Below, one piece after another: positions 1-35,071 of a DNA stretch of 35,071 nt. The DNA is from Akkermansia muciniphila (GTDB taxonomy: Bacteria > Verrucomicrobiota > Verrucomicrobiia > Verrucomicrobiales > Akkermansiaceae): NCBI GenBank assembly GCA_945883695.1, contig CAMCYK010000037.1:1-35071 (forward strand), read 5' to 3'. The first letter of the stretch is position 1. Every line of letters starts with the position of its first letter. The translations under genes and the position numbers were made by a program. The notes under the pieces are model-generated. The model saw nothing but the letters and a program-made list of their open reading frames with translations. It was not told where the DNA came from and did no database searches.

Positions 1-314
1 TTCACCAGGATGTGGAAGTGGTTGGCCATCACCGCGTAGGTGAGGATTTCCACGCCGGAGAATTTCGCCATCCGCCACATCAGCCGGAGGAAGGCCTCCT
101 TCTCGGTGTCGCCGAACAGCTTCGCGCCGCCCGCGGTGCGGCTCATCACATGGTAAGCCTGGCCGCCGGCATGCTCGCCGCCGAACTGGCCGAGCAGGCG
201 CCGCGGCGGGCGCTTCATCGAGCGCCCGATGACCTCAATCCGCCCCGGGGTGGGAGCGGTCGGCAGGGTGATCTCGTCGAGCGGGGAGAGTTCCTTCAAG
301 TCGCTGGCATTCAT
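1..314 (-). CDS. REP-associated tyrosine transposase (RAYT, IS200-like), N-terminal part, cut by window edge
   Basis: Reading the minus strand from the ATG at 314 gives 104 residues before the window ends. After a roughly 50-residue lead comes the core of a Y1 (IS200-like) transposase: 'YHVMSRTAGG' at about 54-63, then 'LTYAVMANHFHILV' at 91-104, which carries the HuH metal-binding motif (His99-Phe-His101). The catalytic tyrosine lies beyond the window. In this family the enzyme is a single-strand nuclease that acts on REP palindromes bearing a GTAG-like tetranucleotide, and it is usually a single-copy gene rather than a classical insertion sequence. That matches the many REP/REPIN elements elsewhere in this window, although which repeat family it serves is inference. 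The ATG at 310 was rejected because it runs into TGA after four codons. A possible -10 (TATATT near 390) lies upstream, with weak support. Confidence 0.85.
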   Translation of the reverse strand, partial: MNASDLKELSPLDEITLPTAPTPGRIEVIGRSMKRPPRRLLGQFGGEHAGGQAYHVMSRTAGGAKLFGDTEKEAFLRLMWRMAKFSGVEILTYAVMANHFHILV

Positions 315-469
315 CGGAGAGGAGGGGCTGACGAAAGGGAGGAAAGCGGACCGCGGGCGGGATGTCAATGACTGCTTGCCTGTCGAAAAATATACAGGAA
401 TTCTGAGTCGTTTTCTTTGAAATGCAGGGCAGTGCGCCAGCCGCCAGTGCTGGTCACGGGCATCACCCG

Positions 470-503
470 TCAAGACGCTGAAGATTTGTTGAGAGCGTCT
501 TGA
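470..503. repeat. 10-bp perfect inverted repeat overlapping the threonine aldolase stop codon
   Basis: TCAAGACGCT at 470-479 is mirrored by AGCGTCTTGA at 494-503 with a 14-nt loop. The left arm begins with the complement of the gene's TGA stop, so the last dozen codons of the aldolase are part of the stem-loop. No clear T-run follows on the minus strand, so this is not a textbook intrinsic terminator. It could act as an mRNA 3'-end stabiliser. Confidence 0.55.
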
Positions 504-1507
504 AAAACCCCGATTACCCGCGGGATTTCTTCGGAAGTTACCGCCAAGCTGGTCACCGCGCGAATCGTGTCGGGACCGGTGGCGAGGACGCGCAAACCGG
601 CTTGATCCAGCTCCCGCGCGAGGCGCTCCGCAGGAACCTTCGTCACCCGGGCGATGACAATGTTGGTTTCCACCGATGCAGGATCAAGCTCGATCCCCGG
701 CAACACGCTCAATCCATCGGCCAGGGTGCGGGCGTTCACGTGGTCTACAGCCAGGCGCTGGCGGTGATGTTCGAGCGCGTGCAGCGCGCCGGCCGCGATG
801 ATGCCGGCCTGCCGCATCCCTCCGCCGAACATCTTGCGGAAGCGCCGCGCGCGCTGGATGAACTGCCGCGACCCACACAGCGCGGAGCCGACGGGGGCCC
901 CGAGGCCTTTCGAAAAGCATACGGCGACCGAGTCGAACTCCGCCGCCAGTTCGCGCTCGGAGATCCCGCTGGCGACCGCCGCGTTCCACAGTCGTGCGCC
1001 GTCGAGATGCAGCTGGATGCCACGTTCCCGGGTCAGAATCCCGATCTCCCGCACGAGTTCCTGCGGCCAGATCCTGCCGCCGCCGCGGTTGTGCGTGTTC
1101 TCCAGGCATACCAGCTTGGTCGGCGGGAAATGCTGGTCGGCGGGACGCAGCGCGGCTTCCAGCTCAGCCGCGGTGAAGATGCCGCGCAAGCCTGGCAGGC
1201 AGCGGCAGGTCACGCCGGCCAGCGCGGCGGGAGCCCCGGCCTCGTAGTAATAGATGTGCGCGTTGGCATCAAGGACCACCTCGTCGCCCGGCTCGGTGTG
1301 GACCCGCAGCGCAAGCTGGTTCGCCATGGTGCCGGACGGCGTGAACATCGCCGCCTCCTTGCCGAGCAGCTCCGCCACCCGGGCTTCCAGTTTTGCCACG
1401 GTGGGATCGTCGCCGAACACGTCGTCGCCGACTTCGGCCGCTGCCATCGCCTCGCGCATCGCGGGGGTCGGCCGGGTGATGGTGTCGCTACGCAGGTCGA
1501 TGGGCAT
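470..1507 (-). CDS. ltaE: Low-specificity L-threonine aldolase
   Basis: A 345-residue PLP-dependent fold-type I enzyme that would cleave L-threonine or L-allo-threonine to glycine and acetaldehyde in the cytoplasm. It starts with the family's typical '[18 protein letters not shown]'. '[10 protein letters not shown]' is at about 28-36, 'HLDGARLWN' with the PLP-ring aspartate Asp169 follows, and the Schiff-base lysine is Lys200 in '[12 protein letters not shown]'. The reading frame continues upstream to 1699, but that extension has no family similarity and overlaps the preceding DUF58 gene. The start at 1507, which gives MPIDLRSDT, is therefore preferred; no clear Shine-Dalgarno is visible. It follows the DUF58 gene on the same strand after about 130 bp and may be the last gene of that transcript. 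An inverted repeat overlaps its stop codon. Confidence 0.93.
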
Positions 1508-1635
1508 GAGGAACAAAGGTTCGGCGGTTCGCCACGTGTCAGGGCGCTTGGGAGGCGACACTGTTGAATCTCTTCGGAACGTGCAAGTCCCAGCCGCGGC
1601 GACTTCGGGCATACCTGCCCCGCCTCCGCTGGCTG

Positions 1636-3036
1636 TCACAACTTCTGCGGAAGCTTCAACAAGTCCTTTGCGAGTGAAACCGAGCGGACGAAGTGACAAC
1701 GCGGAACGGCACCGGGCATTTCGCGGCAGACCACCAGGGCGGACGTTTCAATCCCGGCGCGGTTCAAGCTGTCGAGCAGGCGGGCTCGACTTGGGGACCA
1801 TCCGGAAAACACGCACAGGCAACCCGCAAGATCTTCGCCATGGCGCCGGACGAGCCGGCCAAGGGATTCGAAGTCCTCGTCCGGCGCGCTTTCCACACCC
1901 GCCAAAACCTCGAGCAGGGTTTCGGCACGGGCAATCCCCTGGCCGGCGGTGACGACCCGCCCGTGACCCGCGATGAACATCAGATCAATCAACGATTCCC
2001 GCGCGTCCACCGCGACCACGAACGAAGCCGCGACGGACACCGCATCCTCGAACAAGGCCTCGTCGCCCGGTCCCGGGAAGGTATCGAGGATCAACCCGTG
2101 ACGCGGGAAAAAAGTGTCCTCCAGCTCCTTCACGACGGGCTTTCCCGTGCGCGCCCAGGTGGGCCAATGGATCAGCCGCAGCGGGTCGCCCGGCTGGTAG
2201 TCGCGCAGTCCGGTGAACTCGCCGGTCGCCCCTGCGTGGCGGGCGGTCGCCTCGCCGCCGGGTTGGAAGCGCGCGCTGCCGGGCAGCTCGAAGCGTGGCA
2301 ACGGGTAACGCCGCGGCAAGACGGCGAGGGTCGCGGGGGGGGCGGGAACCGTCACGCAGCGCTGGAACAGGCCGATCGGATCCGGCAGCAACACCCGCAG
2401 ATCGTTCAAGCGGATCAAACCGCGCCGCCGCGGCACCAGGGTCATCGCCACGGTCGCGCCCGCCGCCGGCCGCAGCCGCTCGATCCGTTCGCTGCGGCCG
2501 CCTTCGAACAAAAGCCGCGATTCGCAAAGCCAGTTCCAGCGGTACCAGGCGAGATGGCGGTCGAACAAGTTCCGGCCCTCCTCGCCCGGCTCGCGGGTGG
2601 CGCGGAACAACGCGTGACCAGGCCGCGGATCAGGCGCGGTTTCCAACAACTCGAAGCCGCGCGGCGACTTGCGGCGGTGGTTCTTGAGCTGGACGTGATA
2701 GGTCAGCGGCTGGCCGGCGGTCGCATGGGGCGGCAGCTCGCGGGTCGCCGTCAAACGCGCCCGGCGGAACGGCAGCGCCAACAGGCCCACCGCCACCAGC
2801 GAGCAGGCCATCGCAAAGGTGAGGTAAACCGAGCCGTCGGTGTTGCCCGCGGCGATCCCGGCGGAAATGACGATCGAGATCATCACGCCGATCCCCAGGG
2901 GCCGGATCCGTCGGCGCAGGAAGTGGTTGAGCTCCGTCCCGCGGGAATAGAAATGGAAGATCGGGTCGCGCGGGACCCGGCGCCTCGGTCTTCCCGGCGC
3001 GGGAACGGGAGTCACGACTGGCGTCGGCGCTGGCAT
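1636..3036 (-). CDS. DUF58 domain protein, membrane-anchored
   Basis: 466 residues. The N-terminus is proline/arginine rich, followed by two hydrophobic segments at about 48-65 and 70-90 that would anchor it in the membrane. The DUF58 signature '[16 protein letters not shown]' followed by '[15 protein letters not shown]' lies near residues 275-305. The C-terminal half has a von Willebrand A-like pattern of alternating hydrophobic strands ('[19 protein letters not shown]'), but the exact MIDAS motif is not evident to me. DUF58 proteins almost always pair with MoxR ATPases and are thought to help assemble or regulate envelope complexes; the biochemical role is unknown. Here the MoxR partner lies upstream on the same strand but is separated by about 660 bp that hold a small DUF3309 gene, instead of the usual tight coupling. 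Confidence 0.88.
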
Positions 3037-3271
3037 GTTGCGGGAAATCAGTGCCCCACACTCCGCCGCCCATCAAGACCCGTTGCGACGAATCCTTCGC
3101 CCCCACCCGCGCCGGGGCCCCGCGATCCACCGCCGGACTGGTATGCCGCAACGCGTCGGGTCCACCTTAGGCCCTGTCGGCCGCCTTCAGACAAAAGGGC
3201 CTGCCGGGCGGTCAAACCCTGCAAACCCCTGCGTAAGGCGGCCCGCGAGCCGCCCGCCTCATTCCGCCTTG

Positions 3272-3430
3272 CTAGATTTTTCCCATCAACAGGAGGACGA
3301 TGATGATGATCACGATGAGGCCAAGTCCGCCGCTGGGACCATAGCCCCAGTTCTTGCTGTGGCCCCACGTGGGGAGCGCGCCGACGAGGAACAGGATGAG
3401 GACGATGAGGAGTATGGTTCCAATGCTCAT
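3272..3430 (-). CDS. DUF3309 small hydrophobic membrane protein (52 aa)
   Basis: A short gene (ATG at 3428-3430, TAG at 3272-3274) encoding 52 residues: a hydrophobic helix 'TILLIVLILFLVGALPTW', a polar glycine-rich turn 'GYGPSGGLG' at about 29-37, and a second helix rich in isoleucine and leucine ending 'MGKI'. The two-helix hairpin with the ALPTW and GYGPSGGLG motifs is the hallmark of the DUF3309 family, which is widespread in proteobacteria and other Gram-negatives and has no known function. It lies on the same strand between the MoxR and DUF58 genes, so it may be co-transcribed, but gaps of more than 230 bp on each side leave room for its own promoter. Confidence 0.85.
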   Translation of the reverse strand: MSIGTILLIVLILFLVGALPTWGHSKNWGYGPSGGLGLIVIIIIVLLLMGKI

Positions 3431-3698
3431 GGGATTTTAGGTTGAGATGATGAGATGTCTGATTGGGTGGTGCAGAGACCGCAGGTGTGGATCTCCCGTG
3501 GACCCCTTTCTTTTTGCACGAATCCCGCCAAGCAGGGAAAAGTGCACGATTATCCACCGGATCGTTGCCACGGCGGCAACTCCGCGGCATCCAGCAAGTC
3601 CGGCGGACACCGCGGATGGCGCAAAATGCACGGTCCTCCCTTTCAAATAATGCAACGCGCCGCTCCTTTCATCGCGCAACGCACGATGCCTCCGCCCT

Positions 3699-4646
3699 TC
3701 AGACGGGAACCGGCACCTGCGCGAGAATCTCCGTAACCACCTGGCGGCCGGTGACACCGGAGAGCTTGGCTTCCGGCACGATGACCATCCGGTGCGCGAT
3801 CACGTCCGCGGCCACCGCCTGGATGGTTTCCGGGATCACGAAGTCACGTTCTTCGAACAACGACAGCGCCTGCGCCATTTTCATCAGGGCGATCGAGGCG
3901 CGCGGGCTGGCCGCGAGCTGGACATCGTCACGGCTGCGGGTCGCGGAAACGATATCGACGATGTAACCGCGGAGCTCGTCGCTGATACGCACCCCGCGGG
4001 TCGCGGCCAGCAGGGCGACCAGGTCGTCGCGGTGGACCACCGGTTCGAGGAAATCGACCGGGTGTTTGTCGATCTGGTCGGACAAGATCGCGCGTTCTTC
4101 CTCCGGCGTGACGTAGCCGAGGCGGCTCTGGATCATGAAGCGGTCCATCTGCGCCTCCGGCAGCGGGTAGGTGCCGCGGAACTCGACCGTATTCTGGGTG
4201 GCGATGACGAAGAACAGGCCGTCGAGGTCGTGGCGCTCGCCGTCGATCGTCGCCTGGCGCTCGGCCATCGCTTCCAACAAGGCGGACTGGGTCCGCGGCG
4301 AGGCGCGGTTGATTTCGTCGGCCAGCAGGATGTCGGCGAAGACCGGACCGGGGCGGAAGCGGAACTCCTGGGTGCGCGGGTCGAAAATCGAGACCCCGAG
4401 GATATCGCCGGGCAACAGGTCGGGGGTGAACTGGACGCGCTTGAAAGCGGCGCCGGAGACCGCGCGGGCGATCGCCTTCGCCAGGGTGGTCTTGCCGGTT
4501 CCGGGCACGTCCTCGACCAGCGCGTGGCCGCCGGCGGCGAGGCAGGCGAGGATGTTGCGCAGGGCGGGATCCTGGCCGCGCACCACGGTGCGGACGGCAT
4601 TCTCCAGGCGGCGGGCGGTCTGACGGGCGGATAGAAGGTCGCTCAT
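3699..4646 (-). CDS. MoxR-family AAA+ ATPase
   Basis: 315 residues. Walker A 'EDVPGTGKTTLAKA' is at about 45-58 and Walker B 'ILLADEINRAS' with Asp110-Glu111 follows. Sensor 1 'VIATQNTVEFRGTYPLPEAQ' comes next, then 'MDRFM', the typical MoxR block. The C-terminal lid domain contains 'ASPRASIALMKMAQALS'. MoxR ATPases act as chaperone-like motors that mature or remodel envelope and metal-containing complexes together with DUF58 or VWA proteins. The start ATG overlaps the stop of the upstream secreted protein by 4 bp (ATGA), implying translational coupling. A DUF58 partner is encoded downstream after a small gene. Length and motifs are normal for the family; the client is unknown. Confidence 0.95.
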   Translation of the reverse strand: MSDLLSARQTARRLENAVRTVVRGQDPALRNILACLAAGGHALVEDVPGTGKTTLAKAIARAVSGAAFKRVQFTPDLLPGDILGVSIFDPRTQEFRFRPGPVFADILLADEINRASPRTQSALLEAMAERQATIDGERHDLDGLFFVIATQNTVEFRGTYPLPEAQMDRFMIQSRLGYVTPEEERAILSDQIDKHPVDFLEPVVHRDDLVALLAATRGVRISDELRGYIVDIVSATRSRDDVQLAASPRASIALMKMAQALSLFEERDFVIPETIQAVAADVIAHRMVIVPEAKLSGVTGRQVVTEILAQVPVPV

Positions 4647-6601
4647 TCGGCGGGATTCGGGCGGAGCTGGCGGTCGGCGGCGGAAAGCGTGCGGTGCTTT
4701 TGGAAGATCGTCTCCAGCTCGCCGCGTGCCGCTTCAGGCAGGCGGGCGTCGAGACGGAGCCACACCTGGCGGTTGAGGAGTTCGCGGCCGCGGGCGAGCG
4801 AGTCGAAGAGATCGAGTTCCGGCAGCACCCGCGGTCCGGATTCGGTCGCGACCACGACGAAGAGCGGGAAGGAATCGGCGGAGTCATCGCCGGCCGCGGG
4901 CGGGACGCGCATTGACACCGCGGCCCAACGCCCGGCGCGGTGGACGCCGAGGATCTCCCCCCGCTGGCGGGCCGTCAGCTCGTAGCCGGAGTTCCGCAGC
5001 AGACGGGAAGAGCCCGCCGGGTCGTCGAAGCAGGCGGAGCGGGCGAGCATGCCGGCGACGTCGCCCGCGACGATCGCGTCGCGCCAGCCGCTCACCAGTT
5101 CGCGGGCCGCGTCCTCGGTCGGCGCGGAGTCGGCCGGGATGCCGCCGAGCCGGTGGATCAGGCCGGCCGTCCAATCCCGCTCGCGGGCCTCGAGCGCGGG
5201 GCCGGACCAGCGGGCCAGCGACACGCTGTCCTTGGCATGGGCCAGGCCGGGCGCCCCGGAAAACCCGGGATTGGCGAGCCAGCCGGCGGGACCGCGCCGG
5301 AAGAACAAGACCTGCAACGCGGCGGGCACCGGGAGTCGCGCGGAAAATACCTGGACCAGCGCGCAGGCGTCGTCGCCGGACTCGTGCAGTTCGAGCAGCA
5401 CCGGCGCGGCCGGGAGGTCCGGCAGATGGAACCGTTGCCACAGGCGGGCCGCGCGATTCATGCCGTCGAGCGCCACCGCGGACTCCGCCTCGAGGTCGAG
5501 CCGCGGTGCCAGCGCTTGAAAAGACGGCGCGCGCAGGGCGAGCAGCAGGGCCTCCGCCGCGCCGCGCGAGGTCGCCTCGGGGCTGGCCGCCACCGCATCG
5601 CGCAGCTTTGCCGGAAAGGCCGCCACCAGGTCGGCGTCGAGCAAGTCTTCGTCGTCCGCCGGCGCTTCGACCTGGGACGCGGGCGCCAGCAATTCGCTGG
5701 GCAAGCGGATCCGCCACAGCCCTCCGTCGGAGCGGACAAAAGGCAGGTGGACCGCCCGCGGCCGGGGCCGCGCCTCGAAGTCGCCGGCGGGATCCAGCGC
5801 GACGATGCTGACCAGCCCGTCCTCGCCGCCCTGTTCGGTCATCACGACCGCCCGCGCGGCTTCCGGGGCGGCCAGCAGCCGCCAATGCGGGTGCTCGATC
5901 TCCGGCCGCCGCAGCACCCGGGCCACGGCTTGGAACGTCTCGTCCCACTCGGCCGGCCGCGGGTCCTCCAGGCCACCGAGCAGCGCGAGCGCGCCCGGCA
6001 GGCTGCGGGCCTTGAGCGCCGCCAGAAAATCCGCGGCGAGGCGGTCGGGGGTCGCCTCGTGGAGCTCGTCCGGACTGCGCAGCTTGCGCATTTCTTCGAA
6101 CAGCAGCACGAAGGCGTCCTCTTTCAAGCGCACCAGCTGCTCGCCGCGGGCGCGCAGCATCCAATCCTCGAGCGCCTTGATCCGCGGCAGGAAGCCGGGC
6201 CGGAAACTCAAGCCGGTGTTGTCGAACGACGACGGCAGCGGGGCCGGCCGCCATTGCTCGGCGCCCTTGACCATGCCCACGGCGTGGACTTGCACGCTGT
6301 TGGAGTCGTAGTTGGTGATTTGGGAAACCAGCACCGCGGCCAGTTCGCCATCGAGCTTCTCCTCGAGCACCCGCAGGTCATCCGGCCGGATCGCCCGGCC
6401 GAGCTTGCTCAGCCGCACCGCGATGTCGGCGCGCCGCTGCTCCGGCGTGTCGGGGGAAATCGCGGTGTCGCCCACCGCGAACACGCCGTTTTCCCGGGTC
6501 AGCCCGCGCAGGAACGACAGCGCGGCCTCGCCCGGCCCGCCGGCCGCCGCAACCGGGGCGCTCGAGGCGACCAGCATGACCAGCACGGCGAACGCTTTCA
6601 T
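4643..6601 (-). CDS. Secreted protein of unknown function, coupled to MoxR
   Basis: 652 residues from the ATG at 6601. That start places a clean signal peptide (MKAFAVLVMLVASSAPVAAAGG, written here as positions 1-22) at the N-terminus and leaves one base after the upstream gene's stop; the frame extends 8 codons further up but overlaps that gene. I do not recognise a domain. The protein is rich in alanine, arginine and leucine with scattered short helices, and it seems to contain two or three similar segments built around an F.ALK or 'AEALLLALRAPSFQ' pattern, which could be internal repeats. Its stop codon overlaps the MoxR start (ATGA). Periplasmic location plus coupling to MoxR suggests a client or structural partner of the MoxR/DUF58 machinery; this is inference from context only. 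Confidence 0.8.
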   Translation of the reverse strand: MKAFAVLVMLVASSAPVAAAGGPGEAALSFLRGLTRENGVFAVGDTAISPDTPEQRRADIAVRLSKLGRAIRPDDLRVLEEKLDGELAAVLVSQITNYDSNSVQVHAVGMVKGAEQWRPAPLPSSFDNTGLSFRPGFLPRIKALEDWMLRARGEQLVRLKEDAFVLLFEEMRKLRSPDELHEATPDRLAADFLAALKARSLPGALALLGGLEDPRPAEWDETFQAVARVLRRPEIEHPHWRLLAAPEAARAVVMTEQGGEDGLVSIVALDPAGDFEARPRPRAVHLPFVRSDGGLWRIRLPSELLAPASQVEAPADDEDLLDADLVAAFPAKLRDAVAASPEATSRGAAEALLLALRAPSFQALAPRLDLEAESAVALDGMNRAARLWQRFHLPDLPAAPVLLELHESGDDACALVQVFSARLPVPAALQVLFFRRGPAGWLANPGFSGAPGLAHAKDSVSLARWSGPALEARERDWTAGLIHRLGGIPADSAPTEDAARELVSGWRDAIVAGDVAGMLARSACFDDPAGSSRLLRNSGYELTARQRGEILGVHRAGRWAAVSMRVPPAAGDDSADSFPLFVVVATESGPRVLPELDLFDSLARGRELLNRQVWLRLDARLPEAARGELETIFQKHRTLSAADRQLRPNPAE

Positions 6602-6602
6602 A

Positions 6603-7688
6603 TCAGAGCGACTGGTGGAAATCATCCGCCGCGTCGAGCGACAGCACGAAGCCGGCCAGCAGGTCGATCGTCCGCTCGATGTCGTCGAGGTGGGCGGTCT
6701 CGACCACCGAGTGCATGCAGCGCAGCGGCAGCGAGACCAGCGCGCTGGGAACGCCCTCGCGGATGTGGAAAATCTTGTCGGTATCGGTGCCGGTGGCGCG
6801 GCTGCTGGCCTCGTGCTGCACCGGGATCTTGCCTTCGGCCGCGGTTTCCATCAGCCGCTTGACCACCAGGGGATGGTTGGCGGTGCCGTGGGAAAGCGTG
6901 GGCCCGCCGCCGAGTTTCACCGCGCCGTGTTTGTTCGGATCGATCCCCGGAGTGTCGGTCGCGTGGGTGACGTCGAGGCAGACGCAGGCGTCGGGGAAAT
7001 GCCGGTAGGTCGCCATCATCGCGCCGTTGCCGCCGATCTCCTCCTGCACCGCGTTGAGGCACAGCAGCGAAAAGGCCGGCTTCTTGCGGCCTTTGGCGAT
7101 CCGTTTCAGCACCTGGGCGATGATGTAGCCGCCGATCCGGTTGTCGAGGGCGCGGCCGATCAGCCGCTGGTGGGCGAGTTCCGCCGGACCGTCCTCGTAC
7201 ACCGCCGGGTGGCCGACCCGCAGGCCCAGCGCGGCGACTTCCTTGGCGTTGGACGCGCCGACATCGACCCACAGCTCGTGGACCTGCGGCACCTTTTCGT
7301 CGCTGCCGTTGTCGCGCCGCAGGTGGATCGCGGTGTTGCCGATGATTCCCTTCACCGGACCCTTGTCGCCGGCGAAGACCAGCCGCCGGCCGCGCGCCGT
7401 TGCGACATCGCTGCCGCCGACGCGGTCGAGGCGGAGGAAGCCGTCGGCCTGGACCGTCTTGATCATGAAGCCGATCTCGTCGGCGTGGGCGGCCAGCATC
7501 ACCGTCCGCTTGGATTTCCCGTCGAGCCGCGCCCAGGTCGACCCGTAGGCGTCGCAGGCCACCTCGGAGGCGAGCGGCCGGAGATAATCCGCCCACACCC
7601 GCTGGCCCGGCATTTCAAAGCCGGTGGGGCTGGGGGTCTCGAGCAGCGTGAAAAGAAATTCCCGTTCGTCCTTCGTCATCCCGGCCAT
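6603..7688 (-). CDS. M42 family metallo-aminopeptidase
   Basis: 361 residues, normal for M42 (glutamyl aminopeptidase, deblocking aminopeptidase, or the so-called endoglucanase M/FrvX type). The dinuclear metal site is visible: His68 and Asp70 in 'AAHADEIGF', bridging Asp182 in 'RALDNRIGG', catalytic and metal glutamates 216-217 in 'VQEEIGGNGA', Asp239 in 'CLDVTHATD', and the late histidine in 'RCMHSVVE'. M42 enzymes form large cytoplasmic tetrahedral dodecamers that trim peptides from the N-terminus; substrate preference cannot be read here. The alternative start is Met4. It is the first gene of an apparent run with the secreted protein (1-bp gap) and MoxR. Confidence 0.93.
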   Translation of the reverse strand: MAGMTKDEREFLFTLLETPSPTGFEMPGQRVWADYLRPLASEVACDAYGSTWARLDGKSKRTVMLAAHADEIGFMIKTVQADGFLRLDRVGGSDVATARGRRLVFAGDKGPVKGIIGNTAIHLRRDNGSDEKVPQVHELWVDVGASNAKEVAALGLRVGHPAVYEDGPAELAHQRLIGRALDNRIGGYIIAQVLKRIAKGRKKPAFSLLCLNAVQEEIGGNGAMMATYRHFPDACVCLDVTHATDTPGIDPNKHGAVKLGGGPTLSHGTANHPLVVKRLMETAAEGKIPVQHEASSRATGTDTDKIFHIREGVPSALVSLPLRCMHSVVETAHLDDIERTIDLLAGFVLSLDAADDFHQSL

Positions 7689-8053
7689 TCAAGCATGCCC
7701 GCGGCGGAGGGCAATCGGGATGTCAGTCCAGCCCGGCGCAGAATTCGCGGAAGGCCCGGACCTCCTCCTCGCCCGCGACCCCGGCGACGATGTGCCAGGC
7801 GAGGCTGCGGATCGATCCGGGCATGCCCTCCCCCTCTCTCCAATCAGAAATCCAAAATCCTCAATCGCCGCTCGTCCATCGGCTCTCCCGGCATCACCTC
7901 CCGCTCCCTCCAAGACCCGCCGGATCGACGAACCCGACAGCGAAAAACCTTGTCAAATCAAGGCCCGACGGTCCACCGTCAACTAAATCAGGTGGCGGAT
8001 ATCGCAGCCTGACCTGCTACGAATAAACACTGTCCGGCAGAAATTCAGATGAT
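7689..8053. other. Intergenic stretch, no convincing gene; heptamer repeat and boundary motif
   Basis: Upstream of the M42 gene and before the first cassette-like gene. On the minus strand 7723-7824 reads as a 33-codon frame from ATG to TGA whose product ('SLAWHIVAGVAGEEEVRAF' and flanks) looks protein-like but is too short to assign. It may be a remnant or a chance frame. A period-7 AATCnnn repeat lies at 7842-7868 and a motif shared with the next genes (GTCCGGCAGAA) at 8032-8042. I see nothing else. Confidence 0.45.
7842..7868. repeat. Heptameric AATCnnn tandem repeat, four units
   Basis: AATC occurs at 7842, 7849, 7856 and 7863, exactly seven bases apart, with variable three-base spacers. 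The same period-7 pattern in the opposite orientation (GATTGnn, six units) is found at 23781-23822 between trpE and trpG, so this is a recurrent intergenic sequence type and not chance. Confidence 0.7.
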
Positions 8054-8479
8054 ATGCCCTACCGCTTTGAACAACTTGAGTCAGTTTCTTGTGCCGATAT
8101 TGCCGCCGGTCTGAAGGATCGTTTGATAGGCTGCAGGGCTGTGAACACCTCATTCGATTCGGGCCGCTTATCGAATCCGGATTGGAAGCGCCTTAATGGA
8201 TTCGCCATCGCTCCGATCATCACCCAAGAGTTCGTGCATTCTTGGCCCGTCTCACATGACGCTTATTGCGATGAATGGTGGATCTTTGAGGGAACCATTC
8301 CGAGTGATTTCGATGTCCAAGCCTTTTGCAACTATGTCGGAACACGAATTGCAGACTACAAAGACCTCGATTTTGAAGGAGCTTGTCGGCTCGATTCGTA
8401 TTTGGAACGCTTCCGGCCTCGGTTCGTATTCGGCAACAACGAACACGGCTACTTAATAACCCAAGCCGAACAAGAATAG
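8054..8479 (+). CDS. Hypothetical protein (141 aa), cassette-like gene 1
   Basis: Not recognised. 141 residues from ATG 8054. The composition is mixed and soluble, with no signal peptide or membrane segment; tryptophans and aromatics are common ('CDEWWIFEGTIP' at about 72-83, 'YLERFRPRFVFGNNEHGY' near the end). Codon use is visibly less GC-rich at third positions than in the flanking genes, suggesting acquisition. A motif GTCCGGCAGAA lies about 20 bp upstream of the start. The gene ends within AATAACCCAAGCCGAA, a sequence that recurs just after the next gene's stop. It is the first of three small same-strand genes with this arrangement. Its size would suit an accessory-cassette or immunity-type protein, but nothing in the sequence proves either. 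Confidence 0.65.
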   Translation: MPYRFEQLESVSCADIAAGLKDRLIGCRAVNTSFDSGRLSNPDWKRLNGFAIAPIITQEFVHSWPVSHDAYCDEWWIFEGTIPSDFDVQAFCNYVGTRIADYKDLDFEGACRLDSYLERFRPRFVFGNNEHGYLITQAEQE

Positions 8480-8605
8480 ACACAGCAATCACCACCAGCC
8501 GCATTGTCGTCAACATCACCCGTATCATGAACCATAACTCCCGTCTCAACGCTCGCCCCGCTAGTGGAAGTGCGTGCTCTTGACGTTGGGCAGAATAATC
8601 CCAAC

Positions 8606-8857
8606 ATGAGCAATCCCTACGCCACACCGAAGGCACACAGCGCGATCTCGCCTTCACGGAAGGCTCGCTGGCGGATCTTGAAGCACGCCTGCATATTCCT
8701 GATGATTTTTCTCTCCGTGAACTTTGACAGGTTTTTCGGCTCCTCTGAGCGTGCTGCGGGAGTTCCGGAGGTCAGAAATGGTGTCAGCGTGATTGCTTTG
8801 CTGCTGTTCTACGGGGCTGGATACCTGATACTCTCGCGAGCTCGTTCTCGGAAGTAG
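8606..8857 (+). CDS. Small membrane protein (83 aa), cassette-like gene 2
   Basis: Begins 'MSNPYATPKAHSA', a start seen in many small two-helix membrane proteins of planctomycetes and verrucomicrobia. The first hydrophobic helix lies around residues 26-40 ('HACIFLMIFLSVNF') and the second around 61-78 ('GVSVIALLLFYGAGYLIL'), followed by an arginine-rich cytoplasmic tail. The frame extends upstream to 8564, but that part is unlike a protein N-terminus and contains the boundary motif GTTGGGCAGAA at 8585-8595, so Met at 8606 is chosen. Function is unknown. It is followed immediately by an imperfect hairpin at 8873-8935. Confidence 0.65.
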   Translation: MSNPYATPKAHSAISPSRKARWRILKHACIFLMIFLSVNFDRFFGSSERAAGVPEVRNGVSVIALLLFYGAGYLILSRARSRK

Positions 8858-8872
8858 CTTCCCAATAAACCC

Positions 8873-8935
8873 AAGCCGAATCGGGTGCCGGGGAGTATTT
8901 AACTCACCGGTCCCACACCACCCTGCGTTCGGCTT
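8873..8935. repeat. Imperfect long hairpin after cassette-like gene 2
   Basis: AAGCCGAA at 8873-8880 pairs with TTCGGCTT at 8928-8935. Inside, GGGTG pairs with CACC(C) and GGGGAGT with ACTCaCC around the loop ATTTA. The arm sequence AACCCAAGCCGAA also occurs at the end of the preceding gene (8459-8470). An imperfect hairpin with bulges immediately 3' of a small gene is the general form of an integron attC site, but the canonical core boxes are not clear. Confidence 0.5.
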
Positions 8936-9142
8936 TGACTCCGTTCCTCCGTCCATGCGGATCAGGCTTCGCGGGATTCCGGAGCCGCTCGCGCGGCGGG
9001 GCATTCACGTCGGGAACCCCTTGTTCCTCAAGCCAACGGTTGTTCAGCGCAAGTCGCACCATCTCGTTCTGACGGCGGGTAACGCTCCAGTTTGAATTCG
9101 GGCTTCCCTCCCCGCCGTGAATGAGCTAACCGTTTGCAGAAA

Positions 9143-9499
9143 ATGAGTGAGCAAAACCCATCCGGGAAGAAGCGGCCGTTTCTCTGGTGGATGCTCTCGG
9201 CATTGATCGGCGGGTCGGCAGCCTGGATCAGTTCGGCAGCGATTCTTCCCTTGATTTTCGGCATCCAGCGCAAGGATAGCGCATCGTTATGGTTGTTGAG
9301 TGGAGCGGCTGATCTCGTGATCGGATTCTTGTGTATTCCTGCCTTTCTCCTTGCACATTCGGTGTCCTACGTTGCGCTCAAGAATGCCGATACCACGCAA
9401 TGGAGGGCGTTCAGAAGCACGTGCCAGGGCATCCTTTTCTTCTGGATCGTTCTCATCATCGCTTGGGGCGGGAACGGACCGGTAATTCGTGGAAACTAA
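9143..9499 (+). CDS. Hypothetical membrane protein (118 aa), cassette-like gene 3
   Basis: Starts 'MSEQNPSGKKRPF' at 9143, preferred over the ATG at 9134 because the motif GTTTGCAGAA (9132-9141) that resembles the other gene boundaries overlaps that codon. About three membrane segments are visible: residues 15-38 ('WWMLSALIGGSAAWISSAA' and on), 50-75 ('LWLLSGAADLVIGFLCIPAF'), and 95-112 ('GILFFWIVLIIAWGG'). I recognise no family. Codon use is less GC-biased than in the flanking housekeeping genes. It is the third plus-strand gene in the cassette-like run and ends with TAACAAG. Confidence 0.6.
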   Translation: MSEQNPSGKKRPFLWWMLSALIGGSAAWISSAAILPLIFGIQRKDSASLWLLSGAADLVIGFLCIPAFLLAHSVSYVALKNADTTQWRAFRSTCQGILFFWIVLIIAWGGNGPVIRGN

Positions 9500-9675
9500 C
9501 AAGCACAAGGCCATGCGGGTAGAGAAACGCACCGAGGACGAGGATGGAGAGCCACCATGATATTGGCCACTCGGTCACCTGCGGATGGAGCGGTTGCGAC
9601 CAAACCCGTCCGGCCGCTTCTGAGAAGTCCCGGTGCTCCGCAGGCCCAAGTCCGGTGCTGGAGAAGGCGCGGGTG
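9500..9675. other. Start of a gene-free, REP-rich stretch (9500-10020)
   Basis: No credible gene between the third cassette-like gene and the duplicated gene tail. Open frames exist on both strands only because GC-rich repeats lack stops. A short CTTCTGAGAAG hairpin near 9620 and the neighbouring CCCGGTGCTCC look like a decayed member of the REP family described for 9676-9846. Confidence 0.4.
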
Positions 9676-9846
9676 CCCGGGATCGCTGGTCTTCAGACCG
9701 GCTCGAGTGGTCCCGGCAGGCCCGCCATGAGGCGGCTCGCAAGCGGCCTGATCCGGGGCCGGTTGGCGGCGGGTGGCTCGAGGACTTCCACGGAAGCGGC
9801 GGGGGCGGAGGCATCTCGAGCCGGTCTGAAGACCGGCGCTCCCGGG
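9676..9846. repeat. REPIN-like inverted pair (GGTCTTCAGACC family)
   Basis: A hairpin CTGGTCTTCAGACCGG at 9686-9701 preceded by CCCGGGATCG is mirrored at 9821-9846 by CCGGTCTGAAGACCGG followed by CGCTCCCGGG. Read outward, each half is a GGGAGCG head followed by a hairpin, and the two halves face each other about 120 bp apart: the REPIN layout. Related single copies occur at 9961-9987, 10864-10887 and 17275-17300. Confidence 0.75.
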
Positions 9847-9948
9847 TGGCTCCGCCCCGCAGGGACTGGGGGCGCGGAGGCTCTGCCCCGCAGAAGGACG
9901 GGGACAGCCGCGGGGGACCGTTCCGGTACGAACGGGCAGACGGCTTCC

Positions 9949-9987
9949 GGGGACCGTTCTGCCGGTCTGAGAGACCGGCGCTCCCGG
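9949..9987. repeat. REP element copy (GGGGACCGTTCTGCCGGTCT type)
   Basis: This 39-bp stretch, ending GACCGGCGCTCCCGG, is nearly identical to 17263-17300, differing at a few positions and by one inserted base. The upstream 30 bp in both places also share a GGTTCC/ACGGGC frame around a short hairpin, so a composite repeat longer than one REP was copied to both loci. Confidence 0.7.
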
Positions 9988-10020
9988 GGCGGGCGGCGGG
10001 ACGCCGCCTTTGCCTCGTCA

Positions 10021-10045
10021 TGTCGCCTTCCAGGCGACACTCCCG
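10021..10045. repeat. REP hairpin TGTCGCC..GGCGACA with CTCCCG head
   Basis: TGTCGCCTTCCAGGCGACA followed by CTCCCG; the opposite strand reads head GGGAG(TG) then hairpin. A sister copy lies at 10909-10933, and both copies overlap the 3' end of homologous coding sequence. Confidence 0.65.
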
Positions 10046-10248
10046 TGCGCGCCTCGGCGAAGGGCAGCACCTGGACCGGCGTCCGGGCATCGGCGCGGTC
10101 GGCGCGATAGACGAACCACTGGTTGCGTTTGGCCGGGTCCGCTTCCGCGGTGGTGCTCAGGCAGGGCCGCAGCGTTCCCGCCGCATCGGTGAAGAGGGGT
10201 TCCATCGGCACGGCGGTGGGTCCCGCGGGATAGCGCAGGACCACGCTG
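10022..10248 (-). pseudogene. Duplicated 3' fragment of the secreted-protein gene at 10917-11696
   Basis: The minus strand encodes the last roughly 75 residues of the neighbour's product. From 'TDAAGTLRPCLS' through 'PVQVLPFAEARTGVSP' it differs at about one residue, with more changes just upstream ('VVLRYPAGPTAVPMEPLF' against 'VVLRFPAGSKTIPLEILY'). It has no start, no signal peptide and no N-terminal two thirds. The stop codon is lost: the parent's TGA has become GGA within the REP hairpin, so the frame runs on into repeat DNA. It is therefore a non-functional tail duplicate. The toxin-antitoxin pair lies between it and the intact gene, and homology stops within about 10 bp of the toxin's stop codon. 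Confidence 0.85.
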
Positions 10249-10255
10249 CCGCTTC

Positions 10256-10555
10256 TCACCGCACCTCAAGGAGTTCCCTCCACTTGGCCGGATCCGAATG
10301 CTGGTGGAAGAAGCCGACGATCACGATCTCGGCGGGATCGACCCGAAAGAAAAGCGCATAAGGGAACTTCGAAAGCCGGACCCTGCGGTACGGATCGGCG
10401 ATCATGTGGAATGCCTCCGGGAAAGGGCCCAGCTTCTCCACCGCGCCCTGAAGCTCCGCCAGAATGCGCTGGGGAAGTTCCGGACTCTGGCCGGCCTACC
10501 AAGTCACGGCTTCGTCAATCCCCACCAGGCATGCGTCGATGAATCTCGGCTTCAT
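10256..10555 (-). pseudogene. RelE/ParE-family toxin interrupted by an amber codon at position 20
   Basis: Reading from ATG 10555, which overlaps the antitoxin stop (ATGA), gives 'MKPRFIDACLVGIDEAVTW', then TAG at 10498-10496. The same frame then continues uninterrupted: 'AGQSPELPQRILAELQGAVE', followed by the typical ParE/RelE core 'RRVRLSKFPYALFFRV' and 'IVIVGFFHQHSDPAKW', ending at TGA 10258-10256. The total of 99 codons is the normal toxin length, and a tyrosine (TAC/TAT) is usual at this spot in the family, so a single base change explains the stop. Unless the amber codon is suppressed or translation restarts at the GTG at 10441, no full toxin is made. The intact part would be an mRNA interferase or gyrase-poisoning fold; which one cannot be decided. 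Confidence 0.88.
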
Positions 10556-10779
10556 TTTACGAACTTGGCCCGAAGGATCTCGATGGCTTCAAGCGCGTCA
10601 ACCGACCCCATTTCCCCGTTTTTGTAGGCCTCATGGCGCGATTCGCATTCAGCGACGGCCTTGCGGTTCCACTCGCGATCCGCTTCGACTTCCAGACTGG
10701 TGTAAAGCAGCTCGGCGAGCCGGATTCGGGACAACGGAGTGAGCTTCAGCGCTTCCTGTTCGAGGGTGAGAGCGTCCAT
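10552..10779 (-). CDS. Type II antitoxin, putative addiction module component (PF09720-like)
   Basis: 75 residues beginning 'MDALTLEQEALKLTPLSRIR' with the family's 'LAELLYTSLE' helix at about 22-31 and a mid-protein 'REWNRKAVAECESRHEAYKN' where the family has an E..W..E..R arrangement. It ends 'ALEAIEILRAKFVK'. These small antitoxins wrap around a ParE/RelE-type toxin encoded immediately downstream, as here with a 4-bp overlap. The partner toxin carries an internal amber codon, so this antitoxin may now be an orphan. The pair lies between two direct copies of the 3' end of the neighbouring secreted-protein gene. Confidence 0.88.
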   Translation of the reverse strand: MDALTLEQEALKLTPLSRIRLAELLYTSLEVEADREWNRKAVAECESRHEAYKNGEMGSVDALEAIEILRAKFVK

Positions 10780-10860
10780 GCCGGGAAGCTAGCATCCGCC
10801 CGGGGCGGCGGAAAGGCGAAGTTCGGGGCGCGCCGGGCTGTCCACGTTTCTAACGATGTG

Positions 10861-10933
10861 TTTCTGAGAGACCGGCGCTCCCGGGGGTGGAAATGCCGCA
10901 CCTCGTCCTGTCGCCTTCACGGCGACACTCCCG
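10861..10933. repeat. Two REP motifs, the second containing a gene's stop codon
   Basis: CTGAGAGACCGGCGCTCCCGG at 10864-10884 belongs to the GGTCT family. TGTCGCC-TTCAC-GGCGACA at 10909-10927 followed by CTCCCG is the second hairpin type. The loop of the second hairpin holds the TGA stop (10919-10917) of the minus-strand gene that begins here. The same two motifs in the same order and similar spacing occur at 9961-10045. Confidence 0.65.
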
Positions 10934-11696
10934 TGCGGGCCTCGGCGAAGGGCAGCACCTGGACCGGCGTCCGGGCATCGGCGCGATCGGCGCGATAGAC
11001 GAACCACTGGTTGCGCTTGGCCGGGTCGGCTTCCGCGGTGATGCTCAGGCAGGGCCGCAGCGTTCCCGCCGCATCGGTGTAGAGGATTTCCAAAGGGATG
11101 GTCTTGGATCCCGCGGGAAAGCGCAGGACCACGCTTTTGCCGGGCAGCAGCCGGTAGCGCTGCTCGCCCCAGATCATCTTCACTTCGACCGGCGCCACGT
11201 TCACCACGCGCGCCGTTCCGGGCGGCACCGCCGCGGAGGAATCGTCCAAGGCCAGGCTGCGCGTGTCGTCCCAGCTTTTCCCGGAACGCCAGACCAGCAG
11301 CAGCGTCGACTTGCCGGCGGCGAGGCCCTGCTTGAGCCAGAGCTTCCCTGCTTCCTGGTCGCGCAAGGTGACCGCCGGCGGATCCGGCCGCGGGATGCGG
11401 ACCGGCCCCGACACCTCGCCGAGCCGCAGCTTCAGCAATTTCTCTTCCGGCTGGGTCGCCGCCTCGTCCGGCACCACGATCCCCACCGCGACCTCGCGCG
11501 GCGGCAGGCTGCCTTCCGGCGGGTCCACCTCGTGGCGCACCCCGTCGCGGACCACCTGGGTGAAGGGCACCCGGTTGCCGAGCGTCAGCACGCGCAACGA
11601 CACTTCCTCGACCGCCGTGTCCTGCGCCGCGGCTGCCGCCAGCAACAAGAGTCCCAGCACCGCGCTCCGCTTCTTCCATCCGTGTCCCGTCATCAT
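10917..11696 (-). CDS. Secreted protein of unknown function, divergent from Verru_Chthon protein A
   Basis: 259 residues from the ATG at 11696. The frame extends to 11885, but only this start gives a proper signal peptide (Lys-Lys-Arg near 8-10, then 'AVLGLLLLAAAAAQD'). The mature part is a beta-rich protein with no domain I can name. Conserved-looking segments are 'PFTQVVRDGVRHEVDPP', 'AGKSTLLLVWRSG', 'PPGTARVVNVAPVEVK' and 'RNQWFVYRADRADARTPVQV'. It is divergently transcribed from the prepilin-like cassette protein A gene with 152 bp between the starts, so shared regulation is possible. The last codons and the stop lie in a REP hairpin. Its 3' third is duplicated at 10022-10248. Confidence 0.75.
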   Translation of the reverse strand: MMTGHGWKKRSAVLGLLLLAAAAAQDTAVEEVSLRVLTLGNRVPFTQVVRDGVRHEVDPPEGSLPPREVAVGIVVPDEAATQPEEKLLKLRLGEVSGPVRIPRPDPPAVTLRDQEAGKLWLKQGLAAGKSTLLLVWRSGKSWDDTRSLALDDSSAAVPPGTARVVNVAPVEVKMIWGEQRYRLLPGKSVVLRFPAGSKTIPLEILYTDAAGTLRPCLSITAEADPAKRNQWFVYRADRADARTPVQVLPFAEARTGVSP

Positions 11697-11848
11697 GTTC
11701 CCCAGCGAGACATGCCCGGCATCCCGTGGCGAAGCCCCCGAAAGAGTCGGTTTCGTGACATGAAATCCGCGGGATCCGGCCCGCTTGCCACGAGATCGTA
11801 ACAGGCGAGTTTTTGTAGAAGGCCCCCGCTTCCCTATGCTAAGGCGCT

Positions 11849-14800
11849 TTGAAAATTTCATCCGCACCCCGCCGACCGGCCGCAAGAGGTTTCAGTCTGT
11901 TAGTCTCGTTGCTCATGATGGTCCTGATCTCGGTGATCGCGATCGGTCTGATGGGCCTGACCGCCATCGAGCTCCGCTCATCCGCGCGCAGCGTCGCCAT
12001 GCAGGAGGCCCGGGCCAACGCCCGGATGGCGCTGGTGATGGCGATCGGCGGCCTGCAGAAGCACGCCGGTCCCGACCAGCGGGTCACCGGCCCGGCCGAC
12101 CTGCTGGCGGGGCCGGCGGGATCCAACAACCCGGTCGCGAACCCGCACTGGACCGGCGTGTGGAAGTCCGTGATGCCCGACGGCGGGCCGGTGATCCAGC
12201 GCCAGGGGAACCGCGGCGGCTTGCGCGACCGGCGCGCCAGCGAGGGCTGGGATGCCGAAAGCGACCTGCTCGCGCAACTGGTCAGCGGCAACGAGAACAC
12301 GCTCCGCTTCCCCGCGGGGAGCTCCGCGCCCGATGGCGCGGAATTCGAGCTGCTGGTCGGCGAGGGCAGCCTGGGAACGGGCGGCGACGAGAGCGCGTTC
12401 GTGCGGGCACCCAAGGTGAAGGTCGGCGATGGCGGAAAGCCACCCGGCGAGTTCGCCTGGTGGGTCGGCGATCTGGGAACCCGGGCGAACCTCGCGACGC
12501 TCGACCGCTTTGCCGGCGAGAACGACAAAACCGCCGAGACCCGGCGGCTGCAGATCGCCCAGGACTTCTCGGCGGCCGCCGCCGGCGGTGAGGAAACCGA
12601 CAACGAGGTCCGCTCGAAACTCGTGACGCCCGGGGAGTTCGATCTCCACGCGGGGGAGGACTCCGGTGGCACCCGCTTCCACGCCTTCACCACCGACTCC
12701 GAGTCGGTGCTCGCCGACGTGCGGGACGGCGGCTTGAAGAAGGACCTGACGCCCTACCTGCTCGGCGGTGGTTCCATCGGTGGCCTGGAGGGTGCCGATG
12801 GACCCGCGGCGCTGGGACTTTCCGACGACGACAACCTGATCGGGCCGCCGAACCCACAAGCGGCGGCCCTTTACCCGGATGGGGGCGAGGCCGCGCGGAT
12901 GGCGGACGTTTCGCCCTCGTTCGGCCTGCTGCGGCACTGGGCGCGGCGTTCGCTCGCCACCCCCTTCGCCGCCACGGTCGCCAACCCGGATCATCCGGTG
13001 ACACGCCCGTACGACGACAACAAGATGAACGGCTACGGCGGCCACAACCAGCTGCCGGTCCAGTTCGAGAACCGCACGCAGTCCGACGTCAGCCCGGTGC
13101 TGGTCGAGTCGTCGATTTACTACAACCTTAGTTTTTACGAGACCGCCGACCCCGATCCGCGGCACAAGACCGGCCTGCGGCTGCACCTCTACCCGCGGGT
13201 CGCGATCTGGAACCCCTACAACATCTCGCTCAAGCTGGGGGCCTCGATGGTCGCGATGCAGATCAACGGAGCGAAGTCGGTCGAGGTCACGCTGAAAGAC
13301 AACCGCAAGCAGACCTTCCGCATGAGCTGGGGCCGGCTCGCGAACGCGAACGGCTCGTATTCCGGCCCGCGCCGCGGCACCCATTATTTCCAGCTGGCAC
13401 CGGTCACGCTCGCGCCGGGCGCCACGGTGATTTTCTCGCCGGATGAGAACCGCGTCTACGACAACACCACGCTTTCCAACAACCTGTTGTCGCCGGATGC
13501 CGCGCCCGACCCGGGCCGCAGCTTCTACATGGACAAGCGCCCGGACAACGACCCCGCGCCCGGCAGCGGCGACAAGGACGCCCTGTTCAAGGTTTCCCAG
13601 ACCTTCCCGCCCAATCCCGGGATCAAGAACGACCGCCTGCTGGCCGAGCCGGTGGAATGGCGGGAAGTGGTCGCGATCAAGCCGAGCGGGAACATCCAGG
13701 CGGCGGGCTACACCCAGGCCGACGACTACTTCATGTACTGGAAGCCGATTCCGCCGGGATCGAACGCGAACGACCTCGCGGCCTTCAACCGGCTGCCCCA
13801 CGGCCGCTTCGTTTCCTGCGCGTTCCAATATGGCGACGAGGACGAACTGCCGGTGCAGTGGAGCAGCCGCGACCCGGTACCGTTCCAGCGGACCGACAAC
13901 TCCGCGGTCACCAACCAGATCCCGGACCGCCGCACCCGCGACGGCTTCCGCATGCGCTGGTTCCGCGAGCATCCCTCGAACCTGCTGGGTTCCGGCAGCC
14001 TCCAGGGCACGCCCCACCTCGAGGACGCGCCGATCGCCAACTGGAACATGCGCGCGTCCTACTCGCTCCGCTCGCCTTTCGAGAACGTGACCGACGTGGC
14101 CCCGCACTACTTCGGCATCTACACCCGCGACCTGTTCGACGACGCGGTCGCCTGGTCCAACATCACCCCGCGCTCGGGTCCCGGCGGGCAACTCGGCGAT
14201 CCCTTCGACCAGCCCCTGGCCGGCACGCGGCGGATCCTCTTCGACGTCCCGCGCAGCGGGGCCGAGGTCGTCTCGCTCGGCGCGTTCCAGCACCTGAAGT
14301 TCTCGGAATTCATCTGGAATCCCAGCTACGCCGTCGGCAACTCGCTGGCCGATCCGCGGGTGGAGCTGACGATGACCCAGCCGGACCGCAGCCTCGACAT
14401 CAACTCGCGCGAAGGCGGCTGGAACCGCGACTCGATCGGCTACGCCACCGACGGCCGCTCCAAGAACGACAACGGCGGTGCCAGCGACGCCGACAACTGG
14501 GCCTACAGCGCGCGCGGGCTGCTGGAACAGTTCATGAAGGACCAGAATATCACCTTCGACCTCAGCTACGAGCTCAACCACTCGCTGTGGGACCGCTACT
14601 TCCTGTCGACCGGCACCAGTCAGGAGAAGCGCTCGTTCGTCGAGGACCCGCAGGACAACCCGCTGCCCAACGGACGACTGCGGCCGGTCCCGGGATCCGA
14701 CACCGTGAAGGACGACGTGCTCGACTTCCATCGCGCCGCCGCGGCGTTGACGCTGGATGGCGGTTTCAATGTCAACTCCACCCGGGCCGAGGCGTGGGAG

Positions 14801-15499
14801 GCGCTGCTGCTGTCGTCGGTCGGCGTCCGCGGCGACGCCGACCAGGTGAGCTTCCCGCGGATCCTCAACCTCGCCGGAACCTCGGACGGCTCCAACGCCG
14901 CCCGCGGCGAGGCCTGGACCGGACAGCGCACGCTCGATCGCGACGAGGTTCGGAAGCTCGCCGCGGCGATCGTCGAGGAAGTCCGCCTGCGCGGGCCCTT
15001 CCTTTCGCTCGCCGACTTCGTGAACCGGCGCCTGAAGGACGACGAGACCGGCCGGATGGGCGCGCTCGAAGCCGCCCTGAAAAAGAGCGGAGTCAACGCC
15101 AGCTTCACCGCGAACTTCCCCCTCAACAACCGCGAGGAACTGCCGGACTACCGCCACATGGACAACATCAAGGACGCCACCCGCCTCGAGCAAACGTCGA
15201 AGCCCGATTCCGCCGCGTGGGGCGCCCTCGGTTTCCTCACCCAGGCCGACTTGCTGCAGTCGCTCGGGCCGGTGCTCACCGCGCGCTCGGACAGCTTCTT
15301 GATCCGCAGCTATGGCAGCTCGCTCGACAAGGACGGCAAGGTCCTCGCCGAAGCCTGGTGCGAGGCGGTCGTCCAGCGCACCCCGCGGCCGGTCGCTCCG
15401 GATGAAAGCGGGATCAACCCCGACACCTCGCTGCCCGTCGACTTCGGGCGGAGCTTCGAGGTGCGGCGTTTCCGCTGGCTGCACCGCGATGAGATCTGA
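11849..15499 (+). CDS. Verru_Chthon cassette protein A (prepilin-like, 1216 aa), TTG start
   Basis: The start is TTG at 11849: an in-frame TAA at 11840 excludes anything upstream, and the first downstream ATGs lie inside the membrane helix. The N-terminus 'RRPAARGFSLLVSLLMMVL' is a PilX/type IV prepilin-like leader, with a glycine-phenylalanine cleavage site near residue 13-14 and a hydrophobic helix to about residue 35; the usual Glu at +5 is absent. The long extracytoplasmic body has many aromatic/Asn/Asp motifs. The end 'EAWCEAVVQRTPRP' and 'FGRSFEVRRFRWLHRDEI' is characteristic of the family. The family was defined in Verrucomicrobium and Chthoniobacter, where A occurs with three further prepilin-like proteins B-D. 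None of those is present here, so this is an orphan copy. Function is unknown; cell-surface pseudopilus-type assembly is the usual guess. Confidence 0.85.
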   Translation: MKISSAPRRPAARGFSLLVSLLMMVLISVIAIGLMGLTAIELRSSARSVAMQEARANARMALVMAIGGLQKHAGPDQRVTGPADLLAGPAGSNNPVANPHWTGVWKSVMPDGGPVIQRQGNRGGLRDRRASEGWDAESDLLAQLVSGNENTLRFPAGSSAPDGAEFELLVGEGSLGTGGDESAFVRAPKVKVGDGGKPPGEFAWWVGDLGTRANLATLDRFAGENDKTAETRRLQIAQDFSAAAAGGEETDNEVRSKLVTPGEFDLHAGEDSGGTRFHAFTTDSESVLADVRDGGLKKDLTPYLLGGGSIGGLEGADGPAALGLSDDDNLIGPPNPQAAALYPDGGEAARMADVSPSFGLLRHWARRSLATPFAATVANPDHPVTRPYDDNKMNGYGGHNQLPVQFENRTQSDVSPVLVESSIYYNLSFYETADPDPRHKTGLRLHLYPRVAIWNPYNISLKLGASMVAMQINGAKSVEVTLKDNRKQTFRMSWGRLANANGSYSGPRRGTHYFQLAPVTLAPGATVIFSPDENRVYDNTTLSNNLLSPDAAPDPGRSFYMDKRPDNDPAPGSGDKDALFKVSQTFPPNPGIKNDRLLAEPVEWREVVAIKPSGNIQAAGYTQADDYFMYWKPIPPGSNANDLAAFNRLPHGRFVSCAFQYGDEDELPVQWSSRDPVPFQRTDNSAVTNQIPDRRTRDGFRMRWFREHPSNLLGSGSLQGTPHLEDAPIANWNMRASYSLRSPFENVTDVAPHYFGIYTRDLFDDAVAWSNITPRSGPGGQLGDPFDQPLAGTRRILFDVPRSGAEVVSLGAFQHLKFSEFIWNPSYAVGNSLADPRVELTMTQPDRSLDINSREGGWNRDSIGYATDGRSKNDNGGASDADNWAYSARGLLEQFMKDQNITFDLSYELNHSLWDRYFLSTGTSQEKRSFVEDPQDNPLPNGRLRPVPGSDTVKDDVLDFHRAAAALTLDGGFNVNSTRAEAWEALLLSSVGVRGDADQVSFPRILNLAGTSDGSNAARGEAWTGQRTLDRDEVRKLAAAIVEEVRLRGPFLSLADFVNRRLKDDETGRMGALEAALKKSGVNASFTANFPLNNREELPDYRHMDNIKDATRLEQTSKPDSAAWGALGFLTQADLLQSLGPVLTARSDSFLIRSYGSSLDKDGKVLAEAWCEAVVQRTPRPVAPDESGINPDTSLPVDFGRSFEVRRFRWLHRDEI

Positions 15500-15549
15500 C
15501 CCGCATCTCCGTGCGATCAATTTGTAATGATTTCCCCGTTTCCACCACC

Positions 15550-17145
15550 ATGTCCATGACCCCGTTCCGTCCCGTCTTCCCGCTGAATTCGCCCCGCCTC
15601 AAGCGCCGCTCGTTTCTCGGTGCCTCCGGCTCGATGCTTGTCGCCCTCGGTGCCGGGCGCGCCTGGGGCAATGAACCCGCGGTGAAAGAGAAGCCGTCCT
15701 TCCAAGGCTACCCGTTCCAACTCGGCGTGGCATCCGGCGATCCTTCGGCGGACGGCTTCGTGCTGTGGACCCGGCTCGCGCCCGAGCCGCTGACCGGCGG
15801 CGGCATGCCGCGGGAAGCGGTGTGGGTCCACTGGCAGGTCGCGGAGGACGAGGCGATGACCAAGGTGGTCGCCAGCGGCAAGGAAATCGCCAGCCCGGAC
15901 TGGGGACACTCGGTGCACGTCGAAGTCGCCGGCCTGAAGCCGGACCGCTGGTACTGGTACCAATTCAAGGCGGGCGCTGAAACCAGCCCGCGCGGCCGCT
16001 CCCGGACGCTGGAGCATCCGGACCGCCCGGCCGCGGAAACCTCGGCGCTGAAGATGGCCTTCGCGTCCTGCCAGCACTTCGAGGCCGGTTTCTACACCGC
16101 CTACCGGCACATGTTGGACGAGAGCCCCGATCTCGTGCTGCATCTCGGCGACTACATCTACGAGGGTGCCAGCAAGGAGGGTCAGATCCGGCTCCACAAC
16201 AGCGCGGAGATCATCACGCTCGAGGACTACCGCAACCGCCACGCCCAGTACAAGTCCGACGCCTCGCTCCAGGCGATGCACGCGGCCGCGCCGTGGGTCG
16301 TCACCTGGGACGATCACGAGTTCGACAACAACTACGCCGGCGAGGTTCCCGAGGAGAAGGGCCCGATGGCTCGGGAAGACTTCCTGACGCGACGCGCCGC
16401 CGCCTACCAGGCCTACTACGAGCACATGCCGCTGCGCGCCGCCTGCATTCCGAAAGGGCCCGGCATGAAGCTCTATCGCAGCGTGCGCCACGGCAGCCTG
16501 GTGGATTTCCACGTGCTCGACACCCGCCAGCACCGCAGCGACCAGCCGAACCGTGACCGCCCGGGACCGGCCTCGCTGGAACCGGCGGCGACGATGCTCG
16601 GCGAAAGGCAGCGCGACTGGCTGCTCGGCGAGCTGAAGGGATCGCGCGCGACCTGGAACGTCCTCGCCCAGCAGGTGATGATGGCCCGCGTCGACCGCTC
16701 CGGCGGACCCGGGGAAACGTGCAGCATGGACCAATGGCCGGGCTACGAGGTCGAGCGGCAGGCGCTGCTGCGGGCATTCCAGGAGTTGAAGGTTTCCAAT
16801 CCGGTCGTGCTCACCGGCGACATCCACACCCACTGGGCGAACGAGCTGCCGGTGTCCCACGGGGATCCCGCCTCGCCGGTCGCGGGGACGGAGTTCGTCT
16901 GCACCTCGATCTCCTCGAAAGGCGACGGCAACGACCACCCGGCGGGGCTGGAAAGGCTGCTCTCGGAAAATCCTTTCGTGAAGTATCACGGCGACCACCG
17001 CGGCTACGTGAGTTGCCGGATTGATGGCAAGTCATGGCGCAGCGATTTCCGCACGATCGATCGCGTCACGGTGGCGGACTCGCCATTGAAGACGCCGGCG
17101 TCGTTCGTGGTGGAGAGCGGGCGCGCCGGGTTGCAGAGGGTGTGA
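15550..17145 (+). CDS. phoD: PhoD-like alkaline phosphatase/phosphodiesterase, Tat-exported
   Basis: 531 residues from 'MSMTPFRP'; the frame opens at 15511 but the first 13 residues are not family-like. The twin-arginine signal 'LKRRSFLGASGSMLVALGAG' (about 18-37) ends at Ala-Trp-Gly. A PhoD N-terminal domain follows ('FQLGVASGDPSADGFVLWTR' near 55-74). The metallophosphatase core has 'MAFASCQH', 'HLGDYIYEG', 'TWDDHEFDNN', 'VLDTRQHRSD', 'ARVDRSGG' and 'LTGDIHTHW', which carry the metal-ligand Asp, Asn and His residues and the PhoD-type cysteine. The enzyme would hydrolyse phosphate mono- or diesters in the periplasm. It follows cassette protein A by 50 bp on the same strand and could share its transcript. 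No Pho box was recognised. Confidence 0.93.
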   Translation: MSMTPFRPVFPLNSPRLKRRSFLGASGSMLVALGAGRAWGNEPAVKEKPSFQGYPFQLGVASGDPSADGFVLWTRLAPEPLTGGGMPREAVWVHWQVAEDEAMTKVVASGKEIASPDWGHSVHVEVAGLKPDRWYWYQFKAGAETSPRGRSRTLEHPDRPAAETSALKMAFASCQHFEAGFYTAYRHMLDESPDLVLHLGDYIYEGASKEGQIRLHNSAEIITLEDYRNRHAQYKSDASLQAMHAAAPWVVTWDDHEFDNNYAGEVPEEKGPMAREDFLTRRAAAYQAYYEHMPLRAACIPKGPGMKLYRSVRHGSLVDFHVLDTRQHRSDQPNRDRPGPASLEPAATMLGERQRDWLLGELKGSRATWNVLAQQVMMARVDRSGGPGETCSMDQWPGYEVERQALLRAFQELKVSNPVVLTGDIHTHWANELPVSHGDPASPVAGTEFVCTSISSKGDGNDHPAGLERLLSENPFVKYHGDHRGYVSCRIDGKSWRSDFRTIDRVTVADSPLKTPASFVVESGRAGLQRV

Positions 17146-17182
17146 ACGGGCCGCCCTGAATTGGCGACCGGAGGTCGCGGGG

Positions 17183-17326
17183 AGGTAGGGACGACGCGCC
17201 CTCGCTCGTCCTGCGAAGGACCGGGAGGGTCGGTTCCACCTTTCGAGGTGAAACGGGCCGTCGGGGACCGTGCTGCCGGTCTGAAGACCAGCGCTCCCGG
17301 TCGGCCGATGGCGTCCGACCCTACCT
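17183..17326. repeat. REPIN-like element (AGGTAGGG ends) with nested REP motifs
   Basis: AGGTAGGG at 17183-17190 is inverted at 17319-17326 (CCCTACCT), each end carrying a GTAG head followed by GACG-rich hairpin sequence. Inside are a CCACCTTTCGAGGTG hairpin (17236-17250) and a GGTCTGAAGACC REP (17278-17289). The element is also bracketed by a roughly 34-bp direct repeat (GCCCTGAATTGGCG... at about 17153, GCCCTGAACTGGCG... at about 17340), which could be a target duplication or a larger repeat unit. Confidence 0.65.
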
Positions 17327-17381
17327 TTGGCCGCGGGCGGCCCTGAACTGGCGGGCGGAGGTCGCGGGATCTGACGACGAC

Positions 17382-17414
17382 AAAGGCCGCCCCCCTGGCG
17401 GGAGGCGGCCTTTT
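17382..17414. terminator. Intrinsic terminator, probably bidirectional
   Basis: AAAGGCCGCC at 17382-17391 pairs with GGCGGCCTTT at 17404-17413 around a GC-rich loop. A T-run follows on the plus strand (TTTTCC) and an A-run precedes, so it can act on both strands. It lies 20 bp beyond the stop of the giant minus-strand gene and is the likely end of that transcript. Confidence 0.75.
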
Positions 17415-17434
17415 CCATGCGATCCCTCGTCAGC

Positions 17435-20400
17435 TTACGGGTTGTAGTCGACCTTGAGCCGGACGAAGAGCTTGCGGCCGTTGCTAGGGAGCTGGGTGGA
17501 GATCGCCGCCGGCCCGTTCACCACCGAGGCCGCCGGATCCCAGTTGACCAGGTTCTCGCTGGTCTGGATCGCGTAGATCACGGCGGGGTCCGCCGCGGCG
17601 GCAGCCCCTTTCGCGAAGGACAACGAGAGGTCAGGTGCCAGCGTCGGCAGTGTGTCGCTCGCTTGCGGATCAAGGCCAAGCGCATACTCGACCAAAGCAG
17701 GGATGCCATCATGATCCTCGTCCTCCTCGAAGTTCGAACCGGGAATGCCATTGGCGGAGGCCCAGTTGTCGAACGAGTTCGGGTTGTAGATGGCGGTCTG
17801 GACGCGCAACAGCGGTTCGGCACCGGACAGTTGCGAATTGTAGGCCACGCCCGGGAAAAAGGGCTGCCAGCCATCGGTGGTCTCCGGCTTCACGTTCAAC
17901 CCGAAGTTGTCCGCCCCGGCCCGCCAGTTGCCGACGATCGATGTGACATCGACGTAACTCGTCGCGCCCTGTCCCATGCCCTCGAAGCGGATGGCAGCGG
18001 GTGCGATGTTCGTTCCCACGACCGGTCCCAGGTTGCCGTAGCTGGTGCCCGGCGTCGGCTGCACCGACCAGTCGGTCAGCATCTGGTGGATCGCATACTG
18101 GCCGCCGGTCTGGGCATTGGCGCTGCCGAGGAACAACGGCGAGTTGGTCACCAGGATCAGCTCGGCCTTGACGATCTCCTCGCCGATCGGGATCGCGCCC
18201 GCTCCGGCACCGCCGAACCGGACGGCGAAGCGCAGCAGGGATTCGGTCGTGCCGGTCGTGGGATCGTTCAAGTCCATGAACAGGGTCTCGATCGTCGACG
18301 CGTCCTGCGTCGCGAACTGGCTGCTGAGGATCGCGGACCGGTCGGCGGGATAGTAGTAATCCTTCACCGGCAGGGTCGTGTAGGTGATCTGAAGCTTCGG
18401 CCGCAGCAGCGGGTTGGGATTGCCGCTGGTGTTGAAGGCCCAGCCGTTCGTCGTCGGGGAGGCGAAGACCGAGAAGCCGTGGTTCGGGTCGCCGTCGGCC
18501 CAGGCCTTCACGATCTCGGTCACGTCGGCGGTGCTGACCTCGCCCTGGTCCAGCCCGACGAATCCGGCCAGCGGACGACCGAACGACGCACCGCGGGCAC
18601 CTTCGAAGCCGTCGAAGCTCGCCGGATTCGGATCGCCGCCGAGGGTGGCGTAGGTGGTGGTGCCGTCGAACGGAACCATCAGCCGGTCGATCAGCCAGGG
18701 ACCCGGCGACTGTGCGTCGTTGACGGTGGCCGTGGTGAGCGTCAGGCGGGCATCGGTCACCTCCGCGCCGGGCGGGATCTGGCCGGGACCGGTTCCGAAG
18801 AGGTTGTCGAAGCGGACCAGCCCGTTGATGTCCGGGCTGTTGTCGGCCGGCCCCGGCATGCCGTCCACGAAGTACTGCGGCACGGCGGATCCGTTCTGGC
18901 CGGTTCCATCTTCCCCGACACGGCGGTCGAACTGGCTGCTGTAGCCGTCAATGCCTTGTTGGAACGCCAGCGTCACCTTGGGAATCGCCACCACGCCATC
19001 CTTGATGATCCCGGTGGCCGCCTTGAAGACACCCGGGGTGTAGCCGGTGCCTGGAGCGACGGTCAGCGAGACCGTTTCGTCCGGCTCCAGATTCGGATCG
19101 CCTTCGGCCGAGACCGTGACGGCCGCGGTCGCTTCACCGATGCCGAAGGTCACCGTTCCCGGCAGCGCGAGGAAATCGCCGCCGCTGGTGGCGGTGCCGC
19201 CGACGGTGTAGCTCACCGTCAGGGGGGCCGCGGTGCTGCCGCGGCGGGTGAAGGTGAACACCATGTCGTCCGTGCTGTTCTCCGTCGCCACGGGGTCGGT
19301 CGCGAAGACCACCACCTCGTCGCCGTTGATCGTGACGGGATCGCGCGGGGCGACCAGGAAGCGGAAGCCGCCGGCCTGGAACTGGCCGTTGAGGCCGGGC
19401 AGGTCCTGGGAGAACACGACGAACGCGTTGCCGATCGCGGTGTAGGACATGATGTTGTCGCCGGCCGCGCCCACGTTGTTGTCGGCATTGATGAACAGCA
19501 CCGAGTTCGACGGATTGATGATCGTGCCGTCGCCGATGGTGATCTCGTAGCCCTGGGTGCCCCGGTTGGCCGAGCCTCCCACGAATGCCAGTTCGTCGTT
19601 GAGCGGGACGAGACCGCCGGCTTCGGTCACCTGGCCGCTGAAGACCTGGCGGGCGGTGGACGGGATGTAAACAAAGCCGAAGGGGCCGTTCTCCAGCGTT
19701 TGCGCGTTGTCGCGGACGCTGACGATCCAATTGGAACCGCTGATGGCGACCGAGGTCACGTTGTCCGAACCGTCGCCGCCAGCGATCGTCAGCAGGTTGC
19801 CGGATACCGGCAGGCCGCTGATCTGATAGACGCCCGCACCGGGGTTGGTGAGGGTCACGCCGGGCGGCAGGTTCGAGCTGCCGTTGAGCACCGCGCCCGC
19901 GGCATCCACGTTGGCACCGGCCCAGCCGTCGGCATAGGGGAAGTAGCCGAGCGAGAAGCGCGACGATTCCTCGAAGGCCAGCGGATCGTTCGCGCCGGGA
20001 TCCTCGTTGTCGATGGTGCTGAGGAAATACTCCCCGTTCGGACCGCGGTAGGAAGCCAGGCTCTGGTCGGTCGAGGCGAGGTTGCCGAGGACGTTGTGGT
20101 TGCTGGCCAGCAGCATGCCCGAGCCGAAGCCGACCGGGCTACCGGCGAGATTGACGGCAAGATCGCCGAGGTCGGTGCCCGGGAGATCGAAATTGCGGGG
20201 CGCCACGGTGGTGGTTCCCACCACCCAAGCGGCGGGATCCGCGGGCGCCGTGCCATCGTCGATGTCGGAGTCGCCGCCGTCGATGACCCCGCCGCTGTAG
20301 CCGGGCAGGACCGGGGAGGGCAGCGTGACATCGACCGTGACCGCCAGCGCGAGCGAAGTCGCGCCGAGCGCGTCGGTGGCGACCGCGGTGAGTCCGCGAT

Positions 20401-22966
20401 AGCCGCCGAGCGGGGCGTTCGTGTAGTTGAACTCGAAGGGCGCGGCGCTGTCGACGCCGAGGGAGACGCCGTTGTCGAAGAACTGGACCTGCTGGATCGA
20501 GCCGTCGGGATCGTTGGCGGTGGCTTGGATCAGGATCGGCGTGCCCAGGAGGTAGCGGGTGCCGGCAACGGGGGCGGTGATCACGACGTCCGGCTTCACG
20601 TTGTTGGAGAAGCTTTGCCCGGCGGCCCAGAACGGCGCGTTGGTCAGATTCCCGACCAGCAAATCGCCGGCGCTGCTGGTGATCGTGGCACCGCTTCCCT
20701 CGGTCATGCCCCAGCGGGCGACCAGGCCGGTCTCGGCGGCGATCTCGAAGTTCAGCGAAGCGCGGATCTGCGACTGCGTGCGGGCGCCGCTCCAGATCCG
20801 GACTTCATCGAGGTAGCCGTTGAAGTAACCGGCCGGCGCGCCGGTCGAGTTCAGGGCGCTGGCGATCGCCGCGTGCTGGATGCTGTCGGCCCGCGGGACC
20901 AGGCCGCCGGCGTTGCGGGTGGCTTCGAGGTTGCCATCGAGGTAGAGCCGCCAGGTCGTGCCGTCGAAGGTCGCGGCGACGTGGTGCCACTCGTCGAGCG
21001 GGACCGCGGTCGTGCCGGTGACCGGCACGTTGACGCCGAGGTTGGAGTCCTCGAAGTCGGCGACCAGCACGCCGTCGGCGCGGATCCCGAGGAAGTAGTT
21101 GAGGTCGAGGTTCGACTGGTCGGCCTGCTCGCGGCCCTTGGTGATCAGCGGGGCCGCGATCACGCCGCCCACTCCGGTGGTCGCCGGGATCCCTTCGCCG
21201 ACGCGGCGGAACCAGGTCTCCAGGGTGAAGGTGGCAAGCTTCAGCGCGGCGGCGTCGCCGAGCGCGGTGGATTCGTTCACCCCGTTGAAATACAGGCCGC
21301 CGGATCCCGCCGGCGGGGTGACGGTGTAAACGACCTGCGGGGCGTTGGTGCGGGCCCCGTTGTTGTCCACGGCCACCGCGTCGATGGTCGCGCCGGCCGG
21401 CAGGTTGTAGACCGGCGTGGTGTATTGGTACGGTGCCTCGGTATCGGTCGCGACGAGCGTGCCGTTGAGATAAAACTCGACCGCCGCCACCGAGCCCGGC
21501 GCCGTGTCGGCGGCCTCCGCGGTGACGGTCACGCTGTTGCCCGTGAGGATCTCCGCGCCGTTGACCGGCGCGGTGATGGCGATCGTGGGCTGCGGGTTGG
21601 CCGGCGCGGTGGTGAAGAAGACGAAACTGAACATGTCCTCGTCCGGCGTCGCTCCGTCCTCGAGCACTTCCGGATTCGGCAGGTCGCGGCTTTCAACCAC
21701 CCAGCCGCCGGCGCTGCCGAGGCTGCCGTTCCATTCGTAGGAAACGATGTTGTCGAGGTTGTTCACCCCGCCGGTGCAGGGCGTGACGATCAGCGTGCCG
21801 GTGGTCGCGGACTGGCCCGGGATTTCCAGCAGCCAGCGGCCCTGGGTCGGCGGCGTGGCGAAGGTCAGCGCCACCGCGGCGGCCGTCGCGGTGGCGGCCT
21901 TGTCCAGCGTGACGGTGGTGCCGGTGACCAGCACGACCTTCGTATCCACCGGAATTCCATTGCCGGTGACCGTCTGTCCGATCGCGATGCCCGTGGCATC
22001 CGGCACGATGACATCGAAGCCCAGCTCGGTGGTGTCCGCCGCGCGGTTCACCGGCGGGACGGTTTCCACCAGCTTGGTGACGGTGAAGTTGCCGCCGGTG
22101 GTCGCTGGCGCGCCTTCCGGGATCTCCCGCGTGCCGTCGCTCTGGATCCGGCCGACCGCCGTCACCAGATCCGGACCGGCTGCGGCAAAGGGGACGTAAA
22201 CGAAGGCGATCGGGTCGCGCTCGGTGGCCGCGCCGTTCGCCGCGTTGTGCTTGAGGGTGACGGCGAAGGATCCGTTCGTGTTGTCGCTGGACATCGCGTA
22301 GTTGTCCTCGTTCTTCTGGCCGGTCACCAGCAGCACGCCGTTCTGCCCGGTGGCCGCGACGCCGTGGGAGCTCAGGCTGCCCAGGTTCACCGTGAAGACG
22401 CCGCCGCCGTTGTCGAAGAAGTGGGTGCCGATGCTGATCCCCGAGCTCGCGGTCAGGACATCCTGCACGCCGCCGTTGGTTCCGTTGACATTCCTCGTGT
22501 GGCCGCCCAGCCAGCCTTCGTTGAAGGGGAAGTAGGCCGCGGCGGTGTTGATGTTGAACTCGTAACTGTCCGGAGCGGATTCCAGCGGAATGAAGAACCG
22601 TCCGAGGTTGGCGCCGCCGGCCAGTTCCGCGAGCGCCGTGACGTACTTCTTGCCGGCCTGGGGAGGCAAATCGCCACCCGCGGTGTTGTCGCGCCCGTTC
22701 TCCCGGACCGCGGTGATCATCACACCGCCCGCGGCGTCGTTCGCCGTGCCGAAGGTGACGTCGATGTCGCCGCGGTTGACGCCGTTGAAATTGAAATTCG
22801 CCGAACTGCCGGGGGCGACGCTGATCGAAACCGCCGGATCCACATCGGCAAGGCCACGGTTGGAATTGTTCAGCTGGATGAGGTCGAAGTTGCCGTACTC
22901 GATGGCCGGCAGGCCTCCTGTTAGGTAAAGTGCCGCGGACGATGCCGCGATGAAGTTCTTTCTCAT
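17435..22966 (-). CDS. Giant secreted multidomain protein (LamG, Ig-like, Calx-beta, DNRLRE)
   Basis: About 1,845 residues; Met at 22966 ('MRKNFIAASSAALYLTGG') gives a better signal peptide than the upstream ATG at 22978. Rough order: an N-terminal 'YFPFNEGWLGG' domain (30-300); Ig-like 'ITAPVNGAEI' domain (460-550); LamG/concanavalin fold (560-740, 'TLETWFRR', 'EWHHVAATFDGTTWRLYLDG', 'YLDEVRIW'); second Ig-like domain 'VITAPVAGTRY' (795-885); a second copy of the N-terminal type domain ('LGYFPYADGWAGA', 930-1110); Calx-beta (1230-1300, 'TENSTDDMVFTFTRRG'); two DNRLRE-type beta-sandwiches (1330-1530, 1540-1730); then a 'DHDGIPALVEYALGLDP' C-terminal region typical of secreted verrucomicrobial proteins. 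It is probably a surface or extracellular carbohydrate-binding or adhesion protein with no catalytic domain that I can see. The opposite strand is open for almost the whole length, which is a composition effect. Confidence 0.88.
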   Translation of the reverse strand: MRKNFIAASSAALYLTGGLPAIEYGNFDLIQLNNSNRGLADVDPAVSISVAPGSSANFNFNGVNRGDIDVTFGTANDAAGGVMITAVRENGRDNTAGGDLPPQAGKKYVTALAELAGGANLGRFFIPLESAPDSYEFNINTAAAYFPFNEGWLGGHTRNVNGTNGGVQDVLTASSGISIGTHFFDNGGGVFTVNLGSLSSHGVAATGQNGVLLVTGQKNEDNYAMSSDNTNGSFAVTLKHNAANGAATERDPIAFVYVPFAAAGPDLVTAVGRIQSDGTREIPEGAPATTGGNFTVTKLVETVPPVNRAADTTELGFDVIVPDATGIAIGQTVTGNGIPVDTKVVLVTGTTVTLDKAATATAAAVALTFATPPTQGRWLLEIPGQSATTGTLIVTPCTGGVNNLDNIVSYEWNGSLGSAGGWVVESRDLPNPEVLEDGATPDEDMFSFVFFTTAPANPQPTIAITAPVNGAEILTGNSVTVTAEAADTAPGSVAAVEFYLNGTLVATDTEAPYQYTTPVYNLPAGATIDAVAVDNNGARTNAPQVVYTVTPPAGSGGLYFNGVNESTALGDAAALKLATFTLETWFRRVGEGIPATTGVGGVIAAPLITKGREQADQSNLDLNYFLGIRADGVLVADFEDSNLGVNVPVTGTTAVPLDEWHHVAATFDGTTWRLYLDGNLEATRNAGGLVPRADSIQHAAIASALNSTGAPAGYFNGYLDEVRIWSGARTQSQIRASLNFEIAAETGLVARWGMTEGSGATITSSAGDLLVGNLTNAPFWAAGQSFSNNVKPDVVITAPVAGTRYLLGTPILIQATANDPDGSIQQVQFFDNGVSLGVDSAAPFEFNYTNAPLGGYRGLTAVATDALGATSLALAVTVDVTLPSPVLPGYSGGVIDGGDSDIDDGTAPADPAAWVVGTTTVAPRNFDLPGTDLGDLAVNLAGSPVGFGSGMLLASNHNVLGNLASTDQSLASYRGPNGEYFLSTIDNEDPGANDPLAFEESSRFSLGYFPYADGWAGANVDAAGAVLNGSSNLPPGVTLTNPGAGVYQISGLPVSGNLLTIAGGDGSDNVTSVAISGSNWIVSVRDNAQTLENGPFGFVYIPSTARQVFSGQVTEAGGLVPLNDELAFVGGSANRGTQGYEITIGDGTIINPSNSVLFINADNNVGAAGDNIMSYTAIGNAFVVFSQDLPGLNGQFQAGGFRFLVAPRDPVTINGDEVVVFATDPVATENSTDDMVFTFTRRGSTAAPLTVSYTVGGTATSGGDFLALPGTVTFGIGEATAAVTVSAEGDPNLEPDETVSLTVAPGTGYTPGVFKAATGIIKDGVVAIPKVTLAFQQGIDGYSSQFDRRVGEDGTGQNGSAVPQYFVDGMPGPADNSPDINGLVRFDNLFGTGPGQIPPGAEVTDARLTLTTATVNDAQSPGPWLIDRLMVPFDGTTTYATLGGDPNPASFDGFEGARGASFGRPLAGFVGLDQGEVSTADVTEIVKAWADGDPNHGFSVFASPTTNGWAFNTSGNPNPLLRPKLQITYTTLPVKDYYYPADRSAILSSQFATQDASTIETLFMDLNDPTTGTTESLLRFAVRFGGAGAGAIPIGEEIVKAELILVTNSPLFLGSANAQTGGQYAIHQMLTDWSVQPTPGTSYGNLGPVVGTNIAPAAIRFEGMGQGATSYVDVTSIVGNWRAGADNFGLNVKPETTDGWQPFFPGVAYNSQLSGAEPLLRVQTAIYNPNSFDNWASANGIPGSNFEEDEDHDGIPALVEYALGLDPQASDTLPTLAPDLSLSFAKGAAAAADPAVIYAIQTSENLVNWDPAASVVNGPAAISTQLPSNGRKLFVRLKVDYNP

Positions 22967-23214
22967 GACGTCTGCCATCTAGCGAAGCCGGCCGGGCAGG
23001 CGGCGACACCCGCTCTGAAACGATTTGGTAACCTCTTCAGCATCAATGTCTCGAAACTGTAACACGGATTCCCGGCAACGGTGACATGAACGCCACAGGG
23101 CAACTTGCCGCTCGCCAAACCGACGCGCGCGCGGCCAGCGTGCCGCCGGACCGGTTCGTGCCGCGATTCAGGATCAGCGGGCCGGAGCGTCGCTGCCGGC
23201 CTCACGTTGCGGGC

Positions 23215-23778
23215 TCAGAATCCCAGGAAATTCTCGAGGATCCGCTTGCCGTCCTGGGTGAGGATCGACTCCGGGTGGAACTGCACGCCGTGGACCGGGT
23301 GCTCCTTGTGTTGGAGGCCCATGATCACGCCGTCGGCGGTCCAGGCGGTGATCTCCAGGCAGTCGGGCAAGGTCTCGCGCTTGACGATCAGCGAATGGTA
23401 GCGGGTCGCTTCGAAGGGGCTCGGCAGGCCGGCGAAGACGCTCTTGCCCTCGTGGTGGATCGGCGAGGTCTTGCCGTGCATCAGGGTCGCGGCGCGGACC
23501 ACCTCGCCGCCATAGACCTGGCCGATCGACTGGTGGCCGAGGCAAACTCCGAGGATCGGCGTGCTTGCGCCGAGCTTCTCGATCAGCTCGCAGGAAATCC
23601 CGGCCTCGTTCGGCGTGCAGGGCCCGGGCGAGATGCAGATCCGCTCCGGCTTGAGCGCCTTCACCTCGTCCACGGTCAGCGCGTCGTTGCGCACGATCTT
23701 CATCTCCGCCCCGAGCTCGCCGAAGTACTGGACGAGGTTGTAGGTGAAGGAGTCGTAGTTGTCGATGATGAGGAGCAT
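23215..23778 (-). CDS. trpG: Anthranilate synthase component II (glutamine amidotransferase)
   Basis: 187 residues, a complete class I glutamine amidotransferase. '[16 protein letters not shown]' is at the N-terminus, '[11 protein letters not shown]' at 50-60, nucleophile Cys79 in '[11 protein letters not shown]', and His168/Glu170 in 'VQFHPESI'. It supplies ammonia from glutamine to TrpE for anthranilate formation. It lies 51 bp downstream of trpE, separated by a period-7 GATTG repeat, and no trpDCFBA genes follow. The subunit could also serve p-aminobenzoate synthesis (PabA role), as is common when only one copy exists. Confidence 0.95.
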
Positions 23779-23780
23779 CG

Positions 23781-23822
23781 GATTGACGATTGAAGATTGA
23801 CGATTGTTGATTGCCGATTGGA
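23781..23822. repeat. Heptameric GATTGnn tandem repeat, six units, between trpE and trpG
   Basis: GATTG occurs at 23781, 23788, 23795, 23802, 23809 and 23816, exactly seven bases apart. It fills nearly the whole trpE-trpG gap. The complementary pattern (AATCnnn) is seen at 7842-7868. Confidence 0.8.
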
Positions 23823-23829
23823 AAAGAGG

Positions 23830-25344
23830 TCAGCCTTCAAGCGTCTTCGCGAGGGCGATGGCGCGGAGCATGCCCTTCGCCTTGTTGACGGTTTCCTCGT
23901 ACTCGTAGGTCGGGTTCGAGTCGGCGACGACGCCGGCGCCGGCCTGGACGTAGGCCTTGCCGTCCTTGAGCAGGCAGGTGCGCAGGGTGATGCAGGAGTC
24001 GTGGCCGCCGTCGAAGCCGAAGTAGCCGACCGCGCCGGCGTAGGCGCAGCGCTTGCTCTTCTCGAGCTCGTTGATCACCTGCATCGCGCGGATCTTCGGC
24101 GCGCCGCTGACCGTCCCGGCCGGGAAAGTCGCGCGCAGCACGTCGTAACTACTATGGGTGTCGTCGAGCTCGCCGGTGACGTTCGAGACAATGTGCATGA
24201 CGTGGCTGTAGCGCTCCACGATCATGAAATCATCGACCTTCACGCTGCCGTGCTTCGCGATCCGGCCGACGTCGTTGCGGGCGAGGTCGACCAGCATCAG
24301 GTGCTCGGCGCGCTCCTTCGGATCGGCCAGCAGGTCGGCGGCGAGGGCGTCGTCCTCCTCCGGCGTCTTCCCTCTCCAGCGGGTGCCGGCGATCGGGCGG
24401 ATGTCGATCCGGCCGTGGATGGCGCGGACGTGGACTTCCGGCGAGGACCCGACCAGCGCGAACTCGCCGAGTTCGAGGATGAACATGTAGGGCGAGGGGT
24501 TCACATGGCGGAGCGCGCGGTAGAGGTCGACCGGCGAACGCTGGAAATCGGTGGCGAAGCGCTGGCTCGGCACGAACTGGAACACGTCGCCCGCGGAAAT
24601 GTATTCCTTTCCGCGGAGCACCATGGCCTCGTATTCGGCTTGGGTCGTGTTGCTTTCCGCGGGCTCCGGCTCGACCGGCGCGAGGCCGTTGAGGGCGGGC
24701 ACGTGGAGCGGGCGGTTGAGCATTTCCACCAGCGCGGCGACTTTGGTCCGGGCGGCGGCGTAGGCTTCCTCCAGCGTCGCGTGGTCGCCGGTGAAGGCGT
24801 TGGCGATGATCTGCAGGCGGCGCAGGCGCTGGTCGAAGACGATCAGCGTGTCGGCCAGCATGAACACGGCGTCGGGAATGCCGAGCTCGTCTTTCGGCGG
24901 CGGCGGCACGGTCGGCTCGAACTGGCGGACGGCATCGTAGGCGAGGTAGCCGACCAACCCGCCGCAGAAGGGCGGCAGGTTGCCGTGGAGGACGGGCTTG
25001 TAGCCGGCCATGTGGCGTTCGAGGGCGGCGAGCACGTCGTCTTCGACCGTGACCTGCTCGACCGAAGATCCCTCGCGGATCGTGAGATCCTTGCCGCGGG
25101 CCTCGATCACCCGCCGCGGGCCGCTGCCGATGATCGACCATCGTCCGCTCTTGTCGGTGCTTTCGGCGCTTTCGAGCAGGAAGGAATGCCGCGCGTCGCG
25201 CACCTTGAGGTACGCCGACAGCGGCGTCTCGAAGTCCGCCGCGAGCTGGGTGTAAACAGGCACGACATTGCCCTGTTCCGCCAGCGCGCGGAAGGCTTCG
25301 AACGACGGTTCGACCGGGATGGGATTCACGACGCGCGGGAGCAT
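23830..25344 (-). CDS. trpE: Anthranilate synthase component I
   Basis: 504 residues, a chorismate-utilising enzyme making anthranilate. The N-terminal regulatory region has 'FLLESAE', the tryptophan-feedback motif (about 55-61), and 'GRWSIIGSGP'. The catalytic half has 'SPSPYMFILE'-like 'NPSPYMFILELGEFALVGSS', 'PIAGTRWRGKTPEEDD', 'VMHIVSNVTGEL', 'TFPAGTVSGAPKIRAM' and 'GYFGFDGGHDSCITLRT'. Feedback inhibition by tryptophan is expected from the conserved motif. It is the first gene of a trpE-trpG pair on the minus strand and divergent from vapBC. I saw no trp leader peptide or attenuator in the 80 bp upstream. Confidence 0.96.
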   Translation of the reverse strand: MLPRVVNPIPVEPSFEAFRALAEQGNVVPVYTQLAADFETPLSAYLKVRDARHSFLLESAESTDKSGRWSIIGSGPRRVIEARGKDLTIREGSSVEQVTVEDDVLAALERHMAGYKPVLHGNLPPFCGGLVGYLAYDAVRQFEPTVPPPPKDELGIPDAVFMLADTLIVFDQRLRRLQIIANAFTGDHATLEEAYAAARTKVAALVEMLNRPLHVPALNGLAPVEPEPAESNTTQAEYEAMVLRGKEYISAGDVFQFVPSQRFATDFQRSPVDLYRALRHVNPSPYMFILELGEFALVGSSPEVHVRAIHGRIDIRPIAGTRWRGKTPEEDDALAADLLADPKERAEHLMLVDLARNDVGRIAKHGSVKVDDFMIVERYSHVMHIVSNVTGELDDTHSSYDVLRATFPAGTVSGAPKIRAMQVINELEKSKRCAYAGAVGYFGFDGGHDSCITLRTCLLKDGKAYVQAGAGVVADSNPTYEYEETVNKAKGMLRAIALAKTLEG

Positions 25345-25393
25345 GGCGGGCGGAGGGCCGGGCGCAAGCCCTCAGCCACAAGATGCAGTTTGA

Positions 25394-25411
25394 CAGAAAG
25401 CCAGCTTTCTG
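25394..25411. promoter_or_regulatory. Palindromic operator candidate upstream of vapBC
   Basis: CAGAAAGC at 25394-25401 and GCTTTCTG at 25404-25411 form an 8-bp perfect palindrome with a 2-bp centre, ending 13 bp before the vapB start. VapB ribbon-helix-helix antitoxins bind such palindromes to repress their own operon, so this is the likely operator. It also lies 50 bp from the divergent trpE start. Confidence 0.65.
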
Positions 25412-25424
25412 GGAATGTTCCGCC

Positions 25425-25688
25425 ATGAAAACCACCCTCGACCTTCCAGACGACCTGATGCGCGAGGTCAAAATCCGCGCTGCCAGGGAAGGCAGGAAGA
25501 TGAAAGACCTGCTGGCGGCGGCGATCCGGGCTGGCCTGGACGTGGAGGCCTCGGAGTTTTCGCAGGTCCCCCGCACCGCGCTTCCGGTGATGAAACTCGC
25601 CAAGGCACCGGGGAAGAGCAAACCGCTGAGCCTTGCCGAATCCTGTGAACTGGTGAAAGCGGCTGAACTCGGGACTGACGCGGAATGA
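25425..25688 (+). CDS. vapB: VapB-type antitoxin (ribbon-helix-helix)
   Basis: 87 residues starting 'MKTTLDLPDDLMREVKIRAA', the beta-strand and helix of a ribbon-helix-helix DNA-binding domain, followed by 'EGRKMKDLLAAAIRAGL'. The C-terminal tail (about 40-87) would bind and block the VapC toxin. The frame extends to 25383, but those 14 codons overlap the palindromic operator, so Met at 25425 is chosen. It overlaps vapC by 4 bp (ATGA). Autorepression with VapC is expected. Confidence 0.85.
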   Translation: MKTTLDLPDDLMREVKIRAAREGRKMKDLLAAAIRAGLDVEASEFSQVPRTALPVMKLAKAPGKSKPLSLAESCELVKAAELGTDAE

Positions 25689-26131
25689 ACGTTCTGCCGG
25701 ACACGAATTTCTGGATCGCGCTGACCTTGGGCAGCCATCCCGGACACGCGTTGGCCACAGCGTGGCACGCGGCGGCTCCGCTCGGCCGCGGCAGCTTGAT
25801 TTTTTGCCGCCACACCGAACTCAGCTTCCTGCGCCTGACCACCCAAGAGAGCACGATGCTCGCCTTCGGCAAAAAGCCGTTCAGCAACAGCGACGCCACG
25901 CGCTTCCTCGCATCGGTTCAGGCCGATCCGGTGGTCTCGGGCAAAGCTGAAGCCAACGGCACCCGCGAGCTCTGGCTGAAGCTCGCGGGCTCCGGGGTAT
26001 CTTCACCCAAAGTCTGGATGGACGCCTACTTGGCCGCTTTCGCGATCCAGCATGGTGCCGAACTCGTGACCTTCGACAAGGGCTTCCGGAAATTCGAGAA
26101 GGCAGGCCTGACATTGCGTCTGTTGGAATGA
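25685..26131 (+). CDS. vapC: VapC-type toxin, PIN-domain ribonuclease
   Basis: 148 residues with the four acidic PIN residues in place: Asp6 ('VLPDTNFWIAL'), Glu45 ('HTELSFLRL'), Asp113 ('WMDAYLAAFA') and Asp131 ('LVTFDKGF'). PIN toxins cleave RNA, often initiator tRNA or rRNA loops, using Mg2+ or Mn2+. The active site appears intact, unlike the toxin of the other addiction module in this window. It is translationally coupled to vapB. Just after its stop a five-copy tandem array of a 110-bp REPIN begins. Confidence 0.93.
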   Translation: MNVLPDTNFWIALTLGSHPGHALATAWHAAAPLGRGSLIFCRHTELSFLRLTTQESTMLAFGKKPFSNSDATRFLASVQADPVVSGKAEANGTRELWLKLAGSGVSSPKVWMDAYLAAFAIQHGAELVTFDKGFRKFEKAGLTLRLLE

Positions 26132-26142
26132 CGGCAGCGGAC

Positions 26143-26791
26143 GTCGCACAACTTTGCAAGTTGTGACGGGGTGCGGCGGACCTCACCCCGATGCTTCGAG
26201 GCCACCCCGGCGCGGCGACCCGCCCACCGCGCAATTTGCAAAATCGCGCTACTTCGGCGACCCGCGGCAGCGGACGTAGCACAACTTTGCAAGTTGTGAC
26301 GGGGTGCGGCGGACCTCACCCGGATGCTTCGCAGCCACCCCGGCGCGGCGACCCGCCCACCGCGCAATTTGCAAAATCGCGCTACTTCGGCGACGCCGCG
26401 GCAGCGGACGTAGCACAACTTTGCAAGTTGTGACGGGGTGCGGCGGACCTCACCTCGATGCTTCGAGGCCACCCCGGCGCGGCGACCCGCCCACCGCGCA
26501 ATTTGCAAAATCGCGCTACTTCCCGGCGACGCCGCGGCAGCGGGCGTAGCACAACTTTGCAAGTTGTGACGGGGTGCGGCGGACCTCACCCGGATGCTTC
26601 GCAGCCACCCCGGCGCGGCGACCCGCCCACCGCGCAATTTGCAACATCGCGCTACTTCCCGGCGACGCCGCTGCAGCGGACGTAGCACAACTTTGCGGGG
26701 TGTGACGGGGTGCGGCGGACCTCACCTCGATGCTTCGCAGCCACCCCGGCGTGGCGACCCGCCCACCGCGCAATTTGCAAAATCGCGCTAC
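26143..26791. repeat. Tandem array of five 110-bp REPIN elements
   Basis: Units at 26143-26252, 26276-26385, 26410-26519, 26546-26655 and 26682-26791, each exactly 110 bp, separated by conserved 23-26-bp GGCGACGCCGCGGCAGCGG-type linkers. Each starts with GTAGC and the hairpin CACAACTTTGCAAGTTGTG and ends with the hairpin CGCGCAATTTGCAAAATCGCG then CTAC, so two GTAG heads face outward. Units 2 and 4 share 'CCCGGATGCTTCGCAGCC' and units 1 and 3 a 'CGATGCTTCGAGGCC' centre, suggesting growth by dimer duplication. Unit 1 has GTCGC instead of GTAGC, and unit 5 has a damaged left hairpin (TTTGCGGGGTGTG). It fills the space between convergent vapC and the dehydrogenase gene. A sixth copy is at 31452-31561. 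Confidence 0.93.
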
Positions 26792-26820
26792 TTCGGCGAC
26801 GCCGCCCACCGCACGCAGCG

Positions 26821-28971
26821 CTACTTCGCGGCGATCCGCGTCTTGGCCGGGGTGAAGCCGGGGGCTTCGGCGCTGATTTCCCAGGCACCGCCGCTGCCGG
26901 CATTCGCGGGCTTCGGGGAAAGGGCGAGCTTGCCTTCCGCGGTGCCACGGGATTCGGACATGCCTTCGGAAAGAGCCAGGATCGCGCGGATGATGGTCTC
27001 GCCCTCGGCGTCGGTGACGGCGATCTGCGGCGGCATCGGAACCTCGCCCCAGACCCCGGCACCGCCGGTCTTCAGCTTGCCGCGCAGCCGCTCGAGCGCG
27101 GCGGCATCGGCGCGGTTCTTCATGGCGACGTCGAGATAGGACGGGCCGACCGAGGTCTTCTCGACCTGATGGCAGGCGAGGCATTGCTTGGAAACCACCA
27201 GCTTCTCGATCTCCGACGTGAACTGCGGGCCGCCGGCATCGTGGCCGGTCGGCGGGATGTAGCGGGCGCGGACGACCACCTTGGCGGGATCGGCGGCCCC
27301 CTTGACCGCGAAGGCCAGCTCTTCGCCGAAGCCAAGCTGCGAGGGCTTGCCGGCAAGCTCGAGTTCAAGCGCGGGCAGCGCCTGCTCCTGCACCAGCGAG
27401 ACCCGGGCCACCGCGGTCTTGCCCTGCGGGTCCTTCGCCACGGCGCGCAACTCGCTGCCGCCGGCGACGTGGGTGATCGTCGGGCCGCTGCCGACCTTCA
27501 ATTCCCCGGCGCCCTCGGTCAGCCACCACTCGATGCCCACCTCCCCGTCCTCGGGATCGGTCGCGGTCGCGGTGTGGACGTTGCCGGCGGAGGCGATCGT
27601 GACGACCGGCGGCTGTTTGCCGTCAGCCGGGCGCATGCGACGGATCCGGCCATCCTTGTTGAAGTACCAGTCGGCGCCGTATTCGAGCAGCCAGACGGTG
27701 CCGTCGGCCGCCATCTCCAGATCCATCGGATGCTTCAGCCCGCCGATCAGCGGCTCGATCTTCTCCAGCTTCTCCTCGTCGCCGAGCTTGGCCTTCCAGA
27801 TGTTGCTGCGCATCCAGTCGTAAACCAGCAGGGTGTGGTCGTCCTCCTTGCCGAGCAGGTTGTATTTCCTACCAGGCTCGTAGTAAAAGACCGGCCCGGC
27901 CATCGCGTTGCGGCCGCCCTTGCCCATCGCCGGGAACTCCGGGCTGTCGGCGTAGGGATACCAGATGAAGGCCTTCTGCGCGGGTGGCAGGTCGACCAGG
28001 CCGGTGTTGTGCTTGCCGGGGTTTTTCGGCGCGGCGGGATCGGTCATCGCGCCGGGCTTGCCGGTGGCGAAGTCGACGATCGGATACGGCTTGTTGTCGG
28101 CGATCACGAAGGGCCAGCCGAAATTGCCGGCCTTTTTCGCCTGGTTCACCTCGTCATGGCCGCGCGGGCCCTTGTCGCCGGGGTCGCCGGCATCGGGACC
28201 GACCTCGCCCCAGTAGATGACGCCGGTCTTCGGGTCGATCGACAGGCGGAAGGGATTGCGGCAGCCCATCACGTAGATCTCCGGGCGGGTCCTGGCGGTG
28301 CCGGGGGGAAACAGGTTGCCGGCCGGGATTTCGTAGCCGTCCTCGGTCGGGCGGATCCGCAGGACCTTGCCGCGGAGGTCGTTGGTGTTGCCCGCGCTGC
28401 GCATCGCGTTGACGTGGTCGCGGCCGTCGCGGTCGTCGATCGGGGCGACGCCGCCGCTCTCGAAGGGATTGGTATTGTCGCCGGTGGTGATGAAGAGCAG
28501 GCCGTCGCGGGAGAATGCCAGCGAGCCGCCGTGGTGGCAGACCCGGTCGCGGCGGTCGCTGGCGACATCGAGCACGATTTTCTCCGAAGCCAGATCGAGC
28601 ATGCCGTCTTTCAGGGTGAAGCGCGACAGCCGGTTGAGCATTTCCTTCGCGTGGCTGTAGTAGAGGTAGAGCCGCTGGTTTTTCGCGAAGTCGGGATCGA
28701 GCGCGATCCCGAGAATCCCGTCCTCGCGGGCCCACGGCGTGTTGGCTTCCGCCTGGCGCAGCGCGGTGACCGGGAGATTCCCGATTTCGAAGACCCCGCC
28801 GGTCGACGGGCGGACGCGGAGCACCCGGCCCTCGCGTTCGACCACGAAGAGATCGCCGTCCGGCGCGATGGCGATTTCCATCGGATCGCGCAGGCTTTCG
28901 GCGAAGAAGGTGCTTTCGATATCGGCGGCGCTCGCGGCGGCGAGCAAGGAGAGGCAGGCAAAGGTTCGCAT
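26821..28971 (-). CDS. Sorbosone/glucose dehydrogenase-like beta-propeller fused to cytochrome c
   Basis: 716 residues with a short signal peptide ('MRTFACLSLLAAASAADI'). Residues about 20-460 form a PQQ-type six-bladed propeller of the GSDH/sorbosone dehydrogenase family ('DPMEIAIAPDGDLFVVER', 'GILGIALDPDFAKNQRLYLY', 'CHHGGSLAFSRDGLLFITTG', 'YVMGCRNPFRLSIDPKTG', 'GGLKHPMDLEMAADGTVWLL'). About 465-540 looks like a PKD/Ig-type linker. A cytochrome c domain follows with 'CLACHQVEK' near residue 595 and a likely axial methionine in 'GEVPMPPQ'. This layout would oxidise a sugar or aldose in the periplasm and hand electrons to its own heme; the substrate is unknown. The stop TAG lies in GAAGTAGCGC, the same sequence as a REPIN head. 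Confidence 0.92.
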   Translation of the reverse strand: MRTFACLSLLAAASAADIESTFFAESLRDPMEIAIAPDGDLFVVEREGRVLRVRPSTGGVFEIGNLPVTALRQAEANTPWAREDGILGIALDPDFAKNQRLYLYYSHAKEMLNRLSRFTLKDGMLDLASEKIVLDVASDRRDRVCHHGGSLAFSRDGLLFITTGDNTNPFESGGVAPIDDRDGRDHVNAMRSAGNTNDLRGKVLRIRPTEDGYEIPAGNLFPPGTARTRPEIYVMGCRNPFRLSIDPKTGVIYWGEVGPDAGDPGDKGPRGHDEVNQAKKAGNFGWPFVIADNKPYPIVDFATGKPGAMTDPAAPKNPGKHNTGLVDLPPAQKAFIWYPYADSPEFPAMGKGGRNAMAGPVFYYEPGRKYNLLGKEDDHTLLVYDWMRSNIWKAKLGDEEKLEKIEPLIGGLKHPMDLEMAADGTVWLLEYGADWYFNKDGRIRRMRPADGKQPPVVTIASAGNVHTATATDPEDGEVGIEWWLTEGAGELKVGSGPTITHVAGGSELRAVAKDPQGKTAVARVSLVQEQALPALELELAGKPSQLGFGEELAFAVKGAADPAKVVVRARYIPPTGHDAGGPQFTSEIEKLVVSKQCLACHQVEKTSVGPSYLDVAMKNRADAAALERLRGKLKTGGAGVWGEVPMPPQIAVTDAEGETIIRAILALSEGMSESRGTAEGKLALSPKPANAGSGGAWEISAEAPGFTPAKTRIAAK

Positions 28972-29024
28972 GGGCAGGAATACCCTACACTACCCGGCAA
29001 GCCGAAATTTCAAGGTGGCAGCCC

Positions 29025-29134
29025 TGGACTGCGGCAGCCTGCTGCCGCTTTGTTGCCACGGCCTGCCGTGGAGTCGGGACCGGACCCGTCAGCAGGCTGA
29101 CGGAGGGAAAGCGGCAGCAGGCTGCACGCAGTCC
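29025..29134. repeat. REPIN of a different family, also 110 bp
   Basis: GGACTGCGGCAGCCTGCTGC then CGCTTT at the left end is inverted at the right end (AAAGCGGCAGCAGGCTGCACGCAGTCC, 29108-29134). Each end contains a GCGGCAG/CTGCCGC hairpin; the centre has CCACGGCCTGCCGTGG. Sequence is unrelated to the GTAGC family, but the total length is again 110 bp. It lies between the dehydrogenase start (28971) and the DUF457 stop (29143). Confidence 0.85.
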
Positions 29135-29142
29135 ATGGGGTC

Positions 29143-30246
29143 CTAGCGGTGCTCCGGCAGGTACTCCTGGAGCGCGAGGAAGGCCCCGATCAGCCGCGGA
29201 TTGCCATCCCAGGCCACGGTCTCGCCGCTGATCCGGCGGCCCATCCGGCGCATGGACTCCCCCGCCCCGCGCGCCTGCGGCCCGTGCTGGCGCAGGCGGT
29301 CCTTCTTGCTGTCCGGCGAATAGGTCCAGACGAACGACGGCCGCAAGGCGACCCCGCGATCGTCCCACTGGCGGGATTCGCCGAAGCGGAGGTCGGCCAG
29401 CCACAGGCCCTCGGCCGATTCCCGGGCGATCCACCAGCCCTTGGAAAACCACTGGACCGCCTTGACCTCGCTCGCCCCGGCATGCTTGGCGGCGATCTCC
29501 TCGCCTTTGGCGACCACGGTCCAGCGGACCGGCAGTTCGGCGGGATCGAAGACCGAGCGGTAGCCGATCCAGATCTCGCCCGGCCGGTCGACCAGAACCC
29601 GCCAGAAGAAAATGTTGAACGGCGTGGGGGCCTCCATCCGCCGCTGCCAGGGGATGCCGCGGCGGACCAGATCGGCCTCCACCGCCCGGTTGACGGAATG
29701 CTTGGCCCAGAAACTCAGCAACACATAAAACGAGCTGATTCCGAGGCACCACGCCGCCGCGCGCCGGCCCTTGCCGGTTTTCCAATCCTTCGGCTTCACG
29801 AACAGCCCGATGACCACCGCGACCAGCAGCGGGAGGGTGAAGACGGGATCGATGATGAACAGGTTGTCGGTCGACGTCCGCGGCCCGGGAAAGGGGGCGA
29901 ACACCCCGGTGCCGTAGACCGTGAACACGTCGATCAGCACGTGGGTGCCCCAGGCGAGGAAGACGAAGACCGCGGCGCGCTGCGGGCTGACCTTGTCCTT
30001 TTTCCACCGGTTCGCCAGCGGCTTGGCCAGCAGCCAGGTGAGCAGGGCCATCAGCAGCAGCGAATGGGAGATGCCGCGGTGCATCCGCAGGTCCCAGGCG
30101 GTGGGCAGCAGCCAGGTGAACACGACATCGAGATCGGGCAAGGTGCCGAACAGGGCGCCCCACGCGATGGCGCGCCGGCCGAGCTGGCGGCCGAGCACCA
30201 GTTCGCCGATCACCGCGCCGAGCGCCGCCTGGGTGAGCGAATCCAC
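29143..30246 (-). CDS. DUF457/YdjM-type membrane-bound metal-dependent hydrolase, GTG start
   Basis: 367 residues starting at GTG 30246: (M)DSLTQAALGAVIGELVLG is the standard N-terminus of this family. The open frame continues upstream to 30879 only antisense to the aminotransferase. Family features are the short polar 'LFGTLPDLDVVF' after the first helix, 'DLRMHRGISHSLLLMALL' with histidines likely to bind metal, and 'WGTHVLIDVFTVYGTGVFAP'. About five membrane segments occupy the first 190 residues. The second half (about 190-367) is a soluble domain ('FNIFFWRVLVDRPGEIWIGY') that is longer than in the E. coli LexA-regulated YdjM. The reaction is unknown. It is divergent from the aminotransferase gene. 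Confidence 0.88.
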   Translation of the reverse strand: MDSLTQAALGAVIGELVLGRQLGRRAIAWGALFGTLPDLDVVFTWLLPTAWDLRMHRGISHSLLLMALLTWLLAKPLANRWKKDKVSPQRAAVFVFLAWGTHVLIDVFTVYGTGVFAPFPGPRTSTDNLFIIDPVFTLPLLVAVVIGLFVKPKDWKTGKGRRAAAWCLGISSFYVLLSFWAKHSVNRAVEADLVRRGIPWQRRMEAPTPFNIFFWRVLVDRPGEIWIGYRSVFDPAELPVRWTVVAKGEEIAAKHAGASEVKAVQWFSKGWWIARESAEGLWLADLRFGESRQWDDRGVALRPSFVWTYSPDSKKDRLRQHGPQARGAGESMRRMGRRISGETVAWDGNPRLIGAFLALQEYLPEHR

Positions 30247-30339
30247 GGCGGGAGAAACCGCCGGGGCGGCCGGATTGCCAAGCGGGAAGTTTCCCAGGAG
30301 GAGATTTTCCGGGCCGGCGGCCGCGGAATCTGCTAGAAA

Positions 30340-30344
30340 AGGAG
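30340..30344 (+). promoter_or_regulatory. Shine-Dalgarno deciding the aminotransferase start
   Basis: AGGAG at 30340-30344 is one base from a GTG at 30346 but 10 bases from the ATG at 30355, so the ATG is the workable start. Clear ribosome sites of this kind are rare at the other genes in this window. Confidence 0.6.
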
Positions 30345-30354
30345 CGTGAATCTC

Positions 30355-31452
30355 ATGCACGTCCCCGAACGCATCCTGATGGGCCCCGGCCCGAGCACCG
30401 TGCCCTCCCGCATCCTGCGCGCCATGGCCGCGCCGACCCTCGGCCACCTCGATCCCCGCTACATCGAGATCATGGACTCGACCTGCGTGAAGCTGCGCAA
30501 GGTCTTCGAAACCGAGAACGCGCTGACCTTTCCGGTCTCCGCCACCGGGATGGCCGGGATGGAATGCGTGGTGACCAACCTGATGGAGCGCGGCGACGAG
30601 GCGATCGTCTGCGTCAACGGCGTTTTCGGCGGCCGGATGGTCGACGTGATGGAGCGGGCCGGCGTGACGGTGCACCGGCTCGACGTGCCCTGGGGTGAAA
30701 TTTTCCCGCTCGAAATGCTGGCCGAGGCGGTCGGGCGGCACCCGAAGGCGAAAGCGCTGGGGATCGTGCATGCGGAGACCTCGACCGGCGCGCTGCAGCC
30801 GCTGGAGGGACTCGCGGAGATCCTGCACGACGCCGGGATGCTCTTCATCGTCGATGCCGTGACCTCGCTCGCCGGGCATCCCTTGAAAGTCGACGCGTGG
30901 GGGATCGACGCGATCTACTCAGCCACCCAGAAGTGCATGTCCTGCCCGCCGGGCTTGTCGCCGGTGTCGTTCTCGCCGCGGGCGGTGGAGGTCACCGAGC
31001 AGCGCAAGAGCAAGGTGCAGAGTTGGTATTTCGATATCTCGATGCTCAAGGACTACTATCGGGGCAGCGGCCAGCGGGCCTATCATCACACCGCGCCGGT
31101 GAACATGATCTACGCGCTGCACGAGGCGCTGACGATCGTGCTGGAGGAGGGTCTGGAAGCGCGGCACGCGCGGCATGCGCGATTGCACCGGCGGCTGCGT
31201 GCGGGGCTGGAATCGATGGGGATCCGCTATGTGCCCGAGCACTCGCTGCACACCTTGAACTGCGTCCACATCCCGGCGGGTGCGGACGACGTGGCGGTGC
31301 GGGCGAAGTTGCTGGACGATTATTCGATCGAGATCGGCGCCGGCCTCGGTCCCTTCGCCGGCAAGGCCTGGCGGATCGGATTGATGGGGCACTCGGCGAA
31401 CCAGGCGAATGTGGATCTGGTGCTGGCGGCGCTGGTGGATTGTTTGGAGTAG
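30355..31452 (+). CDS. Class V aminotransferase, serine/alanine-glyoxylate type
   Basis: 365 residues of a PLP enzyme. 'LMGPGPSTVPSRIL' opens the protein, as in serine-glyoxylate and alanine-glyoxylate aminotransferases. 'LTFPVSATGMAGMECVVTNL' binds the cofactor phosphate, Asp167 in 'LFIVDAVTSLAGH' contacts the PLP ring, and Lys193 in 'IYSATQKCMSCPPGLSPVSF' is the Schiff-base lysine. 'WRIGLMGHSA' near the end holds the carboxylate-binding arginine. It would move amino groups between alanine or serine and glyoxylate; the exact donor is not decidable. The ATG at 30355 is preferred over GTG 30346 because of the ribosome site. The coding end TTGGAGTAG runs directly into a second TAG that is part of the GTAGC head of a 110-bp REPIN. 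Confidence 0.93.
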   Translation: MHVPERILMGPGPSTVPSRILRAMAAPTLGHLDPRYIEIMDSTCVKLRKVFETENALTFPVSATGMAGMECVVTNLMERGDEAIVCVNGVFGGRMVDVMERAGVTVHRLDVPWGEIFPLEMLAEAVGRHPKAKALGIVHAETSTGALQPLEGLAEILHDAGMLFIVDAVTSLAGHPLKVDAWGIDAIYSATQKCMSCPPGLSPVSFSPRAVEVTEQRKSKVQSWYFDISMLKDYYRGSGQRAYHHTAPVNMIYALHEALTIVLEEGLEARHARHARLHRRLRAGLESMGIRYVPEHSLHTLNCVHIPAGADDVAVRAKLLDDYSIEIGAGLGPFAGKAWRIGLMGHSANQANVDLVLAALVDCLE

Positions 31453-31561
31453 TAGCACAACGTTGCACGTTGTGATCGGGGGCGGGTCGCCGCGCCGGGG
31501 TGCTTCGTAGCCGCCCCCAGCGGCCCGCCGCACCCCGTCGCAACTTGCAAAGTTGCGCTAC
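31452..31561. repeat. Sixth copy of the 110-bp REPIN, inverted relative to the array
   Basis: From GTAGC (31452) to GCTAC (31557-31561) is exactly 110 bp. Its reverse complement aligns along its whole length with the units at 26143-26791: GTAGCGCAACTTTGCAAGTT head and hairpin, then ACGGGGTGCGGCGG, GAAGCACCCCGGCGCGGCG and ACCCGCC, and a CACAACGTGCAACGTTGTG hairpin at the far end. It occupies the entire space between two convergent genes. The upstream gene's stop shares its first base, and the downstream gene's TAG (31560-31558) is its terminal GTAG. Confidence 0.92.
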
Positions 31562-32547
31562 TTCTTGCCGATCTCCCGGACAACCGCTTTCCCGTCCGCC
31601 CCTGCAAACTCCACCACGATCCGCTCTGGGGTTACTTGTTTGAGAAAAAACTCCTGACCCGCGGGGTCGGGAGGCAATCTGAATTTCCGCCGCTCTTCAA
31701 CCTCGAACTCTTTGCCGATGAACTCCAACACGGCAGTCCGGTCGTAGTAGGCTTTCTTCGTCAACTCGGCATCCGGCAATCCATACTGCGACTCATACCG
31801 CTCGCCCTTCTTGTTCGACTTGAGGTCTTCGTATTCCGCAAACTTGACGTTCTGAACCAATTTCGTGCGCTCGCTGGTGACCTGACGCTCCGTGAACCCG
31901 AGGAACTTGAAGCGCCCCGACATGAAGCCGTTATCGAAGAAGGTGTCGCCGGGACTAATCATCCCGAGAGCGGAGACCTTGTTCCCAGCTATCTTTCCGC
32001 CAAACGGTCGGGCTATGAGCTTCGGCGCCCACTTTCCGTCGGACTCAAATCTGAACTGAACATACCACATCGTCGACTCATCCCGGACATAGCGCAGGGC
32101 ATTCAACGCCAGAAGCTGCTCATCCGGCGCTGTTGCACCTTCTGGATCCACCGCGGGCTTCGGATCCCCGGTCCCGGCGATCTCCGGTTCGATGACAGGC
32201 GGGATCTTCTCTTGCTGACCCGCAATCTCTTCTTCACCCGGAGCTGCGACCGGCAGCGACTCACCCACCTTCTCGGGATCAAGCCCCGGCGCTTCCACCA
32301 GCCTCCCGCTCCCCGTATCCGGCTTCTCAAACACCTTCCACAGCAACCCGCCCGCCGCGAGCAGCACGACCGCGGCCGCAGTGGCGGGCCAGAAAAAATC
32401 GAGATTCCGCCGCTCGGACTTCGCTTTCGGCGCGGCCTGCATCTTCGACGCGATGGCATGCAGCAAGACCTCGTCGGGCTTGCCCTTGGCCTGCTCTTTC
32501 AACAGCGAATCGATGAGGCGGTCGTTCGGATCTTCGGAAGGATTCAT
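31558..32547 (-). CDS. Putative anti-sigma factor with periplasmic domain
   Basis: 329 residues. A cytoplasmic N-terminal segment of about 50 residues ('DRLIDSLLKEQAKGKPDEVL') is followed by one membrane helix at 51-72 ('FFWPATAAAVVLLAAGGLLW'), a proline/glutamate-rich linker to about 140, and a periplasmic domain of strands and helices ('STMWYVQFRFESDGKW', 'ALGMISPGDTFFDNGFMSGR', 'QVTSERTKLVQNVKFAEYED'). The end 'FLKQVTPERIVVEF' resembles the small beta domains found in secretion-system pilot proteins. It begins 22 bp after the ECF sigma gene on the same strand, the classical place for the cognate membrane anti-sigma factor; no zinc-binding HxxxCxxC motif is visible, so this rests on position and topology. 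Its stop codon TAG lies inside the head of the adjoining REPIN. Confidence 0.65.
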   Translation of the reverse strand: MNPSEDPNDRLIDSLLKEQAKGKPDEVLLHAIASKMQAAPKAKSERRNLDFFWPATAAAVVLLAAGGLLWKVFEKPDTGSGRLVEAPGLDPEKVGESLPVAAPGEEEIAGQQEKIPPVIEPEIAGTGDPKPAVDPEGATAPDEQLLALNALRYVRDESTMWYVQFRFESDGKWAPKLIARPFGGKIAGNKVSALGMISPGDTFFDNGFMSGRFKFLGFTERQVTSERTKLVQNVKFAEYEDLKSNKKGERYESQYGLPDAELTKKAYYDRTAVLEFIGKEFEVEERRKFRLPPDPAGQEFFLKQVTPERIVVEFAGADGKAVVREIGKK

Positions 32548-32569
32548 GGAAGTGGTTCGGTGAAAGGTT

Positions 32570-33064
32570 TCAGTCGTTCTTCGAAAGGCAGAGCCGCAGG
32601 GCGTCGCGGGCGCGTTCGAGGCGCTTGCGGAAGGCGGCGGCGTTCATGGAAAGCAGGGTAGCGGCTTCGTCGCTGCTACGACCTTCATCGTAGGTGACGC
32701 GCAACGCCTCGATCATCGGCGGCGGCAGCTTGCCGCGGCACTCGGCGAGGCGGGCGAACAGCTCGGCGTCGCCGGAGGAATAGGGCGAAAGCGTCTCCTC
32801 CAGCCGCGACAGCGCGGCCTCGTCGAGCTGGACTTCGCGGGAATGCAGCCGGCAATGTTCGCGCCACTTGTTGCGGACGATGCCCCGCATCCACGCCGCG
32901 AAGTCGCGGGTGGCCTCGAATTTCCCGAGGCTATGCCACGCGGCGACGAAGGCGTCCTGCACCAGCTCGCGCGCCGTGCCTTCCGACCCGGCCAGGGCAC
33001 GGGCGTAGGACAGCAGGGTCAGGTGGTGCTGCCGGATCAGCTCGGTGAATCGCTTGCGGTCCAT
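32570..33064 (-). CDS. ECF-type RNA polymerase sigma factor
   Basis: 164 residues from Met 33064 ('MDRKRFTELIRQHHLTLLSY'); GTG 33106 and ATG 33097 are alternative starts. Region 2 has 'ARELVQDAFVAAWHSLGKFE' and 'DFAAWMRGIVRNKWREH'. Region 4 has 'LPPPMIEALRVTYDEGRSSD' and the helix-turn-helix 'EAATLLSMNAAAFRKRLERA'. The HTH sequence resembles those of sigma factors that pair with short membrane anti-sigmas in planctomycetes and verrucomicrobia. It should direct a small envelope-related regulon, possibly including its own operon and the divergent export-type gene. The downstream gene probably encodes its anti-sigma factor. Confidence 0.93.
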   Translation of the reverse strand: MDRKRFTELIRQHHLTLLSYARALAGSEGTARELVQDAFVAAWHSLGKFEATRDFAAWMRGIVRNKWREHCRLHSREVQLDEAALSRLEETLSPYSSGDAELFARLAECRGKLPPPMIEALRVTYDEGRSSDEAATLLSMNAAAFRKRLERARDALRLCLSKND

Positions 33065-33197
33065 GATCGGGGGCGGGGATAGGGCGACGGCTTGCATGGC
33101 TTTCACCAGTCATTGCCGCGGGAGGGCGGGATTGTGACAAAGAATCGCGAAAGCGGAAATGGCCGCGACGGCGGAAAGATTGGCTTGCCCTCCTTCA

Positions 33198-33212
33198 CTT
33201 TGCAGCGCAAAG
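33198..33212. repeat. Small inverted repeat before the SLBB-protein gene
   Basis: CTTTGC-AGC-GCAAAG sits 9 bp upstream of the ATG at 33222, over the likely ribosome-binding region. It could be an operator or a small mRNA hairpin for either divergent gene. Its TTTGC core resembles the REPIN hairpins, but the GTAG head is missing. Confidence 0.45.
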
Positions 33213-33221
33213 CTTAGGCCG

Positions 33222-33818
33222 ATGAAAGCAAACCGGATGTTATCGATGATGGTCCTGATCGCTCCCGCCCTCGCCGGCCTCGAACCCGGCGACAAGATCC
33301 AGCTCACCCTGCGCGGGGTGGAAACGGCCGAACAGGAAAGCGTCAACGGGACCTACCGCGTCGGCGAGAGCGGCCAGGTGCGGCTGCCCTTGCTCGACCG
33401 GACCGTCGCCGCCCGCGGCCTGACGCCGGAGCAATTTGCCCGCGCCGCGGAAGCCGCCTACCGGGCGGAAGGCATCTACACGCAACCGGCGATCGAGGCC
33501 GAAGTGCTCCAAGGAAAGGAACAGGACGGCGCGAAAGTGATCAGTATCGGCGGGCAGGTCCGGCGCGGCGGGGAGTTGCCCTTCCGCAAGGCCATGACCG
33601 TGATCCAGGCGCTCGATGCCGCGGGCGGACGCAATGACTTCGGCGGGCGAAATCTCCTGCTGCTGCGGGGCGGCAAGCAGTACTGCCTCGATTTCCTCAA
33701 TCTGAAGCACAAAGGCATCCGCTTGCTGCCGGATGATTCGCTGCAGGTGGAACAAAAGGGCGTGCTCGACCGGTGGAAAGGCAGCGAGGAGGCGGTGAAG
33801 CCTTTGCTTGAAGAGTGA
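33222..33818 (+). CDS. Polysaccharide export-type protein (Poly_export/SLBB)
   Basis: 198 residues from Met 33222 ('MKANRMLSMMVLIAPALAGL', a signal peptide with no lipobox cysteine). 'LEPGDKIQLTLRGV' and 'YRVGESGQVRLPLLDRTVAA' (about 18-64) form the Poly_export domain of Wza-like proteins. 'VISIGGQVRRGGELPFR' and 'TVIQALDAAGGRNDFGGRN' (about 105-145) form one SLBB domain. It is much shorter than full Wza export channels, lacks the C-terminal membrane helix, and no polysaccharide synthesis genes are nearby. It may be an orphan periplasmic SLBB protein. It is divergent from the ECF sigma gene with 157 bp between starts. Confidence 0.82.
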   Translation: MKANRMLSMMVLIAPALAGLEPGDKIQLTLRGVETAEQESVNGTYRVGESGQVRLPLLDRTVAARGLTPEQFARAAEAAYRAEGIYTQPAIEAEVLQGKEQDGAKVISIGGQVRRGGELPFRKAMTVIQALDAAGGRNDFGGRNLLLLRGGKQYCLDFLNLKHKGIRLLPDDSLQVEQKGVLDRWKGSEEAVKPLLEE

Positions 33819-33914
33819 AGCAGCGGGACGACTGCGTCGTTTCGGCGGGGGCGGAATGAACGGACGAAGAACACTTGCAAGTTCTGGCGGCCCAACCGCA
33901 GCCCGTCCGCTACC

Positions 33915-33955
33915 AAAAAAATGGCCCGCGGGGATCGGAGATCCGCGCGGGCCAT
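33915..33955 (-). terminator. Strong intrinsic terminator of the FKBP gene
   Basis: On the minus strand ATGGCCCGCGCGGATC pairs with GATCCCCGCGGGCCAT around TCC, followed by seven T residues (AAAAAAA at 33915-33921 on plus). It begins 16 bp after the FKBP stop codon. Confidence 0.88.
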
Positions 33956-33970
33956 GGGAGAAAGTCGCAA

Positions 33971-34861
33971 TTACTGGCCTTCAGGCATTGGGAAAGGCAT
34001 GCCACCGCCCGGAGGTGCCGGCGGCGCGTCCTTGATCTCGACCAGCTTGAGTTCGAAAATCAGCACGCTGTTCGGGGCGATCTCGGCGCTGCGGCGCTGC
34101 TCGCCGTAGGCCATTGCGCTCGGGATGAAGAGCTTCCACTTGGAGCCGACCGGCATCGTGGTGAGGGCTTCCTTGAAGCCTTCGATGACCTGCATGCCCA
34201 TCGGCACTGGCTCGCCTTCGGGCGAGGCGTCGAACTCGGTGCCGTCGATCAGGGTGCCCTTGTAGTTCACCATGAACTGCTTCTCCGGCTCGCCTTCCTT
34301 GGGAGCGACGTATTTCTGGTCGCCGCCCTTTTCGAGAACTTCGTACTGGAGGCCGCTCTTGGTGGTGACCACGCCCGCGCGCTTGCCATTTTCTTCGAGG
34401 AACTTTTTGCCGGCCTCGAGATTCTTGTTCGCACCTTCCTTTTCGCGGACCTGGAGCATTTCGCCGAGCGCCTGCATGGCGGCCTTGAGGCTCTCCTCGG
34501 AGACCTCAGGTTTCTCGCCCTTGAAAGCGGCGAGGAAGCCCTTCATGAAGGATTCGGATTCGATATCGGCGGCGGAAATGCCGAACTGGCCGTAGTTCTG
34601 GGCGAACTCGCCGCCGGTGCGGAAGCCGAGACCGTAGGAGGAATCGGTGCGAACCTTGGCAGGATCGATCGGTGCGGCCGGCGGCGGCGCGGGGACTTCG
34701 GTCGGCGGGCTGGTCGCGGTGGCGCCGGCCGGAGGAGTGGTCGCGGTTTCAGCGGCAGGAGCCGCGGCGGGCTTCTCCGCGGGGGCTTCGTTCTGGGCGG
34801 CCGCCGGGATGAGGGTGGCGAGGCCAAGAGCCAGGACACCGGGAGTAAGTTGGAATTTCAT
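33971..34861 (-). CDS. FKBP-type peptidyl-prolyl cis-trans isomerase, exported (Mip/FkpA type)
   Basis: 296 residues. The signal peptide is 'MKFQLTPGVLALGLATLIPA' plus Ala-Ala. An alanine/proline/threonine-rich linker runs to about residue 65. The helical FKBP_N dimerisation domain is at about 70-165 ('SSYGLGFRTGGEFAQN', 'SESFMKGFLAAFKGE', 'NLEAGKKFLEENGKRAG'). The FKBP_C catalytic domain is at about 170-275 ('TTKSGLQYEVLEKGG', 'FMVNYKGTLIDGTEFDAS', 'VIEGFKEALTTMPVGSKWKL', 'SAMAYGEQ', 'PNSVLIFELKLVEI'), and the tail is glycine/proline/methionine-rich. It assists folding of exported proteins in the periplasm. A weak promoter (TCGACA, 17 bp, TAGTTT; 34872-34900 on the complement) precedes it. 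Confidence 0.95.
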   Translation of the reverse strand: MKFQLTPGVLALGLATLIPAAAQNEAPAEKPAAAPAAETATTPPAGATATSPPTEVPAPPPAAPIDPAKVRTDSSYGLGFRTGGEFAQNYGQFGISAADIESESFMKGFLAAFKGEKPEVSEESLKAAMQALGEMLQVREKEGANKNLEAGKKFLEENGKRAGVVTTKSGLQYEVLEKGGDQKYVAPKEGEPEKQFMVNYKGTLIDGTEFDASPEGEPVPMGMQVIEGFKEALTTMPVGSKWKLFIPSAMAYGEQRRSAEIAPNSVLIFELKLVEIKDAPPAPPGGGMPFPMPEGQ

Positions 34862-35006
34862 GTCGGCGCGGAAACTAGGGGGGGATTTCCCGCTTGTCGA
34901 GCGGCCCGTTTGCGGGGATTTGCCAGGGCCCCTACATTAGGGAGCCCCAATGGACGGCGCTCTAACAGATCTGTACTCTGCATCTAGTGGTATTCAGCTT
35001 TCCTGA

Positions 35007-35071
35007 ATGCCAAGAAATCCGAATAAAACCGACTACTCCCTTGGATTCCCGGAAGGCTTCGAGGCCTTCGC
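35007..35071 (+). CDS. Start of an unidentified gene, cut by the right edge
   Basis: ATG at 35007 opens a frame that is uninterrupted to the window end: 'MPRNPNKTDYSLGFPEGFEA' and one more residue. The base composition is more AT-rich than the flanks and a TTCAG-CTTTC-CTGAA inverted repeat lies immediately upstream (34994-35006). The product is too short to assign; a mobile-element gene is one possibility. Confidence 0.35.
   Translation, partial: MPRNPNKTDYSLGFPEGFEAF

Follow-up and report, generated by a model that had tools for sequence, protein, structure and literature searches.

Background

Among described systems, the repeats studied here are most readily compared with the REPINs of Pseudomonas fluorescens SBW25, which, in the sections of the original report drawn on here (Bertels and Rainey 2011, PMC3116915), are inverted REP doublets that form hairpins, are dispersed in the genome and are linked to a RAYT. 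The same sections describe ordered tandem REPIN clusters with a next-neighbour peak at 110 bp for GII doublets, tandem REPINs that include their flanks, and a largest cluster made of four REPINs plus one REP. They also describe an asymmetric excised REPIN intermediate, for which the authors proposed that pairing with a complementary target could restore symmetry, and they termed the dissemination of REPINs a central, unresolved issue in 2011. The GTAG REP families (Di Nocera et al. 2013, PMC3733652, cited from excerpts) are GTAG-tagged dimers whose large clusters are mostly tandem and contain flanking DNA, whose termini often provide a TAG stop codon to flanking ORFs, and which are strongly enriched in the verrucomicrobial O. 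terrae. RAYT or TnpAREP proteins are enzymes of the HUH/tyrosine type that act on single strands; cognate REPs flank their genes, and one REP is often found beside the stop codon (portions of PMC2817692 and PMC8266576).

The locus described here is of a known kind, a tandem REPIN cluster with flanks of the Bertels and Rainey type, differing from the SBW25 clusters in phylum, in head sequence and in having five whole units. What is new is that 55 of 55 coding frames reaching a REP head end on a stop triplet within it, and that the motif GAAG pre-exists at the insertion point of some empty sites. No description of an empty-site target for REPINs was found in the available portions of PMC3116915, PMC2817692, PMC8266576, PMC6006769, PMC12306157 and PMC3733652; the last, within those portions, has neither an empty-site comparison nor a GAAG insertion point, both of which are given here.

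Results and discussion

The tandem array and its neighbours

The window, that is, the whole 35,071-nucleotide stretch of DNA analysed, comes from a bacterium that we label Luteolibacter-like. At 26143-26791 it carries five REPIN units arranged head-to-tail in one orientation, and 4,660 bp further on there is a single inverted copy (Table 1). The six copies of 110 bp, five in tandem and one inverted, reported in an earlier note on this DNA were confirmed at their positions; the outward-facing GTAG(C) heads that it attributed to every unit are present in general, unit 1 being the exception. Units 1 to 5 are 96, 100, 96, 99 and 95% identical to unit 2. Tandem Repeats Finder reported the array at 26132-26805 with a period of 136 (5.0 copies, 94% matches, score 1193) and, in a second reading, with a period of 270 (2.5 copies, 95%, score 1230). 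Since the genome (G000, 6.32 Mb) is a 391-contig assembly, 92.6% complete, the copy number of the array could be off. The sequence beyond unit 5, overlooked in the earlier note, is probably a truncated sixth unit, and its GCTAC at 26820-26824 contains the stop codon of the dehydrogenase gene. Directly upstream of the array, at 25383-26131, a short ORF without Pfam match is followed by the PIN-domain gene in a toxin-antitoxin-like layout.

Table 1. Features of the array, the single inverted copy and the adjacent genes (positions in the window)
Feature	Position	Strand	Remark
PIN-domain gene	25685..26131	+	convergent to the dehydrogenase gene; ends 11 bp before unit 1
Left flank CGGCAGCGGAC	26132..26142	+	recurs with single changes as 3' half of linkers
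REPIN unit 1	26143..26252	+	head GTCGC
Linker 1	26253..26275	+	23 bp
REPIN unit 2	26276..26385	+	
Linker 2	26386..26409	+	24 bp
REPIN unit 3	26410..26519	+	
Linker 3	26520..26545	+	26 bp
REPIN unit 4	26546..26655	+	
Linker 4	26656..26681	+	26 bp
REPIN unit 5	26682..26791	+	broken left hairpin arm
Probable sixth-unit remnant	about 26806..26824	+	by-eye reading; one half-REPIN at this stop codon in a relative
Gene with Glucose/Sorbosone dehydrogenase domain	26821..28971	-	stop TAG inside REP-head remnant
Aminotransferase class V gene	30346..31452	+	ends at the single REPIN
Single inverted REPIN, 110 bp	31452..31561	-	79% identity to unit 2, opposite strand; between two convergent gene ends
Gene 31558, no Pfam match	31558..32547	-	stop TAG formed by the head of the single REPIN

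Dispersal, length and folding of the REPIN family

The dispersal that the earlier note expected of its repeat was borne out by a genome search, in which a 23-base head with up to 3 mismatches occurred 110 times in the 6.32 Mb and a reversed-pattern control 0 times. With unit 2 as query and an E limit of 10, 76 matches were obtained, which include cases of one element matched on both strands; whole-unit matches on other contigs reached at most 89% identity, and one partial copy on contig C79 reached 95% over 75 bases. Heads with up to 2 mismatches were present in 9 of the 57 genomes searched, the own genome included.

The length of 110 bp, which had been taken as fixed and under selection, is constant within the window and varies genome-wide: in the fetched stretches, complete units no longer than 260 bp numbered 37 and measured 105-223 bp, with a mode at 110 bp (10 units, 6 of these in the window) followed by 111 bp (5 units), and longer units of 148-154 (7), 168-169 (3), 180-198 (5) and 214-223 bp (2). 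Selection for a fixed length is ruled out by this range. As read by eye, the spacers of L008, L013, L014 and others appear to lengthen through repeated internal modules, each of some 40 bp.

Compensatory changes between hairpin arms, another expectation of the earlier note, were found when 109 heads, collected at up to 3 mismatches, were reduced to 40 distinct ones and aligned. Of the 320 cells of the head hairpin, 94.7% were paired and 28 carried double changes, compared with 9.3 in shuffles that ignore the relatedness of the copies (0 of 500 as high on both measures). Double changes affected five of the eight pairs (1 of 500 shuffles had as many) and the covariation score was reached by 0 of 500 shuffles; the count of further pair types, 11 against 9.0 in shuffles (14 of 500), was a weaker signal. 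With the partner shifted by 1-3 columns, no more than 47.1% of cells paired and the double changes did not exceed 14. Both head hairpins are contained in the consensus of 16 full units of 106-111 bp, and single-strand folding exceeded that of shuffles with z values of -2.0 (unit 2), -3.7 (unit 3), -4.7 (single copy) and -5.4 (a copy on C179).

The candidate RAYT

The partner candidate is P0001, a protein of 214 aa encoded on contig C107, whose gene is flanked by such heads and has as its stop codon the TAG of the downstream one. Heads that are identical or nearly so also flank RAYT genes at L104 ('Verrucomicrobia bacterium isolate PH2015_07D_62_35'; 88% identity to P0001) and at L105 (Luteolibacter marinus, or Neoluteolibacter marinus in another taxonomy; 73%). 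Ten distant RAYT loci were screened in other genomes: L121, L166, L168, L169 and L170 had other GTAG hairpins on both sides, and at the other five (L106, L108, L113, L130 and L167) no GTAG hairpin pair was found next to the gene. H131 and H133 of the HxH motif and Y191 are invariant in all 10 aligned RAYTs, Y191 being presumably the catalytic tyrosine. P0001 differs from described RAYTs in its score of 55.3 bits against NF047646 REP_Tyr_transpos, under the cut-off of 80, and in the approximately 120 residues that precede its HUH motif; a PDB sequence search with it returned 0 matches at E 0.001.

A RAYT relative at 1e-40 was present in 33 of the 57 genomes, with an identity of at least 73% only in G000, G004 and G012, all three carrying heads. 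G010 (72% complete) has 31 heads and no RAYT relative at E 1e-40, and G007 (99% complete) has 33 heads and a best relative of 42%. Heads without a close relative of P0001 in these two genomes argue against a one-to-one link between head and RAYT. Three further RAYT-like genes of the own genome were dropped as partners: L100 (C330, 44% to P0001) and L101 (C209, 40%), both near GGAG-type hairpins, and L102, where the screen found no hairpins. Further REP families, with heads of the GGAG type, may be present in the own genome.

As the earlier note held, the repeats are REPINs: they are non-autonomous elements built of inverted REPs with outward GTAG heads, dispersed in the genome, with covarying stems and a RAYT gene flanked by the same heads. 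That they are instead MITEs of an ordinary IS200/IS605 element is hardly credible. RAYTs are related to IS200 transposases and the own genome has 28 Y1_Tnp matches, but the inverted hairpins with GTAG heads do not fit such an origin, and P0001 scores better as REP_Tyr_transpos, if below the cut-off, than as transpos_IS200 (20.4 bits, cut-off 55). REPINs were seen to be present or absent at orthologous sites. They would most likely have been mobilised in trans by the C107 RAYT acting as an HUH/tyrosine single-strand transposase.

Stop codons within REP heads

In the three bases preceding GTAG, 108 of 109 heads have G, 102 have A in the next position, and the last base is A (83) or C (19). Among the 104 heads of the own genome with enough upstream sequence, 25 are reached by a coding-like frame, which in every case ends on the head's own stop (24 TAG, 1 TAA); 0 frames enter the element in another frame, and for the rest 26 frames stop before the head, 17 lie on the other strand and 36 are ambiguous. 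The fetched stretches added 14 reaching frames in G012, 14 in G010, one in G015 and one in G004, all ending on TAG in the same frame. Over the five genomes, every one of the 55 coding frames extending as far as a head is terminated by the stop triplet of that head (54 TAG, 1 TAA); the figure counts frames, not independent insertions, some of which are common to several genomes. Because the use of frames by GAAG in coding DNA is uneven, we replaced a null of one third by the counts of non-REP GAAG in reaching coding frames of the window (85 in frame 0, 1 in frame 1 and 69 in frame 2). The observed 55 of 55 is far from this background, although selection against extended proteins could account for the difference. 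Lysine is the last residue in 21 of 24 listed proteins of the own genome. These data suggest insertion of the elements at gene ends, where they contribute the stop codon.

Empty sites and a possible GAAG target

Luteolibacter-like relatives in which the end of a given gene is occupied in one genome and empty in another provide a natural record of insertion points. The comparison, in which one element boundary was read, was usable for four genes, and GAAG was found at the insertion point in some or all empty sites of three of them, the fourth being mostly without it. For the dehydrogenase gene, 14 homologous loci were fetched and 11 read (L196, which remained unaligned, was dropped, and L200-L202 were left without a reading). 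All six clear empty sites had GAAG directly before the stop codon, namely GAAG TGA in G011, G008, G009 and G003, and GAAG TAA in G006 and G015. The OTC-type gene (Pfam OTCace) is occupied in G000, G010 and G007, with TAG changed to TAA in the latter; of its 17 empty sites, those of G011 and G006 read GCGAAG followed by CGC TGA, which makes the protein one residue longer, and 15 lack GAAG at that codon. The methyltransferase-type gene is occupied in G000, with AAAG now preceding the head, and in G010, and is ambiguous in G012; among the 15 others, GAAG plus one codon plus stop was present in G008, G006, G011, G017, G014 and G002 and GAAG was missing in 9. The CoA-ligase gene is occupied in G000, G010 and G007, and its 16 readable empty sites (one truncated locus was dropped) showed GAAG only in G017 and CAAG in 9, which would argue against a strict GAAG rule at this gene unless the G arose before insertion.

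These comparisons raise the possibility, which we consider evenly poised, that a REPIN inserts immediately 3' of a GAAG and itself begins with TAGC, so that one end, including the first G of GTAG, would be derived from the target. If so, a gene whose last or nearly last codon is AAG would receive a TAG stop at little or no cost to the protein, and the proposal would fit the asymmetric excised intermediate of the SBW25 REPINs. A GAAG target with one target-derived end is also a simple prediction that can be checked in vitro.

Origin of the array

The dehydrogenase gene of the window ends in GCG AAG TAG, with the TAG inside the REP-head remnant. At the same stop codon G010 has GCGAAG and then one half-REPIN with the unusual ATTTTGCAAAT head of the array, a head variant in which unit 4 carries one further change; the DNA beyond this half-REPIN is unlike the left flank of the array. 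Apparent head remnants are found at the end of the gene in G007 and G012, and the second G008 copy is ambiguous. At the G007 locus (L189) the head remnant is followed by a different GTAG hairpin-like repeat, a pattern that suggests reuse of the site by another repeat family.

The earlier note had regarded the conserved linker as a special feature that ordinary dispersed REPINs lack. This was not upheld: the linkers resemble copied insertion-site flanks, as published in 2011 for tandem REPINs and in 2013 for tandem REP clusters (PMC3116915 and PMC3733652, in the excerpts cited), and Tandem Repeats Finder found other head-containing repeats, of 85-137 bp, elsewhere in the own genome. The starts of the linkers resemble the reverse complement of the last codons of the dehydrogenase gene, and their ends resemble the left flank. 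The matches are short (that of linker 3 to the right flank is equalled by 0.3% of random 16-mers, and those of linker 2 to either flank by about 5%), so that single linkers are weak evidence; the same pattern of flanks is nevertheless seen across four linkers, and the repeated unit includes the flanks on both sides. Linker 2, the only one folded, showed a structure no better than shuffles (z 0.03).

Since the half-REPIN of G010 lies at the same stop codon and has the head variant of the array, we believe that a single ancestral insertion most likely expanded locally into the array, the element being copied with its flanks. One REPIN would have been inserted at the dehydrogenase stop codon in an ancestor, and in the own lineage the element, accompanied by some 14 bp from the gene end and some 10 bp from the opposite flank, would then have been copied in tandem by ordinary repeat expansion, presumably through slippage or unequal exchange. 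This would have produced five complete units and probably a further one, truncated afterwards. Taken as a whole, the account of REPINs, likely RAYT-mobilised, that entered once at the dehydrogenase stop and were then copied in tandem with flanks is in our judgement very probable, and the array would illustrate a route from a single REPIN to a tandem array in one lineage.

It could be argued that every unit transposed separately beside an earlier one, at the GAAG-like end that its predecessor had created, as the unit ends do recreate GAA/GAC-GTAGC termini that could attract insertion. However, the array units are 95-100% identical to unit 2, a range that whole copies on other contigs do not reach, the partial C79 copy being the exception to that ceiling; moreover, the linkers repeat both flanks and the five units share one orientation, all of which makes separate transposition improbable. 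An artefact of mis-joined or collapsed repeats might be suspected in an assembly of so many contigs, three of which (C2, C107 and C153) end inside repeat copies, but this is very improbable given that linkers and units carry different point changes and that a REP head also terminates the dehydrogenase gene of a relative. A different question is whether selection maintains the array because it terminates transcription in both directions or stabilises mRNA 3' ends. Its position between convergent gene ends would suit such a role, as would the better-than-shuffled folding of units 2 and 3 and of the single copy. This nevertheless seems rather unlikely, since G010 has one half-REPIN at the site, six genomes have none, and the left hairpin of unit 5 is broken.

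Within local growth from one insertion, amplification by a dimer step, proposed in the earlier note from the alternation of two central variants, is possible but weak. It is favoured by the differences between units (units 1 and 3 differ at 2 positions and units 2 and 4 at 1, other pairs among the first four differing at 4 to 5) and by the score of the 270-base period, slightly above that of the 136-base one. Against it, a CC is common to linkers 3 and 4 and absent from linkers 1 and 2 and from the last flank.

The single inverted copy

The copy at 31452 is a separate, older insertion. A REPIN after the aminotransferase gene was found in G000, G010 and G007 and not in 11 others (14 loci, both strands read). 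It starts directly at the stop codon in the window and about 20 bp past it in G010 and G007, because of which the empty sites of this gene are no test of the target. As for gene 31558, its close homologues, two in G000 and one in G010, are all occupied, and the remaining ones are too diverged at the end to serve as empty sites. In alignments made with a possible origin by recombination with another REPIN in view, the single REPIN scored 92 with the REPIN at the gene-31558 orthologue of G010 (C26), and 88 and 73 with the aminotransferase REPINs of G007 and G010, respectively.

A paralogue of gene 31558 with 71% identity lies in the own genome at C2:40-1038 (L024/L280) and also ends on a REP head, contig C2 beginning inside the REPIN repeat at the end of this paralogue. 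At the left edge of the window, a partial Y1_Tnp match (L057) was observed at 3-158 on the minus strand.
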